From Pelosinus sp. UFO1 (GTDB taxonomy: Bacteria > Bacillota > Negativicutes > DSM-13327): 64,000 nucleotides of DNA. The translations under genes and the position numbers were made by a program. Positions 1 to 64,000 of the stretch are shown here, piece by piece (positions within the stretch are counted from its first letter, which is position 1; each line of letters begins with the position of its first letter). Where the stretch lies: positions 4,642,001 to 4,706,000 of the forward strand of contig NZ_CP008852.1 of NCBI RefSeq assembly GCF_000725345.1, in the 5' to 3' direction. Below the pieces are notes generated by a model. It did not search any database. It was not told where the DNA came from and worked only from the letters and a program-made list of their open reading frames with translations.

Positions 1-44
1 AGCTAGCCAGTATTAAATCTAAATTACCTTACAGGTAGCAACAA

Positions 45-74
45 AAAAGCAGACAAGTAATCTTGTCTGCTTTT
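45..74 (-). terminator. Rho-independent terminator after tRNA-Thr
   Basis: A perfect 13-bp stem (45-57 with 62-74) closes a TAAT loop. The arms end in A and T runs, so it can work in both directions. It lies about 70 bp downstream of the minus-strand tRNA and probably ends that transcript; it could equally end a plus-strand gene lying left of the window. Confidence 0.75.
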
Positions 75-141
75 CTTTATAACCAATTGCACCACTGAGC
101 CCGCTCATTTTCACTCCACAGGCGCAACCATCAGATTTCAC

Positions 142-217
142 TGGAGCCGATATGCAGATTCGAACTGCAGACCTACTCATTACGAATGAGTTGCTCTACC
201 AACTGAGCTATACCGGC
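142..217 (-). tRNA. tRNA-Thr (anticodon CGT)
   Basis: Read on the minus strand, all four cloverleaf arms form: a 7-bp acceptor (GCCGGTA with TATCGGC), a D arm GCTC/GAGC, an anticodon stem ACTCA/TGAGT with loop TTCGTAA, and a T arm TGCAG/CTGCA around TTCGAAT. The anticodon is CGT, which reads the threonine codon ACG. The 3' CCA is encoded (142-144). No second tRNA is adjacent. Confidence 0.96.
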
Positions 218-305
218 AATCTACCTTTACTATTTTATGCTTCTACTACCGCAAAGTCAAGATCTCTGCCTGTACTTAATATTACAAAATTTAATGTACC
301 TTAAC

Positions 306-1133
306 TTATTTATATAGTTGACTTACCAGGACTCCAAAGCCAACTACCCAACAGTACCAGGCAAATGGACGCATTGCATTAATTTCGTTAGTACCGAACC
401 ATCTCATTAAAGCCCATACGCTTAAAAAAGCTGCTATACCAGATGCAATACCTCCAATTAAGGAGATTTGAAATAAACCAGTAATGTCAGTATGAATAAG
501 TTTGGGAACTTCAATAATGCTAGCCCCAATTATTATCGGGGTGGCAAGCAGCATGGAAAACCGAGCAGAGTCCTTATGTTTTAAGCCCATCCAAAATCCC
601 GCCGTCATTGTAGCACCAGAACGAGAAAAGCCTGGAACAAGTGCTAACGATTGAAATAAGCCGATTATAGCCGCTTGTTTATAACTAAGATCGTCAATAC
701 TCTTCTGCCCCTGTCCTCCTCCTCGTAATTTTTCGCCCCAATATAATATGCCGCCATTAATAATCAAGAAAAACGCCGCACTGCTTACATTACTAAACAT
801 ATGGCGAAGTGGGCTTTCTAGGAAAAGTCCAATTAAAGCAGCTGGAATAGTACCAACTAATATAAGAAACATCAACTTTCTTGACTTATCATCTTTGTTG
901 AATATAGATGCCATAATTTTTGTCCATTCTGTTCCGAAATACAATAAGAGAGTTATAGCAGTTCCTAAATGTAACATAACTAAAAACGGAAGAAAATGTT
1001 CCTTCAAAAAGGCGGGATCTAAATTCCAATTAAAGAAATATGGCGTTAAAACACCATGCGCTACACTACTGATGGGGAAAAGTTCTGTAATTCCCTGAAC
1101 GATTGCAAAAATAAGAGTTTGAAGTACGGTCAA
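306..1133 (-). CDS. uppP: Undecaprenyl-diphosphatase (UppP/BacA)
   Basis: Integral membrane phosphatase that recycles undecaprenyl diphosphate to the monophosphate carrier used for peptidoglycan and other wall polymers; overexpression of the family gives bacitracin tolerance. At 275 aa it has the usual length. The two active-site signatures are visible: GITELFPISS with E17 and H26 near the N terminus, and PGFSRSGAT at 167-175 with R171. The first motif reads SSVAHG rather than the more common SSTGHL, so this is a divergent subfamily. The start codon is TTG, preceded 8 bp upstream by AGGGG. It stands alone, with the LCP gene 115 bp upstream in the same direction. Confidence 0.93.
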   Translation of the reverse strand: MTVLQTLIFAIVQGITELFPISSVAHGVLTPYFFNWNLDPAFLKEHFLPFLVMLHLGTAITLLLYFGTEWTKIMASIFNKDDKSRKLMFLILVGTIPAALIGLFLESPLRHMFSNVSSAAFFLIINGGILYWGEKLRGGGQGQKSIDDLSYKQAAIIGLFQSLALVPGFSRSGATMTAGFWMGLKHKDSARFSMLLATPIIIGASIIEVPKLIHTDITGLFQISLIGGIASGIAAFLSVWALMRWFGTNEINAMRPFAWYCWVVGFGVLVSQLYK

Positions 1134-1248
1134 TGTAAGAACCCCTTTGTTGTGTTATTTTTAAAAGAAAGAGACAAGCTCTAACTCCAGATAAGTCATA
1201 CCTTGAATTACCCCGCCTATAATCCGAAAGGTTACTGCACAAAGTGGC

Positions 1249-2469
1249 TTATTTACCCTTTGCATCAGTCATACTATTCTTATGAACTACTCCAGTACTG
1301 TCTCCTTGAACGTCTGCGCTTGGACTATTCATATTTTTAGTCATCTTGGGATCAGAAATCTTTTTTCCATTTGCAGAAGTAGTCTCAGTTTCATTAGAGA
1401 TGGGAATTGCAGTTATCTTAACAGTATTTACAATATTTTTATTACCATCTGTAGTTTGTTTATCTAAATTCGAGGGTTTTTGAGTAACTGGTGAAGACTC
1501 AGCTACCCTTATTTCCTGCGGCACTGAATTTGTATATTCTTTGGCTAATCGATCCGTTACTTGTGCATATCGCTCGTCTACTGTAATACCTTGTATTTGA
1601 GCAACCTTAGACCTAAGCACCTTTATATCAGGCAACCAGTAACTAACATCTTGTATCCAACATGGAGTACCTAATAACAATTCCGTATGTAGGCCTGATT
1701 TTGCTGCCTCGTTTATAACAGGGATTAGCTTAGCCATATCTTTTGTTGACATATCGGTTCTGACTGCTGCAACGAACTCTTTAATAACATCAGGTAGTTT
1801 TATAATAAGCTGGGGTTTGCTGATTTCCTGTAATAATGCTTTCATAAACTTTTGTTGTCTGCTTACACGACCTATATCGCCTTCTTCATCTCTATAACGT
1901 ACATATTCGATAGCAGTTTTTCCATTTAGTTTTTGAACACCAGGGTGAAGATCAATGTACAATCCTCCATCATCATCATATGGATCAGAGTAATACATTC
2001 TTTTATCTATATCAATAGTAATTCCACCAACTGCATCAATCATGCGCACAAACCCCTGAATATTTATGACTACAGTATAATCTAATGGTATACCCATCAG
2101 ATTTTCAACAGTAGATTTAGAAAGTTTAGAGCCACCAAAGGCATAGGCATGATTAATTTTATCCCACCCATGCCCATCAATTTTCACGCGAGAATCGCGC
2201 GGAATAGAGAACATGGTGATTGTTTTTGCCCTTGTATCTATCGTAACGACAAAATTGGTATCAGATCGCCCCACATCATCTTCACGTGTATCAACGCCAA
2301 GAACCAATATATTAATTTTTTCTTTCATGAAAAATGTATTCGCCAACGTGCTGGTTGCAGAAGATCGCCCTAATAGTACATAATAAACACCTGCGACTAA
2401 AAATATAATAATTGTTAATAACATTGCAGCTCGCCCTTTTCTGAGATGACGAGTTTGTTTTTGTCCCAT
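1249..2469 (-). CDS. LytR-CpsA-Psr (LCP) family cell-wall protein
   Basis: LCP enzymes are membrane-anchored phosphotransferases that move undecaprenyl-linked glycopolymers onto peptidoglycan, acting outside the membrane. The protein has a basic N terminus, one membrane helix (about residues 15-33) and an LCP domain (about 52-200) with the conserved acidic/arginine signatures LGVDTREDD, SIPRDSRV and YVRYRDEEGDIGRVSRQQ. The C-terminal ~110 residues are Ser/Thr/Asn-rich and look disordered. The open frame continues 17 codons upstream (to 2520), but AGAGGTG lies 8 bp before the ATG at 2469, so I start there. The substrate polymer cannot be told. It is divergent from the ytaF-like gene. Confidence 0.9.
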   Translation of the reverse strand: MGQKQTRHLRKGRAAMLLTIIIFLVAGVYYVLLGRSSATSTLANTFFMKEKINILVLGVDTREDDVGRSDTNFVVTIDTRAKTITMFSIPRDSRVKIDGHGWDKINHAYAFGGSKLSKSTVENLMGIPLDYTVVINIQGFVRMIDAVGGITIDIDKRMYYSDPYDDDGGLYIDLHPGVQKLNGKTAIEYVRYRDEEGDIGRVSRQQKFMKALLQEISKPQLIIKLPDVIKEFVAAVRTDMSTKDMAKLIPVINEAAKSGLHTELLLGTPCWIQDVSYWLPDIKVLRSKVAQIQGITVDERYAQVTDRLAKEYTNSVPQEIRVAESSPVTQKPSNLDKQTTDGNKNIVNTVKITAIPISNETETTSANGKKISDPKMTKNMNSPSADVQGDSTGVVHKNSMTDAKGK

Positions 2470-2550
2470 TCTTACACCTCTCTGTCCTCCGGAACCAAAA
2501 TGCCATCTATTCCATACCATATAGCAATGTTCTATTAAGGAGTGGATTTG

Positions 2551-3186
2551 ATGAGCCTCTTGCTTTTTAGTATTTTGATTGCTATAGCAGCAAACCTTGA
2601 TAATCTTGGAGTAGGCATTGCCTATGGCGTTCTAAAAATTAAAATATCACATATGGCCAACTTTACTATTGCAGTAATATCTTTTATTGCCACATGGATA
2701 TCAGCCAAAGCTGGTGAAGTAATCAGTTGTTATTTAAGCCCCCAAATTGCAATTATCATAGGGGCAACCTTACTTTGCGGAGTGGGGATATGGGTTATCT
2801 CTCAGCCGATTATTACAGCCTACAAAATGAATCAACCAATAGTAGATTTACAAATATTTAATACAAGAATATACATGGGGCCCTCAGAAATACTACGTTA
2901 TCCAGAAAGAATTGATTTAGATAACTCAAGAGATATTGGTTATTGGGAAGCTATGTTACTTGGCACTGCTCTTTCGATAAACGCATTAGCAGGTGGACTT
3001 TATGCTGGTACAGCCGGAATATCATCATTATTGCAAGCAAGCCTAGTGGGAATAGTTAGCTTTTTTACAATAGCTGCTGGATATTACTTTGGCAAAAGAT
3101 ACGCCGCAGAACAACTGGGTAAGTATGCAACCATAGTCTCAGGTACATTATTAATAGCAATAGGGGTTCATCAGCTATTTTGCTAA
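2551..3186 (+). CDS. ytaF: YtaF-like sporulation membrane protein (MntP family)
   Basis: A small polytopic membrane protein of about 211 aa with six predicted helices, built from two MntP-like halves. The first half carries the family signature AANLDNLGVGIAYG and the second LGTALSINALAGG; the acidic and polar residues in these helices are typical of the MntP/YtaF cation-transport family. B. subtilis YtaF is annotated as a sporulation membrane protein of unknown exact function. A GTG at 2542 overlaps the ribosome site AAGGAG (2537-2542), so the start must be the ATG at 2551, 8 bp downstream. The gene is monocistronic and ends at a hairpin terminator. Confidence 0.88.
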   Translation: MSLLLFSILIAIAANLDNLGVGIAYGVLKIKISHMANFTIAVISFIATWISAKAGEVISCYLSPQIAIIIGATLLCGVGIWVISQPIITAYKMNQPIVDLQIFNTRIYMGPSEILRYPERIDLDNSRDIGYWEAMLLGTALSINALAGGLYAGTAGISSLLQASLVGIVSFFTIAAGYYFGKRYAAEQLGKYATIVSGTLLIAIGVHQLFC

Positions 3187-3215
3187 CAAAATAAAACTAT
3201 TGATAGAAATATATT

Positions 3216-3256
3216 AATAAGCCCTGCATCACCGGAGTAGTGCAGAACTTATTTGA
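3216..3256. terminator. Terminator hairpin between convergent genes
   Basis: AATAAG (3216-3221) pairs with CTTATT (3248-3253), enclosing an inner stem CTGCA-CAC/GTG-TGCAG. It lies between ytaF (plus) and the small-transporter gene (minus) and could serve both. Confidence 0.55.
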
Positions 3257-3263
3257 TATTTAG

Positions 3264-3608
3264 TTAATTAACACTTTTCCTGCTATAACCAACAATATAA
3301 ACTCCAATGGCCACGAAAACGGTTCCTACTAAAGATTTAATGGTTAGTGGCTCACCCAAAAAAAAGTGGGAACCAAAAGCAATTGTCACAAAGATGATAG
3401 ATGCACCGGATAACGCGATGTATAGAGGCGTTGTTTTTAAAATCTGCATCCACAACAAAAAAGAAAATATATATAGCGAGTACCCTGATAGAATAAAGAA
3501 ATTAGGTCCCCATGTAGTAAGGGCGTTTTCTATTGTCCCCTTCTTTAATAGCAATTGCGCCGTAGTATCCGATATAATAAGGCAAATCCAGATCATCAAA
3601 TTAAGCAT
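3264..3608 (-). CDS. EamA/SMR-like small membrane transporter, second of a pair
   Basis: A 114-aa very hydrophobic protein with four predicted helices, the size and topology of small multidrug resistance and half-size DMT transporters such as ArnE/ArnF and EmrE. Recognisable DMT features are the early Q-LLLKKG and the fourth-helix pattern GTVFVAIGVYIVG. Its start has GAAGGTG just upstream. It follows the sister gene by only 16 bp, so the two probably form a heterodimer; paired half-transporters of this kind are common. The membrane acidic residue at EmrE Glu14 is not obvious here, so drug efflux should not be assumed; a lipid-linked or small-metabolite substrate is possible. Confidence 0.75.
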   Translation of the reverse strand: MLNLMIWICLIISDTTAQLLLKKGTIENALTTWGPNFFILSGYSLYIFSFLLWMQILKTTPLYIALSGASIIFVTIAFGSHFFLGEPLTIKSLVGTVFVAIGVYIVGYSRKSVN

Positions 3609-3624
3609 TTTACACCTTCTTCAT

Positions 3625-3978
3625 TTAAGAAACCAAAGATACTCCAATGGCTATTAAAAATACACCAAACCAGGCCAATGGTGCTACCTTCTCCTTCAAT
3701 GTCACGGCAACAAATAAGACCAAAATCATTTCCTGCAAACCAGATAGGGGAAAGGCAATTGAAAGGGGTATATTAGAAATAATATACAGCCAAACAGCCA
3801 TTTCCCCTAAATATAAAATAATCCCTAGATAGAGATAATAACTTTTGGCAAGCCCCTTAAAATAGAAGTAGCCCGACAAATGCTGAGTAGATAACGCTGC
3901 CTTTTTAAATAAAACTTGTCCGTAACTTTCAAAAATGGCAGAAAGAACAAACCACGGAATCCAATTCATCAGCCACAT
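3625..3978 (-). CDS. EamA/SMR-like small membrane transporter, first of a pair
   Basis: A 117-aa four-helix protein. Residues 11-26 (VLSAIFESYGQVLFKK) carry a glutamate in helix 1 where SMR proteins have their proton/substrate-coupling Glu, and the C-terminal helix reads FGVFLIAIGVSLVS, a DMT hallmark. It is the upstream partner of the 114-aa transporter. An 81-bp gap separates it from the SDR gene, which runs in the same direction and may share the transcript. The pair could be a heteromeric exporter; the substrate is unknown. Confidence 0.75.
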   Translation of the reverse strand: MWLMNWIPWFVLSAIFESYGQVLFKKAALSTQHLSGYFYFKGLAKSYYLYLGIILYLGEMAVWLYIISNIPLSIAFPLSGLQEMILVLFVAVTLKEKVAPLAWFGVFLIAIGVSLVS

Positions 3979-4059
3979 ACATATACCCCAACTATATATT
4001 ACTTACTTGTCCCTCGAAGAGAAGGATTCATTCTTTAGCTCTATGCATCTTTAAACCGT

Positions 4060-5163
4060 TTACTTAAAGTCATCAATCATCTGTTCACTGACGGGTGCGT
4101 CGCAGCCTGATCTTATACACAATCCCAAATAATCAACAAAACGTGGAGGACACGCAAAACCCTCTGCTAGCAATCGAGAATTATCAAAAGTTACGTTCAG
4201 ATTTGCAAAGTTATAGTACAAATTAATGGCTCTGAGCATCATTCGAGAATTGCCTGGGCCAAACCATTCATTGAACTGGTTCCTATTTTCTCGATAATGC
4301 TCAATGGTAACCTCTAATGGCGCAGTTAGATTTTCTTTACCCGTAATCATAAAAGTGTTCATTATCTCACCAAATGTGGAACTAAATTCCGATCCAGCAG
4401 CAATATGATACCGTGAATATGCTAATTCTTCTTTTAAGCCGATATAAGCTATCGCCTTTGCTACATAATCCGCTGGCAACACATCAATTTTAAAATTCAA
4501 AGGAAAAGGAGATCGCCAAGCTTGGTATAACATCCGAAATACCCAGAAAATACTTGTTGAAGGCTTACAACCTAAGCGAGAGTGCCCTACAACAATGGAA
4601 GGACGCACAACAACAAGGGAAACCTTTCCTAATGCTTCTGAAAGCAGCGATTCTACTTCTGCTTTACTTTCCGTATAGGGTACAAAATGCTGTGTATCTG
4701 CCGGAAAATCATCTTCGTGTATTGTACGGTTAGGTGAGTCTCCACATATCATTGCTGTCCCAACATATAGAAAGCGCTTCATGTTAGGAAGTTTAGACAC
4801 CATTTGTGCAAATTCCAATGTATCATGAACATTGACTTTCCGGATGGATGGTCGTTGAGAAAAGGCAGTTACTGCTGCGCAATTGAAAACATGAGTAACT
4901 TCCTGTAACCTAGGATCATTCATTAATTGAGCAGAGGAAGATAAATCCCCGCATACAATTTGTCCTTCTGTTAGACCTGCTAGCGTTTGTAATTGGACAC
5001 CAGCTTTGCCTAGGGACTTTCGTACGCGTTCAAGTCCAGCCTTCTGATTGACTGCCCTTACTAAAAATAGAATTTCGACCTTCCCAGCGTTTTCAAGTAG
5101 CTCTGCCACGGTACAACTTCCTAAAAGTCCTGTTACTCCCGTTACCAAAATTTTTATCTTCAT
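4060..5163 (-). CDS. NAD(P)-dependent SDR of the thioester-reductase/male-sterility type
   Basis: An extended short-chain dehydrogenase of about 367 aa. The N-terminal Rossmann motif is VTGVTGLLGS (GxxGxxG), and the catalytic Tyr-Lys pair lies in PYTESKAEVE. The overall pattern (LxxVTHVFNCAAVT, FLYVGTAMICGD, VVRPSIVVGHS) is that of the NAD_binding_4 domain, found in fatty acyl-CoA reductases and in the reductase domains that release peptides or acyl chains from carrier proteins. No carrier or synthetase domain is present, so it is a free-standing enzyme whose substrate is unknown. ATG codons exist at 5172 and 5163; AAAGG is one base from the first and 10 from the second, so I prefer 5163. The two four-helix transporters follow downstream. 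Confidence 0.8.
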   Translation of the reverse strand: MKIKILVTGVTGLLGSCTVAELLENAGKVEILFLVRAVNQKAGLERVRKSLGKAGVQLQTLAGLTEGQIVCGDLSSSAQLMNDPRLQEVTHVFNCAAVTAFSQRPSIRKVNVHDTLEFAQMVSKLPNMKRFLYVGTAMICGDSPNRTIHEDDFPADTQHFVPYTESKAEVESLLSEALGKVSLVVVRPSIVVGHSRLGCKPSTSIFWVFRMLYQAWRSPFPLNFKIDVLPADYVAKAIAYIGLKEELAYSRYHIAAGSEFSSTFGEIMNTFMITGKENLTAPLEVTIEHYRENRNQFNEWFGPGNSRMMLRAINLYYNFANLNVTFDNSRLLAEGFACPPRFVDYLGLCIRSGCDAPVSEQMIDDFK

Positions 5164-5311
5164 AAGTTTCATACCTTTCTTTGCTATACATATCTAGGCG
5201 CAACAAACATCCCTTAGAGTCTTTGTAATAAAGGGTTATTCTTGCTCGCTCAATATAGCAATTCAAACTGAAATTTCGCTGTAAGAAAAATCGAAGATAG
5301 TAAGGTAAGAT

Positions 5312-6619
5312 TTACATATTTGGAATTAGGACAATAAATTCACTGCCTTTTCCCGGTTCACTATTAACATAAATTTCACCTTGATGAGCATCTACAATCC
5401 ATTGAGCAATTGACAATCCTAAGCCTGAACCTTCAACATCTCGTGATCTTGACTCATCAATTCGAAAAAAACGTTGAAATATTTGTTCTTTAAATTCTGC
5501 AGGGATACCTGGACCATTATCTACCACAATGATTTTGACAAAAGGACCATTCACATTTTGCATCGCTTCAAGATGTACTGATACATCACTATCGGATAAA
5601 CTATATTTTATGCTATTGTCAATTAAAATGAAAAGCAGCTGGTAAATGCGTTCTGGATCTGCATTTAACTCAATTGATTCATTGGCCTCAAACAAAACAT
5701 TAATATTCTTCTCATCCGCCGTAAACTTAAGTGAGCGTAATACTTGCTGCGTGATTAAGGTAAGAGAAAATTTTTCTTTTTTTAATTTAATATCTCCCGT
5801 ATCTGTCCTTGCAAGGGTTAACAAGTCATTGACTAGTCTTTTCAAACGAAAAAACTCATCCTTTGCCTCACTCATTATTTGTAAGGAAAAAGGAGACAAT
5901 GTATTATCCCTATCCATTTCTATAGCCTCTATTGAAGTTAGGAGTACACTCAAGGGAGTACGCAATTCATGAGATGCATCCGCAATAAATTTTTTCTTTC
6001 TTGCAATAGATTCTTCCATTGGAATTGTGACCCTGCCTGCTAGATAGTATCCAATTAACGCGGCTAGAAATAAAAACAAAACAGATACTGCCATTAATGT
6101 GAGTATACTGCGTATAAGAACACGAGCATACGCAGTCACATCTCTGCCAGCATAAACTGTAGCCAGCAGTGTTTCCCCACGCCGTACCTCATGTGCGGCA
6201 AAGATGACTACTGCAGTTTCATGATTTGGTAACGTTACGTTGGTAACCTTCGTTTTTTCTAGAGGATTCCAACTCATAATTTGAGTGTAGACAGAATCCC
6301 GCAATATAGGAACAGGTTGATCCGCCTTAATCAGCTGACCTTTTGCATCAAGGATATAGAAAAAAACTTGTCCGCTTATATCATAATCATCTTCAATCGT
6401 TGTCGTCATTACTTTATCATTTCTCTTTTGGTAATATTCCGTAATCATACCTAGTTGTCCTCGGGCTATCTCATTTGCTAATACCTTGATTTCCTCTGTC
6501 CTTTCCACATAGGTACCCCAAATAAGACCTGAGCATACAATCCCAACAAACGTCATGAGGAATAATCCAAAAACTGTCGTATATACGGTAGTTAATTTTT
6601 TACGAGTCTTGGGTATCAT
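5312..6619 (-). CDS. Sensor histidine kinase (OmpR-partner type)
   Basis: Membrane sensor kinase of about 435 aa. Helix 1 is near residues 10-35, an extracytoplasmic domain of about 130 residues follows, and helix 2 lies near 165-190. The dimerisation/phosphoacceptor box reads ADASHELRTPLS with the histidine at about 217, followed by N, G1 and G2 boxes of the ATPase domain (LIDNSIKYS, VDNGPGIP, GSGLGLSI). It is encoded directly after its response regulator with a 20-bp overlap, implying co-translation. The open frame extends to 6643, but GGGGG lies about 7 bp before the ATG at 6619. The signal sensed is not evident. Confidence 0.92.
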   Translation of the reverse strand: MIPKTRKKLTTVYTTVFGLFLMTFVGIVCSGLIWGTYVERTEEIKVLANEIARGQLGMITEYYQKRNDKVMTTTIEDDYDISGQVFFYILDAKGQLIKADQPVPILRDSVYTQIMSWNPLEKTKVTNVTLPNHETAVVIFAAHEVRRGETLLATVYAGRDVTAYARVLIRSILTLMAVSVLFLFLAALIGYYLAGRVTIPMEESIARKKKFIADASHELRTPLSVLLTSIEAIEMDRDNTLSPFSLQIMSEAKDEFFRLKRLVNDLLTLARTDTGDIKLKKEKFSLTLITQQVLRSLKFTADEKNINVLFEANESIELNADPERIYQLLFILIDNSIKYSLSDSDVSVHLEAMQNVNGPFVKIIVVDNGPGIPAEFKEQIFQRFFRIDESRSRDVEGSGLGLSIAQWIVDAHQGEIYVNSEPGKGSEFIVLIPNM

Positions 6620-7292
6620 TTTTTGCCCCCATCTTATAGCCAATTCCTCGAATATTTTGGATTAATTCCGCCTCTCCAGGATCATCAATCTTTTTACGAA
6701 GCAATCGCACGAAGGCCTCTAGTGTATTGGGAGACACCTCACTCTCCAGACCCCAGATATGGTCTAAAATTCGCTCTTTGGGCAGAACTCTTCCGAAATT
6801 TTGCATTAACATTTCTAATAATTGAAACTCCCGTCCCGTCAATTGTATGGTCCTTGTCCCCCGCGTAGCCACTCTTGTTGTTAGGTTCAATTCAAGATCT
6901 GCTGCTTTTACCACTTTTTCTTTTATCATAATCTTACTTCTTCTGGCTACGGACTGAATCCGGGCCAATAGTTCTTTGAATGCAAAGGGCTTAACAAGAT
7001 AATCATCGGCACCAGCCTCTAGACCAACTACTAAGTCGTCTACAGTATCCTTTGCCGTAAGCATAAGTATGCCACCCTGATAACATTCTTCTCGCAACTT
7101 TTGACACACCTGTAAGCCAGACATACCGGGCATCATCCAATCCATGATAACAACATCATATGCTTCGCCCCGAATAACATCCAGAGCACAATCTCCCGAA
7201 AGCACCCAGTTGACCTGCATATCTTGTCGCAGCAGCATTTGATAAAGGAGGTTGCCAAACCGTTTATCATCCTCGGCCAGTAAAACTCTCAT
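6600..7292 (-). CDS. OmpR-family response regulator
   Basis: A 230-aa two-domain regulator. The receiver domain (1-115) has the acidic pair EDD, phosphoacceptor D51 in VVIMDWMMPG, a conserved Thr in MLTAKD and Lys in YLVKPF. A winged-helix DNA-binding domain follows (about 130-225), containing LTGREFQLLEMLMQN and the recognition-helix region NTLEAFVRLLRKKI. It is the first gene of a two-gene operon with the overlapping kinase. Upstream there are two TTTCA elements 11 bp apart, compatible with autoregulation. Target genes are unknown. Confidence 0.94.
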   Translation of the reverse strand: MRVLLAEDDKRFGNLLYQMLLRQDMQVNWVLSGDCALDVIRGEAYDVVIMDWMMPGMSGLQVCQKLREECYQGGILMLTAKDTVDDLVVGLEAGADDYLVKPFAFKELLARIQSVARRSKIMIKEKVVKAADLELNLTTRVATRGTRTIQLTGREFQLLEMLMQNFGRVLPKERILDHIWGLESEVSPNTLEAFVRLLRKKIDDPGEAELIQNIRGIGYKMGAKNDTQDS

Positions 7293-7334
7293 TGCTTAAC
7301 CCCATTCCACCCAATTAATATTCCTAATAATTAA

Positions 7335-7369
7335 ATATTACACCATAAATTAATGAAATTCTGCTGAAA
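7335..7369 (-). promoter_or_regulatory. Putative promoter/autoregulatory site of the two-component operon
   Basis: On the minus strand two TTTCA elements (7369-7365 and 7358-7354) are exactly 11 bp apart, the spacing used by OmpR-type regulators, and TAATAT (7340-7335) could be the -10. No good -35 is seen, as expected for an activated promoter. This is inference from spacing only. Confidence 0.35.
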
Positions 7370-7401
7370 TTGCAAGGTAGTCTATCTAAAAAATTGCAAG
7401 T

Positions 7402-8289
7402 CTATAATTTATTTTTACCCAATTCATCTACTGCAAAACTTTCTAAGAAATGCCGTGCAGCAACAGTTAAAGAACGACCTCGTTTCCAAATAATCGCTGC
7501 TGTTACCTTTAAAGGTGGGTCAATAACTTCTTTGTATTGTAAATTATTATTCTGAACAAGGCTGGCTGCAGATCGGGTAACAATTGCTGCTCCCAAACCA
7601 GCATCGGCCCACACTAGCATAGAACGAACATCTTCATGCCTGCAAAGTATTCTAGGCTGTAATCCACGTTGCTCATAATATTCAATAACATTTTCATTTC
7701 TGCGGTGAAGTATCAATGGAATATTCATTAGCTCCAATAGACTCGTATATGGCTTAGATAAATCATAGCCCCAGACATTGCTGATCGCTGCTATTATAGG
7801 TTCCTCTGGCAATCGTATTGATTCATACTTTTTCGAATCAAAAGGCAGTCGAACAATTCCAATATCAATAACTCCTGTATCTAAGAGCTCCCTAATTCGA
7901 TGACCGTCGCCTTCCCAAAGTTGAAAATTAAGTCCTGGGTATTGCTCATGAAGACTAGAAATCCGATCTGGTAAAAGGGTGGCTCCCCAAGCTGCAACTG
8001 TACCTATGGATAAAGTTCCTTGCAAGCCTTCGTTTAATTCTTTTAATTCCTTTTCCGTCTTATCAATTAATTCTAAAATTTGTCCACCTCGTTCTTGCAA
8101 GGCTCGTCCAAGTTCAGTGAGCTGAATCTTGCGGCTGCCTCTTTCAATTAGTTTGACTCCTAGTTCATCTTCAAATACCTTAAGTTGATGACTAAGCGGC
8201 GGCTGGGCCATGTGTAAACGCTGAGCAGCTTTTGTGATCTGACCTTCTTCTGCAATCGTGAGAAAATATTGAAGTTTTTTAAAGTCCAT
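7402..8289 (-). CDS. LysR-family transcriptional regulator
   Basis: A 295-aa LysR-type regulator. The N-terminal winged helix-turn-helix (about 1-60) shows the family pattern LQYFLTIAEEGQITKAAQRL, QPPLSHQLKVFEDELG and LIERGSRKIQLTELG. The effector-binding domain occupies about 90-290. It is transcribed divergently from the efflux operon (177 bp apart) and most likely controls that operon in response to a small ligand. A dyad fitting the T-N11-A LysR box lies in the shared intergenic region. AAGGAG sits 14 bp upstream of the ATG, a slightly long spacing. Confidence 0.92.
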   Translation of the reverse strand: MDFKKLQYFLTIAEEGQITKAAQRLHMAQPPLSHQLKVFEDELGVKLIERGSRKIQLTELGRALQERGGQILELIDKTEKELKELNEGLQGTLSIGTVAAWGATLLPDRISSLHEQYPGLNFQLWEGDGHRIRELLDTGVIDIGIVRLPFDSKKYESIRLPEEPIIAAISNVWGYDLSKPYTSLLELMNIPLILHRRNENVIEYYEQRGLQPRILCRHEDVRSMLVWADAGLGAAIVTRSAASLVQNNNLQYKEVIDPPLKVTAAIIWKRGRSLTVAARHFLESFAVDELGKNKL

Positions 8290-8316
8290 AATGAAAGACT
8301 CTCCTTATGAATTACT

Positions 8317-8331
8317 ATACATTTTTTGTAT
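8317..8331. promoter_or_regulatory. Putative LysR-box
   Basis: ATACA-N5-TGTAT is a perfect 5-bp dyad containing TACATTTTTTGTA, which fits the T-N11-A consensus for LysR-type regulators. It lies between the LysR gene and the divergent efflux operon. Its role is inferred. Confidence 0.45.
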
Positions 8332-8352
8332 GGATAGCGAACATTTTCAATA

Positions 8353-8382
8353 TTATACATATGGTTTTGTTTTTGCTATAAT
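8353..8382 (+). promoter_or_regulatory. Putative promoter of the efflux operon
   Basis: An extended -10 (TG at 8374-8375, then C and TATAAT at 8377-8382) is preceded 18 bp upstream by a poor -35 TTATAC (8353-8358). The weak -35 next to a LysR-box-like dyad fits activator control. Confidence 0.5.
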
Positions 8383-8466
8383 ACTACAATAAATCAAAAA
8401 GATCGTCAAAGTTTGGGCGGATACGCTTATCATTCTAACGATTGATGAAACTACGGGAGTGTTTGT

Positions 8467-9489
8467 ATGAGTGAGGTAAGTTCTAAAATAAGTAAAAAAA
8501 CAATAATCATCATTATAATTCTACTTGCAGCATTATTAGCAGCAGGTCTATCTTGGTGGTGGATTCATAGCCAGCGCGTTGTATCAACAGACGATGCCAG
8601 AGTGAAAGGTACAATTGTTGCTGTCAGCCCCAAGGTTTCCGGTCGTATTGAAAAAGTTCTCGTTACTGATGGAGATCACGTAGAAGCAGGCCAAGTCATT
8701 GCCATTCTTGAAAAACAAGAATATGAAGCCCAAGTAGAGCAAGCTCAGGGTAATTTAGCTGCTGTACAGGCAAAACTTGCAGCACTAGAAGCCGGGAACA
8801 GGCCACAAGAAATTGCCCAAGCCAGTGCATCGGTTGCACAACAAAGGGCAAATTTAAATAATACGAAAAAAAATGCAGAGCGTGCTGAAGGATTATATAA
8901 GCAAGGTGCTATTTCCGAACAGCAAAGAGACTCTGCTCAAACTTCTCTAGAAGTTGTAGAAGCACAGTATGCCTCAGCCGGACAATCCTATAATTTATCA
9001 CTGGAAGGGTCCCGTTCCGAAGATATTGCTATGGCAAAGGCTCAAGTGTTACAAGCGCAAGCGGCTTTAAAAAGCTCCCAGATCCAATTAGATAATGTAA
9101 TTATCAAAGCACCCGTTCCAGGAACAGTTGCTTTAAAATCAGTAGAAGATGGGGAAATTGTTGCAGCAGGACAACCGATCTTTAGTATTGCTAATTTAGA
9201 CGATATCTGGATTGAAAGCAACATCGAAGAAACCTACATAGGGAAAGTCAAAGTTGGACAGCTGGCCGAATTTACAGTAGACTCCTACCCTGGAGAGAAG
9301 TTTTCAGGCGAGGTCATTGCCGTTGGTCCAGCAGCTGGATCGCAGCTAACTCTTTTACCCGCCGAAAACGCTTCCGGCAACTTTACAAAAACAACACAGC
9401 GCCTACCAATAAAAATTAAAATTTACCCACATGAAAATTTCTCTCTTAAGCCTGGAATGTCTACAATTTTAAGTATTTATATTAAGTAA
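8467..9489 (+). CDS. HlyD/EmrA-type membrane fusion protein of an efflux pump
   Basis: Periplasmic adaptor subunit, 340 aa. A single N-terminal membrane anchor (about 13-32) is followed by the biotinyl-lipoyl half-motif STDDARVKGTIVAVSPKVSGRI, a long Ala/Gln-rich coiled-coil hairpin (about 85-200), the second lipoyl half (VIIKAPVPGTVALKSVEDGEIV) and a beta-barrel domain. It is the first gene of an operon with the 14-helix MFS pump 55 bp downstream, the EmrAB arrangement. An adaptor implies that efflux crosses a second membrane, as in the diderm Negativicutes. GGGAG precedes the ATG. Divergent from the LysR regulator. Confidence 0.92.
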   Translation: MSEVSSKISKKTIIIIIILLAALLAAGLSWWWIHSQRVVSTDDARVKGTIVAVSPKVSGRIEKVLVTDGDHVEAGQVIAILEKQEYEAQVEQAQGNLAAVQAKLAALEAGNRPQEIAQASASVAQQRANLNNTKKNAERAEGLYKQGAISEQQRDSAQTSLEVVEAQYASAGQSYNLSLEGSRSEDIAMAKAQVLQAQAALKSSQIQLDNVIIKAPVPGTVALKSVEDGEIVAAGQPIFSIANLDDIWIESNIEETYIGKVKVGQLAEFTVDSYPGEKFSGEVIAVGPAAGSQLTLLPAENASGNFTKTTQRLPIKIKIYPHENFSLKPGMSTILSIYIK

Positions 9490-9544
9490 AAAACATATCA
9501 GCATTAATACTAGTTCATACCGGCTGATTGGAAAGGTTTTTTAT

Positions 9545-11113
9545 ATGAAATATCTAGTTTTATGCACTGTTTGCCTTGGCACTGTGCTAAGTTCTTATGT
9601 CAGTAGTTGTACCAACATTGCTTTACCAAATATCATGGCAGCTTTAAATTTTGACATGAATTCGATTGTCTGGGTTTCGCTAAGTTATCTTCTCCCTTAC
9701 GGTTCTATCCTGCCGTTAACTGGCAAACTAGGTGATCAATTCGGAGCAAAAAAGATGTATATCGCTGGCCTTATTACCTTTACCATTGGCTCTTTATTAT
9801 GCGGCGTAGCCTCAAACTCAACTACCATGCTTGTATATCGTATTATCCAAGGAATTGGGGCAGGGATGTTATTACCCAATGCTATGATCATTGTAGTAGA
9901 AACCTTTGAGGCCCATGAACGTGGTCAAGCGCTAGGAATTTGGAGTGCGATGGCTGCTGCTGGCAGTGCTATGGGACCGACTATCGGTGGTTACTTAATT
10001 GAAAATATTGACTGGCGCTCCATTTTCTTCTCTGTGTTACCATTTTGCGCACTTAGTATTGTTTTGGCTTTTTTCATAATACCTAAGTCTAAACGTAATG
10101 CAAATTCACAGGCTGATTTTTGGGGGGCAACTTTGCTAACTATTAGTTTGAGTGCCTTACTGGTTGCCTTGAACAAAGGTCAAATCGAGGGGTGGACGTC
10201 TCTTTATATTACAATGCTGTTCTATCTATCGTTTGCCGCTTTTGTTCTTTTCATTGTCGCAGAACTGCGTGTTGAACACCCAATGGTGGAAATTAATTTG
10301 TTTCGTAATGTTAATTTTGCCATCGCTAATATCCTTGGATTCATTTCATTTTTAGCACTATATGGCGTAATGTTTCTACTCCCCTTTTTTTTAAAGTCTA
10401 TACTACTCTATAGTTCTATATCCGCCGGAGTCATGCTGCTCCCTTTAACGGTAACTATGGTTATCTTTGCACCCTTAGGCGGAGGAATCGCGGATAAATT
10501 CGGCTCTCGCATTCCTGCTTTTTTAGGAATTATGCTCATCTCTTTTTCCATCTATTTGCTGACTAGCATCAATGCCAATTACTCTGCTCGTGATTTTTTT
10601 ATCCGCCTTGTATTAATGGGAATGGGGTTAGGCTTTACCATGTCGCCCCTTAGCAATTGTGCTATATCATCCTTGTCGAAAGATAAAGTAGGGATGGGCT
10701 CTGGCATACTAAATTTATTTAAGATCATCGGCGGCAGCATCGGTGTCGTATTCGTAGAAACAATATTAAGCAACAGTGAAGTACGCCACTATCAGATTTT
10801 AAGTGAATATTTAAATGCACCAAATCGGGCACCTCAAGAAGTTTTTAAAATACTCCAAGCACTATGGGGTAATCAAGGAATGAATTCAGAGATGCTAACA
10901 ACGGCTGCTCATGGATGGTTCACTGGGGAAGGTTTTTTAGTACCGCAACGATACGCCATTTTTAAAGCTACGCTAGCCAAAATAGTGCATCAGCAAGCCA
11001 ACATTTTATCTTTTGAAGATGTCTTTTATATCTTAGCCATTCTTTGTTTTTGCAGCAGTTTCCTAGCTTTATTCATTAAAACTAACAATCACCCACCCAA
11101 CCTAAAGAAATAG
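9545..11113 (+). CDS. DHA2-family MFS drug/proton antiporter (EmrB/QacA type)
   Basis: Inner-membrane pump of 522 aa with 14 predicted helices. Family signatures are visible: the helix-1 pattern SSCTNIALPNIMAAL, the helix 2-3 loop motif GKLGDQFGAKKMYIAG, and the antiporter motif C in helix 5 (AAAGSAMGPTIGGYL). It partners the preceding EmrA-like adaptor. The C-terminal part has an insert of about 80 residues between helices 13 and 14, which is usual for this group. Substrate specificity cannot be read from sequence. A universal stress protein follows 12 bp downstream in the same operon. Confidence 0.93.
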   Translation: MKYLVLCTVCLGTVLSSYVSSCTNIALPNIMAALNFDMNSIVWVSLSYLLPYGSILPLTGKLGDQFGAKKMYIAGLITFTIGSLLCGVASNSTTMLVYRIIQGIGAGMLLPNAMIIVVETFEAHERGQALGIWSAMAAAGSAMGPTIGGYLIENIDWRSIFFSVLPFCALSIVLAFFIIPKSKRNANSQADFWGATLLTISLSALLVALNKGQIEGWTSLYITMLFYLSFAAFVLFIVAELRVEHPMVEINLFRNVNFAIANILGFISFLALYGVMFLLPFFLKSILLYSSISAGVMLLPLTVTMVIFAPLGGGIADKFGSRIPAFLGIMLISFSIYLLTSINANYSARDFFIRLVLMGMGLGFTMSPLSNCAISSLSKDKVGMGSGILNLFKIIGGSIGVVFVETILSNSEVRHYQILSEYLNAPNRAPQEVFKILQALWGNQGMNSEMLTTAAHGWFTGEGFLVPQRYAIFKATLAKIVHQQANILSFEDVFYILAILCFCSSFLALFIKTNNHPPNLKK

Positions 11114-11125
11114 GGAGGAATCTAC

Positions 11126-11569
11126 ATGAATCAGTCCCGCTTTCAAAAAATTCTCGTACCCCTAGATGGCTCTAAAAACGCCTTCAGAGCATTATCCTGT
11201 GCCTGTGACTTAGCTGAATCTTCTAATGGCACCATAGAACTGCTCTATGTCCTGCTTCTTTCTAAAGAAGTAGCGTCTACTCATATCAATAATATTTCAG
11301 TTCCTGATAGTGTAATTAATGATCTCCAAGAAAATGGTCAAAATATTTTAAAAATGGGTTTACAGCAAATCCCCTCTTCCATAAATGTAACCTATTCACT
11401 TGAACTAGGCTCCCCTTCCGAAAAAATTATTGAGATTTCCCAAAATAACAAAACTGACTTAATTGTTATGGGCAGCCGAGGCTTAGGAGTGCTTAAGGGA
11501 ATATTAGTGGGAAGTGTCAGCAGTTATGTCGTTCATCATTCCCAATGCCCTGTTATGGTAGTAAAATAA
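11126..11569 (+). CDS. Universal stress protein (UspA family)
   Basis: A 147-aa single-domain Usp protein. It starts with the family pattern KILVPLDGSKNAFRAL and ends with the ATP-binding motif MGSRGLGVLKGILVGSVS (G-2x-G-9x-GS), so it belongs to the nucleotide-binding subgroup. It is the last gene of the efflux operon, 12 bp after the pump with GGGAGG upstream of its ATG. Its presence links the operon to stress, but its specific role is unknown. Confidence 0.93.
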   Translation: MNQSRFQKILVPLDGSKNAFRALSCACDLAESSNGTIELLYVLLLSKEVASTHINNISVPDSVINDLQENGQNILKMGLQQIPSSINVTYSLELGSPSEKIIEISQNNKTDLIVMGSRGLGVLKGILVGSVSSYVVHHSQCPVMVVK

Positions 11570-11584
11570 GTTCAATGAGACAGG

Positions 11585-11614
11585 AAGACCAGCATGAGCC
11601 CATGCTGGTCTTTA
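11585..11614 (+). terminator. Terminator of the efflux operon
   Basis: A 12-bp perfect stem (11585-11596 with 11601-11612) around AGCC is followed by a T-rich tract, 15 bp after the Usp stop codon. Confidence 0.85.
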
Positions 11615-11841
11615 TTAATACATTCTTCTAACTTCCTTAGCACAACCAATCTACTTTTCAATTAGAACTCAATAAAGCATACTATATTACCTCTCTTAGT
11701 CATTTCAATATTTCAATACATATCTTCAATATTTTTAAGTCCGTAATTATATTTTACAAATCTTCATATACTAAACGTGGCGTTGACTGGCATTAGACTT
11801 TTGGTCAATAAATTCTGATTTAATTCACTTTATAAGTTAGC

Positions 11842-11873
11842 CCCAACCTATCTCTGAGGGTTGGGTATTTTTT
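11842..11873 (+). terminator. Orphan plus-strand terminator in a 327-bp gap
   Basis: CCCAACC (11842-11848) pairs with GGTTGGG (11859-11865) and is followed by TATTTTTT on the plus strand, so it faces away from the minus-strand protease gene. No coding frame precedes it after the efflux-operon terminator. It may end a short untranslated transcript from within 11615-11840; otherwise that stretch is AT-rich and featureless. Confidence 0.6.
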
Positions 11874-11896
11874 ATGAGCGTTACATTTCATATTGT

Positions 11897-12955
11897 CTAC
11901 AACTTTTTCCTATCCCATTCTTTTAGCTTATCAACATATAATCCCGCCAGCTCCATTTGGTTCGTGTTATAGGCTAAGGCATCTTCTGGAGTAATGACAA
12001 GAATACGAATGTCATTATAATTTATAACTATATTGTCACCGTCATAATCTAAGATATATGTATCGGGATTATATTCTGCCAATTGACTGACGCGGTATAA
12101 TGCTCCTGCCGTTTCATAGGCTCTATATAAGGGTGTGACTCCATTGTATAATGCCGTAATGGTTGGTAATTTCCATGTTCCGTCCACCACGGTTGCACCT
12201 TTCTTATCTGCTGTTAATTGAGCTTTTGGATGGACGTGATCCTTCTCTAAATAACCTTGTATTAATGCAATACGTTCCTTTCCCTCAGGATGGTCTGAAA
12301 ATAAGTCATATTGATAGTGCTGATCCAAGCTGGAAAGTTTCATTAACCCCATCGTCATGCTATAAGGATTGTATCCAGCTTTAGACGAATGAACATAACC
12401 TAAGTAATCAGCTTCCCGCTCATCACTGCGACTATAACCAGCCATGATAACATCCATTGCAAGACTTTGTAATGCAATACCTCGATCACCAAATACAGCT
12501 ATAAATCCTACATTCATCAAAAGATTTTTTTCAATTTGATGTACGGTATGACGTTTAACTACATGGCCTATTTCATGGCCAATCACTCCGGCCAATTCAT
12601 CATCTGACGGCATCAAATCTACCAAACCCTTGAACAGATAGATAAATCCACCAGGTGCGGCAAGGGCATTCACCTCTTTCGAATTTAGTACTTTAAAAGT
12701 ATAAGGCAATCTTTTTCGCTCACTCACAGCCACCATATTCATACCTATTTTAGTTACACGTTCTTGCAAAGCCGGGTCATCCACTAAGCCATATTGTTTT
12801 TCAAGCTGTTTCCCTACATCTCGTCCAATATCAATCTCACCCTGAGTACTGATAATAGCAGCTTGAGCACCATTTGGTACCACCCCAAATATAATAAAAA
12901 GGCTAACAAGTGCAATCATAGTAATTTTGGCCTGCCGCGCTATACTATGTGTCAT
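11897..12955 (-). CDS. M48-family zinc metalloprotease, exported
   Basis: A 352-aa secreted or periplasmic peptidase. The N terminus is a signal peptide (about 1-32, ending AQA), followed by the M48 domain with HEIGH at 127-131 and the downstream third zinc ligand in SDEREADYLG. The layout resembles the BepA/YfgC and LoiP relatives, which take part in envelope protein quality control, but no TPR repeats are present. The C-terminal ~100 residues are a domain I do not recognise. The open frame extends to 12979, but AAGGGGG lies just before the ATG at 12955, which also gives a proper signal peptide. The gene is monocistronic. Confidence 0.88.
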   Translation of the reverse strand: MTHSIARQAKITMIALVSLFIIFGVVPNGAQAAIISTQGEIDIGRDVGKQLEKQYGLVDDPALQERVTKIGMNMVAVSERKRLPYTFKVLNSKEVNALAAPGGFIYLFKGLVDLMPSDDELAGVIGHEIGHVVKRHTVHQIEKNLLMNVGFIAVFGDRGIALQSLAMDVIMAGYSRSDEREADYLGYVHSSKAGYNPYSMTMGLMKLSSLDQHYQYDLFSDHPEGKERIALIQGYLEKDHVHPKAQLTADKKGATVVDGTWKLPTITALYNGVTPLYRAYETAGALYRVSQLAEYNPDTYILDYDGDNIVINYNDIRILVITPEDALAYNTNQMELAGLYVDKLKEWDRKKL

Positions 12956-13264
12956 ATTTCCCCCTTTAGTTCTTATCACGACTTTGCTCTATCGTTAGTA
13001 TATTTTAGAAAAGGTTTCCTAATAATAAAAAATCACAATTAGCTCTGTACAAACTAATTCACCCACTATTATAAATTTCCTTTTATTGATTTGAAAAGTC
13101 TATCTTGATTTTACTTTTTGATAAAGTGTACAAAAACTATAGTATTTTACAGGGACAGCCGCATATAAATAGTAAAGTAGAGAGACTTATTCTCCTCGCG
13201 GTGTCAGAGTTTGTCAAAAATACAATAATATTTTGTTAAGTAAGCAGGTATTTCAGTTTCAATG

Positions 13265-13281
13265 TAGTATACTATATACTA
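13265..13281. promoter_or_regulatory. Putative operator of the ccpN-ppsR-ppdK operon
   Basis: TAGTATA-CTA-TATACTA is a perfect 7-bp inverted repeat about 45 bp before the regulator start and overlaps plausible -10 hexamers (TATACT, TATAAA). It is a good candidate for autoregulatory binding. The rest of the 357-bp gap 12956-13312 shows no other feature. Confidence 0.45.
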
Positions 13282-13327
13282 TAAAATCACTATATGTTGT
13301 TTACTTTATCGTTTGGAAGGTGAATAT

Positions 13328-13963
13328 ATTATACAACTTACAATGCGACAGACTCATATTTTAGAAATAATCCAGTCTCTCGGCCCTATTACGGGTAACC
13401 AAATTGCAGAAAAACTTAACCTTAGTCGGGCTGCATTACGCTCAGATTTGGCCATTTTAACAATGTCTAAATTAATCGGTGCAAAACCTAAAGTAGGCTA
13501 TTACTTTATAGGCCAAGATCTGCAGAAACTAAAAACGATGTCTTTTGATACCATCCTTGTAGGGGATACTCATTCCTTACCCATTGTGGTGAAAGAGAAT
13601 AGTTCTGTTTATGATGCTATCGTCACTTTATTTATTGAAGACGTAGGCACTATTTTCGTTGTTTCGGAAGGAAATTTTCTTGAGGGTGCAATCTCTAGAA
13701 AAGATTTGTTAAAGGCTGCAATGGGCGGAAAAAATAATAATGAACTTCCTGTTAGTATCATTATGACACGAATGCCTAAGATTATTTTGACTACACCAGA
13801 AGAATCAGTATTGTCAGCAGCGCAAAAACTTTTATACCATCAAGTGGATGCATTACCAGTGGTAAAATCGGTAAAGGAGGGTGTAAATACAAAATTTCAA
13901 GTTGTTGGTCGTTTTACCAAGACGAATATTGCACGTCTTTTTGTCCAATTAGCAGAAAGCTAA
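13328..13963 (+). CDS. ccpN: CcpN/YqzB-like regulator: HTH plus two CBS domains
   Basis: About 212 aa: an N-terminal winged helix-turn-helix (QTHILEIIQSLGPITG then LNLSRAALRSDLAILTMSKLIGA) and a C-terminal pair of CBS domains (about 75-205) that in this family bind nucleotides. B. subtilis CcpN represses gluconeogenic genes and lies beside the PPDK regulatory protein gene yqfL; here it lies directly upstream of the PPDK regulator and PPDK itself, so control of pyruvate/PEP interconversion is likely. Start choice: GGAAGG (13315-13320) ends 7 bp before an ATT at 13328, and conserved residues of the family precede the first ATG (13343). A TTG at 13313 overlaps the ribosome site. An AUU start is therefore the best fit. 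Confidence 0.85.
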   Translation: MIQLTMRQTHILEIIQSLGPITGNQIAEKLNLSRAALRSDLAILTMSKLIGAKPKVGYYFIGQDLQKLKTMSFDTILVGDTHSLPIVVKENSSVYDAIVTLFIEDVGTIFVVSEGNFLEGAISRKDLLKAAMGGKNNNELPVSIIMTRMPKIILTTPEESVLSAAQKLLYHQVDALPVVKSVKEGVNTKFQVVGRFTKTNIARLFVQLAES

Positions 13964-13999
13964 AAAACTAGCCTTATAGCAAGGTAAAGGAGGCTCTCT

Positions 14000-14833
14000 T
14001 TGAATACTTTATATAACGGCCAAACACCTGCTGTCTACGTATTGTCTGATTCCATTGGAGAAACAGGCGAATTGGTTGTAAAGGCGGCAATCAGTCAATT
14101 TGATGGAGCACATATTGAAATTCAACGTAAACCCTACTTAAAATCCTCTTTACAAATCGATGCCGTTCTCGAAGAGGCATCTAAAACTAAAAGTGCTATC
14201 GTGTATACATTGGTTCGCCCTGATTTAAAAAGCGCATTAGAAACCAAAGCCCATACATTAGGACTTATTCATGTAGATATTATGGGTCCTGTCATTTCTG
14301 CCTTGCAGAAAATCACCAATTTAACTCCTCGCAATGAACCAGGACTCATTCGTAAAATAGATGAAGCTTATTTTGCCAAAGTAGAAGCCATTGAATTTGC
14401 TGTAAAATTTGATGATGGCAAAGATCCTCGCGGCCTATTACAAGCCGATATTGTCATCACTGGAGTATCAAGAGCCTCTAAAACGCCTTTGTGTATGTAT
14501 TTGGCACATAAAGGCATTAAGGCTGCTAACGTACCTCTTGTAAAGGAAATTCCACCGCCGCCTGAACTTTTTCAAGTGCCTGCTCATAAAGTCGTTGGAC
14601 TTACCATCAAGCCATCCTTATTGTTTGAGATACGTAGAGAAAGGCTAAGAGCTATGGGGCTTCAGCCATCCAGCAGCTACGCAAATCTAGAGCGTATCGT
14701 CGAAGAACTAGATTATGCGCAAGCAATTATGCGTAAAATAGGCTGCCCCACTATCGATATCACAAATAAAGCTACTGAAGAAACTGCTGCAAGAGTTCTA
14801 GATTTTTATCGCAAAGGAGTCGCTGAACAATGA
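14000..14833 (+). CDS. ppsR: PPDK regulatory protein (bifunctional kinase/pyrophosphorylase)
   Basis: A 277-aa DUF299 enzyme that inactivates pyruvate, phosphate dikinase by ADP-dependent phosphorylation of a threonine beside the catalytic histidine, and reactivates it by Pi-dependent phosphorolysis. The nucleotide-binding loop TGVSRASKT is at 154-162, and the N-terminal signature YVLSDSIGETGE is present. It starts with TTG at 14000, six bases after a strong AAAGGAGG (13986-13993). The stop overlaps the ppdK start (ATGA at 14830-14833), so regulator and target are translationally coupled. Confidence 0.95.
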   Translation: MNTLYNGQTPAVYVLSDSIGETGELVVKAAISQFDGAHIEIQRKPYLKSSLQIDAVLEEASKTKSAIVYTLVRPDLKSALETKAHTLGLIHVDIMGPVISALQKITNLTPRNEPGLIRKIDEAYFAKVEAIEFAVKFDDGKDPRGLLQADIVITGVSRASKTPLCMYLAHKGIKAANVPLVKEIPPPPELFQVPAHKVVGLTIKPSLLFEIRRERLRAMGLQPSSSYANLERIVEELDYAQAIMRKIGCPTIDITNKATEETAARVLDFYRKGVAEQ

Positions 14834-17487
14834 AAAAATTCGTATACTTATTTAACCAAGGTTGCGCTGAAATGCGTTCACTACTCGGAGGCAAAGGAGC
14901 CAACTTAGCAGAAATGACTAATATTGGTCTACCCGTGCCGCCGGGCATGACGATCACCACTGCTGCTTGCAAGGAATATTATCAAAACAATAAGAAGCTC
15001 CCTGCCACTATCATAGAAGAGGTGCGCCAAAATTTGGCGCACCTAGAGCAAGCCATCGGTAAAAAGTTAGGGGATGAAGTTAATCCCCTATTAGTTTCTG
15101 TCCGCTCTGGAGCAGTATTCTCTATGCCTGGCATGATGGATACGATCTTAAATCTTGGTTTAAATGAAAAAACGGTACAAGCCCTCGCTAAAAATACGAA
15201 TAATCTCTCCTTTGCTTATGATTCTTATCGCCGATTTATTCAAATGTTTGGTGATGTTGTACTAGAAATTCATAAACATGACTTTGAGCAACTTCTGTCG
15301 GAGCACAAGAAAAAACAGGGTGTTACTTATGACCAAGAAATGTCTGCCGAAACGTTGCGGGCTGTAATTGATAGTTATAAAGGTTTGGTCTTAGAGCGGA
15401 CAGGCTCTCCTTTCCCTGAAGATCCTGTTGAGCAGTTATTCCTATCAATTGAAGCCGTATTCCGTTCTTGGAATAACGATCGCGCCTTCATCTATCGGAA
15501 TTTAAATAAAATTGACCACGAATTAGGCACAGCTGTAAACATTCAATCTATGGTTTTTGGTAATATGGGTAATGACTGCGGTACAGGTGTAGCCTTTACT
15601 AGGAACCCTTCTACTGGGGAAAATTTGCTATATGGAGAATACCTAACAAATGCCCAAGGAGAAGACGTAGTCGCTGGCATTCGTACGCCGCAACCAATTG
15701 CTAAATTGGCTGAAGAGATGCCTACTGTCTATGCCCAATTTGCTAAGATTGCTAACATATTAGAAACGCATTACAAAAATGTACAAGATATTGAATTTAC
15801 CATTGAAAAAGGTACCTTATACATTCTACAAACTAGAAATGGCAAGCGCACTGCCCAAGCAGGAATCAAAATTGCCCATGATTTAGCAGCAGAAGGTTTA
15901 ATTAGTAAGCAAGATGCCTTGTTGTTAATTGAACCATCTCAATTAGATCAACTACTTCATCGCCAGATTGATCCTGAAGCCAAACTTGATATCATGGCTA
16001 CCGGTCTACCAGCCTCCCCTGGTGCAGCATCAGGAACTGTAGTTTTTGATGCCAACCATGCAGAAGAGTTAGGTAAAAAAGGGCAAAAGGTAATGTTAGT
16101 TCGCACAGAAACTACACCCGATGATATTCATGGCATTATTGCTGCTCAGGGTATTTTAACGAGTCGTGGTGGTATGACTAGCCATGCGGCTGTAGTAGCT
16201 CGCGGTATGGGAAAACCTTGTGTTTGTGGTTGTGAAGCAATCAAAATTAACTATCATACAAAGACCTTTGTTATTGGACAAACCATCGTCAACGAAGGTG
16301 ATCTTATTTCCATTGACGGCACAACGGGCCGGGTGATGTTAGGTCTTGTGCCAATGAAAGATCCTGAGCTATCTTTAGAATATTTGACACTCTTAGATTG
16401 GGCTGACAAGTGCAAACTCCTTGAAGTTAGAGCGAATGCGGATAACCCTGCAGATGCAAAACGAGCGTTAGACTTCGGCGCCAAGGGCATCGGATTGACT
16501 CGTACGGAGCATATGTTTATGGGACAAGACCGCTTGCCTTTTGTACAAGATATGATTTTAGCAGAAAACTTTGAGGAACGTAGTAAAGCTCTATCCCATC
16601 TCTTACCAATGCAAGAGGAAGACTTTTATGGGATATTAAAAGTCATGGCCGGTTATCCCGTATGCATTCGTCTCTTAGATCCTCCACTTCATGAGTTTCT
16701 TCCTAGTATGAATGAATTACTCATTGAAACGACTAAGCTCCAAATGGCAGGAGAAAATATGCAACTATTAGCAGAAAAAGAAGGATTACTGCGAAAAGTT
16801 CGCACTCTCCATGAATCCAACCCAATGCTTGGGCATCGAGGTTGCCGTCTAGGCATTACCTTCCCCGAGATATATGAAATGCAAATACAAGCTATCTGCA
16901 ACGCAGCTGCGCGTTTAACGCTAGAAGGCTACACCATTTTACCGGAAATAGAAATTCCTCTAACCATTGGTATTGCCGAGATGAACTTCTTTAAAGAAAA
17001 AATTGATAGTATTGCTAAAGCTACCATGGACAAGCATAAGGTAAATTTCCACTACACTTCAGGTACCATGATAGAATTGCCAAGGGCAGCACTCTTGGCT
17101 GGTGAGCTGGCAGAGTCGGCCGAATTCTTCAGTTTTGGTACCAATGACCTTACACAAACTTGCTTAGGTTTCAGTCGAGATGATGCAGAAGGCAAATTCT
17201 TAAATGATTATCTAGAGATGAAAATTTTAGCTGACAACCCCTTTATTACGTTAGACCAAAAAGGTGTCGGTAAGTTAATGGAAATGGCCGTAGAAAACGG
17301 CCGAAAAACAAGGCCTGATCTCTTGATTGGTATTTGTGGTGAACACGGTGGCGAAGCCCGTTCCATTGCATTTTGCCACCAAATTGGCCTTGATTTCGTT
17401 AGCTGCTCCCCTTACCGCGTCCCTATTGCTCGTTTAGCCGCTGCCCAAGCTGCGATTAGCAAGGGAGAAACTTACGGAACTAAATAA
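14830..17487 (+). CDS. ppdK: Pyruvate, phosphate dikinase
   Basis: Catalyses pyruvate + ATP + Pi = PEP + AMP + PPi; in anaerobes it can run towards pyruvate in glycolysis or towards PEP in gluconeogenesis. At 885 aa it is full length. The N-terminal ATP-grasp domain begins NQGCAEMRSLLGGKGANLAEM. The central swivelling domain carries GGMTSHAAVVARGMGKPC with the regulatory T450 and phosphorylated H452. The C-terminal PEP/pyruvate barrel ends with catalytic C836 in GICGEHGG. It is the last gene of the three-gene operon and is followed by a strong terminator. Confidence 0.97.
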   Translation: MKKFVYLFNQGCAEMRSLLGGKGANLAEMTNIGLPVPPGMTITTAACKEYYQNNKKLPATIIEEVRQNLAHLEQAIGKKLGDEVNPLLVSVRSGAVFSMPGMMDTILNLGLNEKTVQALAKNTNNLSFAYDSYRRFIQMFGDVVLEIHKHDFEQLLSEHKKKQGVTYDQEMSAETLRAVIDSYKGLVLERTGSPFPEDPVEQLFLSIEAVFRSWNNDRAFIYRNLNKIDHELGTAVNIQSMVFGNMGNDCGTGVAFTRNPSTGENLLYGEYLTNAQGEDVVAGIRTPQPIAKLAEEMPTVYAQFAKIANILETHYKNVQDIEFTIEKGTLYILQTRNGKRTAQAGIKIAHDLAAEGLISKQDALLLIEPSQLDQLLHRQIDPEAKLDIMATGLPASPGAASGTVVFDANHAEELGKKGQKVMLVRTETTPDDIHGIIAAQGILTSRGGMTSHAAVVARGMGKPCVCGCEAIKINYHTKTFVIGQTIVNEGDLISIDGTTGRVMLGLVPMKDPELSLEYLTLLDWADKCKLLEVRANADNPADAKRALDFGAKGIGLTRTEHMFMGQDRLPFVQDMILAENFEERSKALSHLLPMQEEDFYGILKVMAGYPVCIRLLDPPLHEFLPSMNELLIETTKLQMAGENMQLLAEKEGLLRKVRTLHESNPMLGHRGCRLGITFPEIYEMQIQAICNAAARLTLEGYTILPEIEIPLTIGIAEMNFFKEKIDSIAKATMDKHKVNFHYTSGTMIELPRAALLAGELAESAEFFSFGTNDLTQTCLGFSRDDAEGKFLNDYLEMKILADNPFITLDQKGVGKLMEMAVENGRKTRPDLLIGICGEHGGEARSIAFCHQIGLDFVSCSPYRVPIARLAAAQAAISKGETYGTK

Positions 17488-17497
17488 TTGCAAAATT

Positions 17498-17548
17498 AAA
17501 AGATCGCAGACCCATTGTTGCCAAACAATGGAGCTTGCGATCTTTTTT
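17498..17548 (+). terminator. Terminator of the ppdK operon
   Basis: AAAAGATCGCA (17498-17508) pairs with TGCGATCTTTT, and an inner stem CCATTGTT/AACAATGG caps it. The T7 run makes it strong on the plus strand; on the minus strand it is also followed by TTTTAATTTT and may end the hut transcript. Confidence 0.88.
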
Positions 17549-17640
17549 TATATAGTTTGGGATATAAATGAAATGCTACGATATCTCCACTCAAAATCCG
17601 AACTATTTTTAACCTTCTACATAAACATTTTTATTGAATT

Positions 17641-19170
17641 TCAATAAATCCTTAGTAAGCCAACTTTAGCTTCTACTTCTCCAACCAGTCTACCGCCAGC
17701 AATTAAATCATGGAGACTCTTTATATCCGGTGCCGGTACCCGGTCTTCATCCAGATGCGATACAACATTGCGAATTGCTTGATGCGCTTTAATAGTACCA
17801 TCTCCAGGTGTAAGCGGTGCTAAGAAATCAATTCCTTGCGCAGCTGCCAGCATTTCAATAGCTATCACATTACAGACGTTATCCAAAATTTCTCTTGCTT
17901 GACGGGCAGCGATAGTCCCCATGCTAACATGGTCTTCTTGGTTCGCTGAAGTGGGAATAGAATCGGCGCTAGCCGGATGTACTAAGACTTTATTTTCCGA
18001 AACCAATGCAGCTGCGACATATTGTGTAATCATTAGACCGGAGTCAACCCCCGGAAAGGCTGTTAAAAATGGTGGTAGCTCACTTAAATGCACATCCAAC
18101 AAGCGATTGGTACGCCGTTCGGAAATATTGCCTAATTCAGCAATAGCGAGCTTAAGATAATCCATAACCAAAGCGATGGGCTGACCATGGAAATTCCCCC
18201 CCGAAATGGCTTCGCCTGTTTCCGGCATAATAAGTGGATTATCAGTCGCCGCATTAATTTCGATAGTCAATGTTTCCTCAACACGCCGCAGCGCATCCTT
18301 AGAGGCGCCATGTACTTGTGGCACACAGCGCAGTGAGTAGGCATCCTGTACCTTGTTGCAATTACTGTGAGAAGCAATGATAGCGCTATGTGCCGTTAGG
18401 TTCAGCATATTTTCGGTAGTCGCTATCTGACCGAGATGCGCTCTAACCTGGCTAATGCGCGGATCAAAAGCCGCTCTGGTACCTTTTAATGCTTCTACGC
18501 TTAATGCGGCTGCAATATCTGCTGCCTTCATCAGATTAACGGCATCATGCCAGACAATGGTGCCAACCGCTGTCATAATCTGTGTTCCGTTGATTAAAGC
18601 CAACCCTTCCTTACCACTCAATACAATTGGCTCTAAGCCGCAAGCTTTCAGCGCTTCATCACCTTTTACCAACTGCCCCTTAAGATAAGCCTCTCCTTCC
18701 CCCAGCATAACTAATACTATATGGGAAAGGGGAGCTAAATCCCCACTGGCACCAACAGATCCTTTCGCGGGAATTGCAGGACAGATTTGTTTATTAAGCA
18801 TATTCAGCAGCATTTCCACTGTCGATAACCGAATACCCGAATAACCTTTTGCCAATGAGTTGGCTCTAAGTAGCATAGCAGAGCGGACAACATCTTCGGG
18901 CAGATGTTCACCAACACCGGTAGCATGACTTAAAATCAAATTGCGCTGCAATTTAGCTCTTTCGTCTTTTGATATAAATATAGTGCTGAAATTACCAAAC
19001 CCGGTTGAAATGCCATAGACAGGCTTTTCTTCTTCCAATATTTTATCAACAATTCTTCGACTGGCAATGATTTGCTCGCGACCTTCATCACTAATTCTAA
19101 CCTCTTCATAGTTGCGCGCTACCTTTATCACATCTTCTAAAGTCAAAGAATTTCCATCTAATAAGATCAT
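17641..19170 (-). CDS. hutH: Histidine ammonia-lyase
   Basis: First step of histidine catabolism: L-histidine to urocanate plus ammonia, in the cytoplasm. At 509 aa it has the normal length. The self-cyclising MIO tripeptide A141-S142-G143 is in GSVGASGDLAPLSH, and the active-site YGISTGFGNF is at 52-61. It is the promoter-distal gene of the minus-strand hut cluster, 36 bp after the permease, with GGAGGCGA before the ATG. It lies last although it acts first; all enzymes are still on one strand and likely co-regulated. Confidence 0.97.
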   Translation of the reverse strand: MILLDGNSLTLEDVIKVARNYEEVRISDEGREQIIASRRIVDKILEEEKPVYGISTGFGNFSTIFISKDERAKLQRNLILSHATGVGEHLPEDVVRSAMLLRANSLAKGYSGIRLSTVEMLLNMLNKQICPAIPAKGSVGASGDLAPLSHIVLVMLGEGEAYLKGQLVKGDEALKACGLEPIVLSGKEGLALINGTQIMTAVGTIVWHDAVNLMKAADIAAALSVEALKGTRAAFDPRISQVRAHLGQIATTENMLNLTAHSAIIASHSNCNKVQDAYSLRCVPQVHGASKDALRRVEETLTIEINAATDNPLIMPETGEAISGGNFHGQPIALVMDYLKLAIAELGNISERRTNRLLDVHLSELPPFLTAFPGVDSGLMITQYVAAALVSENKVLVHPASADSIPTSANQEDHVSMGTIAARQAREILDNVCNVIAIEMLAAAQGIDFLAPLTPGDGTIKAHQAIRNVVSHLDEDRVPAPDIKSLHDLIAGGRLVGEVEAKVGLLRIY

Positions 19171-19206
19171 GCTAGAATCGCCTCCGCTTCTTAAAATCTT
19201 GCTGAT

Positions 19207-20643
19207 TTATTTTGCAATTTCTGCTGGCTTTTGTTCATGTTTGCTGTGAATAAAAATATAATACAGATAAATACCTGCAACAATTGGTAAGCCCGTATAA
19301 AGGACAATTTGTTGACCTTCAATAAATGCTAAACTGGCGATAATACAAATATTTAAGATAATTGCCACAATTGGCAAAACGGGATATAAGGGTGTTCGGA
19401 AGACCAAATCTTTTAAATCGCCGCCAAGTTCCAAAAAGTGTTTGCGGAAATTAATCTGGCACCAAGAAATGACAATCCAAATTAAGCAACCAGTTAAGCC
19501 GACACTAGACATCAACCATATATATACGGTGTCAGCAGCGTATTCACTAGTCAACAGTGATAATCCGGATAACACCAGCGTTAAAAATATGCCGTTAATG
19601 GGAACGCCTCCCGAATTTAGATGACCCAACCATTTTGGTGCATGCCCGTCTTTAGACATTGACCACAATAATCGTGAACAAACATAAAGCGCAGAATTAC
19701 TGGCTGATAATGCTGAAGTCAGTACAACAAAACTCATGATATCCTTTGCAATGGGAATACCGATACGACCAAATACGTATGCAAAGGGACTTTCTAATAC
19801 ACCTGCTTCTTTGTAGGGAATCGTTGCGCCTAGTACAATAATTGCCAATACATAAAACACAATGATTCTAAAAACAACACCTTTAATAACCTTAGGCACA
19901 TTTTTACCGGGATCTTCACATTCACCAGCTGCCACCCCCACCAGTTCCGATCCCTGGAAAGAATATACGACTGTAATCATAGTTAAAAACAACGCCCAAC
20001 CACCATTAGGAAATAATCCCGCTCCCGTATTAAAATTAGAAAATCCAATAGCGCCCTCGTTACCAACAGTACCAAACATCAAACCAGCACCTGCAAGTAT
20101 AAAGGCAATAATCGCAGCAACTTTGATGCCAGCAAACCAAAACTCAGTTTCACCATAAACCTTTACCGAAATCAAGTTCAAAACAGTTACCAGCACGGCA
20201 AATAATACACACCATATCCAAATAGATACATCAGGAAACCATAGAGCCATAATAATAGCTGAAGCGGTGAAATTAGCGGCAATACAAACTGCCCAATTAA
20301 TCCAATATAGCCACCCCACGGTAAAACCTACACCTGGAGAAATAAATTTCACTGCATAGCTTTGGAATGACCCTGATACTGGCATTGCCACGGCCAGCTC
20401 CCCTAAGCATAGTAAAGCCAAATACATCACCATGCCACCAAAGAGAAACGCTAGTACAGCACCAACGGGGCCGGCCTCGCTTACCACCTGTCCGGCACCC
20501 AAAAAAAGTCCGGTACCAATCGTGCCACCAATCGAAATCATCATCATATGCCTTGATTTCAGCCCACGATTAAGACCTTTTTTCTCTGGAACCAACTCTT
20601 CCACATTTACTGCCGGTTTATTGGAATTCGTCAGTTTCGTCAC
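19207..20643 (-). CDS. Amino acid permease (APC superfamily, AAT type), probable histidine importer
   Basis: A 478-aa membrane protein with 12 predicted helices. The AAT-family start pattern is clear: LKSRHMMMISIGGTIGTGLFLGAG in the first helix, then SGSFQSYA and GWLYWINWA. Relatives include ProY, HutT and GABA permeases, which are proton-coupled symporters. Position between hutH and fchA in the hut cluster argues for uptake of histidine (or urocanate); specificity is inferred from context only. It starts with GTG six bases after GGAGGG. Confidence 0.88.
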   Translation of the reverse strand: MTKLTNSNKPAVNVEELVPEKKGLNRGLKSRHMMMISIGGTIGTGLFLGAGQVVSEAGPVGAVLAFLFGGMVMYLALLCLGELAVAMPVSGSFQSYAVKFISPGVGFTVGWLYWINWAVCIAANFTASAIIMALWFPDVSIWIWCVLFAVLVTVLNLISVKVYGETEFWFAGIKVAAIIAFILAGAGLMFGTVGNEGAIGFSNFNTGAGLFPNGGWALFLTMITVVYSFQGSELVGVAAGECEDPGKNVPKVIKGVVFRIIVFYVLAIIVLGATIPYKEAGVLESPFAYVFGRIGIPIAKDIMSFVVLTSALSASNSALYVCSRLLWSMSKDGHAPKWLGHLNSGGVPINGIFLTLVLSGLSLLTSEYAADTVYIWLMSSVGLTGCLIWIVISWCQINFRKHFLELGGDLKDLVFRTPLYPVLPIVAIILNICIIASLAFIEGQQIVLYTGLPIVAGIYLYYIFIHSKHEQKPAEIAK

Positions 20644-20720
20644 AACAGTCCCTCCATTTCCTTAATTCTCTTTACTTAGGTTCTTTTTCTTGCCCGCACT
20701 AGCTTACATTAAATGCCCAT

Positions 20721-21350
20721 TTATATTTTTTCATCCACGGTCTTAGTCAATTGAGCCATTAAAGCCTCAGAGCGCACTACAATGTCCTCTATATTGCCTT
20801 TCAATTCAGCAACAAAATCTAAATCTTTAATGGAACCCAGGTTAATCCGTACATTATAGATAGCCGACCACATGGCAGCTTGCGCCATTCTCCCGGCTAC
20901 CGCTGCATCACTAGCCGCATTCGTGTTGCCAATAGAAAGCATTTTCTCCGATAATTCCAATACCTCTAAACAAACCTTGGCAACCTTAAGGGGTAGATTC
21001 GATGCACCTTTAAGTGCTTCTTGGATGGCATCGCTGCGCCGTAACTTTTCTTCTTCGATGCTCTTCGGTAGCTTATATGCGTTTATTACATTATTGAATG
21101 CCTCGGTATCCTCATCGATATACTTTTCCAGTACCGCTAAACATTTTTCTAAATCTGAAATCAGCTTTCTACTTTCTTCATGCGCAGCCTCATATTTCAC
21201 ACTACTTACCGTTAGATTCCCTACCATAATTCCCAGTGCCGCCCCGATAGCACCTGCTAAGGCAGCTGCACTCCCGCCTCCAGGTGCGGCGGAGTCTGAT
21301 TTTAGCTCAGCTAAAAAATCCGTAATGCTTTTATCGATTAGCAAATTCAT
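20721..21350 (-). CDS. fchA: Formimidoyl-THF cyclodeaminase
   Basis: Converts 5-formimino-THF to 5,10-methenyl-THF plus ammonia, feeding the one-carbon pool. It is a 209-aa helical protein of the FTCD_C family with the N-terminal signature LAELKSDSAAPGGGSAAALAGAIGAALG. In animals this domain is fused to the formiminotransferase; here the two are separate adjacent genes, as in clostridia. GGAGG almost touches the annotated ATG, and the third codon is a TTG at better spacing, so the true start may be two codons later. It lies 28 bp after ftcD. Confidence 0.93.
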   Translation of the reverse strand: MNLLIDKSITDFLAELKSDSAAPGGGSAAALAGAIGAALGIMVGNLTVSSVKYEAAHEESRKLISDLEKCLAVLEKYIDEDTEAFNNVINAYKLPKSIEEEKLRRSDAIQEALKGASNLPLKVAKVCLEVLELSEKMLSIGNTNAASDAAVAGRMAQAAMWSAIYNVRINLGSIKDLDFVAELKGNIEDIVVRSEALMAQLTKTVDEKI

Positions 21351-21378
21351 TCCTCCCAGCTTTTATCATGATTCCTAG

Positions 21379-22269
21379 TTAAATGTTTTCTTCCATAACT
21401 TGCTTACGACTGAATCCTTCCAGACGTAGGTAATAGTCCGCTGTATCAATCAGTGCCTGCATTGGTACCAATCCTACAATCTCACTGCCAATAATATTCA
21501 CACCGTAACGGGCTGCTTCATTTTTGACCGTTTCGAAAACCCGGTAGAGAGGTGTACCTTCATAATTAATCATGTTAATGGTTACCTGCGCTACATTCCG
21601 TTCTTCAATCATAATTCCCATAGCACGGCAGTATTTAAAACCGCCTTTGGCTTCCCGGATGGCATTAGCAATCTTCTTGGCTATTGCAACATCGCTGGTA
21701 CTTAAATTGATGTTATAGGCAATTAAGCATTGTCTAGCCCCCACCACTGTAGCACCAGCCTTAGGATGCATCTTTGCTGGACCATAATCAGGCTTTCTTT
21801 CAGGCTCGCTAATGGCTGCTTTTAAACCTTCATACTGTCCTTTACGAACGTCTGGCAAGTTCTTACGTTCGCTTCTTTTTGCAGCTGCTTCATACATATA
21901 CACTGGAATATCCAGCTTCTCGGCAATTTCTTGGCCTAATTCATTGGCAAGTTCAACACACTCATCAAGACTGATCCCTTTTATCGGAATAAATGGAATT
22001 ACGTCAGTAGCTCCTACCCGTGGATGCTCGCCATGATGTTGTTCCATATCAATCAATTCCGCAGCCTTCGCACAAGAGGCAAAAGCTGCCTGTTTAACGG
22101 CTGCCGGTTCACCAACAAAAGTTACTACCGATCGATTATGACTCGCATCCGATTGTACATCCAAAAGTTTGATTCCTTCTACTTTTTTAACTTCATTTAC
22201 AATGGCTTCAATGACCTCAGGACGACGTCCTTCACTAAAGTTAGGTACACATTCAACTAATTTACTCAC
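21379..22269 (-). CDS. ftcD: Glutamate formimidoyltransferase
   Basis: Moves the formimino group from N-formimidoyl-L-glutamate to tetrahydrofolate, releasing glutamate. At about 296 aa it is the free-standing transferase. The family start MSKLVECVPNFSEGRRPEVIEAI is recognisable, as is the His-bearing QHHGEHPRVGATDVIPF. I choose GTG at 22269: GGAGG lies nine bases upstream, and it reproduces the usual family N terminus, whereas the TTG at 22275 is only three bases from the ribosome site. The start overlaps the hutI stop by 8 bp (GTGAGTAA), indicating translational coupling. Confidence 0.95.
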   Translation of the reverse strand: MSKLVECVPNFSEGRRPEVIEAIVNEVKKVEGIKLLDVQSDASHNRSVVTFVGEPAAVKQAAFASCAKAAELIDMEQHHGEHPRVGATDVIPFIPIKGISLDECVELANELGQEIAEKLDIPVYMYEAAAKRSERKNLPDVRKGQYEGLKAAISEPERKPDYGPAKMHPKAGATVVGARQCLIAYNINLSTSDVAIAKKIANAIREAKGGFKYCRAMGIMIEERNVAQVTINMINYEGTPLYRVFETVKNEAARYGVNIIGSEIVGLVPMQALIDTADYYLRLEGFSRKQVMEENI

Positions 22270-23557
22270 TATCAATTACCTCCAAATTTGCCATACGTTT
22301 ATCTACAACCACTTGCCCTTTTTTAATGACCTTATCGATGATATCCATTCCAACATGATAACTCAGAAATAAATGTGATGGGTATTTGAGTATAAGAATA
22401 TCCCCCTGCTTCCCACGTTCTAAAGTCCCAATGTGATCTGCCCTCCCGACAGCAGCGGCTCCGTTCAGCGTTAACGCCGTCAGAATTTCTGCTGGCGAAA
22501 GTTTTAGCTGAATAGCCGCTAATGCGATCAACATGGGGATTGAATGACTAAAACAGCTGCCTGGATTATAGTCGGTTGCTAACGCAATTGCTCCGCCGCT
22601 ATCAATCATCGCTCTGGCTTTGGCATACTCTTCCCTCAGACAAAACGCTGTCATTGGCAATACCGTCGCTACTACACCTCGTGCAGCCATGTCAGCAATC
22701 CCCTTGTCTGATGCCTGCAACAAGTGATCAGCAGAAATAGCTCCTAGTTCCGCTGCAAGCTCAGCTCCACCAAAGGATACAATCTCATCCGCATGGATTT
22801 TTGTTTTAAGCCCCAGAGTACTTGCAGCTTGCAGAATTTTTCTTGTTTGTTTTACAGAAAATACCCCCTTCTCACAGAACACATCGCAAAACTCTGCAAT
22901 TCCCTGCTCGACTACTGCCGGCAGAACTTTTTGTATGATAAATGCCACATAATCATCTACTCGCCCTCGATACTCAGGCGGCACAGCATGTGCCCCCATA
23001 AAAGTGGGAACAACTTCGGCAGCATGACGATTGTTTAATTCTCCCATGACCTTTAATTGCCTTAGTTCCGTATCCAAATCCAGCCCATAACCACTTTTGC
23101 CTTCGACAGTAGTAACTCCCATGGCGAGCATGGCATCTAGCCGTTTTGATGCAGTCTGTAGCATTGCCTCATAGCCCATAGATTGCGTAGCTTTAACGGT
23201 ATTTAAAATACCACCGCCACGTTCTAAGATATCTAAATAAGGCGTCCCGTCTAGTCTCCAGAAAAATTCTTCGGGACGATAACCGCCGAAGACAAAATGT
23301 GTGTGGGAATCTACAAACCCAGGAATTACACTACAACCTGAAGCATCAATGATTTCCGTATTTGCCTCATTATAGACAGGCAAGTCAGAGGTTAATCCTA
23401 CCCATTCAATGATGCCTTTTTTTACTAGGATTGCTCCGTCTTCAATTTTCTCTAATTGATTCATCGCTGCACCTTTTTTTGCTGCCGTTCCAGTATTGGT
23501 AACAATTTCAGCTGCATGTTTGATTAGTAAGGATCTGCTGCCACTTTCCCTATGCAA
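22262..23557 (-). CDS. hutI: Imidazolonepropionase
   Basis: Third step of histidine degradation: hydrolyses 4-imidazolone-5-propionate to N-formimidoyl-L-glutamate. It is an amidohydrolase-fold metalloenzyme of 431 aa. Metal ligands H85 and H87 lie in GFVDSHTHFVFGG, further ligands are in KIHADEIVSFGG and SADHLLQAS, and the late Asp is in ALATDYNPGS. It starts with TTG five bases after AAGGGGGAG. It lies between hutU (33 bp upstream) and ftcD (8-bp overlap), so its product passes to enzymes encoded in the same cluster. Confidence 0.96.
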   Translation of the reverse strand: MHRESGSRSLLIKHAAEIVTNTGTAAKKGAAMNQLEKIEDGAILVKKGIIEWVGLTSDLPVYNEANTEIIDASGCSVIPGFVDSHTHFVFGGYRPEEFFWRLDGTPYLDILERGGGILNTVKATQSMGYEAMLQTASKRLDAMLAMGVTTVEGKSGYGLDLDTELRQLKVMGELNNRHAAEVVPTFMGAHAVPPEYRGRVDDYVAFIIQKVLPAVVEQGIAEFCDVFCEKGVFSVKQTRKILQAASTLGLKTKIHADEIVSFGGAELAAELGAISADHLLQASDKGIADMAARGVVATVLPMTAFCLREEYAKARAMIDSGGAIALATDYNPGSCFSHSIPMLIALAAIQLKLSPAEILTALTLNGAAAVGRADHIGTLERGKQGDILILKYPSHLFLSYHVGMDIIDKVIKKGQVVVDKRMANLEVIDSE

Positions 23558-23590
23558 AATATCTCCCCCTTTGCACTTTAACCCTTGCTA

Positions 23591-25618
23591 TTAAAAAAAA
23601 GCCGCTACAACTTTATCTATCAGTTCATCTGTTGGTATATAAGGAATAGTCACATGAGCTTTCTCTTTATAATCGCGATTAAATTCAATAATTGTTTCGA
23701 TGGAATGTTCATTTCTTGCCCATGAACGCCGGGCTACGCCGCCAATAACATCCCATAGTATTGCCGATCGCAAGATTTCATCCACCCTTTTACTACCATC
23801 CAAAACCATGCCAAATCCACCATTAATAGACTTACCAATTCCAACACCGCCGCCGTTGTGCAGCGCTACTAGGCTCATCCCTCTAGCAGCATTTCCGGCG
23901 AAACATTGCACTGCCATATCTGCCATTACATTACTACCATCCCGGATGTTCGCCGTTTCACGGAAAGGTGAATCAGTACCGCTGACATCGTGATGGTCCC
24001 GCCCTAACATAACTGGACCAATCTCACCGGTACGTACCATTTCATTAAACCGTAAAGCAATCTTCTTACGACCTTCTGCATCCTGGTATAAAATTCGCGC
24101 TTGGGTTCCTACAACCAATCCATTCTTCTCAGCATCACGAATCCAAATATAATTGTCCCTGTCCTGACCACGCCGTTCAGGATTAATGCATTGCATTGCT
24201 GCCTGGTCAGTCTTATGTAAGTCCTCTGGTTTGCCGCTCAAGCAAACCCAGCGGAACGGTCCATAGCCGTAATCAAACAACTGCGGCCCCATAATGTCTT
24301 CCACATAAGAAGGAAAAATAAAGCCATCTTTTTCATCATGCCCGTTTTTAGCAATTTCTTTAACCCCGGCATCATAGATGGCCTTCATAAATGCATTGCC
24401 ATAATCAAAGAAATACGCTCCTCGCTCTACCAATTCTTTAACTAATTCAAAATGACGTTGTAAACTTTTATTGACCAATTCATGAAATTGGCTGCGATTA
24501 TTCCTCAATAGTGCAGTTCTCTCTTCAAAAGTCAGCCCTTGTGGGCAATAACCACCGTCATAGGCTGCATGGCAAGAAGTTTGGTCAGACAATAAGTCAA
24601 TATGCTTCCGATTCGCTACTGCATATTCCAGTAAATCCACTATATTGCCATGATAAGCTATGGATATCGCCTTACCCTTAGATTGATATTCCTCCGCAAT
24701 CTTAAATACCTGATCAAGATCATCGCTGCATTGGTCGACCCATCCCTGTTCCAGCCGTGTATGAATACGAGAAAAGTCTACTTCAGCGATAATACCGACT
24801 GCACCAGCAATTTCCGTTGCCTTAGGTTGTGCACCACTCATACCACCCAATCCAGAGGAAACAAATAACTTTCCATGCAAATCATCGTCAGGTGCTACGC
24901 CCAATTTAATCCTGCCTGCAGTCAATAAAGTGTTAAATGTTCCATGAACAATGCCCTGTGGGCCAATGTACATCCAACCGCCGGCTGTCATTTGTCCATA
25001 ATTAGCAACTCCCATTTGTTCAGCGACTTCCCAATCATTCTGATTATCGAACATCCCCACCATTAGTGCATTCGTAATAATTACCCTAGGCGCTTCAGGT
25101 TTTGACGGAAACAATCCCAAGGGATGACCGGACTCTATAACCAACGTTTGATCCTGAGTCATAACTTCCAAATACTTTTTAATCAACCGATACTGCATCC
25201 AGTTTTGACATACACTGCCTGTTTCTCCGTAAGTCACCATTTCGTATGGATAAAGTGCTACATTGTGATCTAGGTTATTATCAATCATGACCTGAAACGC
25301 TTTACCTTCTATGCAATCTCCTTTGTATTCATCTAAGGGTTTTCCGTAGATCCTTTCTGAAGGCATATATCGATAAGCATAAATACGCCCATATGCTTTT
25401 AATTCTTCCATGAACTCCCTTGCCAATTGACTATGTAATGCTTCTGGGACATACCGCAGAGCATTTTTTAATGCCACTTTACTTTGTTCAATTGTTAAAC
25501 GAAAACCTCTATCTGGCGCCCTACGCACCCCTTTTTCAAATATAGGTGGCTCCGGCAAAACATCGTCCAACTTAACAGTCATGGCACAAGTGATTACTGT
25601 ATTGTCAATATTCATCAT
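23591..25618 (-). CDS. hutU: Urocanate hydratase, long form
   Basis: Second step of the pathway: urocanate plus water to imidazolonepropionate, using NAD+ as an electrophilic cofactor. The protein is about 675 aa, like the animal UROC1 enzymes, rather than about 555 aa as in Pseudomonas and Bacillus. Signatures include TAGGWMYIGPQGIVHGT, SSGLGGMSGAQPKA and the catalytic region SDQTSCHAAYDGGYCPQGL. The frame extends to 25669, but AAGGGGA lies five bases before the ATG pair at 25618/25615. An internal promoter with tandem TTGACR repeats lies in the 177-bp gap upstream. Confidence 0.95.
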   Translation of the reverse strand: MMNIDNTVITCAMTVKLDDVLPEPPIFEKGVRRAPDRGFRLTIEQSKVALKNALRYVPEALHSQLAREFMEELKAYGRIYAYRYMPSERIYGKPLDEYKGDCIEGKAFQVMIDNNLDHNVALYPYEMVTYGETGSVCQNWMQYRLIKKYLEVMTQDQTLVIESGHPLGLFPSKPEAPRVIITNALMVGMFDNQNDWEVAEQMGVANYGQMTAGGWMYIGPQGIVHGTFNTLLTAGRIKLGVAPDDDLHGKLFVSSGLGGMSGAQPKATEIAGAVGIIAEVDFSRIHTRLEQGWVDQCSDDLDQVFKIAEEYQSKGKAISIAYHGNIVDLLEYAVANRKHIDLLSDQTSCHAAYDGGYCPQGLTFEERTALLRNNRSQFHELVNKSLQRHFELVKELVERGAYFFDYGNAFMKAIYDAGVKEIAKNGHDEKDGFIFPSYVEDIMGPQLFDYGYGPFRWVCLSGKPEDLHKTDQAAMQCINPERRGQDRDNYIWIRDAEKNGLVVGTQARILYQDAEGRKKIALRFNEMVRTGEIGPVMLGRDHHDVSGTDSPFRETANIRDGSNVMADMAVQCFAGNAARGMSLVALHNGGGVGIGKSINGGFGMVLDGSKRVDEILRSAILWDVIGGVARRSWARNEHSIETIIEFNRDYKEKAHVTIPYIPTDELIDKVVAAFF

Positions 25619-25698
25619 CAAATCCCCTTCCCCAAAAACTATATTCAGTAAAACAATGCAAAAAATCAATATATACTCTAAATATTTATTATATTCTG

Positions 25699-25731
25699 AT
25701 TATATTGCAACTACTGTCAAAATAACGTCAA
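25699..25731 (-). promoter_or_regulatory. hutU promoter with tandem 11-bp-spaced TTGACR repeats
   Basis: On the minus strand TTGACG (25731-25726) and TTGACA (25720-25715) start exactly 11 bp apart, and TATAAT follows at 25704-25699, ten bases after the second repeat. The block TTTGACGTTATTTTGACAGT matches the one before the PAS gene at 19 of 20 positions. The second repeat is too close to the -10 for a normal -35, so activator-type binding over the -35 region is likely. Confidence 0.65.
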
Positions 25732-25795
25732 AAACCGTTTCCTGATTTTAAAGAAAATACCTTATATCGTCTAAATAAAATTTAGAACTTCGCTT

Positions 25796-26806
25796 TCATC
25801 TTGCTAATCCTTTCAGTCGACAGAGAGTATCGACTACTGCGAAAATAATCACTTTTGCTAAGCTTGCAGTTGCTCGGTCATGATCAAATCGCGGTGACAC
25901 TTCGGCAATATCAAACCCAACTACTTTTTTTGTGCGAAGTATATGTTTTAAATACTTTAGCACTATCTCGGGATGCAACCCTAGGGGTTGTGGCGCACTT
26001 ACCCCGGGAGCAAAGGAAGAAGCAAACACATCTGCGCAAACTGTTACATAAAGATGGGGCACCAACTGCATAAAATAATCGAGTTTCTCTATAATAAGCT
26101 CATCATTGTTCGTGAAAATATCACCTGCTAATAAATAATCAACGCCTAATTGCTGAGCTGTTTTAAATAATTCAAGTGTATTGCTGCTACGTTGGATTCC
26201 CAGACAAAAATAGTGGAACATTTCCCTCCATTGGTTGGCATCATCAGCAATCTGGCTAAACATCGTCCCTGAATTTCCGCCGCCGACAAAAGGGCGAAGG
26301 TCAAAATGAGAATCAAAATTTAAGATACCCAATTCACATTTGCCATCGTTTTGCCGTAGAAAATCTGCTTGCCCCCGAAAGTGTCCTAAGGCGGTTTCAT
26401 GCCCGCCGCCAATAACAAGAGGAAACAGTCCGGCCTGCCTGAGACGAAAAACAGCTTGTTCCAGCGCCACCTGGCTTTTCATTAATTCTCCATCTGTGCA
26501 GGTAATATTCCCTGCATCAAACAAAGATACCTCAGAAGAAAATGAACACGGTAAGTTGGAAAGTTCACTGCGAATTCCCTCGGGTCCCGAGGAAGCTCCC
26601 TTGCGTCCATTGTTCCGTATAATACCTTCGTCACAGCAAAAACCTAGCAAAGCAAATCCCATTTTACCCGTAAATTCACCGATTGGCTGCCTTAAATCCA
26701 ATGGTTTTATCCATTGGTGCCACCGGAAGGCATCATAATTTTCTTTACTGTCAATCCGTCCTCGCCATATCGTAAAATCTGCTACTTCATATCGATTCTG
26801 AAACAT
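25796..26806 (-). CDS. hutG: Formimidoylglutamase
   Basis: Manganese enzyme of the arginase/agmatinase family that hydrolyses N-formimidoyl-L-glutamate to glutamate plus formamide. It has 336 aa. Family motifs are VIGGGHETALGH, NFDSHFDLRP (for DAHFD) and VCADVFASSFAPGVSAP. In the last motif the first Asp of the arginase DxD pair is a Cys; I believe some HutG relatives share this but cannot check. It lies 32 bp after fhs and 177 bp before hutU. Its presence next to ftcD-fchA gives the cell two exits from the same intermediate. Confidence 0.88.
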   Translation of the reverse strand: MFQNRYEVADFTIWRGRIDSKENYDAFRWHQWIKPLDLRQPIGEFTGKMGFALLGFCCDEGIIRNNGRKGASSGPEGIRSELSNLPCSFSSEVSLFDAGNITCTDGELMKSQVALEQAVFRLRQAGLFPLVIGGGHETALGHFRGQADFLRQNDGKCELGILNFDSHFDLRPFVGGGNSGTMFSQIADDANQWREMFHYFCLGIQRSSNTLELFKTAQQLGVDYLLAGDIFTNNDELIIEKLDYFMQLVPHLYVTVCADVFASSFAPGVSAPQPLGLHPEIVLKYLKHILRTKKVVGFDIAEVSPRFDHDRATASLAKVIIFAVVDTLCRLKGLAR

Positions 26807-26838
26807 AAAATCCTCCAGCTAGTCATACATTATGTTTT

Positions 26839-28506
26839 TTAAAATAATCCACTAATTTTACCGTTATTATCTATATCCATTATTTCCGCTGCTGGTTTTT
26901 TAGGAAGCCCAGGCATGGTCATAATATCTCCGGTAATAACCACTAAAAATCCAGCGCCAGCAGCTATACGTATTTCTCTGACCATCAATGTAAATGTTTC
27001 AGGACGACCAGTTTTTGTTGCATCATCAGACAAAGAATATTGGGTTTTAGCAATACAAATTGGCGTTTTATCTAAGCCTATCCCAGTTAACTCCTGAATG
27101 CTTTTTTCAGCTGCCTTGCTATAATTAACAGCATCAGCACCATAAATTTCTTTGGCGATCACACTAATTTTCTCTTTAACAGGTAACGTTTCATCATACA
27201 AAAATCTAACAGCCTTTGGCTGTTTAAACATGTCAAGAAGCTGTTCTGCAAGTTCCATACCCCCTGCACCACCATCGGCCCATACTTTTGAAAGGGTTAC
27301 GGTGACACCAAGCGTTTTGCACTGCTCCCTGACAAAGGCCAATTCTGCTTCTGTATCATTGGGAAAAACATTAATAGCAACGACTGTAGGCAAATTAAAT
27401 TTATGCATGTTTTCTATATGTTTTTTAAGGTTTTCCATCCCCTGTTCTAGTGCTTGCTGATTTTCTTTGGTAAGCTCAGTTTTGCTAACGCCACCATGTG
27501 CCTTAAGTGCCCTTATCGTTGCAACCAGCACTACCGCATCCGGCATAAACCCTGCAAAGCGACATTTAATATCAATGAACTTTTCTGCCCCTAGATCAGC
27601 ACCAAAACCAGCCTCGGTAATCAATATATCTGATAACTTTAAAGCAAACTTCGATGCCATCACACTATTGCAACCATGTGCGATATTGGCAAATGGTCCT
27701 CCATGTACAAAAGCCGGTGTATTTTCTAAAGTCTGCACCAAGTTAGGTTTAATTGCATCTTTGAATAAGAGTGTTAATGCACCAGTAACTTTTAAATCAG
27801 CCGCCGTAACCGGTTGATTGTTATAGGTATAGCCTACAATGATCTTGCCGATTCGCTGCTTCATATCATCTAGATCTTTCGCCAAACACAAAATAGCCAT
27901 TAGTTCTGATGCAACGGTAATGTCAAAGCCGCTTTCCCGTGGTACGCCGTCAGTCTTTCCGCCAAGCCCAAGTACAATATGGCGTAATGCCCGATCGTTA
28001 AGATCAATTACCCTTCTCCATGTCACGCGACGCGGATCAATCCCCAGTACATTGCCTTGTTGGATGTGATTATCAATGATCGCTGACAGCAAATTATGGG
28101 CTGACGTCACGGCATGTATATCGCCAGTAAAGTGTAAGTTAATATCCTCCATAGGAACAATTTGTGCATAACCACCACCAGCAGCACCGCCCTTCATACC
28201 AAAGCACGGTCCCAATGATGGTTCACGTAAGGCAATCATCGCTTTTTTTCCTAATCTGCGAAAAGCATCGCCCAATCCAACTGTTGTTGTCGTTTTCCCC
28301 TCACCAGCCGCCGTCGGGTTAATCGCACTTACAAGTACTAATTTACCATTGGGACGTTGTTTGATTTTATCCCATACTGACAGGGATATTTTAGCCTTAT
28401 ACTTCCCATACTGCTCAATGTCATCTTCCGTTAACCCAAGACCTGCCGCGATTTGGATAATTGGCTGCATTTTGGACTCCTGGGCAATCTCCACATCACT
28501 TTTCAT
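26839..28506 (-). CDS. fhs: Formate-tetrahydrofolate ligase
   Basis: Interconverts formate + ATP + THF and 10-formyl-THF + ADP + Pi. In the hut cluster it most likely runs towards formate and ATP, conserving energy from the formimino carbon delivered by FtcD-FchA; in acetogenic metabolism it runs the other way. It is 555 aa, full length, with the P-loop region [17 protein letters not shown] near residues 65-82 and [20 protein letters not shown] following. Start: GAGG is spaced 8 bp from the ATG at 28506; the in-frame GTG at 28515 overlaps that ribosome site. A conversion of methenyl-THF to formyl-THF (FchA/FolD) must be encoded elsewhere. Confidence 0.95.
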
Positions 28507-28527
28507 TACCTTCACCTCTTCAGCATT

Positions 28528-28866
28528 TTATTTTCTTATATAATGGGGTATTTCAGCGGGTATTACCATAGATAGTTCTACCAAACCTGCATATTGCCCA
28601 TCTTGATACCAAGGAGTTTGATAAACTAGCTTTTTTACACCGTTTTTTTCAATTGTATAGCTATTGGCAGTTTTAGTTTCGATAATTTCGGCAATTTTCT
28701 TGTATGCATGTTCAGAATGAACGTCTTTTATGTTTTTTCCAATTAAGTCCTTACCGCCATACTTCTCGAATGTTTTGACGGATTGATCATTCATTTCTAT
28801 GATTTTACCAATTTTATCTGTAACAGTGACTGCAAAGGGTAGTTCCTTTACCCATCCATTAGACAT
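28528..28866 (-). CDS. PAS-domain protein heading the hut operon
   Basis: A 112-aa single PAS domain (FAVTVTDKIGKIIEMNDQSVKTFEKYGGKDLIGKN at about 11-45) with no kinase, HTH or transmembrane part. It is first in the hut transcript, 21 bp before fhs, and sits behind the tandem-repeat promoter. PAS domains bind small ligands or redox cofactors; a role as ligand-sensing partner of the large regulator or of a pathway enzyme is possible but not shown. A strong GGAGGGTC precedes its ATG, so it should be well translated. Confidence 0.8.
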   Translation of the reverse strand: MSNGWVKELPFAVTVTDKIGKIIEMNDQSVKTFEKYGGKDLIGKNIKDVHSEHAYKKIAEIIETKTANSYTIEKNGVKKLVYQTPWYQDGQYAGLVELSMVIPAEIPHYIRK

Positions 28867-28909
28867 TTTCTTGACCCTCCTTCATAAACAATTTTGTATT
28901 TAAATTAAT

Positions 28910-28951
28910 TTTATAATCAGCACTGTCAAAATATCGTCAAATCGCTTTCAA
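28910..28951 (-). promoter_or_regulatory. hut operon promoter with three 11-bp-spaced TTGAnn repeats
   Basis: On the minus strand TTGAAA (from 28951), TTGACG (from 28940) and TTGACA (from 28929) start at exact 11-bp steps, and TATAAA (28915-28910) follows eight bases after the last. Direct repeats at 11-bp steps with the last one 8 bp from the -10 is the published layout of SARP-family operators. The regulator gene next door encodes a SARP-type protein, so this is its probable binding site. Confidence 0.65.
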
Positions 28952-29058
28952 TGAACTCAAACCGTCTAAAAGTTACAAATCGGATAAGTTGATTGTTAAC
29001 CGCCTTAGCTTAGAGTCCCAGAATATACAATAGCCTGATTAAGATGAGAAATTTGCAT

Positions 29059-29120
29059 AAAAAATAGGGGCTGGAGATGTTACAAAATTGCCTTTCATTT
29101 TGTAACATCCCCAGCCCCTA
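29059..29120 (-). terminator. Terminator of the SARP-type regulator gene
   Basis: A very long stem (29065-29087 with 29097-29120, one unpaired base) is followed on the minus strand by a T6 run. It insulates the regulator gene from the hut operon promoter just downstream. Confidence 0.88.
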
Positions 29121-29171
29121 TGCCAGTGAAGCGACCTTGATTATGACATTTTTATTATTCATGTGTTTTTC

Positions 29172-32100
29172 TTATATAGAATCAGCAGCTTGCCGCTTAC
29201 AATTACCCTGTACTGTATATTCAGCTATCATCTCCTCAAGAGATGTAATCTCAGCCGTCCTGCCAGTTTTTTTAAAAGCTTTTCGGGCCCTCATATAATA
29301 TTCCGCCGCAGGCAAAGTCAACGAATCTTTAAATACTTCCGCTATCGCTTTTTCCTGCTCCATTAGCAGCCTTATTTCTGCTTGCGTGCGAAAAATTACT
29401 CCACTTTGGTATTGATCATTATACTTCTCCAGAAAATCTTTTGCCTGCTCTAGGTACTGTTTTGCTTCGTGAGGGCGGTGCAGCCTCACTGCAATCAATG
29501 CCAATATACAGTGAAGTGTGCTATAACCTCGCAAACACCAATAGCCCTTTTCATCGCCAAACCCATCTGCGACCGCCAAAGCATCCATAAGGTATGCACT
29601 AGCTTTTCCATAGTCATTTAGTTGAAAGGCTGTACAACCGGCATTAATATAAAACAAAGCCACACCCTCGCTAACATTTTTGCGTCCGGCTATTCTGGCT
29701 GCCTGCTCATAGTGGTACAGTGCTGCTTTATAATCAAGACTTTCTCGCCGCAAATCACCAATATAATTATTGGCTGCTGCAATGGTGAAAACATAGAAAC
29801 TATTGTGAACAGCCAGCTTTTTTAACAACGTTAGCGATTCTCGGTAATACTTCTCAGCCTGCTGATACTGGCATTTGAGCGCAGAGGCCACCCCTAGAAA
29901 TCGTAATGCGGTCGCCTTTTTCTCTGAAAGTTCGTCCTGTTCGGTCAAATGCAATAACTTAATGGCAAAGTTTTCTATTAGATGTGCTTTCCGCGTCTGA
30001 ATACCACAATAAATAATTTGCTGATAGCCCTTGATTTGATACTCTCTGAGGTTTTTCTTTGATGCCAGCCGTAGCATCTGATGCATTAATTTCAATCCCG
30101 CTAAGTGTTGCCCTCTCCAGATATGATATCGCCCAGCCATCTCCCAATAAGCAACTTGATAAGTGTCCAATCGCTCATCTGCTATTGTTTTAGACAATAA
30201 TACATCTAATAATTCCCTTATCTTACCGAAATACGTAGTAATCTGACTCCTACTTTCCCGAAAATCAATACCCGTTGGATAGTAATGATTAAGTTCCGGA
30301 AACATCTCATATTGGGGGCAATAATATCTTTCAACCATTTTAATCGTATAATCTAAGATTTTCAGCTTTTCATCCGCGTTTGTGTAATGGTATAAAATAT
30401 GTTCATAAACATCTTTGCTTTGCATACCACATTGCAATTGTTGTTCTAAATAAACTGCCGATCGCTTATGCAAAATTCGTTGCCTTATTGTCGACATCTC
30501 ACTATACACATAATCACGAATTTTTAAGTTATAAAATTTATAACTAGAATCACCCTTGTCTGAATCAAACTCTTCCATTAGCAGTTGCTTTTGTTGTAAC
30601 TCTTCAATTGCTTCAACTAGGTCAAATTCATTGATTGCTGAAACGGCAAGCAGCACCTCATAATTGGCATTATCAAAAAATACGGAAGCTATTTCAAGAA
30701 CTTTTCTACCATTTTCAGAAACATTAGCCGTCCTTTCCTTTAATACGCTATTTAACTTGATTGAACAGTGACTGATATCTTTGCCGGCTGCAATCAAATT
30801 CAGACATTCAATTAGAAATAATGCATTGCCGCCTGTATATTCGTATAACCTGGATTGCATCTCCTTGCCAATGCTAGGTATGCGTATTTTTGATAAGCTC
30901 ATCACGTCTTGTGCACTGAAACGTCTAATGTTCATCTTTTCCAGCATACCGTTACGTTCAAACTCTTCTATTGATTTATCAATTTGCGGTAAATATTCCG
31001 TATGGCAAGTCGCAATACAAATAATATTGGTATGTAGGCGTAATAACTGCCATAACAACAACCACCCTTGCTTATCCATCCAATGAATGTCTTCAATCAA
31101 AATAATAGTTTTTTTCAAACTAGAAGCCTTAACCAATACTTCGCACATGATCTCTTCAACCATTGTTGTACTGAATTTATAGGTGTCCACTGTTATTTTT
31201 GTCTGTAAAAGCTTTTCACCTATTTTTGCTGTCGGAAAAGCATACGCAATAACTTGCTTCCAAAGGGTTGGCAAATCAATCTCGGCTTGCATTAAAACCG
31301 CTATAACTTGTAAAAAAATATTATTCCATGCTTTATAAGTATACTCAAATTCAGCTTGATAGCATTGGGTACGAAAAACATTACAATTTACTGTTGAAAT
31401 CGGTGAAAGCAGTTGCTCAACAATTGCAGATTTACCAACGCCCTGATCTCCCTGTAACAGTAGCATTCGTTTGTTCTGCTCCTTTTGGAACGATCTATCC
31501 ATCAATAGGCGCAATTGCCCCAATTCTTTTTCGCGACCATAAAACTTTGGGTTGCTAAACACCTCTTCCTGAGTGACCCTACTCGTCCTATCCTTAATCC
31601 GTTTATAGATTTCCTGTGTCCGAGCACTGGGTAACAAACCTAAATCCTGTGCCATTTTCCGTTCCAACTCTTGATAGATTTCCACTACTTTATGAGAATC
31701 TTCTTTTTCATAGATCTTCATTAGTAGCCGATAAGCTCCTTCGTTATATGCATCTAGTCTAATCAAGTACTTTAGGTATCGTTTCATAGACGTATAATCT
31801 TTAGAGTTCATTTTCTTTACGATCAATTTAGTCAAACAGCTTATGCTATCCTTTCGAAATCGTTCACGAAATTCAGTAACCCACTCATCAAAATGGATTG
31901 CATCTTTACAATAAAATCCTTCTAGAAACTCACCTGTATTTTTTTCTAAGAATTTAGCAATATTGTTTACTGTTAATAACTCCAATTCCGTCATTACAAC
32001 AACTTCTGGATTTAATACAATCTTTGCTCGTGATGAAGTAATCAATAAATCCACCGAAAACATTTTTTTTAGTAAATAGACTGTATTGCGTAAATTCCTC

Positions 32101-32279
32101 TTAGCGGCACTATCTCTCATATCTCCCCAAAAGAGCGCTGCCAGACTATCACGTGTAGCCTCACCTATAACCAAAAGATAGTACAACAAAGCTTCCATCT
32201 TAGCAAATGGAAACACCATCTTTTGATCATTCCAATATACTGCTGGCTTTCCAAACAACTCCGCACGTAATTTAGTCAC
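29172..32279 (-). CDS. SARP/BTAD-AAA-TPR transcriptional regulator, probable hut activator
   Basis: A 1035-aa regulator. The N-terminal OmpR-like winged helix (about 1-85: KMEALLYYLLVIGEATRDSLAALFW, then AKRNLRNTVYLLKKMF) is followed by a bacterial transcriptional activation domain (about 110-230, ending DLGLLPSARTQEIYKRI). An AAA/STAND ATPase (about 245-480) has Walker A GDQGVGKSA and Walker B IILIEDIHWMD, and helical TPR-like repeats run from about 640 to the end. This architecture is known from AfsR-like activators, which bind tandem 11-bp repeats. The frame opens at 32333, but AAGGAG is 8 bp before GTG at 32279. It lies upstream of the hut operon, same strand; hut control is inferred from position and the repeat sites. 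Confidence 0.85.
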   Translation of the reverse strand: MTKLRAELFGKPAVYWNDQKMVFPFAKMEALLYYLLVIGEATRDSLAALFWGDMRDSAAKRNLRNTVYLLKKMFSVDLLITSSRAKIVLNPEVVVMTELELLTVNNIAKFLEKNTGEFLEGFYCKDAIHFDEWVTEFRERFRKDSISCLTKLIVKKMNSKDYTSMKRYLKYLIRLDAYNEGAYRLLMKIYEKEDSHKVVEIYQELERKMAQDLGLLPSARTQEIYKRIKDRTSRVTQEEVFSNPKFYGREKELGQLRLLMDRSFQKEQNKRMLLLQGDQGVGKSAIVEQLLSPISTVNCNVFRTQCYQAEFEYTYKAWNNIFLQVIAVLMQAEIDLPTLWKQVIAYAFPTAKIGEKLLQTKITVDTYKFSTTMVEEIMCEVLVKASSLKKTIILIEDIHWMDKQGWLLLWQLLRLHTNIICIATCHTEYLPQIDKSIEEFERNGMLEKMNIRRFSAQDVMSLSKIRIPSIGKEMQSRLYEYTGGNALFLIECLNLIAAGKDISHCSIKLNSVLKERTANVSENGRKVLEIASVFFDNANYEVLLAVSAINEFDLVEAIEELQQKQLLMEEFDSDKGDSSYKFYNLKIRDYVYSEMSTIRQRILHKRSAVYLEQQLQCGMQSKDVYEHILYHYTNADEKLKILDYTIKMVERYYCPQYEMFPELNHYYPTGIDFRESRSQITTYFGKIRELLDVLLSKTIADERLDTYQVAYWEMAGRYHIWRGQHLAGLKLMHQMLRLASKKNLREYQIKGYQQIIYCGIQTRKAHLIENFAIKLLHLTEQDELSEKKATALRFLGVASALKCQYQQAEKYYRESLTLLKKLAVHNSFYVFTIAAANNYIGDLRRESLDYKAALYHYEQAARIAGRKNVSEGVALFYINAGCTAFQLNDYGKASAYLMDALAVADGFGDEKGYWCLRGYSTLHCILALIAVRLHRPHEAKQYLEQAKDFLEKYNDQYQSGVIFRTQAEIRLLMEQEKAIAEVFKDSLTLPAAEYYMRARKAFKKTGRTAEITSLEEMIAEYTVQGNCKRQAADSI

Positions 32280-32453
32280 ACGCTCATCTCCTTGGAAAAA
32301 AATGTTATATATAGCTATTTTATACTGACTCATCTCACTATTGCAAATTATTATCTTGGTAATCTCTTACTACAATCAACTGATACGTATGTATGCTGTA
32401 CTCAAGCTTAAAGTAGGGTATTAGAAATACTTTACTATTCATCAATTATGCAG

Positions 32454-32551
32454 ATAAGAAAAGACTTGGCTTGTGCCAAGTCCTCGGACGCAGGCAGAAG
32501 CCTTAGTCGTTCTTACTTGGAATCAAGAAAGTGTTATACTTTCTGATTCCG
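32454..32551. repeat. 98-bp structured interspersed repeat, copy 1
   Basis: Matches copy 2 at 96 of 98 positions. It contains three hairpins: GACTTGGC/GCCAAGTC (32463-32482), a small GAC-GGC/GCC-GTC stem (32487-32508), and GGAATC-AGAAAG/CTTTCT-GATTCC (32519-32550). Its right edge abuts the terminator of the CYTH-CHAD gene. On the minus strand the first hairpin is followed by TTTTCTTAT and looks like a terminator itself. Confidence 0.85.
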
Positions 32552-32560
32552 TAAAAAATT

Positions 32561-32597
32561 AAAAGGGAGGAATTTCATAAAAAATTCTCTCCCTTTT
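32561..32597 (-). terminator. Terminator of the CYTH-CHAD gene
   Basis: AAAAGGGAG-GAATTT (32561-32575) pairs with AAATTC-CTCCCTTTT (32582-32597). On the minus strand it is followed by TTTTAATTTTTT, 33 bp after the stop codon. Confidence 0.8.
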
Positions 32598-32629
32598 CAA
32601 CAACCCTTTCAAATGGCTATTTTTTTCTG

Positions 32630-34159
32630 TTATTTCCACTTTTGTACAGTACGATTAAATTTCAGCCAATATTTATCTAGTTTTTTCCTTAGCGTTAAGG
32701 TTTCGTGGCATTGCCAACCAATCAACATGCCTGCCTCTAATGGTAAACCTTTACTCGATTTCCCTCGTAATAGTTCCCTAAGTAATCCTTCCGTACTTTT
32801 CGCATCACTAATGATTCCTAAAGTGTCTTGGAGTTTTTCTAATTTTAATAATAAACGAGGGGTTCCTTTCAAATCAGGCTGCAATACTTCCATTGTGTAT
32901 CTTATCTTCTTAACCCAAAGCCTAATTTTGTGGACATTTTCAGCATCCGTCCACTCCACTGATTTTTCCTGCTTTCCCACTATTCTGAGCCAGCTTAATA
33001 AACCAGTAATCACATAATCATCAACTGTACAGTCATGGGGAATAATATGCTGACAATCTTCATCAAGAAGTTCCGCCCACAACCCTAACAAAGTAGACGT
33101 TGTTAAGCCAGAATTATACTCTGCATAGATCTTTTCGGCTTCCTGGCTACGCTTTTCTGTTAAAACTTCTCCTAGCCATACCTTACCTTCCATAGATACC
33201 ATTTGATAACCAAGGAACTGTTGCCAACTACAGTAGGCTACATCAAGTTCTCGTAAAGCCTCTACTTTCCTCCCAAACTTTCGCAATTCGTCTTGATAGC
33301 GGGAATACTCCTTGATCACAGCTAAAGGTTCAGAGAATTCCAATACAGACCGCAAGCGACGCAGACAGATACGTAGCTCATGAACCAGCCCCGGTTGCTC
33401 TTTGTGTTCTAAAAAAGACCGTTGCGCTAATAATACTTGAGCTATCAGATCCACCAATACAACTCTTAATACCTCACTTACAGGTCTACTTTTATCCACC
33501 TGCGGTAACTCATTTCTCCTTGGTATCTCGGTAGACAACCCTGCTAATAAAAGTCCACGATAATATTTACTATCAGGCTCTGGCAGTAAAGGATATTCTT
33601 TAGCTAAGGCAGCCCCTAACAAAAATAAATCCCTAGGTTGTCCACTCTTAAGCTCCAATTCTACTTCTAAAATTGGTGCTGTCTTCTCTCCCGCTATAAT
33701 TTCACCTTTATCGGCGGCCACTTCAATTGTAGCACCATCATGCATAATAACCTCTAAGATTTGCCTTTCAAAACGAGTGATTAAAATAGGCTCTAGTATT
33801 TGGTCGCCTATTACTTTTTGTAACCGAGAACCAACCTCCGTATTTAAAAACACTGTTATATCCGGTTCTTCCCTGTCTACAGCAATATTCCATTCCTGGC
33901 GGGCATGCAGCCCTCCTTTAGATGATCCACCACTCTTTACCGTAGCCACCCAAACCTCACCCTCACGACGAACACGATAAGCTAGTTTCGCGTTTTGTAA
34001 TGAATGATTCGCTGTGTCAAAGTAACGGGCTTCCAATTGCTCAGTCTTCGCCGTTCCTAGAACGGCAAGGTTCGTGAGTGCTTCTGCTGTCATAATCCTT
34101 TCCCACACACTCTCATCTGTACACCGAAGTTTCAATTCTGTTTCTGTATGCTTAGACAA
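32630..34159 (-). CDS. CYTH-CHAD domain protein
   Basis: A 509-aa fusion. The N-terminal CYTH (triphosphate tunnel) domain, about 1-200, begins with the ExExK-type signature TETELKLR and has alternating basic and acidic strand residues typical of tunnel-fold phosphohydrolases (inorganic triphosphatase or thiamine-triphosphatase relatives). A CHAD helical domain (about 220-505) has conserved histidines and arginines (VHELRICLRRLRSVLEF and VHKIRLWVKKIRYTMEVL) thought to bind polyphosphate. Likely role: polyphosphate or triphosphate metabolism. The start is TTG at 34159 with GGTGAT upstream. It is monocistronic and is flanked on both sides by copies of the 98-bp repeat. Confidence 0.9.
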   Translation of the reverse strand: MSKHTETELKLRCTDESVWERIMTAEALTNLAVLGTAKTEQLEARYFDTANHSLQNAKLAYRVRREGEVWVATVKSGGSSKGGLHARQEWNIAVDREEPDITVFLNTEVGSRLQKVIGDQILEPILITRFERQILEVIMHDGATIEVAADKGEIIAGEKTAPILEVELELKSGQPRDLFLLGAALAKEYPLLPEPDSKYYRGLLLAGLSTEIPRRNELPQVDKSRPVSEVLRVVLVDLIAQVLLAQRSFLEHKEQPGLVHELRICLRRLRSVLEFSEPLAVIKEYSRYQDELRKFGRKVEALRELDVAYCSWQQFLGYQMVSMEGKVWLGEVLTEKRSQEAEKIYAEYNSGLTTSTLLGLWAELLDEDCQHIIPHDCTVDDYVITGLLSWLRIVGKQEKSVEWTDAENVHKIRLWVKKIRYTMEVLQPDLKGTPRLLLKLEKLQDTLGIISDAKSTEGLLRELLRGKSSKGLPLEAGMLIGWQCHETLTLRKKLDKYWLKFNRTVQKWK

Positions 34160-34260
34160 TAGGTATCACCATCCTATTAACATTATGCCATTTTACTTAC
34201 TCTTTCAGCGTATATCATACATTAATCATTGTCAATGGAAACCACAAATGGAAGATTGCT

Positions 34261-34358
34261 ATAAGAAAAGACTTGGCTTGTGCCAAGTCCTTGGACGCAG
34301 GCGGAAGCCTTAGTCGTTCTTACTTGGAATCAAGAAAGTGTTATACTTTCTGATTCCG
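34261..34358. repeat. 98-bp structured interspersed repeat, copy 2
   Basis: Same orientation as copy 1, with two substitutions: C/T between hairpins 1 and 2, and A/G in the loop of hairpin 2 (AGAA to GGAA). No stem is disturbed. Its right edge abuts the prfC terminator. With copy 1 it brackets the CYTH-CHAD gene as direct repeats 1.8 kb apart. Confidence 0.85.
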
Positions 34359-34364
34359 CAAGAC

Positions 34365-34408
34365 AAAAACGCCTCAAAATCGGTATATTACCGACTTTGA
34401 GGCATTTT
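34365..34408. terminator. Terminator of prfC
   Basis: AAAAACGCCTCAAA (34365-34378) pairs with TTTGAGGC followed by T6, around an inner TCGGTA/TACCGA stem. It begins at the prfC stop codon. Runs on both sides make it bidirectional. Confidence 0.85.
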
Positions 34409-36013
34409 TTAAAAGCTTGCAGAATCTTGAGGAATTTCTAAGAACTCTACACCAGGATTCCGTTCACTTACCCAGCGAATGGCCCATTCATTACTTAAGA
34501 GCAGCACAGGCCGATCCTTTATATCACGAATCATCATACCACTGTCAATGCTCTTCATTGATTTAATGGCAGCTTCATCACCAACTAACCAACGGGCTAC
34601 GCTAAAGGATAAGCGATCCATAATTAACTCTACACCATATTCATTTTTCAATCGATATTCTAGTACTTCAAACTGCAATGAACCAACTACGCCAATGATG
34701 AAAGCCTCAGAGGCAAAATCACTCTGGCGAAAAACTTGAACAGCACCTTCCTGGGTCAATTGCGTCATGCCTTTAACGAATTGTTTACGTTTCATAGTAT
34801 CCTTAGGCTGTACCTTTGCAAACTGTTCAGGAGGAAATACAGGAAAATCCTGAAATGTAAACTTGGTGTTTTCTGGACATAAGGTATCACCAATCCCAAA
34901 AATTCCTGGATCAAAAAGCCCTATAATATCACCAGGATAGGCTTCATCAATAATGGTCCGCTCTTGCGCTAAGAATTGCTGGGGCTGAGATAATTTAATG
35001 TTCTTGCCCGACTGAGCATGGTATACAGACATACCTCTCGTAAATTTACCCGAGCATATCCGAATAAAAGCAAGTCGATCTCGATGAGCGGGATTCATAT
35101 TTGCCTGTATTTTGAAGACAAAGGCGGAAAAATCCTCACTTGCAGGATTCACCTCTCCTACGCTGGATGTACGCGGAACAGGGGCAGGTGCTAACTTCAA
35201 AAATGCCTCTAAGAAAGGACGAACACCAAAGTTTGTCATTGCGCTGCCAAAAAACATAGGTGTAAGCTCGCCAGCTGCCACTTGCTCATAATCAAAAGCA
35301 TCACCAGCCATATCTAATAGCTCAATATCTTCAATTAAAGCTGCATGAACAGTTTCCCCTAACAGTTCACGAAAAGCAGGGTCACTTACACTTCCCATAG
35401 TGGAAGGCAGTACAGACTGACCATGGGCGCCGTCTTTGGCAAATAGTTCTACTTGTGCCTCTTGGCGATTATAGACCCCAACATAACTACCGTCTATTCC
35501 TACAGGCCAGTTCATTGGATAGGCTCGTATTCCCAATACCTGTTCAATTTCTTCCATTAACTCAAAAGGACTCTTACCATACCGATCCAGTTTATTTACA
35601 AAAGTAAACACGGGGATTTTCCGCTGACGACACACGTGAAATAACTTCTTTGTCTGATCTTCTACCCCTTTAGCCACATCAATCAGCATCACAGCGCTAT
35701 CAGCCGCCATGAGAGTGCGATACGTATCTTCACTGAAATCTTGGTGACCAGGTGTATCCAAGATATTAACTCGATACCCATCATAATCAAACTGCAATAC
35801 GCTAGAGGTTACAGAAATACCTCTTTGTTTTTCAATCTCCATCCAATCAGAAACAGCGTGTTTTGCCGCCTTACGGGATTTTACCGAACCTGCTAAACGA
35901 ATGGCACCACCGTATAATAATAACTTCTCAGTCAACGTAGTCTTCCCTGCATCCGGGTGGGAAATAATAGCGAATGTTCGCCTTTTATTAATCGTCAATT
36001 GTAAATCTTCCAT
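34409..36013 (-). CDS. prfC: Peptide chain release factor 3
   Basis: A 534-aa translational GTPase that removes RF1/RF2 from the ribosome after termination. GTPase motifs: P-loop SHPDAGKTTL (18-27), G2/G3 region KQRGISVTSSV and DTPGHQDFSEDTYRTL, and NKLD. The C-terminal RF3-specific domain (QFVKGMTQLTQEGAVQVFR, VGSLQFEVLEYRL) separates it from EF-G. It is monocistronic and ends in a strong terminator. No close Shine-Dalgarno is seen; the GGGGG run is about 15 bp upstream. Confidence 0.96.
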   Translation of the reverse strand: MEDLQLTINKRRTFAIISHPDAGKTTLTEKLLLYGGAIRLAGSVKSRKAAKHAVSDWMEIEKQRGISVTSSVLQFDYDGYRVNILDTPGHQDFSEDTYRTLMAADSAVMLIDVAKGVEDQTKKLFHVCRQRKIPVFTFVNKLDRYGKSPFELMEEIEQVLGIRAYPMNWPVGIDGSYVGVYNRQEAQVELFAKDGAHGQSVLPSTMGSVSDPAFRELLGETVHAALIEDIELLDMAGDAFDYEQVAAGELTPMFFGSAMTNFGVRPFLEAFLKLAPAPVPRTSSVGEVNPASEDFSAFVFKIQANMNPAHRDRLAFIRICSGKFTRGMSVYHAQSGKNIKLSQPQQFLAQERTIIDEAYPGDIIGLFDPGIFGIGDTLCPENTKFTFQDFPVFPPEQFAKVQPKDTMKRKQFVKGMTQLTQEGAVQVFRQSDFASEAFIIGVVGSLQFEVLEYRLKNEYGVELIMDRLSFSVARWLVGDEAAIKSMKSIDSGMMIRDIKDRPVLLLSNEWAIRWVSERNPGVEFLEIPQDSASF

Positions 36014-36094
36014 TATATCGTAAAAAACCCCCTACACTCATACCTGTACTATATAAATTACTCTCTATTACTATATGGTTACCTATCTAAAATG

Positions 36095-36190
36095 TCAAAT
36101 ATTATCCTTATATATACACTTATTGATCATACATTCCCGGCGTTTTTCTTTCTCATGATGATTTGTTGTATCCTCCGCGGTCTCATTCAA
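36095..36190 (-). CDS. Possible 31-aa peptide, unknown function
   Basis: A TTG at 36190 lies six bases after GGGGAGG and opens a 31-codon frame ending TGA at 36095. The peptide is charged and rich in Glu, Lys and His, with two Cys. It lies in the 375-bp gap between prfC and the next terminator and might be a leader or a small gene. Only the ribosome site supports it; the rest of the gap shows nothing. Confidence 0.3.
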   Translation of the reverse strand: MNETAEDTTNHHEKEKRRECMINKCIYKDNI

Positions 36191-36295
36191 AACCATCCTC
36201 CCCGATCTTTCTAAAATAAATTCTTGACACGAATTAAAAATACCTTTTTACTTTCCTAATTTTGCTAACAATGCAAACATATTATTCCAGTATAA

Positions 36296-36335
36296 AAAGA
36301 GTAGAACTCATAGGATACTATGAATTCTACTCTTT
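36296..36335. terminator. Terminator of the siroheme reductase operon
   Basis: AAAGAGTAGAA-TCATA (36296-36310) pairs with TATGA-TTCTACTCTTT around a short loop. It lies about 55 bp after the minus-strand stop at 36389. Confidence 0.8.
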
Positions 36336-36388
36336 CAATTAATATAGTAAATAACCCCTGTAGCTTTATTTCAATATAGCTTACATCC

Positions 36389-37060
36389 TTACGACTTTTT
36401 GCTAATCTCGTGCCTGTTTACTTTGTCGCCCTTTAGGGTATCTGCCGTCTGCTTGTAAACAAAAGTCGTATTTAAGGCAGTAACAAAACCAGCAAACCAT
36501 TTTTGGTAACACTCTTTCATAAAGGCTTTATCTACACCAGCCTTTATCCAATTGCGCTCCTGCAGGCAGGTATTTCCTTCCCAGCTCACTTTATCAGCTT
36601 CATTTACTGTCACTTCATCACCTTGATCACAAGGCATGCCATTCAATAAATAATCATTAATGGCCTGATAAATGCCGCCAGCTCTTTCTACATCATATTT
36701 TTGTTGGGCTTTGGCATGTTCACCGCATATTTTACCATGATCTGCAAAAGCATCTAATACTAGCGTCTGGGCTGAACCACCGCAAGTATCCAATAATTCT
36801 TTAATAAAGGCAGCTTCGCGAGTTTCAGCAATGGTTACTTGACGCTGCAGCCAGCCGTGGATATTACTATGATCAATTAGTTCTCCAAGTTCCGTATCCG
36901 GTAAAGGTTGACCATAAATTTGCCACACTTGCGATTGTAGTTCTTCAGCCGTACCGCCACATAGCTCTTCAGCCTTTTGAAAAATTAGTTGCTCTCGTTC
37001 TGCAACCCGCCCTATTTTATGATACAACCAATAGTGAATATGACCTAAAAAAGCACTCAT
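36389..37060 (-). CDS. Unrecognised 223-aa protein paired with a siroheme reductase
   Basis: I do not recognise this family. It is soluble and mostly helical, with no signal peptide. It contains several Cys (in EELCGG, DTCGG, KICGEH, MPCDQG, NTCLQERNW and KECYQKW), spread rather than in ferredoxin clusters, and many His/Trp near the N terminus (HIHYWLYH). Repeated CGG-SA/TAE stretches at about 34 and 93 hint at an internal duplication. It begins 13 bp after the siroheme reductase gene with AGGAGG before its ATG and shares its terminator, so it is probably functionally linked, perhaps as partner, maturation factor or substrate-specific subunit. That link is inference from context. Confidence 0.75.
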   Translation of the reverse strand: MSAFLGHIHYWLYHKIGRVAEREQLIFQKAEELCGGTAEELQSQVWQIYGQPLPDTELGELIDHSNIHGWLQRQVTIAETREAAFIKELLDTCGGSAQTLVLDAFADHGKICGEHAKAQQKYDVERAGGIYQAINDYLLNGMPCDQGDEVTVNEADKVSWEGNTCLQERNWIKAGVDKAFMKECYQKWFAGFVTALNTTFVYKQTADTLKGDKVNRHEISKKS

Positions 37061-37073
37061 TATAAATTTCCTC

Positions 37074-38030
37074 CTAAATTACCTTATTTAAACCTGCTAC
37101 AATTTCGTTTACATCTAGACCATGAATTTCTGCTGCTTTACTTAGCGCTTCGCCTGTAGCAGAAGGGCAGCCAAGACACCCCATGCCAAAAGAACGGAAT
37201 ATAGGGATTGTTTGTGGATAGACTCTGATAATGTCACTTATGACACTATCCACTGTGATTTTGTCCCCAAATACTAATGTGCCTTCTGTTAGACCACCTG
37301 CAACGGGGATAATTTCACGCCCTTCTTCCGATTGAGGTACTAAGGGCTTTGTTGTTTCACTCACACCTTGATAGAATTGAGCTAATACGTCGGCTCGAAA
37401 CTTTTTAAATCCAACCCGGTCAATAAACTGACCTATACGCTCAATATCCGCATTTTTTTGATAGTACTGAATGATAACGCCTACAATTCGCAGAACCTCG
37501 TCGTAATCTAACCCTTCAATTAAAAGATCCGCCAAACGAGGGTGCGAACCAGCAGTTCCACCTACATAAATATCCCAGCCAATGTCCGTCCCCATAACAC
37601 CAATATCTCTTACGTGTACCTCAGAACAGGAATTTTGACAACCCGCTACACTAAATTTCATTCGGGATGGCATTTCTTTTTTATGATACAACTTGTCAAG
37701 TTCCATACCCAGCTTAATACTATCTTGCTTGCCACGCTTACAAAATACACTACCTGGGCATATCTTAACACTACGCACACAATTGGCGAAACCCATAGCA
37801 GGCTGCATACCGAGTTCTTCCCAAATTTGATCAATGTCTTCTGCTTTAAGCCCCGTAATCATGATACGTTGTGCAGAGGTCAATTTCATTACACCATGAT
37901 ACTTTTCGGCAACATCCGCATATTTTCTCATTGCATCAGGTTTTATGAAACCTCCTGGCAAATGGGGTGTTATCGCATATGTACGATTACCATTATGGAT
38001 CTTTTGTAAATTAGCACCTTTAGGTAACAT
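37074..38030 (-). CDS. Siroheme/Fe4S sulfite-nitrite reductase-like protein fused to DUF1858
   Basis: About 318 aa. Residues 1-215 form a compact NIR_SIR module with cluster-binding cysteines in FANCVRSVKICPGSVFCKRG and VAGCQNSCSEVHVRDIG. The C-terminal ~70 residues are a DUF1858 domain (VISDIIRVYPQTIPIFRSFGMGCLGCPSA) with a CxxC, seen in redox and hybrid-cluster-type proteins. The protein is half the length of assimilatory enzymes, resembling small anaerobic sulfite reductases. The frame extends to 38063, but GGAGGTG lies five bases before ATG at 38030. It is co-transcribed with the unknown 223-aa gene. Electron donor and true substrate are unknown. Confidence 0.82.
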   Translation of the reverse strand: MLPKGANLQKIHNGNRTYAITPHLPGGFIKPDAMRKYADVAEKYHGVMKLTSAQRIMITGLKAEDIDQIWEELGMQPAMGFANCVRSVKICPGSVFCKRGKQDSIKLGMELDKLYHKKEMPSRMKFSVAGCQNSCSEVHVRDIGVMGTDIGWDIYVGGTAGSHPRLADLLIEGLDYDEVLRIVGVIIQYYQKNADIERIGQFIDRVGFKKFRADVLAQFYQGVSETTKPLVPQSEEGREIIPVAGGLTEGTLVFGDKITVDSVISDIIRVYPQTIPIFRSFGMGCLGCPSATGEALSKAAEIHGLDVNEIVAGLNKVI

Positions 38031-38124
38031 TGTGCCACCTCCCTCAAATATTATCTTTATCATACCCGATAATAGCTTTCTTATCTGTGATCTATATCAT
38101 CTTTTGTAAAAAACTAAAAAATAT

Positions 38125-38152
38125 TTGACACCTGCTTTTTTTCCGCTATAAT
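38125..38152 (+). promoter_or_regulatory. Sigma-A promoter of the T-box/ilvD transcript
   Basis: A consensus TTGACA (38125-38130), a 16-bp spacer and a consensus TATAAT (38147-38152) lie just upstream of the T-box leader; the transcript should start near 38159. Confidence 0.85.
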
Positions 38153-38164
38153 AAACATATACTA

Positions 38165-38466
38165 AGTTTACAACTTTACACTTTTTTTAAAAGTTATGAT
38201 GGAGAAATAAAGAAATACCCCTATGTTTCAGAGAGCCGGAAAAGGTGTGAACCGGTAACATATGTATTTTGTAAGTCACTCCTGAACTGCAAAGCTGAAA
38301 ATAGTAAGTAAGCTGCGCCGGAAACAGTTCCATTGGAACGCAACCGTTATCTTGCTAGGGTTGATAGACCTGATGAGATGCATACACCTTCGTGTGGATG
38401 CAATAAGGGTGGTACCGCGAGATAACCTCTTGCCCCTTTTGAGGGAGCAGTGGGTTTATTTTTTTT
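38165..38466 (+). ncRNA. T-box leader, probably tRNA-Leu responsive
   Basis: The T-box AGGGTGGTACCGCG is at 38406-38419 in the antiterminator, and a competing terminator (about 38426-38466) ends in a T8 run. Stem I shows AGAGAGCCGG, the distal GGTGTGAACCGG, and a proximal helix TTTCAG/CTGAAA. In the specifier loop GAA is followed by CTG (38287-38289), which reads leucine; a one-base shift would give TGC (Cys). Leucine fits control of ilvD. Uncharged tRNA would allow readthrough into ilvD and the transporter. Confidence 0.9.
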
Positions 38467-38493
38467 ATCTAATTTAAAAGGAGGCTATTACTT

Positions 38494-40146
38494 ATGCGTA
38501 GTGACATTGTAAAAAAAGGTTCAACTCGGGCAGCTCATCGTTCCCTTTTCTATGCTATGGGATACAATCAAGAGGATTTGGATAAGCCTCTCATTGGCAT
38601 TGTAAATTCCTTTAATGAAATTATCCCTGGTCATGGGCATTTAAAAGATATTGCCCAAGCGGCGAAACTTGGAGTGGCAGCTGCAGGCGGAACACCCTTA
38701 GAATTTCCCGCTATTGGGATTTGTGATGGCATTGCCATGGGACACAAGGGTATGAAGTACCCCTTACCGAGCCGTGAATTAATTGCCGATTCCATTGAAG
38801 CAGTGGCAGAGGGTCATGCTTTTGATGGTCTCGTCCTCATTCCTAACTGTGATAAAATTGTGCCTGCTATGCTTATGGCAGCTGCTAGAATCAATATTCC
38901 TTGTGTAGTGGTTAGTGGTGGCCCTATGCTGGCGGGACGTTATCAAGGCAAAGACATTAGCGTCAGCAATATCTTTGAGGCGGCTGGAAAATACGAGTCA
39001 GGAAAAATCAATGCAGAAGAATTAGCTGCGATGGAAGCATCTGCTTGTCCAGGCTGTGGATCTTGTGCAGGACTTTTCACTGCGAATACAATGAACTGTT
39101 TGACAGAAGTCTTGGGCATGGGCCTCCCTGGTAATGGTACCATTCCTGCAGCCTTTACTGGAGCTCGAAAAGTACTTGCCAAGCAGGCTGGCGCCGTTAT
39201 TATGGATCTAGTGAAAAACAATGTCCGCCCACGAGATATTTTGACCAATAAAGCCTTTGAAAATGCAATTACCGTCGATATGGGAATTGGCGGCTCTTCC
39301 AATACTGTATTACATCTTACAGCTATCGCCCATGAAGCGGGACTTCCCCTTCCTCTCTCTTTATTTGAAACCATCAGTGCCAAGACCCCTTACATTACAA
39401 AACTCAGCCCTGGTGGAACCCATCACATGCAAGACTTACAAGAAGCCGGTGGTATTAGCGCTGTCATGAAAGAACTGGCAAAAGCGAATCTCATCCATAC
39501 AGATGCTCTAACCGTAACAGGCCCCTTATCTCAGCGTTTGATAGATGCCGAAATTACACGACCTGATGTAATCCATACCATTGATAACCCCTATAAGAAA
39601 ACTGGCGGCATTGCAGTGCTTGCCGGCAACCTTGCTCCTGACTGCGCTATTGTCAAAGAAAGTGCCGTAAAGGAAGATATGCTTGTCTTTGAAGGCCCTG
39701 CCCGTGTGTTTGACTCTGAAGAAGAAGTAATTGAAGCACTCCTGGCTAAACAAGTAACAGATGGTGAAGTTGTTGTCATCCGCTATGAAGGACCAAAAGG
39801 TGGTCCAGGCATGAAAGAAATGCTCAATCCTACAGCCATTATTACTGGCATGGGACTTAAGGTAGCACTTCTCACTGATGGACGGTTTAGCGGAGCCACC
39901 CAAGGGGCCTGTATTGGGCACGTATCACCAGAAGCCATGGAGGGAGGGCCTATTGCTCTAGTCGAAAATGGGGATGTAATTTCCATTAACATTCCGAATC
40001 GTACTTTGGTTTTAAATATCACAGAGGAAGAGATGGCCAAACGCCGCCAAAACTGGGTACAACCAGAACCAAAGATCAAAACAGGTTACCTCGCTCGTTA
40101 TGCCCGCATGGTTACATCCGCTAATACAGGTGCTGTATTAAAATAA
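38494..40146 (+). CDS. ilvD: Dihydroxy-acid dehydratase
   Basis: Dehydrates 2,3-dihydroxy-isovalerate and -methylvalerate to the 2-keto acids leading to valine, leucine, isoleucine and pantothenate. At 550 aa it is full length. Iron-sulfur cysteines are seen in [13 protein letters not shown] and [19 protein letters not shown], and the C-terminal signature is [21 protein letters not shown]. It is preceded by the T-box leader and a GGAGG site, and followed 13 bp later by a BASS transporter. No other ilv or leu genes are here, so this is a detached ilvD under its own amino acid control. Confidence 0.97.
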
Positions 40147-40159
40147 GGAGATTATTACA

Positions 40160-41104
40160 ATGAGATTTATTAGAACTTTAAGCAACTATATTACCCAGTA
40201 CTTCCCCTTATGGGTTGTATTATTTGCCGCTGCTGCCTTTTTTCAGCCGGCCCCATTTAAACCACTCGGCACCTATATTCCTTATCTACTTGGGCTTATT
40301 ATGCTTGGCATGGGACTGACAATGTCCCTTAATGATTTCAAACTGGTTCTTACTCGCCCTAAGGATGTTCTTTTTGGCATTGTATTGCGCTATATTATTA
40401 TGCCAGTTGTTGCCTTTCTGGTGGCTAAGCTCCTAGGCTTACCGCCAGCTTTGGCTGCTGGACTCATTTTAGTAGGCGCCTGCCCTAGTGGCACAGCCTC
40501 GAACGTTATGACTTTTATTGCCAAAGGAGACACTGCTTTATCCGTCACCGTATCTAGCTTTAATACCATATTGGCTCCCATTCTTACACCCTTTATCTTT
40601 TTATACTTTGCCGGCACGATGATTCCCATTCAAGCGGGCGCCTTGCTAGTAGACATATTAAAAATTGTTTTATTACCTGTATTTATTGGTATTACCCTGC
40701 GTATGATTGCCTCCTCTTTGGTTGATAAAGTAAACAACCTAATCCCCGCCTTCTCAGTTATCGCTATTATTATGATTATTACTGCCGTAGTCGCCCTAAA
40801 CGCCACCAAACTGGTTACTATTGCTGGCATGGCCTTCCTAGCCGTTATTCTGCATAATAGCATTGGTCTTTTCCTAGGTTATGCCTCTTCTCGCGTCACA
40901 GGCATGAGTGAAAGTAAAGCAAGAGCTATTTCTTTCGAAATCGGCATGGAAAACTCCGGTCTCGCTGTCGCTTTAGCCATGGCTCATCTTGATCCTATCG
41001 CAGCGATTCCAGGTGCTATCTTTAGTGTGTGGCACAACTTCAGTGGCAGCCTACTCGCAGGATTTTGGAGTACTCGTAAAATAAATAACCAAAAGACTCT
41101 CTAA
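40160..41104 (+). CDS. Bile acid:sodium symporter (BASS) family transporter
   Basis: A 314-aa membrane protein with about ten helices. BASS signatures are MGLTMSLNDFKLVL, the discontinuous helix VGACPSGTASNVMTFIAKGD and the late FEIGMENSGLAVALA motif with its Na+-binding polar residues. Bacterial members include PanS, which carries ketopantoate. Sharing a T-box-controlled transcript with ilvD, whose product 2-ketoisovalerate is the ketopantoate precursor, suggests transport of a branched-chain keto acid or ketopantoate; this is inference. AAGGAG lies ten bases before the ATG. Confidence 0.88.
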   Translation: MRFIRTLSNYITQYFPLWVVLFAAAAFFQPAPFKPLGTYIPYLLGLIMLGMGLTMSLNDFKLVLTRPKDVLFGIVLRYIIMPVVAFLVAKLLGLPPALAAGLILVGACPSGTASNVMTFIAKGDTALSVTVSSFNTILAPILTPFIFLYFAGTMIPIQAGALLVDILKIVLLPVFIGITLRMIASSLVDKVNNLIPAFSVIAIIMIITAVVALNATKLVTIAGMAFLAVILHNSIGLFLGYASSRVTGMSESKARAISFEIGMENSGLAVALAMAHLDPIAAIPGAIFSVWHNFSGSLLAGFWSTRKINNQKTL

Positions 41105-41119
41105 TCGTTTTAAATTATG

Positions 41120-41160
41120 AAAGGTCCTGTTGTGGCACATAAGCCTAGCAGGACCTTTTA
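41120..41160 (+). terminator. Terminator of the ilvD-transporter operon
   Basis: AAAGGTCCTG (41120-41129) pairs with CAGGACCTTT (41149-41158) around a loop with its own short GGC/GCC stem. It starts 15 bp after the transporter stop codon. Confidence 0.82.
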
Positions 41161-41298
41161 CTTTTACTTTTATCAATATTTATGTTTATATCTTCTGTTG
41201 TTTTTTCTATTTGATTAGCAATAGTTCATTATTATTTTCCTTTCCTGTTTGAGTATTACATATTATGGAAATACTCTTATAGGTATGGAGGTAATGCA

Positions 41299-41559
41299 AT
41301 GAAAAAAACGTTTATAACTCTAACTATTGTACTTGGCTTTTTACTTTTTGTTCCTGCTTTGACTTTTGCAAGTTGGGGCTGGGAGCCTACTGATAATCCC
41401 GTTCCTTATTATTATCAAGCATGGGGAAAATGGTATAATAACGAGGATTTCAGAGTTTTTATGGTGCAAATAGAGGAATCAACCTATAAATACGTCTTCG
41501 ACTACAATGGAACTTTTATCGGTGGCTGGATGACATATATGCCCATGCGATTGCCATAA
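41299..41559 (+). CDS. Small secreted protein, unknown
   Basis: An 86-aa protein with a clear Sec signal peptide (KK, hydrophobic stretch to about residue 20, then TFA-S) and a mature part of about 60 residues unusually rich in aromatics (Trp, Tyr, Phe). Sequence such as WGWEPTDNPVPYYYQAWGKWYNNEDF suggests a compact beta fold, but I recognise no family. GGAGG lies seven bases before the ATG. It is monocistronic, flanked by terminators on both sides, with 140 bp of AT-rich upstream sequence. Confidence 0.75.
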   Translation: MKKTFITLTIVLGFLLFVPALTFASWGWEPTDNPVPYYYQAWGKWYNNEDFRVFMVQIEESTYKYVFDYNGTFIGGWMTYMPMRLP

Positions 41560-41594
41560 GCCTTTAACTTTCTTTTTATACTGATCTAAACAAT

Positions 41595-41631
41595 AAGTAG
41601 CTCATGAATTAATTCAATTCATGAGCTACTT
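41595..41631. terminator. Bidirectional terminator between convergent genes
   Basis: A perfect 16-bp stem (41595-41610 with 41616-41631) closes a 5-base loop. It lies between the small secreted protein (plus) and the FMN reductase (minus). Confidence 0.82.
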
Positions 41632-41675
41632 TACTTACTATTGTGTATATATTTCCTAATAAATTCTTACATATT

Positions 41676-42308
41676 TTATCTAATAAAATGAGTAAAGACT
41701 TTATCTTCTCTTTCTGGTTGCTTCACTTGGTCTTTTCCAAACTCTACTAATTTCATCAGCCAAGCCATATTTTTACCAAGGACTCTTGTGATTTGGTTCC
41801 CCTCTCCATCTTCCTGAGCATCCCCTGGTTTTGTACCGTGTATAACATTCCAATAATTTGACGTTGGCATTAACATTTCTGCATATGTAACATAATGATT
41901 TAATTGATCGAAAGTCGTAACGCCGCCGGAACGTCTCACAGCAACAACACTTGCTCCGATCTTATGTCGCAACATGGATTTATTAACAGATGTAACATAA
42001 AACCCTCGATCCAAAAATGCTTTCATCGTTGCTCCGATTCCAGAATAATGAACAGGCGATCCTAGTATAATACCATCTGCTTCTTTCATCTTTTGAATCC
42101 ACTCATTTACCTCATCGCCAATTACGCACTTTTCATTTTGATTTCTTACACAGCCGCCACAAGCCGTACAGCCTCGAATCACCTTATTGCCAACATGTAC
42201 AATTTCAACTTCTATACCCTCTGCTTCTAGCTCCTGGGCTACTCCCTTTATTGCGTGGTATGTATTCCCTTCTTTTGTAGGACTGCCATTAAAAGCTACA
42301 ACTTTCAT
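41676..42308 (-). CDS. NADPH-dependent FMN reductase / flavodoxin-fold protein
   Basis: A 210-aa iron-sulfur-flavoprotein-like oxidoreductase. The FMN phosphate-binding loop GSPTKEGNTYHAIK lies at the N terminus, followed by a Cys-containing CTACGGCVRNQNEKC segment (about 47-61) that in this family can bind a 4Fe-4S cluster, and GSPVHYSGIGATMKAFLDR. Such proteins move electrons to quinones, metals or nitro compounds in anaerobes. It is monocistronic with AGAGGG upstream. The physiological substrate cannot be read. Confidence 0.88.
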   Translation of the reverse strand: MKVVAFNGSPTKEGNTYHAIKGVAQELEAEGIEVEIVHVGNKVIRGCTACGGCVRNQNEKCVIGDEVNEWIQKMKEADGIILGSPVHYSGIGATMKAFLDRGFYVTSVNKSMLRHKIGASVVAVRRSGGVTTFDQLNHYVTYAEMLMPTSNYWNVIHGTKPGDAQEDGEGNQITRVLGKNMAWLMKLVEFGKDQVKQPEREDKVFTHFIR

Positions 42309-42425
42309 TTTTATACCCTCTTTCTTTTTTCTTTAAAATCACCTAGTATCATAGTAGATGATAAGACCTTCTTTGACAAGTACGCACTTAATGGTATGGT
42401 AGTTCCTATATATATACTTTCATCC

Positions 42426-43664
42426 TTACTGTGTTCCTACGCGGCGAATAATTTCAACGACAGTTTCAGCAGACTTTACCAGCGATTGTACTGGCAAAAA
42501 TTCATATTTCCCATGGAAATTGTGTCCTCCCGTAAATAGGTTTGGACAAGGTAATCCCATGAAAGATAAGCGCGCACCATCGGTACCACCACGAATTGGT
42601 TTGGTTATAGGATGTACGTCAACAGCCTTCATCGATTGGCATGCTAAATCTATGATATGCATTACTGGCTCAACTTTTTCTCGCATGTTGTAGTACATAT
42701 CGGTAATTTCCAAGGTAATGGTTCTTGGGCCATATTTAGCATTAAAGGTGTTAGCCATAGTGACTAACAGTGCTTTACGTTGTTCATATTTTTCAGAATC
42801 ATGATCCCGCACTAAAAGACTTATTTCGGCGTATTCTACACCACCATTTAATTTATTGACATGAAAAAATCCTTCATAACCGTCTGTATACTCAGGCCGT
42901 TGACCAGCAGGTAACAACTGTTGCCACTCTGCAGCAATACTCAGAGCATTGACCATCTTACCTTTTGCTGCTCCTGGATGAACGCTTCGCCCTTGAACCT
43001 TTATTGTGACATTAGCTGCATTGAAATTTTCATACTCAATAGCCCCAATTTCTCCGCCATCTACAGTATAAGCAAACGCAGCACCAAAAGCCGGTACATT
43101 AAATAGGTCAGCACCACGACCAATTTCTTCATCAGGAGTAAACCCAATTCGTACCTTACCATGCTGGATTTCTGGATGTTCTATTAAATATTTAACTGCA
43201 CTAACAATTGCACACATGCCAGCTTTATCATCGGCTCCAAGCAACGTCGTTCCATCTGTAACCAATAAATCTTGCCCTACATAGGCTGTAAGCTCAGGAA
43301 AATCCCGCGGTGACAGAACAATGGAATGTTCTTTATTAAGGAGAATATCATTTCCATCATAAGATGGAACCAAACGAGGTTTAGGCGAAGTACCAGTCAT
43401 ATCAGGACTAGTATCTAAATGAGAAATAAAGCCAACGACGGGCGCCTGACGGAATCCGTTTTCCGGCAAGGTAGCCGTCACATATCCATTCTTATCGATT
43501 TCCACCTCATCCAGCCCTATTTTTTCTAATTCGTCAGCTACATACTTCGCGAGTATTTTCTGACCTTGAGTACTAGGACACTGGTGGTTTTGATCGTTAG
43601 ATTGGGTATCAATTGCAACATATTGCAAAAACCGCTGTATTAACTCCTCTTTCTTTATTTTCAT
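42426..43664 (-). CDS. pepT: Tripeptidase T
   Basis: A cytoplasmic zinc aminopeptidase of the M20 family that removes the N-terminal residue from tripeptides. About 412 aa. Metal and catalytic motifs: SHLDTSPDM, TTLLGADDKAGM, TPDEEIGRGADLF and, late, GGTDGARLSFMGLPCPNLFTGG. A dimerisation domain lies between (about 210-320). The frame extends to 43730, but AAGGTG precedes the ATG at 43664, which gives the usual family N terminus. Monocistronic. Confidence 0.96.
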   Translation of the reverse strand: MKIKKEELIQRFLQYVAIDTQSNDQNHQCPSTQGQKILAKYVADELEKIGLDEVEIDKNGYVTATLPENGFRQAPVVGFISHLDTSPDMTGTSPKPRLVPSYDGNDILLNKEHSIVLSPRDFPELTAYVGQDLLVTDGTTLLGADDKAGMCAIVSAVKYLIEHPEIQHGKVRIGFTPDEEIGRGADLFNVPAFGAAFAYTVDGGEIGAIEYENFNAANVTIKVQGRSVHPGAAKGKMVNALSIAAEWQQLLPAGQRPEYTDGYEGFFHVNKLNGGVEYAEISLLVRDHDSEKYEQRKALLVTMANTFNAKYGPRTITLEITDMYYNMREKVEPVMHIIDLACQSMKAVDVHPITKPIRGGTDGARLSFMGLPCPNLFTGGHNFHGKYEFLPVQSLVKSAETVVEIIRRVGTQ

Positions 43665-43795
43665 GTTATTATCACACCTTTCTAAATCTGATTTTCGCCA
43701 AAAAGTATAAATTCCCTTATTATCTATCATAACAAAAATATCCTGTAAAAATTCACATTTGAATTCTACAGAATATTTTTTGCTAATAGAATAAC

Positions 43796-44509
43796 TTAAA
43801 GTAAGCTATGCCCGCCATCAATATGAAGAACAGTGCCAGTGACAAAAGTGCTGGATAGTAAATATAAGACTCCTTGTGCCACATCTTCGGCCTGCCCTAT
43901 TCTTTGTACAGGCAGTTTACTGGCTAATCCATTGTAAAAACTATTACGGGCTTCTACTGGCATTTTGCTGCGGGATGGTGTATCAATAATGCCGGGAGAA
44001 ACGACATTCACCCTGAGAGGGGCAAGTTCTAAAGCAAGAGTTTTTCCAAGATTAGCAACTGCCGCATTAATCGCTCCAAGGGTTGCAGATCCTACCATGG
44101 CTTTAAAGGCTACGACTCCTGAAAACAGAGTAATAGATCCATTTGCAGAAAGATATGGTGCCCCATATTTTGCCGCGTAGTACTGACCCCAAAATTTGTT
44201 CTCAAACATTTGATGGTCTTTGGCGGCATCTGCCTCAAGGAAGGGCCCTCCCGAAGTCTCCGCTGCTGTAACCACTAAATGATCAAAACTGCCTACCGTC
44301 TCAAAAAATTCCTTCATCTTATCTTCTTGGCTCGTATCCAATACATAAGAGGTTATATTTCCACCTAACTGTTCTTTTGCTTTTTGTAATTTTTCTTTAG
44401 AACGACTGGCTATCGTTACTTTTGCCCCTTGCCCTATAGCAAGCCTAGCTGTTTCCAAACCAATTCCGGAACTTCCACCAATAATAACAATACGCTTACC
44501 CTGTAACAT
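43796..44509 (-). CDS. Short-chain dehydrogenase/reductase
   Basis: A classical SDR of 237 aa. The cofactor motif IGGSSGIGLETA is at about 11-22, with an Arg (SRSKEK) after strand 2 favouring NADPH. The usual catalytic YxxxK is not clear: the Ser region reads TLFSGVVAFKA and the segment where YxxxK belongs reads GAINAAVANLGKTLALEL, with Ala replacing Tyr. It may thus be a non-classical or catalytically altered member. It ends with the family's GTVLHIDGGHSLL. GGAGG precedes the ATG. The HxlR regulator gene lies 169 bp upstream on the same strand. Confidence 0.88.
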   Translation of the reverse strand: MLQGKRIVIIGGSSGIGLETARLAIGQGAKVTIASRSKEKLQKAKEQLGGNITSYVLDTSQEDKMKEFFETVGSFDHLVVTAAETSGGPFLEADAAKDHQMFENKFWGQYYAAKYGAPYLSANGSITLFSGVVAFKAMVGSATLGAINAAVANLGKTLALELAPLRVNVVSPGIIDTPSRSKMPVEARNSFYNGLASKLPVQRIGQAEDVAQGVLYLLSSTFVTGTVLHIDGGHSLL

Positions 44510-44560
44510 TTTTCATACCTCCAACTTTTTATTTAATTGCTGTTGAGGCCATTGTAGCAA

Positions 44561-44585
44561 CACTACTTCCCATTGTAAAGTAGTG
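44561..44585. promoter_or_regulatory. Inverted repeat upstream of the SDR gene
   Basis: CACTACTT (44561-44568) and AAGTAGTG (44578-44585) form a perfect 8-bp dyad with a 9-bp spacer about 50 bp before the SDR start. It is a candidate operator, possibly for the adjacent HxlR regulator. Confidence 0.45.
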
Positions 44586-44678
44586 ATATTAAATACATAT
44601 AGTTACCTTTTGGAAAGCTTTGTTTGTTATCAGGAGTAACGGCAAAAATATTTTTTTATTATTTATTGTTCCTCTAAG

Positions 44679-45026
44679 TTAATTATCGGGTAACGTTAAG
44701 CCAAATCGTTTTAGTTCTTTAAATATACCTTCTAATTTTTTCCCCTTTTCCGTTAAGGAGTATTCTACACGAGGTGGAACCTCTGGATACACTCGTCTTG
44801 TCAAGATTCCTTGTTCTTCTAATTCCCTCAGTCGTAAGGAAAGGGTCTTCGGACTAATTCCCTGCATCGCTCTATGTAGATCACTAAATCGCATCGTCCC
44901 CTCAATTAGTAAATCTCGTATAATCAAAAATGTCCATTTTGTGCCAATAACATCAAGTGTTTTAGCAATTGGACAAGGTGTTCCTGGCGTTCCCTTTGTC
45001 AGCTCAATAGGTTCCAACATATCCAT
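44679..45026 (-). CDS. HxlR-family (winged-helix) regulator
   Basis: A 115-aa single-domain DNA-binding protein. The family signature CPIAKTLDVIGTKWTFLIIRDLLIEGTMRFSDL begins at about 17, with a conserved Cys that in YodB- and HypR-type relatives senses thiols or quinones. The wing and C-terminal helix follow (RRVYPEVPPRVEYSLTEKGK). It is divergent from a ferredoxin-nitroreductase (140 bp apart) and upstream of an SDR, both plausible redox-stress targets. GGGGAG precedes the ATG. Confidence 0.93.
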   Translation of the reverse strand: MDMLEPIELTKGTPGTPCPIAKTLDVIGTKWTFLIIRDLLIEGTMRFSDLHRAMQGISPKTLSLRLRELEEQGILTRRVYPEVPPRVEYSLTEKGKKLEGIFKELKRFGLTLPDN

Positions 45027-45075
45027 TATAAGTCTCCCCTAGCTTTTTTTCTCTTTTTTGTAGTATATCATAAAA

Positions 45076-45088
45076 TACCCATTAGGTA
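45076..45088. promoter_or_regulatory. Putative HxlR operator in a divergent promoter region
   Basis: TACC-CATTA-GGTA is a short perfect dyad between the HxlR gene and the divergent nitroreductase gene. Its position suits autoregulation and control of the reductase. Confidence 0.4.
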
Positions 45089-45166
45089 ATTAGTGTAAAA
45101 TAAATGGCAGGTAAATATATCTAATACGGAGAATCAAGAACCCTAGAAAAAAACAAAAAGGCAGGT

Positions 45167-45988
45167 ATGATAGTAATGGATTTGATTCAAGTCAATCAAG
45201 AAAAATGTATCCGCTGTGGCCTCTGTGCTACGGTATGTCCAACAGATGTTATTGGCATGGATAGCTCTGGTCCGAAAACCATTGGACAACACTGTATTGC
45301 TTGCGGTCACTGTGTGGCCGTTTGCCCAGAAGAAGCATTAGATAATATAAAAGCTCCTTTAGCTAACCAAACGCCTTTAGGAGAAACACCTGTTTTAGAC
45401 TCAGATACAGCAGCACGCTTTCTCCGTTCACGGCGGTCCATTCGCTCCTATAAAGAAACTACAGTTCCTCGAGAAAAGATTCTGCAGCTTCTTTCCATTG
45501 CTCGCCTTGCTCCGACTGGTGGAAATACACAGGGTGTCAGTTATCTTGTTATTGACAATAAGGCTACATTACGCAAAATCACAGCAGCAGTTGTTGACTG
45601 GATGGAGGAGGAAATAAAAAAGAATTCTCCTTGGGCAGCCTACTTTTCAGGAAATGTTACTAAGTATCGTAAGACAGGCAAAGATGTTATACTACGGAGT
45701 GCACCCTGCTTAATCATTGCCAAAGCACCAAAAGACTTTATGCCCCGGGGAAGGGATAATGCTCATTTTTCCTTAACTTATGCTGAATTGTTTGCGCCAA
45801 CTATTGAACTAGGAACCTGTTGGGCTGGCTACTTTGAAGCCTGTGCCCTTTCAGGTTATCAGCCCCTTCTCAATCTTTTGCAACTTCCAGAAAAAATGGC
45901 TGTTACTGGTGGGCTGATGGTCGGTTATCCCCGATTTTCTTATAAAAGATTAGTGGATAGAAGCCCCTTAGACGTAGCTTTCCAATAG
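45167..45988 (+). CDS. Nitroreductase-family protein with N-terminal 2[4Fe-4S] ferredoxin
   Basis: A 273-aa fusion. Residues 1-60 carry two ferredoxin motifs (CIRCGLCATVCPTDVIG and CIACGHCVAVCPEEAL). The rest is an FMN-binding nitroreductase fold beginning FLRSRRSIRSYKETTV, with LARLAPTGGNTQ. Such fusions in anaerobes pass electrons from the clusters to flavin for reduction of nitro compounds, quinones or other acceptors. It is divergent from the HxlR regulator, which probably controls it, and is followed by a strong terminator. Confidence 0.93.
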   Translation: MIVMDLIQVNQEKCIRCGLCATVCPTDVIGMDSSGPKTIGQHCIACGHCVAVCPEEALDNIKAPLANQTPLGETPVLDSDTAARFLRSRRSIRSYKETTVPREKILQLLSIARLAPTGGNTQGVSYLVIDNKATLRKITAAVVDWMEEEIKKNSPWAAYFSGNVTKYRKTGKDVILRSAPCLIIAKAPKDFMPRGRDNAHFSLTYAELFAPTIELGTCWAGYFEACALSGYQPLLNLLQLPEKMAVTGGLMVGYPRFSYKRLVDRSPLDVAFQ

Positions 45989-46000
45989 GATTTACTTCAC

Positions 46001-46050
46001 AAAATAGATAGACCAGTAGTAAATTAAACTCCTACTGGTCTATCTATTTT
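46001..46050 (+). terminator. Terminator of the nitroreductase gene
   Basis: A 19-bp perfect stem (46001-46019 with 46032-46050) ending in T4 begins 12 bp after the stop codon. Confidence 0.88.
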
Positions 46051-46179
46051 GCCGTAAAAGTAAGGCAATACCTGTACAAATAGTAACAAAACATAGTATA
46101 GTAGTAGCATCACTACTAACAAACTTTATAGATTAAGCAACGATTTATAGGGAAATACTTTACACATGGAGGTGATTGT

Positions 46180-46287
46180 ATGGGAAAAGTATCGCCTAAG
46201 GATAGCTATAAAAATATCAAAACTGCTGCTAAAAGCACACAGTTCTTCACTGCCAAACAAGCACCGAAAAAACCGAATAAGAAGTAA
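46180..46287 (+). CDS. Lysine-rich 35-aa protein, unknown
   Basis: A 35-codon frame with a perfect GGAGGTGATTGT immediately before its ATG and its own terminator starting one base after the stop. The peptide MGKVSPKDSYKNIKTAAKST continues to a tail rich in Lys, Pro and Asn; about 10 of 35 residues are Lys. It has no membrane segment or Cys. The basic, likely disordered make-up would suit a nucleic-acid-binding or small acid-soluble-like role, but nothing proves that. Expression signals are stronger than those of most genes here. Confidence 0.75.
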   Translation: MGKVSPKDSYKNIKTAAKSTQFFTAKQAPKKPNKK

Positions 46288-46288
46288 T

Positions 46289-46318
46289 AAAAGGTGGAGG
46301 AATCTACCTTTTTTCTTT
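46289..46318. terminator. Terminator of the 35-aa gene
   Basis: A 10-bp stem (AAAAGGTGGA with TCTACCTTTT) capped by a GGAA tetraloop is followed by T and T-rich sequence. It also faces the end of the convergent phosphoesterase gene. Confidence 0.82.
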
Positions 46319-46328
46319 TATAGATATT

Positions 46329-47477
46329 TTATTTTTCAAATGTAATCAACAGATCAATAATCTCTGGATGATTTCCTATACGAATCGGTGGTCCCCATGT
46401 CCCAATTCCGCAAGATACTATGACCTGATATTCACCGTTTCGCAAGTAACCCCAGTCAATTTCAAAGACGCGTTGTATAATCAGATTATTGGGGAAAAAC
46501 TGTCCATGATGGGTATGCCCTGATAACTGAAGATCAACTCTATTACGCTGTCCTTCTTCTAATTCATAAGGTTGGTGGTCTAACAAGATAATCGGAAGCT
46601 CATGATCAATACCTTGCATGACTCTATATAAAGGAAATCGCCTTTTTCCGTTTGCTTTCTTTGCACTCCGATCATCTCGGCCAACCACATAGAATTGTTT
46701 ATTGATCATTAGGTACTCGTCCCGTAATAACTTAATATTAGATTTGCCAATATGTTCTGCAGCGAGATCGCTTTCTCCACCAAGATACTCGTGATTTCCA
46801 AGCACTGCAAACACACCATAAGGAGCATGCAATTTACCCAATGTCACAGACATTTCCTGTTCTATGAAAAATTTTACATCTTCGTCAATTGTGTCCCCAA
46901 CTAAAAATATAATATCGGGATGCAGCGCATTAATTTGCTTAATGATGGCCTCCAGCCGATCCTTATCAACAATCACACCAAGATGTATATCAGATATCAT
47001 TGCAATATGAAGCTGTGACAATCCAGGTGCTGTTTTATTGACCGTCAATTCGTATTTACGAATACGCGGTTTTTTGGCATTCCAATTTCCGTAAAGAATT
47101 AGAGCAACCACTAAGAAGAGGACGCTAAATCCTAGTACCATTGATGGATATGGGAGTAGCAAAAATTGGGGTAACAACAATTTATTCAGAAATCGCAAGA
47201 GATCCACAGCCACCCAAACCAAGAAAAAGTAATAGCTTGCGGCAAGCCAATAATCCCCAAAGATAGTCATTCGAGTATTGAAAGTGCCGGGAAAATTTTT
47301 TCTTCCGATTCTAGCCACAATTTTTGTCACAGCAAATAAGGTATATCCACCCCAATAAAATAAGGAATAAGGCTCAATGATACTACGAAGACATTGAAAA
47401 AAACGAAGTGCTATATAGTAATTTCCCGCAGCATATAGTAAGAAAATAATGCCTAGTATCATAAAAAAAGAATTCAT
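46329..47477 (-). CDS. Membrane-anchored metallophosphoesterase
   Basis: A 382-aa protein with four predicted N-terminal helices (about 1-145) followed by a calcineurin-like phosphoesterase domain. The metal-binding motifs are in order: MISDIHLG, FLVGDTID, VLGNHEYLGG, ILLDHQP and LSGHTHHGQF. Relatives are the YaeI/YkuE group, which in some bacteria act on lipid pyrophosphates such as UDP-diacylglucosamine. The substrate here is unknown. AAGGA precedes the ATG. Monocistronic and convergent with the 35-aa gene. Confidence 0.9.
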   Translation of the reverse strand: MNSFFMILGIIFLLYAAGNYYIALRFFQCLRSIIEPYSLFYWGGYTLFAVTKIVARIGRKNFPGTFNTRMTIFGDYWLAASYYFFLVWVAVDLLRFLNKLLLPQFLLLPYPSMVLGFSVLFLVVALILYGNWNAKKPRIRKYELTVNKTAPGLSQLHIAMISDIHLGVIVDKDRLEAIIKQINALHPDIIFLVGDTIDEDVKFFIEQEMSVTLGKLHAPYGVFAVLGNHEYLGGESDLAAEHIGKSNIKLLRDEYLMINKQFYVVGRDDRSAKKANGKRRFPLYRVMQGIDHELPIILLDHQPYELEEGQRNRVDLQLSGHTHHGQFFPNNLIIQRVFEIDWGYLRNGEYQVIVSCGIGTWGPPIRIGNHPEIIDLLITFEK

Positions 47478-47584
47478 CTACTATTCCTTTCTGTATATCC
47501 CTTAAAACCTCATATCTTAGATTATTCTTATATTTCCATCCTAGATTAACAACTACAAAAAATCATCTTTGGACTATGTTATAG

Positions 47585-47622
47585 CAAACAAGCATCATTC
47601 TATAAAGAATGGTGCTTGTTTG
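47585..47622. terminator. Long hairpin after the 53-aa gene
   Basis: A 17-bp stem (47585-47601 with 47606-47622, one G-T pair) around ATAA lies 7 bp after the minus-strand stop at 47630. It lacks a U-tract on either side, so it may be a poor terminator or a 3' stabilising hairpin. Confidence 0.5.
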
Positions 47623-47629
47623 TTAAGAG

Positions 47630-47791
47630 TTACACACTCCTTTTTTCTAATTGCCTTGCTCTTTGCTGATTCATTTTTTGTTTCGCGAGTTGCTTTGCAT
47701 CTACTGGCTCAATTTTTGTGCCATATGCAGATGATAGCAAATTCTCTAGTTCTTCCTGAGGTAAGGTATAAGAAATCATTTTTTTAGTCAT
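47630..47791 (-). CDS. 53-aa protein, unknown
   Basis: A 53-codon frame with AAAGGAG six bases before its ATG. The sequence begins MTKKMISYTLPQEELENLLS, contains YGTKIEPVDAKQLAKQK and ends in a basic QQRARQLEKRSV. It looks like a short two-helix protein, acidic at the front and basic at the back. I recognise no family. It is preceded by a 14-bp palindrome in its promoter region and followed by a long hairpin. It occupies most of the gap between the phosphoesterase and the YbhB-like gene. Confidence 0.7.
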   Translation of the reverse strand: MTKKMISYTLPQEELENLLSSAYGTKIEPVDAKQLAKQKMNQQRARQLEKRSV

Positions 47792-47837
47792 AGTATTCTC
47801 CTTTGCCAAGTAGTTTGCAAAACGGTATATACAGTTT

Positions 47838-47851
47838 ACTTCTATAGAAGT
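47838..47851. promoter_or_regulatory. 14-bp palindrome upstream of the 53-aa gene
   Basis: ACTTCTATAGAAGT is self-complementary and lies about 50 bp before the 53-aa gene start, between AT-rich hexamers. It could be an operator; no regulator can be assigned. Confidence 0.35.
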
Positions 47852-47903
47852 ATATGCAAAAGATCCCTTTTTTATAAGGCCTAACCATATCTAAACCAAC
47901 TCT

Positions 47904-48404
47904 TTAATTATAATAAATTCCTTTTAGGGTATATTGAGCGAGTATATGGCCTTCCATCGCCTTGTAAAGTTCATTTACATAAAACCCATCTTGCAAATCT
48001 AAGGATCGATCAAGAGCAAATACATGTATTTCATAAGTATGGGGTTTATCGGGAGGCATCGGCCCACCAAACCTAGCAGCTTCGTAACGATTTAAAGGTT
48101 CAGAGAGTAATCCACTCGACCAGCTATTTGTTCCTTGGACGAACTCTCTTGCATTCACACTTACATTTTCACCAAGTGAATCTTCAACTAAATTAGCAAC
48201 AGACCAATGTATCCAAGAAAATCCCGTTGGCGGTATGGCATCTTTATCCTCCATAAGAATGGCAAAGGTTTTTACATTGGAGGGATACTCTTTAATCTCT
48301 AGTGGCAAAGAAAGGGTCGGCATGCCTTTATAAAATTGTTCCCCATATTTTCCGTACTTTTTGTCTATGATGCCATTCACAATACCACTGCTCGTAACAA
48401 TCAT
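47904..48404 (-). CDS. YbhB/YbcL (PEBP, Raf kinase inhibitor-like) protein
   Basis: A 166-aa phosphatidylethanolamine-binding-protein homologue. Family patterns are PTLSLPLEIKEYPSNVKTFAILMEDKD, GFSWIHWSVANL and YGGPMPPDKPHTYEIHVFALD (reading FGGPMPPD here), forming the small anion-binding pocket. Bacterial members have no agreed function. GGAGG precedes the ATG. The gene stands alone. The 341-bp gap to the IMP dehydrogenase gene holds only that gene's promoter. Confidence 0.93.
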   Translation of the reverse strand: MIVTSSGIVNGIIDKKYGKYGEQFYKGMPTLSLPLEIKEYPSNVKTFAILMEDKDAIPPTGFSWIHWSVANLVEDSLGENVSVNAREFVQGTNSWSSGLLSEPLNRYEAARFGGPMPPDKPHTYEIHVFALDRSLDLQDGFYVNELYKAMEGHILAQYTLKGIYYN

Positions 48405-48679
48405 AATACAACCTCCTATTTTCTTTAGTGATTTATATTAGTTCCTCATTATTCCCTCTATCACCTTCAGTAAGAATTCATTTCTCTGTTGCGCCTTACT
48501 TACAGCTTATATTAGTCTCATCTAACTTCGACTATCTTCTAATTATGCCCATTTCTGTAAAATAACCTAATCTAAAATGGTAATCAAATTACAATCCAAT
48601 CATCTACCCTCTAATCAAGAATATTAATTTCTTTTACTATAGAATTCTATAATTAAAAACTAAAATAACAATAAGTCAG

Positions 48680-48708
48680 TTGACAGTACTTATTAACTTT
48701 GATAAGAT
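48680..48708 (+). promoter_or_regulatory. Promoter of the IMP dehydrogenase gene
   Basis: TTGACA (48680-48685), a 17-bp spacer and TAAGAT (48703-48708) lie about 40 bp before the ATG. Confidence 0.75.
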
Positions 48709-48745
48709 GGTAAAAATTTATATAAGAAGGCGGCAGTGAAATAAT

Positions 48746-50242
48746 ATGGCATTTTATTATGAAGAAGTTTCTAGAACTTTTAGTGAATATCTTCTTGTAC
48801 CTAATCTTACAAGAAAAGATTGTATCCCTAGCAACGTTAACTTAAAAACTCCTATTGTAAAATTTAAAAAGGATGAGAAACCTCCTATTGAAATAAATAT
48901 CCCATTTGTTTCTGCAATCATGCAATCTGTATCCGATGATAATCTAGCAATTGCTCTTTCCAAATGCGGAGGATTATCCTTTATTTTCGGTTCTCAATCC
49001 ATAGAAAGACAAACAGAAATGGTAAAAAGAGTAAAGAATTTCAAAGCTGGTTTTGTAGTCAGCAATGCGAATCTATCTCCAGAACATACTGTAAAAGACG
49101 TTATTGAATTAAAAGAAAAAACGGGACATGCTACCATCGCAATTACAGAAGATGGAACACTAGCTACTAAATTATTAGGGATTGTCACCAGTAGAGATTA
49201 TAGAACCAGCAGGGATTCTTTAAATAAAAAAATTAAAGAATTCATGACCCCTTTTTCAAAGCTTATTGTTAGTACAGTTAATACTAGTCTAAAAGAAGCA
49301 AATGATATAATTTGGGAGCGTAAACTTCACTGTTTACCAATTATAAATGATAAACAACAATTAGTATATTTCGTTTTTAGAAAAGACTATGAAGATCACA
49401 AACAAAATCCCTTAGAGCTTTTAGACTCTGAGAAGAGACATATGGTTGGCGCGGGTATAAACACAAGAGATTATAAAGAAAGAGTACCTGCTTTAGTTAA
49501 AGCTGGCGTGGATGTTTTATGTGTCGATTCTTCTGACGGCTTTAGTGAATGGCAATCAGAAACAATAAAATATATAAAAGAAGAATATAAGGATACTGTT
49601 AAAATCGGCGGCGGGAATGTGGTCGACAAAGAAGGGTTTATGTACTTTGTTGAAGCAGGTGCTGACTTTGTAAAGGTTGGAATCGGCGGTGGATCAATCT
49701 GCATAACTAGGGAAACTAAAGGAATCGGTAGAGGACAAGCTTCTGCAATTATAGAAGTTGCCCAGGCTAGAGACGATTATTTTAAAGAAACAGGCATCTA
49801 TATTCCAATTTGTTCAGATGGCGGAGTTGTGCATGACTACCATACCGTATTAGCTCTAGCAATGGGTGCTGACTTTATTATGATGGGACGATATTTCGCA
49901 AGATTTGATGAAAGTCCTGCTCCTAAAACCAAACTTGGCAATAACTATGTTAAAGAATATTGGGGGGAAGGTTCAAAACGCGCTCGTAACTGGCAACGTT
50001 ATGATTTTGGCGAAGGAAGTAATCTTAAATTTGAAGAAGGCGTAGATAGCTATGTACCCTATGCTGGTAAACTGAAAGATAATATTGATGTTACTTTAAG
50101 TAAAATAAAATCAACAATGTGTAGCTGCGGAGCTATCTCGATTAAAGAACTGCAAAGAACCGCAAGAATTACTCTGGTGTCTTCTACAAGCATTGTAGAA
50201 GGTGGCGCTCATGATGTTATCTTGAAGGAAAACAACTATTAA
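48746..50242 (+). CDS. guaB: IMP dehydrogenase, Tritrichomonas-like type
   Basis: Oxidises IMP to XMP with NAD+, the committed step of guanine nucleotide synthesis. It is 498 aa, with a TIM barrel interrupted by a CBS pair (about 95-215). The catalytic loop reads [20 protein letters not shown] with Cys at 319, and the mobile flap has RARNWQRYD with Arg418-Tyr419. Typical bacterial enzymes have GPGSICTTR and VAGVGVPQ. Both the sequence and these residue numbers match the protist Tritrichomonas foetus enzyme as I know it. It is monocistronic with its own promoter and terminator. The ribosome site is weak. Absence of another guaB in the genome cannot be judged here. Confidence 0.92.
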
Positions 50243-50306
50243 ACTTGCTACTACTTCCTGAAAATAAAATTATTTAGCGATGTGTACTCTGTACTTCCAA
50301 AAAAAT

Positions 50307-50349
50307 AAGAAACACCTTCCAAACGTTGGCAGGTGTTTCTTATTTTTTT
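50307..50349. terminator. Terminator of the IMP dehydrogenase gene
   Basis: AAGAAACACCT (50307-50317) pairs with AGGTGTTTCTT (50331-50341) with an inner CCAA/TTGG stem, followed by AT7. The A-run on the other side makes it bidirectional for the convergent 80-aa gene. Confidence 0.88.
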
Positions 50350-50387
50350 GCTATATATACTTTTAAGAGTCACTTATGCTTATTCTT

Positions 50388-50630
50388 TTAAGAGAGTTCC
50401 CCTCTAAGACGTGCCAATTCAGCCTGATCTTCAGAGTAATACCATCTAACGGATTTTCCAACGACACATTGCATAGCGTCGACTTTCCCAGCCAAAGCAA
50501 GTTCTCTCATTTTCTTTATGTTAAATCCATTAGCAGAAAAATAATTAGTGGGAATAAAGCCTCTATTAACTAGTCTTTTTCGATATTGTTCAAAGTCTCT
50601 AGAATCCATTTTAATTAGCCATATTGACAT
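50388..50630 (-). CDS. 80-aa protein, unknown
   Basis: An 80-aa soluble protein starting MSIWLIKMDSRDFEQYRKRL, preceded by a modest GTAGGATA. The middle, NIKKMRELALAGKVDAMQCVVGKSVRWYY, resembles the helix-turn-helix region of small excisionase or MerR-like DNA-binding domains (a helix, a turn at Ala-Gly-Lys-Val-Asp-Ala, then a basic/aromatic wing). I cannot place it in a family. It is convergent with guaB and ends next to the shared terminator. It could also be a small regulator for the PAS protein gene upstream, which is on the same strand. Confidence 0.6.
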   Translation of the reverse strand: MSIWLIKMDSRDFEQYRKRLVNRGFIPTNYFSANGFNIKKMRELALAGKVDAMQCVVGKSVRWYYSEDQAELARLRGELS

Positions 50631-50841
50631 TTATCCTACCCCCATCTTACTTCAATAACTATATCATAATGTAGTTGCTTTCTAATTGCTTCTATCAAAA
50701 GGTAGAGAACCACAAAAAAATTTTAAAGGATTACGTTTTTTCTAAGATAGTAGTCATAAATGGAATTCTCTTATAATAATAGTTATTCCCCCTACCTTGC
50801 TAGTAACTTAATAAAAGAAGGGCGGAGATTGTACTTCAGAT

Positions 50842-51453
50842 CTATTTTTTACTCAATGCATGCTTTTCCCGCATTTTTTCACAGCAAATTGGACAAAAAT
50901 CATGAGTCAACTCTGCTTCTGCATGTAGCATGAGATACTTTTCTAGAGCCATCCATTCCCCTTTATCATCACGAATGTGATGGCATACGGAGCAGATAGG
51001 AATCAAACCTTGTAGCTGGGTAATGAGAGATATATCTTCTGCAAGCACAATAACCATCTGGATATTTTCGCATATTATAGGAGATGCAGTCACTAAAAGC
51101 GTTAACCTGATAACCTCTCCATTAACAAGAGTGTGAAAGTGTCCTTTGTTACGAGAAACAACTCTCCCTTCAAAAGCTTCAAGAACACTTTTACGCAATA
51201 CGCATCTTGAGCAGATAGGTAATTCACCACACCCCTCTGATCCCCTTGTAGCATTGACACATTTCAAAACGTCCCCACATTTACGTAGATAGGCTCCTCC
51301 ACTTGAAATACAAAGAAGCTGTTGGGCTGCTTCGTTGATTGCCCAAACTTTAACTTCTTTATTTACAATCATTACAGGCAGGGGCATCGTCTTCAAAACA
51401 AATGCTGCAAAACTTTCATCTAGTTCACCTGATAAGTTTAGCTTTTCTAGCAT
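50842..51453 (-). CDS. PAS-domain protein with C-terminal Cys cluster
   Basis: A 203-aa cytoplasmic sensor-like protein. A PAS domain (about 20-140) begins MPLPVMIVNKEVKVWAINEAAQQLL and contains four Cys in a region (CGDVLKC, GCGELPICSRC) that could bind metal or a cluster. The C-terminal 60 residues, LIPICSVCHHIRDDKGEWMALEKYL ending HDFCPICCEKM, form the CxxC...CxxC module often found at the end of bacterial PAS and receiver proteins, thought to bind zinc. There is no kinase or HTH, so it probably acts through another protein. GGTGGAG precedes the ATG. Confidence 0.78.
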   Translation of the reverse strand: MLEKLNLSGELDESFAAFVLKTMPLPVMIVNKEVKVWAINEAAQQLLCISSGGAYLRKCGDVLKCVNATRGSEGCGELPICSRCVLRKSVLEAFEGRVVSRNKGHFHTLVNGEVIRLTLLVTASPIICENIQMVIVLAEDISLITQLQGLIPICSVCHHIRDDKGEWMALEKYLMLHAEAELTHDFCPICCEKMREKHALSKK

Positions 51454-51865
51454 ATCTCCACCGCCCTACTTTATAAAATTTGTTTTTTGGCCGCATCATC
51501 CTGTTCATTTAATTTTGTAATATATACTAGAAAAACAAGGATGAAATCAATCAATTTATTATTTTCAAGTCAAAATATTCTTACATTTATCAATAAAAAA
51601 TTTTATACTCATTCGAACCTAGCCCATACTCTGAGGAAGTATAAAAATTTTAACTCTCTATAAAAACCTTTTAGACATCTATTTGCTATAAGGGAATAAA
51701 ATCCCTGCCAATTTTCTACATCATTAGATAGAAACTTCACCATCATCAATATCACTATCTTTAATATTGTCCTCACTCTTTCGATTCTGCGTCATGCTCA
51801 ATATATCTTACATATGTTTGGCATGATATTATCCTTATTAAATTAAAGCTTTAGCCTTGTAAATA
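51454..51865. other. AT-rich intergenic region, no gene seen
   Basis: About 410 bp between the PAS gene start and the gnd terminator. It contains only short frames without ribosome sites, and promoter-like AT-rich stretches for the PAS gene. I see no hairpin or conserved RNA motif. Confidence 0.5.
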
Positions 51866-51905
51866 AGCCCACAACCGTACCAATCATCTGGTACGGTTGT
51901 GGGCT
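51866..51905. terminator. Terminator of gnd
   Basis: A 17-bp perfect stem (AGCCCACAACCGTACCA and its complement) with a 6-base loop lies 8 bp after the minus-strand gnd stop codon. Confidence 0.85.
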
Positions 51906-51912
51906 ATATTAC

Positions 51913-53328
51913 TTATTTTTTAATCCACTCTGTATGAAAGCTGCCTGATCGATCAATTCTTTCATAGGTATGAGCACCGAAATAATCTCTCTGTGCTTGA
52001 ATTAGATTTGAAGGAAGTACAGCTCGGCGATAGCTATCATAATAGTCTAAAGAAGCGCTAAAGGCAGGAGTTGGTATCCCCAATTCTTTACAATTCTTGA
52101 CTGTCAGTCTCCAGTTATCCTGGACTCGGCCTAAAGCGTCTTGAAAATAAGGGGCAAGTAATAAATTGGGAAGACTCCCATCCCGCTGAAAGGATTCTTT
52201 GATCCGATCTAAAAATTGAGCCCTAATAATGCAGCCGCCACGCCAAAGAAGGGCAATATCGCCATAATTTAAATTCCAGCTATATTCTTTGTCCGCTGCC
52301 TTTAGTAGGGCAAATCCCTGGGCATAGGAGCAAATTTTAGAAGCGTACAAGGCATCATGAATGGCTTGAATAAATTTTTGCTTATCTCCTAGATATTTAT
52401 CACTACTTGGTCCTTTTAGAAGGCTAGAAGCTACCACTCGTTCTTCTTTGTAGGCTGACATGCAACGGGCGAATACCGCTTCTGTAATTGTTGGTGTGGG
52501 TACGCCTAAATCCAAAGCGCACTTCGAAGTCCACTTGCCCGTTCCCTTTTGTCCCGCTTTATCAAGAATCATTTCTACCAGGGGCCTGCCTGTTTGTTCG
52601 TCTTTTTGCAGAAAAATGTCCCTAGTAATTTCAATGAGGTAAGAATCTAGATCTCCTTTGTTCCACTCATCAAATACTTCGTATAGTTCCTCAGCTGATA
52701 AGCCTAAGGCAATTTTCATTATATAATATGCCTCACTAATGAGCTGCATATCTCCATATTCTATACCATTATGTACCATCTTAACGTAATGTCCAGCACC
52801 GTCAGTACCTACATAAGCGCAACATGGACCGTCAGCCACCTGTGCGGCTATAGCAGTAAAAATAGGTGCAATTTCTTGGTAGGCAGATAGCTCGGCTCCT
52901 GGCATCAAACTAGGCCCCTTTAATGCACCCTCTTCTCCACCAGATACTCCCATACCAATAAATCGAATACCTTGGCGAGATAACTCCGTAAACCTCCTGC
53001 GGGTATCTTCAAAAAAAGAATTTCCCCCATCAATAATAATATCGCCTTGCTCTAAATAAGGTAGCAACTCTGCAATCATGTCATCAACAGGTTTTCCTGC
53101 CTTAACCATCAGCATAATCTTACGGGGCTTAGTTAATAGTTTTGTCAGTTCCTCGATAGAATGCGCCCCACCAAGCTTTTTCCCAGAATTACGTTGAAGA
53201 AAATTGTCTACCTTGCTTGTGGTGCGGTTATAAACAACTACACCAAAACCTTTGTTTGCCATATTCATGACTAGGTTTTCACCCATTACTGCTAAACCGA
53301 TCAACCCTATATCATATGCCTTTTCCAT
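51913..53328 (-). CDS. gnd: 6-phosphogluconate dehydrogenase (decarboxylating)
   Basis: Oxidative pentose phosphate enzyme: 6-phosphogluconate + NADP+ to ribulose 5-phosphate + CO2 + NADPH. It has 471 aa, the long form. The Rossmann motif GLAVMGENLVMNMANKGF is followed by YNRTTSK, whose Arg/Thr favour NADP+. The catalytic signature IGMGVSGGEEGALKGPSLMPG and VKMVHNGIEYGDMQLI contain the substrate-binding Ser, Lys and Asn, and the C-terminal tail closes the partner's site. The frame extends to 53343, but GGGAGG is seven bases before the ATG at 53328. Monocistronic. Confidence 0.96.
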   Translation of the reverse strand: MEKAYDIGLIGLAVMGENLVMNMANKGFGVVVYNRTTSKVDNFLQRNSGKKLGGAHSIEELTKLLTKPRKIMLMVKAGKPVDDMIAELLPYLEQGDIIIDGGNSFFEDTRRRFTELSRQGIRFIGMGVSGGEEGALKGPSLMPGAELSAYQEIAPIFTAIAAQVADGPCCAYVGTDGAGHYVKMVHNGIEYGDMQLISEAYYIMKIALGLSAEELYEVFDEWNKGDLDSYLIEITRDIFLQKDEQTGRPLVEMILDKAGQKGTGKWTSKCALDLGVPTPTITEAVFARCMSAYKEERVVASSLLKGPSSDKYLGDKQKFIQAIHDALYASKICSYAQGFALLKAADKEYSWNLNYGDIALLWRGGCIIRAQFLDRIKESFQRDGSLPNLLLAPYFQDALGRVQDNWRLTVKNCKELGIPTPAFSASLDYYDSYRRAVLPSNLIQAQRDYFGAHTYERIDRSGSFHTEWIKK

Positions 53329-53469
53329 GTTTCTACCTCCCACTGCAAGTCTTCGTATCTAATTAATACTGTATTATTCTCGTATGTTTCCGAGAATACC
53401 TGCAAGTCAAGAAAATATAATCCTTTTTATTGTTAATTTCGGGGCATTTATTCCATTCATTGCAACTTT

Positions 53470-53530
53470 ATAAGAAAAGACTTGGTTGCACCAAGTCCTT
53501 ATAAGCAGGTAGAGACCTTATTCACTTTAC
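53470..53530. repeat. Diverged copy 3 of the structured repeat
   Basis: Hairpins 1 and 2 of the 98-bp repeat are present, hairpin 3 is missing. Hairpin 1 is GACTTGG/CCAAGTC. In hairpin 2 the closing pairs change together (GGC/GCC becomes GGT/ACC and AC/GT becomes AA/TT), while the GCA/TTA internal loop is unchanged. Same orientation as the other copies. Confidence 0.75.
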
Positions 53531-53566
53531 ACGCAAAATCATGAAGAATTACGATAATTAGAAATT

Positions 53567-53713
53567 CTATTCCTGTTTATCATATTCAATTTCATCCTTT
53601 GGTTCGTAGTGAAATTCGGGAACAAAAGGAGTAATAAATTGCTGTACCTTTACTGCATCATAGTCAGATAGGCTATCAATCCATTGATGAAGTTCGTCCT
53701 TTATATTCCTCAT
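53567..53713 (-). CDS. 48-aa acidic protein, unknown
   Basis: A 48-codon frame with AAAGGAG ten bases before its ATG. The peptide begins MRNIKDELHQWIDSLSDYDA and ends acidic (EPKDEIEYDKQE), with a short amphipathic helix and a VKVQQFITPFVPEF segment. It is soluble and has no Cys. It may be a small regulatory or antitoxin-like protein, but no partner gene lies beside it. It lies between the diverged repeat and the HAD gene, on the same strand as its neighbours. Confidence 0.7.
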   Translation of the reverse strand: MRNIKDELHQWIDSLSDYDAVKVQQFITPFVPEFHYEPKDEIEYDKQE

Positions 53714-53794
53714 ATGATAAACTCTCCTTTCATGATTTTAATCTATAGAAATAGAATTCCATTATCCTTAAAAAATATAACCGTTTTTTTTATA

Positions 53795-54448
53795 TTAAGA
53801 AATAAATTTCAGCAGATTAAAAAGTTCACCCACTGACGAAACCATATGATTCGGCTCGGCAGTAACTAATTCTTCCTGGCTACCATATCCATACGCAACT
53901 GCAATAACATCTATACCATTTTTCTTAGCGCCGATTACATCATGCTTGCGATCACCGACCATAATAATCCTTTCTCGTTCTTTAAGATTTTGATCTTGCA
54001 GAGCAAATTCTATCACATCGCCTTTTTCGGTCCTCGTGCCATCCAGATTACTCCCGATAACAGCAGTAAAAAAGTGGAGTAAGTCGAAGTGTTCCAAAAT
54101 TTTTACGGAAAATACGGTTGGCTTAGAAGTTGCTACAATCAGTTTTTTTCCTTGTTTCTTTAGCTCCGCAAGCAATTCTCTAATACCTAGGTAAACTTCA
54201 TTTTCATATAATCCGACTTTTGAAAACCTTTCTCGATAGTAAGAAATAGCCAAGGTAGCTTCCTCATCATTCATATGATAAAACTCCTTGAAAGCACTTA
54301 ATAAGGGTGGTCCAATGAAAGGTGTCAGTTTTTCCGCATCTTCTTCATAAATCCCCATTTTTTCTAGCGCATATTGAACGGACAATGTAATGCCCACTTT
54401 AGGATCTGTCAATGTGCCGTCAAGGTCAAATAATATTACTTCATACAT
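53795..54448 (-). CDS. HAD-superfamily phosphatase (phosphoglycolate phosphatase-like)
   Basis: A 217-aa haloacid dehalogenase-fold hydrolase. Motif I is FDLDGTLTDP, motif II VATSKP, the motif III lysine is in GTRTEKGD, and motif IV is MVGDRKHDVIGAKKNG. An alpha-helical C1 cap (about 17-85) places it with Gph and 5'-nucleotidase-like enzymes; the exact phosphomonoester is unknown. The frame extends to 54472, but a GGTGG site lies seven bases before the ATG at 54448. The nearest neighbours are unrelated. Confidence 0.9.
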   Translation of the reverse strand: MYEVILFDLDGTLTDPKVGITLSVQYALEKMGIYEEDAEKLTPFIGPPLLSAFKEFYHMNDEEATLAISYYRERFSKVGLYENEVYLGIRELLAELKKQGKKLIVATSKPTVFSVKILEHFDLLHFFTAVIGSNLDGTRTEKGDVIEFALQDQNLKERERIIMVGDRKHDVIGAKKNGIDVIAVAYGYGSQEELVTAEPNHMVSSVGELFNLLKFIS

Positions 54449-54522
54449 AGTAGTACCACCCTTCTCCTCCATTTAAACTAACTATAAAATATAGCTCACA
54501 ACAGCTAACTGTCAAGTAAAAA

Positions 54523-54558
54523 ATATAAACCTGCAGAATATATTCTGCAGGTTTATAT
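54523..54558. terminator. Terminator of the long siroheme reductase gene
   Basis: A perfect 36-bp palindrome (54523-54540 with 54541-54558) lies two bases after the minus-strand stop. There is no separate loop, so the tip bases must open. It could act in both directions. Confidence 0.75.
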
Positions 54559-54560
54559 TA

Positions 54561-56171
54561 TCAAGCTGTTTTATTAACAACAAAGGCGTTTAACTTATCT
54601 TGGAGCGCCCCAAAACCAATACGGTTGACAAAGTCAGTAAAAGATTCAGCCTTGACCTTATTTTCTTTGTAGAACCCAATCATTTCGACTAAGGCTTGAC
54701 CAACCTTTTCTTTTGTCACAAGCCCTGACAATTTCGTCGCAAAGGAAGCAGAAGGTCCTAGTATCCCACCAAGCCATACTTCAAAGCTTTCGATTGCTTT
54801 GCCATCAACTAATACTACATTCCCTTGCAGTCCAATATCAGAAATTTGCGGCTGTCCACAAGAGTTTTTGCATCCGCTGATGCTAAGACGAATGGGTTCC
54901 TCAAGAGAAATATGTTCGTCCAAATATTGAGCAATTTCTTGTATGCTGTGCTTCGTTTCTGCCACAGCAAAAGGACAAAATTCTTTTCCTGTACAGGTAA
55001 CTGCAGTAGCAAGGAAGGATTGAGAGTCGGGAGAAAATTTATTTACGATTTCCTCTGTCAATAGGCCTTCTAGCTTTTGATCAGGAATATTGATCAGAAC
55101 AATATCTTGTGAGTTGGTAGTTCTTATTTCTCCATCACCATAAGCATCCGCTAACCCTGCTATTTTTTCTAGCTCACTTGCACTCATTCTTCCCGCAGGT
55201 ATTGTTAAGCCAACATAAGAAAGACCAGACTGCTTCTGCTTATGAACTCCGTGGAAAAAGCCCTTGTTCCAGTTACGTGTCAAATCAGTACCTCTTGTTA
55301 CAAATGGTCCTGTAATCTTAAGTAATTCTTCTGTAAATTTTTCCATGCCCCAGTCAGCAACCAAAAATTTTAGTCTTGAATGATTACGTTTTTCACGGTA
55401 ACCGTAATCACGGAAAATAGTGGCAACAGCTGCCGAAACTTTCAGAACTTCTTCAGGACGAACAAAAATATCTACATCTTTAGCCAACTGTGGTTCTGCT
55501 GATAAGCCGCCGCCAACTGCTACGTGAAAGCCTTGTACTATTTTTCCATGTAATTCTTTCTGGGCAGGAGTAAAGGCAACATCATTGATCTCTGCATGGA
55601 TTGAATTGTGAGGAGCTGTCGTAATGGAAATTTTAAATTTTCTTGGTAAGTTAGAGAAATCTCGATTGTACTCAAAGAAACGATTCAACTCGCGAACAAT
55701 CATGCTAGCATCAAAAATTTCATCAGGGTCAATCCCTGCTAAAGGACTGCTGACAATATTTCTCGGGCAGTCACCAGCTGCCGCGACTGTCGTAAGGCCA
55801 ACATCTGCTAACTTTTCAAAAATATCTGGTAAGCTTTGTACCCTTATCCAATGAAATTGAATGGAATGACGACTTGTAATATCAAGTAATTCCCGCCCAT
55901 GTTTTTTTGATATCTCTGCAATTACCCTCGCTTGTTTTGCAGTAAGGACTCCACCAGGAATTTTGACCCTAAGCATAAAAAACTCATCCGTCTTAGGCCT
56001 TTGTACATAAAGTCCTAACCATTTGAAGCGGTCAAAATCATCCGCAGTAATCGCGGCAAAGCCCTCTTTGGCATATTTGTCCAAACTTTGAATAACATCT
56101 AACCCATCTTTTTCTAATTTGGCGATCTCAACATGATTTAGCTTAGTAACATCTTGACTCCATTTTTGCAT
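54561..56171 (-). CDS. Siroheme-dependent nitrite/sulfite reductase (ferredoxin type)
   Basis: A 536-aa full-length NIR_SIR enzyme that reduces nitrite to ammonia or sulfite to sulfide with six electrons. It has the two-fold repeated architecture: parachute/ferredoxin-like half-domains (FMLRVKIPGGVLTAKQARVIAE near 80 and GLSYVGLTIPAGRMSASELEKIA near 315) and two siroheme domains. The Fe4S/siroheme cysteines are in TCTGKEFCPFAVAETK and SISGCKNSCGQPQISDIG, and siroheme-binding basics in TSRHSIQFHWI. NirA and Sir cannot be separated by eye. GGAGG precedes the ATG. Monocistronic. Confidence 0.92.
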   Translation of the reverse strand: MQKWSQDVTKLNHVEIAKLEKDGLDVIQSLDKYAKEGFAAITADDFDRFKWLGLYVQRPKTDEFFMLRVKIPGGVLTAKQARVIAEISKKHGRELLDITSRHSIQFHWIRVQSLPDIFEKLADVGLTTVAAAGDCPRNIVSSPLAGIDPDEIFDASMIVRELNRFFEYNRDFSNLPRKFKISITTAPHNSIHAEINDVAFTPAQKELHGKIVQGFHVAVGGGLSAEPQLAKDVDIFVRPEEVLKVSAAVATIFRDYGYREKRNHSRLKFLVADWGMEKFTEELLKITGPFVTRGTDLTRNWNKGFFHGVHKQKQSGLSYVGLTIPAGRMSASELEKIAGLADAYGDGEIRTTNSQDIVLINIPDQKLEGLLTEEIVNKFSPDSQSFLATAVTCTGKEFCPFAVAETKHSIQEIAQYLDEHISLEEPIRLSISGCKNSCGQPQISDIGLQGNVVLVDGKAIESFEVWLGGILGPSASFATKLSGLVTKEKVGQALVEMIGFYKENKVKAESFTDFVNRIGFGALQDKLNAFVVNKTA

Positions 56172-56256
56172 TAAAAAAAACCTCCACTTTTCTTTATCTT
56201 TTGAAAATTAATGATCACAAATACAGGGTTCTAAGATTTTTAATACATTATAAGAA

Positions 56257-56276
56257 TATACTTTCTGATTCCGCAA
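56257..56276. repeat. 20-bp remnant of the structured repeat
   Basis: TATACTTTCTGATTCCGCAA is identical to 34342-34361 at the right end of copy 2. It abuts the terminator of the CheX gene, just as copies 1 and 2 abut terminators. The rest of the element is absent. Confidence 0.6.
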
Positions 56277-56277
56277 A

Positions 56278-56326
56278 AAAAGGCTAAGGATTCCTCCCAC
56301 TGTAGAGAAGCCGTCCTTAAGCCTTT
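56278..56326 (-). terminator. Terminator of the CheX operon
   Basis: AAAGGCT-AAGGA (56278 onward) pairs with TCCTTAAGCCTTT (56314-56326), and on the minus strand a T7 run follows. It lies about 80 bp after the stop of the minus-strand CheX gene. Confidence 0.8.
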
Positions 56327-56403
56327 GGTTTTCCAATCAGCTAACTATTATTTTTTTTACTATAGCACGCAGAAACTATAATGTCAAATCAGATTGCTCT
56401 GTT

Positions 56404-56862
56404 TTATCCAATTCCAATGTTTAGCTCAATGACTAACGAATCTGCCACCATTTCAACTACCAGAAATTTCGTACTACTAACCTTCACTTTGAAGTTTTCT
56501 CCAACAACTATACTTGGTGGTGAAATATCTACCCTTAGTCCTTCTTTTTCAAAATTGGTTGCCGCATTTCCTGTAACCATATTTGTCAATTCAGAAATTG
56601 CACTTTGGGCTAATTCATCTAGAGAAGTAACAGGCATTCCCATCATCATTTTTGAAGCAATTTGCATGGCAGTTTCTTCTTTCAAATTATAAGCAATATT
56701 GCCTCGCAATTGATCTGTCAACCCTACTAGTACCGTAATCCCTTTACTCTCAACAAACTGATCACCAACAGAAAGTTTACCCTTTACAATATTTTGAAAG
56801 CCTAGTTGAGGCATTATCGTCATAATTGCATCAATAAATGGATTGATCATTTTTACATCCAA
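56404..56862 (-). CDS. CheX-like chemotaxis phosphatase domain protein
   Basis: A 152-aa stand-alone CheX/CheC-fold protein. The phosphatase signature ExxN appears in AISELTNMVTGNAAT (about 91-105). CheX dephosphorylates CheY-P or related receiver domains. It starts with TTG eight bases after GGAGGG, and that ribosome site lies inside the last codons of the upstream REC-CheX gene, so the two are translated together. No motility genes are nearby, so the target is probably the linked receiver or a distant one. Confidence 0.85.
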   Translation of the reverse strand: MDVKMINPFIDAIMTIMPQLGFQNIVKGKLSVGDQFVESKGITVLVGLTDQLRGNIAYNLKEETAMQIASKMMMGMPVTSLDELAQSAISELTNMVTGNAATNFEKEGLRVDISPPSIVVGENFKVKVSSTKFLVVEMVADSLVIELNIGIG

Positions 56863-56864
56863 GA

Positions 56865-57719
56865 TTATTTCCCTCCAACGAACCCAACATTCATATGTAA
56901 TGAGCCAATAATTGTCTGGGTTGTGACTGTATTAGAAGCCATTTTAGGATTAATAATTGCAACTGACTCACCGATTAAAATACTTGGTGGTGTCAACCGA
57001 AGCTCAAATTCTTTATCTCGTAACAAATTATTAATTTGAGAAACACTATGCCCTGCAATAATATTGGCTAATTCAGCAATACTATTAAATACATCTTCAC
57101 TTGCTACTACATCTGTCCCTAATAATTTCTTAGAAAGTTCTTCTGCAACAGACATGGATAAATCTAAGACAAATTTTCCTGGATGGCTTCCTGTAATACC
57201 AATAATAACTGCTAACCCATGTGACTCTAACTTATGACCAGGAGTTTGAGTTATATCGCTAGCATCCATTCCAGTCATATCTATAATATTCTGCTTAAAA
57301 GCTGTAATAAAATATTTCAGATATTGATCCTTGTCAGCATTATCCTTCTCTCCAGCATCCAAGATATCACGTAGCCCCGCTAACAATTCATCTGATTTTA
57401 CTGGTTTTTGGAAGAACGCCTTTACGCCAATTGCTGTTCCTTTAGTGATAATTGCTTCATCCTTCATAGCACTTACTACAACTACTTTAGCATTTGGATC
57501 AATCGTTAATATTTCTCTGCAGCATTCCAATCCATCCATATCAGGTAACGTTAAGTCCATGGTCACTACAGCAGGACGTAGCTCGCGATATTGAGTTATT
57601 CCCTCGCTACCTGTACCGGCATAGCTACATACTTCATAATGGGAATTTGCCAAAGCATCTTTAATTAATCTTTGGCTAAAAGGAGAATCATCCACTACCA
57701 ACACACGAACTTTATCCAT
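56865..57719 (-). CDS. Response regulator with C-terminal CheX domain
   Basis: A 284-aa fusion. The receiver domain (1-120) has DD near the N terminus, phosphoacceptor Asp in VVTMDLTLPDMDG (about 54), a conserved Ser/Thr in VVVSAMKDE and Lys in FFQKPVKSDELL. The C-terminal half (about 135-284) is a CheX-like domain with ExxN in NSIAELANIIAG. A receiver joined to a phosphatase suggests that phosphorylation controls, or is removed by, the attached domain. It leads a two-gene operon with the free CheX. GGTGGTG precedes the ATG. Confidence 0.88.
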   Translation of the reverse strand: MDKVRVLVVDDSPFSQRLIKDALANSHYEVCSYAGTGSEGITQYRELRPAVVTMDLTLPDMDGLECCREILTIDPNAKVVVVSAMKDEAIITKGTAIGVKAFFQKPVKSDELLAGLRDILDAGEKDNADKDQYLKYFITAFKQNIIDMTGMDASDITQTPGHKLESHGLAVIIGITGSHPGKFVLDLSMSVAEELSKKLLGTDVVASEDVFNSIAELANIIAGHSVSQINNLLRDKEFELRLTPPSILIGESVAIINPKMASNTVTTQTIIGSLHMNVGFVGGK

Positions 57720-57950
57720 ACTTTCACCACCAACACAATTTTTAGACCCTTCTCATTGCTATTTTATACTATATATCTATTCTCTTAGATTTCCTTTTTA
57801 CCTGCGTCATATTCCACCTTTCCCTATAAAATTACATTTTTTTATCATTTATTCAGTTATGGCTCTTGAATATTATAAAACTTACACACTTTACCAATAA
57901 AGGGTTATGGGTTACTATTATTTTATAACTTTGGTATCAAGGAGGACTTT

Positions 57951-59444
57951 ATGCTTGTTCATGATATTATCCAAAAAGGTGACAAAGATCAAATCGCCTT
58001 TTTAGAAAAGACACCAATTACCTATGGTCAAGCGGAAGACGCGGTTGCAAAATATAGGGACTTTTTCTACCAGCAAGGTATTCGTTCCGGAGAAAACGTT
58101 GGCTTATTTTCTAAAAACTCCGTTGATTTTATTTACTGCTATTTAGCAATTACCAGCTTAGGTGCAGTTATAGTTCCTCTCAACTTTCAGCTTGTCCCAC
58201 GAGAAGTTGCCTATGTAATCTATAATGCAAATATAAAAAAGTTAATTACAATGACTACATTGGATTTGGATACTGAACTTGCTACATATGACTATCCAGA
58301 AAAAATAATTCAACTTCTCATTCCTGAAATTTCTAAGGCCATTAATAATCTAAATATCCCTCCAGCCCCTGTACCTCAAAGCATTCATGAGGATGAGATA
58401 TGCACAATTATCTATACTTCAGGTACTACTGGTCAGCCGAAAGGTGCTATGTTGACTCATAAAAATCTTGTCAGCAATGCCCAAGCATTTTCACAGGTTT
58501 TTACCTATCAGCCTTCTGATCGTATACTTTGCGTTTTACCTATGTATCACTGTTTTGCCTGGACTGCCGCGGTTTTGACCCCTTTACTCAACGGCTGCTC
58601 TATTGCAGTTTTAGAAAACTTTCTAATTAGAGATACAATTTCTATGATTCGAGACAATGCTTTAACCATTATTTTTGGTATTCCCAACATGTTTAGACTC
58701 TTTTCCCAATGGGCGACAAAAGATGATTTCTCCCATGTCAGACTTTATGTCTCAGGTGGCTCTTCCTTGCCTCAAGAAATTTCAGAGCAATTTACGAAGA
58801 AATTTGATAAACAAATTGCGGAAGGTTATGGACTTTCGGAAGCTTCTCCCATCGTATCTCTAAATCCAATCGATAACATAAAATTTTGTTCCATCGGCAA
58901 GCCTTTACCTGGAATAAAAGTAAAGATCAGTAGCGAGGAAAATGAGGATGAGGATCTTCCTCCCGGTGAAATTGGCGAACTACTCGTTAACGGTCCAAAC
59001 GTTATGAAAGGTTATTATAAACTACCAGCGGACTCGGCCAAGGCATTACAAAAAGGCTGGCTCCATACTGGTGACTTAGCTTACATGGATCAAGATGGTT
59101 ATCTATTTATTGTTGATCGCCTAAAAGATATGATTATTATCAATGGAGAGAATATTTACCCGCGAGAGATTGAGGAACTTTTATATGCTTATCCAACTAT
59201 ATCTGAAGTTGCTGTAATTGGCGTCCACAATAAACTACATGGTACAGCTGTGCATGCTTATATTGTCCCTAAAGAAGAATCAATCATCGACAAGAAGCTA
59301 CTCAAAGCTTATTTACAAGGAAAACTAGCCCCCTTTAAAATCCCTAAAGAATTTATTATTGTTGATTCGCTACCCAAAAACACTACAGGAAAGATCTTAA
59401 AAACTGTTTTACGGCAACAATATGAAACTCGAATTAATAAATAA
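57951..59444 (+). CDS. AMP-forming acyl-CoA ligase
   Basis: A 497-aa ANL-superfamily enzyme (acyl or aryl acid + ATP + CoA to acyl-CoA + AMP + PPi). Motifs in order: TIIYTSGTTGQPKGAMLTH (P-loop A3), VSGGSSLPQE, GYGLSEASPIVSLN (A5), LHTGDLAYMDQDGYLFIVDRLKDMI (A7/A8), and the acylation Lys in LPKNTTGKILK (A10). Similarity is to medium/long-chain fatty-acid ligases; chain length cannot be told. A strong AAGGAGG precedes the ATG. It is monocistronic, with no other fatty-acid genes nearby. Confidence 0.92.
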   Translation: MLVHDIIQKGDKDQIAFLEKTPITYGQAEDAVAKYRDFFYQQGIRSGENVGLFSKNSVDFIYCYLAITSLGAVIVPLNFQLVPREVAYVIYNANIKKLITMTTLDLDTELATYDYPEKIIQLLIPEISKAINNLNIPPAPVPQSIHEDEICTIIYTSGTTGQPKGAMLTHKNLVSNAQAFSQVFTYQPSDRILCVLPMYHCFAWTAAVLTPLLNGCSIAVLENFLIRDTISMIRDNALTIIFGIPNMFRLFSQWATKDDFSHVRLYVSGGSSLPQEISEQFTKKFDKQIAEGYGLSEASPIVSLNPIDNIKFCSIGKPLPGIKVKISSEENEDEDLPPGEIGELLVNGPNVMKGYYKLPADSAKALQKGWLHTGDLAYMDQDGYLFIVDRLKDMIIINGENIYPREIEELLYAYPTISEVAVIGVHNKLHGTAVHAYIVPKEESIIDKKLLKAYLQGKLAPFKIPKEFIIVDSLPKNTTGKILKTVLRQQYETRINK

Positions 59445-59599
59445 GCTATAGTTATATACCTCCATATTGATTTATCCAAATTTTAACTAAAATATATAGA
59501 GAAAAGTCAGTTAAATTGACCTGAGTATGATATAATTTTTTTAAGTGCTGTTATATCTTTAGGAAAATATACATAAATCAATTTACGGAGGTTTACAAA

Positions 59600-60928
59600 A
59601 TGAGCAATTTGTTAACTAGGTTACACTTGATAGCCTCGCAATTTACCATTTCCCCCGATCAAATCCGCCAAATAGCGAATGACTTTGAAAGATCAATGCT
59701 GGCTGGGTTACATGGATCACCTAGCACACTAAAAATGTTACCTTCCTATCTAAGTAAACCTTCCGGAAAAGAAGTCGGTACGTTCCTAGCTTTAGACTTT
59801 GGTGGCACTAACGTTAGAGTGCTCTTAACAGAGTTATTTGGCCAGGGGCAGTTCACGGTACACGCTCGAGGGGGTAAACCTCTTAAAGATAGAGCAGAAA
59901 CATATAATCATATTTCCGGGAAATCTACTGCCGAACAGTTATTTGACTTTATTGCGCAGCAAATTGCTACTCTTGTAAAACCTGGTATTATATATCCTTT
60001 AGGTCACACCTTTTCTTTTCCCACGGATCAAACTGGTCTAAATACAGGCACACTCATTCATTGGACGAAGGAAATTGAAACAACAGGCGTAGAGGGTGCC
60101 AATATTACAGCTCTTCTAAAAGATGCATTGCTAAGGCAAAATCTTTCTAATGTTGTTCCAGAGGCTATTATCAATGATACGGTAGGTACATTACTCGCTG
60201 CAGCTTATACGAATCAATTCACCGATATTGGCTCTATATGCGGCACAGGCCATAATACAGCTTATCTTGAACCCTCCCCTCCCTGGACAAAAGAGCCAAT
60301 GATTATCAATATGGAATCAGGTAACTTTGATCAACTCCCCTTTACACATTACGATATGTTATTAGATACTGGTAGTGAAAAACCTGGTGCCCAACGACTT
60401 GAAAAAATGGTTTCAGGTCATTATATTGGTGAACTTGTACGCATCATTGCCTGCAGCTTGTTTGATGAAGGTCTGCTAGCAGCAAACTCTAGCCGCGAGG
60501 CATTAACTGCACCTCACATATTAAATGGTGCCCATATATCACTCCTCTTAGAAGATGAAACTCCAGAATACTCAAATATTAAATCATTCTTAGAAAAAAG
60601 TCTTAAAATCGTAGGCTCTACAAAAGAAGATCGTGAATCGTTAAAAAAGATAGCTTCTTTTGTGTCAACTCGCTCAGCGCGCTTAGTCGCTGCCACATTT
60701 TTAGGTATTATTCATCATATGGATCCAAACTTGGCTGAGCATCATAATATTGCTATTGATGGATCACTTTATGAAAAGACTCCAGGCTACGCCGAAACGA
60801 TTAATCTAACCTTAGCCCAAGAGCTGGGCAACAAAGGAATGAATGTAACAACAAGCCTCACCAAAGACGGTTCTGGTATTGGTGCAGCAATCGCAACTGC
60901 CATTGCTGTTACAATGAAAAAAGAATAA
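59600..60928 (+). CDS. Eukaryotic-type hexokinase
   Basis: A 442-aa sugar kinase of the Hexokinase_1/Hexokinase_2 family (hexose + ATP to hexose 6-phosphate). Phosphate-binding LALDFGGTNVRVLL lies at about 63-76, the sugar-binding segment reads GHTFSFPTDQ, the catalytic Asp is in INDTVGTLLAAAY, and GTGHNTAYLE and TGSEKPGAQRLEKMVSGHYIGELVR match the yeast/animal pattern for glucose and adenosine binding. Bacteria usually use ROK or Glk-type kinases, so this type is uncommon. Length fits a single-domain hexokinase. GGAGG precedes the ATG; a dyad (59506-59520) sits before TATAAT (59531-59536). Confidence 0.9.
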   Translation: MSNLLTRLHLIASQFTISPDQIRQIANDFERSMLAGLHGSPSTLKMLPSYLSKPSGKEVGTFLALDFGGTNVRVLLTELFGQGQFTVHARGGKPLKDRAETYNHISGKSTAEQLFDFIAQQIATLVKPGIIYPLGHTFSFPTDQTGLNTGTLIHWTKEIETTGVEGANITALLKDALLRQNLSNVVPEAIINDTVGTLLAAAYTNQFTDIGSICGTGHNTAYLEPSPPWTKEPMIINMESGNFDQLPFTHYDMLLDTGSEKPGAQRLEKMVSGHYIGELVRIIACSLFDEGLLAANSSREALTAPHILNGAHISLLLEDETPEYSNIKSFLEKSLKIVGSTKEDRESLKKIASFVSTRSARLVAATFLGIIHHMDPNLAEHHNIAIDGSLYEKTPGYAETINLTLAQELGNKGMNVTTSLTKDGSGIGAAIATAIAVTMKKE

Positions 60929-60941
60929 CCTTTCCTCATCC

Positions 60942-60981
60942 AAAAGAGTGATTGTATACCAATGGTAACAATCACTCTTTT
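60942..60981. terminator. Bidirectional terminator between hexokinase and pdxT
   Basis: AAAAGAGTGATTGT (60942-60955) pairs with ACAATCACTCTTTT (60968-60981) around an inner TACC/GGTA stem. It serves both convergent genes. Confidence 0.85.
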
Positions 60982-60988
60982 CCTATCG

Positions 60989-61558
60989 CTATTCGTTTAT
61001 CATAGAAATAAAATATTTATGGATACGATCATCTTCTGTCAATTCCGGGTGGAATGCGGTTACAAGTATCTTTCCTTGTCTCGCAATGACTATTTTATCT
61101 CTTACCTTAGCTAGAACCTTTACGCCTTCGCCTGCTTTTTCAATGTATGGTGCACGGATAAAAACAGCCCTTAACGGTTCTACGCCAAATTCAGGTACCA
61201 CCATATCGGCCTCAAAACTTTCCCGTTGGCGACCAAAAGCATTGCGACGTACTTCAGCATCCAATAATCCTAAACGAGGCTGATCACTATCTATGATGTC
61301 TTTCGCTAGCATAATCATACCGGCACAAGTACCATAGACCGCCATACCCTGGCTAACTCTACTCTTAATTTTATCCATTAATCCCCATTGGACCATCAAC
61401 TTGCCAATGGTAGTGCTCTCTCCGCCAGGGATAATTAAGCCAGCTACATCATCCAGTTCTTCTGGTTTTCTAATTTCAATCGCTGTTGCGCCACAGCCTT
61501 CAAGCATCCAACAATGCTCACGAAAAGCTCCTTGTAATGCCAGAACCCCTATCTTCAT
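60989..61558 (-). CDS. pdxT: Pyridoxal 5'-phosphate synthase, glutaminase subunit
   Basis: Class I glutamine amidotransferase, 189 aa, that supplies ammonia to PdxS for vitamin B6 synthesis. It shows GVLALQGAFREH at the N terminus, IPGGESTTIG, the nucleophile Cys in YGTCAGMIMLAK (about 75-80), and the His-Glu of the triad in FHPELTEDDRIH. It lies 24 bp after pdxS in a two-gene operon and forms the PdxS12-PdxT12 complex in this pathway. Confidence 0.97.
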   Translation of the reverse strand: MKIGVLALQGAFREHCWMLEGCGATAIEIRKPEELDDVAGLIIPGGESTTIGKLMVQWGLMDKIKSRVSQGMAVYGTCAGMIMLAKDIIDSDQPRLGLLDAEVRRNAFGRQRESFEADMVVPEFGVEPLRAVFIRAPYIEKAGEGVKVLAKVRDKIVIARQGKILVTAFHPELTEDDRIHKYFISMINE

Positions 61559-61582
61559 TTATTATCCCTACCTTCTAGCCTT

Positions 61583-62464
61583 TTACCAGCCACGCTCTTG
61601 CATGCGCTCATGCTCTGGCAAGGTAGAAATCTCAATCCCTACCATAGCTTCACCAAGATCGCGGGAAACTTCGGCCAAAATTTTAGGGTCATTGTAATAC
61701 GTAGTGGCAGCAACAATCGCTTTGGCTCTTTTTACAGGATCGCCGGATTTAAAAACACCAGACCCGACAAAAATCCCATCGCAACCCAAATGCATCATAA
61801 GGGCTGCATCTGCTGGAGTCGCAATACCGCCTGCTGCAAAATTAACAACTGGCAGGCGCCCTAATTTTTTAACTTCCATAACAAGTTCTAGCGGAGCAGC
61901 AATATTCTTAGCGAAGGCAGCTACTTCTTCATTCGGCAAGTTTTGCAATTGGCGAATTTCGCTCATCACCATGCGGATATGCTTTACTGCCTCTACTACA
62001 TTACCTGTTCCCGGTTCGCCTTTTGTTCGGATCATAGCGGCCCCTTCACCAATACGACGCAAGGCTTCGCCAAGGTTTTTTGCACCACAAACAAAAGGAA
62101 CTTTAAATTGGTGCTTATCAATATGATATTTGTCGTCAGCAGGAGTTAATACTTCACTTTCATCGATATAATCTACACCTAACGATTCTATGATTTGGGC
62201 TTCTACCAAATGACCGATTCTTACTTTAGCCATAACTGGTATGGTTACAACATCCATAATTCTTTGAATAATCGTAGGATCCGCCATACGAGCAACCCCA
62301 CCTGCAGCTCGAATATCTGCTGGTACACGTTCTAATGCCATAACAGCACAAGCCCCAGCTTCCTCGGCAATTTTTGCTTGCTCAGGAGTAGTTACGTCCA
62401 TAATGACGCCACCCTTAAGCATTTCTGCTAAACCAGCTTTTACACGAAAAGTTCCTTGTAACAT
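61583..62464 (-). CDS. pdxS: Pyridoxal 5'-phosphate synthase, synthase subunit
   Basis: A 293-aa TIM-barrel enzyme that builds pyridoxal 5'-phosphate from ribose 5-phosphate, glyceraldehyde 3-phosphate and ammonia. Family signatures: [26 protein letters not shown], the catalytic Lys in MAKVRIGH, and [18 protein letters not shown] with the second swinging Lys. It is one of the best-conserved proteins in the window. GGAGG lies eight bases before the ATG. First gene of the pdxST operon. Confidence 0.98.
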
Positions 62465-62580
62465 CTATCTTACCTCCATCTGTACCTATCATTTATATAG
62501 GTTTCTTATATATAGATACGACATGATTACACTTTCTCCTGCAATCATTTAACTAAACTGCAATAAATGTGGTATTACAT

Positions 62581-63267
62581 TTACTTCATATTTAGCTTAG
62601 TCCGTACTGAATGTACTATTTCTTGAGCAAAGGGCCCCAGGTTATCATCTGCATAGGACTTCATTATTCCAGCGGCTACCTGTCTTATTGCGCTTTTAAT
62701 TATTGCTGGATCTGTGATTTTATTATCTTTTAATTCCCTTTCAATACTTACTGCTGCTTCAATCGCCTTTTGGGCCGCTATTGTATTAATCTTTTGCACC
62801 ACATCAGCATCACCTACGATTACTTGCCCGATTAACTGAAAAACTTCTACTGCTATGGGCACTAATTCCTTGGGAGATTGATTTACTATAATGACTGGTC
62901 TCTCTCCGAAAGCCATCTCACCTGCATGTCCGATAAATTTGACAGATATGCATTTCACATGGGAAGCAGCAATGCTATTAAGTGTATGTTGCCCTACATT
63001 TGTAGCTATATTCATAACAGTAATCGGTTCATTCAATTGGTTCAATTCTTTAATACAAGTAATGACTTCCCGATCAGGTAAAGCTAGAAGAATTGATTTT
63101 ATTTTCACGATTTCCTTTAAATTATTGGCAACAGAGGCCCTCAGTTCTTCCGCTATCAAATTCATCCGTGTAGTATTCTTATCAAATAAATAAAGCTCAC
63201 AATGGTCTGCCAAAATAGTTGCTAACACACTTCCCATACGACCTATTCCTACCAAACCGATTTTCAT
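62581..63267 (-). CDS. ProC-like NAD(P)-binding protein
   Basis: A 228-aa protein related to pyrroline-5-carboxylate reductase. The N-terminal Rossmann fold begins MKIGLVGIGRMGSVLATIL (GxGxMG), with FDKNTTR after strand 2 and AL-PDREVI. The C-terminal helical part (about 140-228) is shorter and less conserved than in true ProC (about 270 aa), and the ProC signature near the C terminus is not seen. It may act on another imine or be an F420/ketopantoate-type reductase relative. Monocistronic, 117 bp before pdxS on the same strand. Confidence 0.75.
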   Translation of the reverse strand: MKIGLVGIGRMGSVLATILADHCELYLFDKNTTRMNLIAEELRASVANNLKEIVKIKSILLALPDREVITCIKELNQLNEPITVMNIATNVGQHTLNSIAASHVKCISVKFIGHAGEMAFGERPVIIVNQSPKELVPIAVEVFQLIGQVIVGDADVVQKINTIAAQKAIEAAVSIERELKDNKITDPAIIKSAIRQVAAGIMKSYADDNLGPFAQEIVHSVRTKLNMK

Positions 63268-63471
63268 ATAAACACCCCAATATTAGCCTATGATCTGATT
63301 GGATACTCTATGTCATTAGACAATCTTGAGCCTGATACTTACCAATTAGAATTTCACATCCAACAGCAACGAAAAATAGAAATCAACAAGTTCTCCTTGA
63401 TTATCTATCTCTCCTATTTAAAATTTTTATGCCAATTTCATTGAAAAATCTTATATCGTAAATAAAAGAAG

Positions 63472-63499
63472 AGATGGTTCATGATAACTCATAAACCAT
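63472..63499 (-). terminator. Probable terminator of the YkvA gene
   Basis: GATGGTT-CATGA pairs with TCAT-AACCATC around TAAC; on the minus strand it is followed by a pyrimidine-rich TCTTCTTTTATTT. It lies about 30 bp after the YkvA stop codon. Confidence 0.55.
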
Positions 63500-63529
63500 C
63501 CCCAAAAGTACAATGCCATGAAGCACCCT

Positions 63530-63919
63530 TTATAATTTTGCGTTAATTTCCTCTATATCACTTTCACTAATTGGACCAAACCAGGATTCTAATTTACTCT
63601 TTGCCTTATTCTTTACTTCTTCATCAACATACACAGACACAACAGCTAATGCAACTAGCAAAGCTCCAAAGTCATCCGTATATCCAATAAATGGCGTAAT
63701 ATCTGGTATTGCATCTATCGGAGAAATAAAATATCCCAATACGCCAATGATAATGGCTTTGGCCTTCATCGGTACGTTGTCTTTTTGCAACGTATAATAC
63801 AGAAGCAGCACCACATATACCAGTTTTTTACCAGCCTTGGCAGCAAATCGCCCTATTTTTTCAAACAACTTCTTTTCAGAATATTTTTCTGCATATGTAT
63901 CATAATCTTTATCATCCAT
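63530..63919 (-). CDS. YkvA family protein (DUF1232)
   Basis: A 129-aa small membrane-associated protein. The DUF1232 core is clear: KAKAIIIGVLGYFISPIDAIPDITPFIGYTDDFGALLVALAVV (about 52-95), with two hydrophobic helices and the conserved SPIDAIPD. The N terminus is charged and the C terminus ends in an amphipathic region with a WFGP motif. The function of the family is unsettled. GGAGG precedes the ATG. Its promoter region runs to the end of the window. Confidence 0.9.
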   Translation of the reverse strand: MDDKDYDTYAEKYSEKKLFEKIGRFAAKAGKKLVYVVLLLYYTLQKDNVPMKAKAIIIGVLGYFISPIDAIPDITPFIGYTDDFGALLVALAVVSVYVDEEVKNKAKSKLESWFGPISESDIEEINAKL

Positions 63920-64000
63920 ACCAAAACCTCCTGCAAATCCTTCATCTTACTTTTTCGCTGCCTATCTACCTTTCCCTCTAAAAAAATTTTATATACTGAT

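Follow-up and report, generated by a model that had tools for sequence, protein, structure and literature searches.

The hut locus and its promoter repeats

The window, a 64-kb stretch of the Pelosinus sp. UFO1 genome, carries genes for histidine utilization (hut) and a large regulator gene (Table 1). Along the minus strand the order is regulator, hairpin, PAS-fhs-hutG, and then hutU-hutI-ftcD-cyclodeaminase-permease-hutH. The permease was assigned by Pfam, and the ftcD-type formimidoyltransferase, the cyclodeaminase, and hutH from sequence and conserved gene order; Pfam and TIGR models bear out the contents named in the initial annotation (hutU, PAS, fhs, hutG, and a BTAD-AAA-TPR regulator). 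The regulator open reading frame opens at 32333, and translation probably starts at 32279, where the homologues begin. A terminator-like hairpin separates the regulator from the PAS operon, which suggests that the two are not cotranscribed, and an Rfam search of the region returned no known RNA element. The fhs gene of this operon is cut to a short C-terminal stretch in two Pelosinus relatives (G004 and G002), with PAS and hutG still present (L080:8645-8752 and L084:9204-9284, in hutU orientation).

Table 1. Genes and predicted regulatory features of the hut region (window coordinates)
Feature	Position	Strand	Basis or remark
Large SARP-type regulator gene	29172..32279	-	Pfam, PDB profile search, alignment
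Terminator-like hairpin (strong), between regulator and PAS operon	29069..29116	-	20 pairs, T-rich tail
TTGAAA, possible third repeat	28946..28951	-	kept only in closest relative
Predicted operator, PAS-fhs-hutG promoter (two TTGAC direct repeats, 11-bp step)	28925..28940	-	kept in relatives
-10 box TAAAAT, PAS-fhs-hutG	28908..28913	-	11 nt after second TTGAC
PAS-domain protein (112 aa), first gene of second transcript	28528..28866	-	Pfam
fhs, formate-tetrahydrofolate ligase	26839..28515	-	Pfam / family-model searches
hutG, formimidoylglutamase	25796..26806	-	TIGR01227 above cut-off
Predicted operator, hutU promoter (two TTGAC direct repeats, 11-bp step)	25716..25731	-	kept in all Pelosinus-type relatives
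-10 box TATAAT, hutU	25699..25704	-	11 nt after second TTGAC
hutU, urocanate hydratase	23591..25669	-	TIGR01228 above cut-off
hutI, imidazolonepropionase	22262..23557	-	TIGR01224 above cut-off
ftcD-type formimidoyltransferase, cyclodeaminase, amino-acid permease, hutH; downstream of hutI, same orientation	17641..22275	-	

The initial annotation had described, upstream of both hutU and PAS-fhs-hutG, near-identical blocks of TTGAC repeats spaced by exactly 11 bp, and their positions were verified. The repeats start at 25731 and 25720 in the hutU block (TTGACGTTATTTTGAC) and at 28940 and 28929 in the PAS block (TTGACGATATTTTGAC), all on the minus strand. The TATAAT and TATAAA reported after the last repeats lie at 25704-25699 and 28915-28910, respectively, the latter overlapping a TAAAAT at 28913-28908, and either could be the -10 box of the PAS promoter. 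The further TTGAAA that had been listed as a third repeat is indeed present at 28951, 11 bp from the next repeat of the PAS block; it was rejected as a general feature, being kept only in the closest relative (G006) and not conserved in the other Pelosinus-type genomes.

Matches to TTGAC-N6-TTGAC with at most one mismatch number 12 in the window, compared with 3.9 expected (maximum 9 in 100 shuffles), and the 5.1-Mb genome has 10 exact matches versus 4 for a reversed control; the eight exact matches other than the hut sites are scattered. Genome-wide, good matches to the longer block TTTTGACGNTNTTTTGACAG number just two (0 and 1 mismatch), both at the hut promoters; all matches elsewhere need three mismatches, like the control. 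This bears on the proposal that PhoB/PhoP or another OmpR-type response regulator controls these promoters and that the SARP-type gene is a mere neighbor. Direct repeats of the TTAACA/TTGACA type at 11 bp are also bound by PhoB/PhoP-class regulators, the PhoP boxes of Bacillus being TTAACA-like repeats with a step of about 11 bp. At the Streptomyces afsS promoter, the AfsR and PhoP sites overlap (PMC10972967). However, a regulator of that class is weakened as an alternative by a genome whose two best sites are both at hut promoters, rather than at several phosphate-related ones.

The regulator and its linkage to hut genes

The BTAD, AAA, and TPR domains that had been ascribed to the neighboring regulator are confirmed by Pfam: PF03704 (BTAD), AAA_16 (central ATPase), and TPR_12 (C-terminal TPR) all score above cut-off, and PF03704 is matched at an E value of ≤1 by all 34 aligned relatives. 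The regulator is the only BTAD protein in the genome. Its profile has AfsR as the best PDB hit (E value, 3.5e-6), mainly through the BTAD, which it also has in common with mycobacterial EmbR (PDB 2FEZ; E value, 8e-5). EmbR is not known to have an AAA-TPR half, and its targets are others. Pfam finds no match in the N-terminal DNA-binding region of the window protein or of its relatives, the profile match to the AfsR winged helix is colinear but weak (4.6 bits), and tblastn alignments with BTAD regulators from other phyla begin at residues 1 to 8. An AlphaFold model of the N-terminal domain from seven close sequences reached a pLDDT of 47, too low for use. The N-terminal region may be an OmpR-type winged helix of the SARP kind, an assignment based on weak, though colinear, similarity.

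The search for the regulator and for hutU covered 121 relatives and was then extended to 253 genomes of the class. An intact regulator homologue is present in 36 of the 253, and hutU occurs in 31 of these 36 versus 24 of the 217 others (Fisher, 1e-19); the co-occurrence was counted by hand, and both this test and the Mantel test given below ignore phylogeny, so that among related genomes their P values overstate independence. In most genomes the regulator adjoins hut genes. In Sporomusa-like genomes it immediately precedes hutU; in one distant family (24 to 26% identity) it follows hutI, and in another its neighbors are hutH and a YuiF-type antiporter. The five regulator-positive genomes without hutU all belong to one genus, in which we note an intact-looking operator and -10 box facing a stretch without an obvious gene (L124:6005 and L169:5383), perhaps a relic of lost hut genes. 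In a second hut-type cluster of another genome (G118; L125:8711-13027), the regulator is interrupted by a 449-amino-acid open reading frame that also occurs elsewhere in the locus and is probably a mobile element.

A profile of the N-terminal half was also searched against 399 genomes of the phylum, and the matches split into a subfamily with E values of <1e-73, found in seven genomes outside the class, and weaker BTAD proteins with E values of >1e-38. Subfamily homologues lie inside hut clusters in all seven genomes, with operators in six and up to six per cluster (G600); in the seventh (G524) the regulator is within the hut cluster and no site reaches the threshold. None of the five weaker BTAD proteins examined is in a recognizable hut cluster. 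Acetoanaerobium noterae (Clostridia), found independently via a plasmid record, has hutH-hutU together with the regulator and a site upstream of hutH.

Distribution and geometry of the sites

Among regulator-positive genomes of the class, TTGAC pairs with an 11-bp step (at least 9 of 10 bases, within 350 bp of hutU) precede hutU at 20 of 28 loci, compared with none of 12 loci in regulator-negative genomes; control steps of 7 to 22 other than 11 give 0 to 5 loci each. At most of the eight remaining positive loci, the site precedes the regulator (TCGACGTTCCATCGACG-N9-TACAAT in G095) or a hut gene other than hutU (hutG in G024, hutD in one family), or takes the degenerate form TTnGACGTTTTTTnGATG. 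The hutU block is nearly unchanged in relatives (TTTTGACGATATTTTGACAGT-N7-8-TATAATCAGAATATAA), while the adjacent intergenic sequence drifts. In several genomes the PAS block has changed to TTGACGATAGTTAGACA, with the step and -10 distance kept. In a genome with two hutU genes (G223), the regulator-linked copy has a site and the other does not, and a genome without the regulator (G232) has no site, though its genus-mates have one. A site is kept in G230, where the regulator is reduced to a remnant, and G233 has a perfect-looking hutU operator (L162:8354, reverse orientation); a search of the G233 genome for a BTAD protein found none. The repeats are conserved in related hut promoters across several families and outside the class, tracking the regulator, as the initial annotation had asked to be checked. 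In one family (L109, L110, L112, and L113), a second conserved element, TTGATTCTCTTTTGACGGAAT...GAAAACGTC, lies about 180 bp upstream of hutU and has an 11-bp step without a -10 box at the usual place.

A TAnnnT box lies 9 to 11 nt after the second TTGAC at 57 of 64 intergenic sites in regulator-positive loci and at none of three in regulator-negative loci, counted on all intergenic hits of a position weight matrix (PWM) trained on sites of the class; shuffles of a hand-listed site set place a -10 at that distance in 2.6 of 44. Independent tests of the PWM are confined to the out-of-class genomes, including A. noterae, where 19 of 22 sites have the box at 9 to 11 nt, 17 of them at exactly 10 nt (2.9 expected from shuffles). 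The distance is mostly 10 or 11 nt from TTGAC, equivalent to 8 to 9 bp after the heptamer TTGACRN. As a published rule, SARP sites have repeats spaced by 11 or 22 bp, and the distance from the 3' repeat to the -10 is 8 bp, an arrangement that replaces the -35 contact (PMC10936776); binding of PimR needs two repeats (PMC5930380). The 11-bp step and -10 distance agree with this layout, as initially proposed.

The same geometry was weighed against two other readings. The repeats might be ordinary sigma-70 -35 boxes (TTGACA) duplicated by chance, as a CAGAAT 16 nt past the second TTGACA of hutU would allow, but we rejected this as extremely unlikely since the spacing is wrong: the hexamers are about 10 and 21 nt from the conserved -10 box, not 16 to 18. 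Moreover, the tandem form and the 10- to 11-nt distance are kept across families, TAnnnT at a normal -35 distance is almost absent, these promoters have no usable -35, and the repeats are missing from genomes without the regulator. Alternatively, the SARP-type protein could bind these sites as a repressor that is relieved by an inducer, and an operator overlapping the promoter is compatible with repression. We consider this very unlikely, however, as promoters without a -35 depend on assistance, the -10 lies at a fixed distance like that seen in activator sites, and the characterized SARPs are activators (PMC10936776, PMC10972967).

The operator is not exclusive to hut, as paralogues adjoin other genes with similar sites. 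In Sporomusa-like genomes, additional regulator copies adjoin an NCS1 permease or an aconitase-X/symporter cluster, with sites there too. Full-length identity to the Pelosinus regulator is 51 to 52% for the NCS1-linked copies, compared with 45 to 46% for the hut-linked ones, and the sites of the NCS1-linked copies have the GACAG ending of Pelosinus sites in place of GACGC. The operator sequence thus seems to go with the regulator rather than with its target gene. Identity in the binding domain correlates with identity in the operator (Mantel rho, 0.45; 0 of 5,000 permutations). The joint divergence of site and binding domain, and the way in which sites accompany the SARP-type gene across families and beyond the class, argue further against a PhoB/PhoP-type regulator, which we regard as very unlikely.

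Several other sites were also noted. One genome (G042; L087:5685-6362) has a small N-terminal-only paralogue, a 275-amino-acid open frame with the DNA-binding region and BTAD, followed just 3' by a motif hit and then by a predicted sodium:solute symporter-like gene. In another (G119; L118:8234-9186), a gene with an MCP signaling domain is preceded by a paralogue-linked site that is almost the same as the Pelosinus operator. A very strong TTTTGACGTTTTTTTGACG site (score, 28.6) lies beside a BTAD regulator in G358 (L215:7998), and because it is outside a recognizable hut cluster, such operators may reach beyond hut.

Predicted control of histidine catabolism

We propose, with a probability of about 0.85, that the gene at 29172-32279 codes for a pathway-specific activator of histidine catabolism of the large-SARP (AfsR) type acting through the tandem repeats. 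This reading, put forward in the initial annotation, is supported by the hut linkage, the sites that track the regulator, the -10 geometry, and the out-of-class genomes, all lines of comparative sequence evidence, and a predicted hut activator conserved in the Negativicutes and beyond is their best explanation. The protein would have an N-terminal DNA-binding region and BTAD, followed by an AAA/STAND ATPase and then TPRs. At each hut promoter, the two repeats would be occupied by two adjacent protomers that stand in for the missing -35 and recruit sigma/RNA polymerase, like AfsR at afsS. The ATPase-TPR half may keep the protein off until a histidine-pathway signal is sensed, with histidine and urocanate as candidates, and the hutU-hutI-ftcD-cyclodeaminase-permease-hutH and PAS-fhs-hutG transcripts of the window would be switched on jointly.

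The closest parallel is AfsR of Streptomyces coelicolor (PDB 8HVR, 8JKE, and 8K60), which has the same SARP-ATPase-TPR order in about 1,000 amino acids and two 11-bp direct repeats over the -35 region with the 3' repeat about 8 bp from the -10. In contrast to AfsR, which is concerned with antibiotic regulation, the Pelosinus regulator is in the Bacillota and is predicted to serve histidine catabolism, its repeat is TTGACG rather than CGTTYATCG, and its -10 box is strong and TATAAT-like rather than poor. Histidine utilization is also controlled by HutC (GntR), HutP (an RNA-binding antiterminator), and CbrAB/NtrC, which belong to unrelated protein families and use unrelated mechanisms. HisR, a TrpR-family protein of Gram-positives, regulates the biosynthesis and transport of histidine (PMC9413887). 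In the open-license papers searched, we found no dedicated activator and operator for the hut genes of the Negativicutes and the other Bacillota concerned.

The hut genes of the Negativicutes and some other Bacillota would thus gain a predicted dedicated activator and operator, and SARPs, studied as antibiotic activators, would be extended into primary catabolism. There the ATPase-TPR half should respond to a simple known metabolite, so that the question of what large SARPs sense becomes directly testable. We lean toward the broader view that a whole Bacillota branch of large SARP/STAND regulators is devoted to catabolism, with hut as the default and the Sporomusa-like paralogues moved to the NCS1 permease and the aconitase-X/symporter cluster. 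If this is true, AfsR-type replacement of the -35 would be used by a catabolic branch and hence would not be an actinobacterial antibiotic specialty.

Follow-up and report, generated by a model that had tools for sequence, protein, structure and literature searches.

Here we describe a 97-nt non-autonomous element that is almost certainly mobile and directed to Rho-independent terminators, and that in our estimate (a probability of roughly 0.6) transposes in single-stranded form, much as the IS200/IS605 (HUH/Y1) elements do. Membership of IS200/IS605 is not claimed, because no transposase is encoded by the element or linked to it. It was found in a stretch of 64,000 nucleotides from Pelosinus sp. 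UFO1, hereafter the window, in which a preliminary description had seen a mobile or RNA-based element that targets the ends of terminators. Mobility and terminator targeting are upheld by 119 copies, by the statistics of their flanks and by empty sites in related genomes, while the RNA-based part of that proposal is not supported, since no reverse transcriptase was detected in the genome and the orientation follows the replication strand more than transcription.

The unit reads C-GGAATC...TTTTCTTA, in the order C, hairpin 1, AA, GTAAGAA, hairpin 2, hairpin 3 and TTTTCTTA, and all its copies in the window lie on the minus strand. Copy 1 (32455..32551) is complete and has the commonest sequence of the genome, being one of 16 identical 97-nt copies. 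It comprises hairpin 1 at its 5' end (unit nt 2-33; 32519..32550), the proposed guide GTAAGAA (unit nt 36-42; 32510..32516), hairpin 2 (unit nt 44-65; 32487..32508), the terminator-like hairpin 3 (unit nt 69-89; 32463..32483) and, 3' of the latter, the tail TTTTCTTA (32455-32462); the hairpins are supported by fold and covariation, the guide by its sequence and by covariation in its closing helix. Its target (32552..32597) is a Rho-independent terminator hairpin (32561-32597) with a T-run ending in a purine. Copy 2 (34262..34358), likewise complete, follows a terminator hairpin (34371-34403) and then TTTTTGTCTTG (target 34359..34404), and the orthologous place in the same-genus genome G006 (L157) is also filled. 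As had been described, the two copies are nearly identical, differing only at unit positions 56 and 67 of 97; both positions are unpaired (hairpin-2 loop and spacer), so that no stem is disturbed. Both copies adopt the three-hairpin fold (folding energy z about -7 against shuffles), and the unit has neither a reading frame nor terminal inverted repeats. The third copy (53470..53554; 34.7 bits, E 6e-5) is genuine though diverged, its 3' domain and tail being recognisable. The remnant (56251..56273) is genuine too: internally deleted, with both ends kept (CGGAATCAGAAAGTATA...TTCTTA), it matches at 16 of 16 bases a pattern for which 0.01 matches were expected, and it lies directly 3' of the T-run of its target, a terminator hairpin plus T-run (56274..56326). 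Minus-strand terminators do directly adjoin copies 1 and 2 and the remnant. The placement upstream of minus-strand genes, noted for each copy in the window, is coincidental and local: genome-wide, many copies sit between convergent genes or antisense to both neighbours. The window also carries a T-box leader (38187-38440, plus strand; Rfam RF00230, 99.6 bits).

A covariance model built from 22 copies (R1) gave 142 matches at E<=1 in the 5.1-Mb genome of the window, 119 of them at 80 bits or more, so that the genome-wide count proposed earlier did turn up further copies. Among the 97 copies that are exactly 97 nt long, a second subfamily of 12 identical copies accompanies the 16 of the commonest sequence. 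Abundance varies widely within the genus, with at least 67 copies in G006, 27 in G003 and two or three each in G001, G002, G004, G005 and G007; two genomes of the same family outside the genus, G008 and G009, hold at least 52 and 64, respectively. With a broader model (R2), run on 151 genomes of the class, the element was traceable in 32, and it is amplified in several other Sporomusaceae-like genomes and in family f24; the named matches are Sporomusa acidovorans, Sporomusaceae MAGs and one Pelosinus MAG. Rfam returned chance matches only, both at the gathering cut-off and at E<=10, viral contigs gave no match to the core pattern, and a limited literature search found no publication describing the element. 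A decayed copy in similar flanks in the window genome (G000, 3657080) and in G004 (L118, L072) suggests older insertions common to several species, and a diverged copy at one shared place in several Pelosinus genomes (L068, L070, L071; L367) lies directly behind a gene for a small cysteine-rich, SCIFF-like peptide, where it has possibly been co-opted as a terminator.

The limits of the unit were set by comparison with relatives, in whose genomes we searched for joined flanks and then aligned them. This gave 27 orthologous sites lacking the element in at least one relative. At the clear empty sites the bases after the T-run are AT (10-11 sites), GT (2), AC (2) or AA (1), whereas the sequence with the element in place is T-run-R-C-GGAATC...TTTTCTTA-T/A. 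For each of the two GT targets, the occupied counterpart has G before the C. The purine and the base that follows CTTA are therefore target-derived, and the C is part of the element. Two other delimitations, a unit starting at GG with AC as part of the target and a right-hand AT supplied by the target, are each contradicted by some empty sites, and the GT targets fix the unit as C...TTA. Target duplications, which the preliminary description had proposed to look for, are absent from the clear empty sites, as is any loss of target. Not all empty sites are clean (58543, 1183576, 238583 and others), and these may be footprints of loss, as may the pair of AC sites and a number of sites in which TAT is added or the T-run is shorter. 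The element has been active since the split from the nearest species. Some copies lie directly behind the TTTTCTTA end of another, and in tandem pairs, as in G000 (1511237-1511432, L017) and G006 (C3:61128-61323, L156), the junction is exactly TTCTTA-CGGAATC (within TTCTTACGGAATC), which would be compatible with a single-strand circle as intermediate; the pair in G006 occupies a site that holds one copy in G000. Another repeat family, about 160 nt long (GGTATCAGAATTTATAAG...GCGTTTTTCTTAT; L093, L100, L129, L130, L056, L055), with ends similar to those of the 97-nt element and with AACCACAAAGACACA inverted repeats inside, follows the CTTAT end of several 97-nt copies, or a terminator.

Insertion occurs 3' of a hairpin and T-run, at T(4-8)-R/T (the slash marks the insertion point). 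In the element-sense flank ahead of the purine, all 119 copies have T at -2, and T occupies positions -1 to -6 in at least 86%; the purine at the insertion point is A in 89 of the 119 and G in 27, with C next. A strong hairpin, defined as one of -8 kcal/mol or better ending no more than 11 nt from the insertion, is present at 101 of the 119 insertions (85%); the corresponding figures are 15-18% for the remaining T-runs of those loci (lengths 5, 6 or 7 and more) and 10% after shuffling of the flanks. Nearly all copies without such a hairpin still have the T-run. In other genera a terminator flank accompanies 28 of 40 copies, compared with 28 of 80 nearby control positions. The earlier question of whether the insertion sites are terminators is thus answered in the affirmative; neither of the two outcomes that would have told against the initial proposal occurred, as the genome contains additional copies and the association with terminators persists when more sites are examined.

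The orientation of the copies is linked to replication. With the origin (about 4.75 Mb) and terminus (about 2.2 Mb) set solely by where GC skew changes sign in the loci around the copies, 96 of the 119 copies have their sense strand on the lagging-strand template. Where neighbouring genes, called by ORF length, are convergent, the lagging-strand template is preferred 27:7 (p=0.0008); between tandem genes there are 35 sense and 8 antisense copies if the genes are leading and 2 and 6, respectively, beside lagging genes (p=0.003). Unoccupied hairpin-T4-R sites of these loci lie on the lagging-template strand in only 53-60% of cases (p<=7e-6 versus the copies), and the bias exceeds what vacant targets or gene direction explain, although in part it may reflect terminators that are stronger behind leading-strand genes. 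Replication strand thus accounts for the orientation better than transcription does, as would be expected if the intermediate were single-stranded DNA. The lagging-strand template is also the target of IS608 and ISDra2 (PMC6006769), and a preference of this kind is not predicted by a transcription-driven mechanism.

The element has a conserved architecture (hairpin 1, the 7-nt GTAAGAA, hairpin 2, hairpin 3 and a T-rich tail). In an alignment of 34 sequences (32 distinct) across genera, which was fitted to the structure and so favours it, pairing holds in 92% of cells and two-sided changes occur in 19 of 37 pairs; neither any of 500 shuffles nor any slid structure reaches the observed covariation. 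Changes on both sides affect 10-13 of the 13 pairs of hairpin 1, and the closing helix of the guide region covaries at 2-3 of its 6 pairs. GTAAGAA can base-pair with TTTTTAC at the left junction and with TTCTTAT at the right end, and it matches the tandem or circle junction TTCTTAC without a mismatch. In three copies (L069, L074, L079) the first guide base is A, matching a left base T in place of the usual G and C, and in L064/L236 GTAAGGG stands opposite CTTTAC. From these complementarities we propose that GTAAGAA is a guide pairing with both ends; hairpin 3, for its part, could serve as a second terminator.

On the reading that we prefer, transposition as single-stranded DNA, an enzyme would recognise the folded strand of the element, and the single guide would pair both with the 5' target (TTTTTR-C) and with the 3' end of the element (TTCTTA-T). 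Cleavage after the purine, or after the A, would release the element as a single-strand circle, with a junction (TTCTTA-C) that the guide complements in full, and insertion would apparently take place as single-stranded DNA during replication. A terminator hairpin with its T-run would mimic the element's own 3' end (hairpin plus TTTTCTTA) and would be chosen for that reason; the same mimicry would explain insertions behind other copies.

The best support for such a reading comes from the IS200 group itself. IS200-group TnpA genes are present in 60 of the 151 genomes of the class, and 31 of 32 distinct left flanks of IS200-group insertions in Negativicutes (L164-L166, L304-L353) have a strong hairpin no more than 15 nt away and a T-rich end, as in the junction at which TTTTTATT is followed by GTATAAAG. 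Terminators are thus a common landing place of single-strand transposition in this class; in the literature searched we found no description of IS200 insertion behind Rho-independent terminators. The 97-nt element further resembles IS200/IS605 in (i) lacking terminal inverted repeats and target duplications, (ii) inserting 3' of a fixed target flank, (iii) its subterminal hairpins and lagging-strand orientation, and perhaps (iv) an internal putative guide that could pair with both proposed cleavage sites. It departs from them in its length of 97 nt, in carrying no gene and no Y1 TnpA, and in a host without IS200 TnpA; unlike IS608, it has one guide, placed mid-element 3' of hairpin 1.

What enzyme might act on it? 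We surveyed RVT_1, IS110, IS200 TnpA, Y2/IS91 and Y1 enzymes. In the window genome no reverse transcriptase (PF00078), IS110 transposase, Y2/IS91 transposase or IS200 TnpA was detected, and among these enzyme classes no transposase is encoded by or linked to the element. The sole Y1 gene encodes a 253-aa RAYT-like protein, with an NCBIfam REP_Tyr_transpos score slightly below the cut-off and an orthologue 96% identical in G006; its length and C-terminal extension led us to assign it, provisionally, to group 1 (subclass 2.1). Group-1 RAYTs are reported to lack a REP-like partner (PMC6006769). The 3.3-kb locus around the gene contains no copy of the element, and the gene is flanked by a different repeat, GTGGGGACGG, which resembles the repeats that the same paper reports beside subclass 2.1 members. 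As with REP/REPIN-RAYT systems, the element is short, high-copy, structured and intergenic, its host genome encodes one Y1 RAYT only, and its GTAAG beside hairpins recalls the GTAG tag; unlike REPs, which are palindromes of 20-40 nt with a 5' GTAG or GGAG tag, it is about three times longer, with three hairpins and GTAAG, and it is inserted into terminators and not beside the RAYT gene. Since the element does not flank the RAYT, and since the copy-rich G008 (at least 52 copies) gave no match to a Y1 search of its 89% complete assembly, the RAYT is a candidate and not a conclusion. We would offer only as a speculation, with the odds well against it, that the element is the missing substrate of group-1 RAYTs: such a Y1 transposase, domesticated and kept as a single copy, would mobilise the three-hairpin element, with its one shared guide, as single-stranded DNA and land it at terminators that mimic its 3' end.

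It is unlikely, we think, that the element instead arose by deletion, in the manner of a PATE or MITE, from an IS200-group element since lost from the window genome. Its target type equals that of the IS200-group elements of the class, and IS200 TnpA is still present in G009 and G004; yet the sequenced IS200 ends (GTATAAAG.../...TTTATT and others) have no sequence in common with it, and its abundance does not track IS200 presence, G000, G006 and G008 all being without IS200. Like PATEs it is non-autonomous, with hairpin ends and IS200/IS605-like mobility, but PATEs share their ends with a resident IS605-type element and no such partner was found here. Like MITEs, BOX, RUP and ERIC it is small, non-coding, mobile and intergenic, while unlike MITEs it has no terminal inverted repeats or target duplication and has a precise structural target. 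Equally improbable in our judgement is movement by a site-specific recombinase that uses the hairpin, T-run and purine as attachment site, whether its substrate is double-stranded DNA or, as for integron integrases, folded DNA. Exchange at a short shared sequence (TTA/C with TTTTR/T) would explain the duplication-free empty sites; a double-strand mechanism, however, does not predict the lagging-strand preference, and the analogous IS200 elements use Y1 enzymes. We considered a recombinase hidden in the larger flanks of G017 and G035 and rejected it: judged by their translations, the adjacent genes encode an ABC-F protein and an EamA-like transporter.

Group IIC introns insert behind Rho-independent terminators. 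They share with the element this target, the absence of target duplication and pairing with a T-rich 5' flank, and the element is itself structured, with a terminator-like hairpin at its end, which lends some appeal to a retroelement or mobile RNA in which a transcript reading into the element would be copied back behind terminators. We nevertheless regard this as very unlikely: the element is far shorter than such introns, at 97 nt, and has no reverse transcriptase, ribozyme core or domain V, PF00078 was not detected in a genome that holds recent identical copies, and orientation tracks the replication strand and not transcription alone. That the element is immobile today, an ancestral structured 3'-UTR element or backup terminator under selection, is hardly credible: copies do lie where a second terminator would do no harm or be of use, and several Pelosinus genomes (L068, L070, L071) retain a diverged one at the same position, but 27 sites differ between relatives, the empty sites refute this as a full explanation, and subfamilies of 16 and 12 identical copies stand against same-genus genomes with only 2-3 copies. 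Individual copies may have been co-opted by the host.

Because its target is a structure, a hairpin and a T-run, a high-copy element can reach the ends of genes without breaking them. Together with the IS200 data, the element points to terminator hairpins on the lagging strand as a resource for single-strand transposition in these bacteria, and it offers a small, testable system for insertion guided by folded DNA. It is also a source of terminator-proximal structured RNA, which annotation pipelines could mistake for sRNAs, and a possible partner for orphan RAYT transposases.
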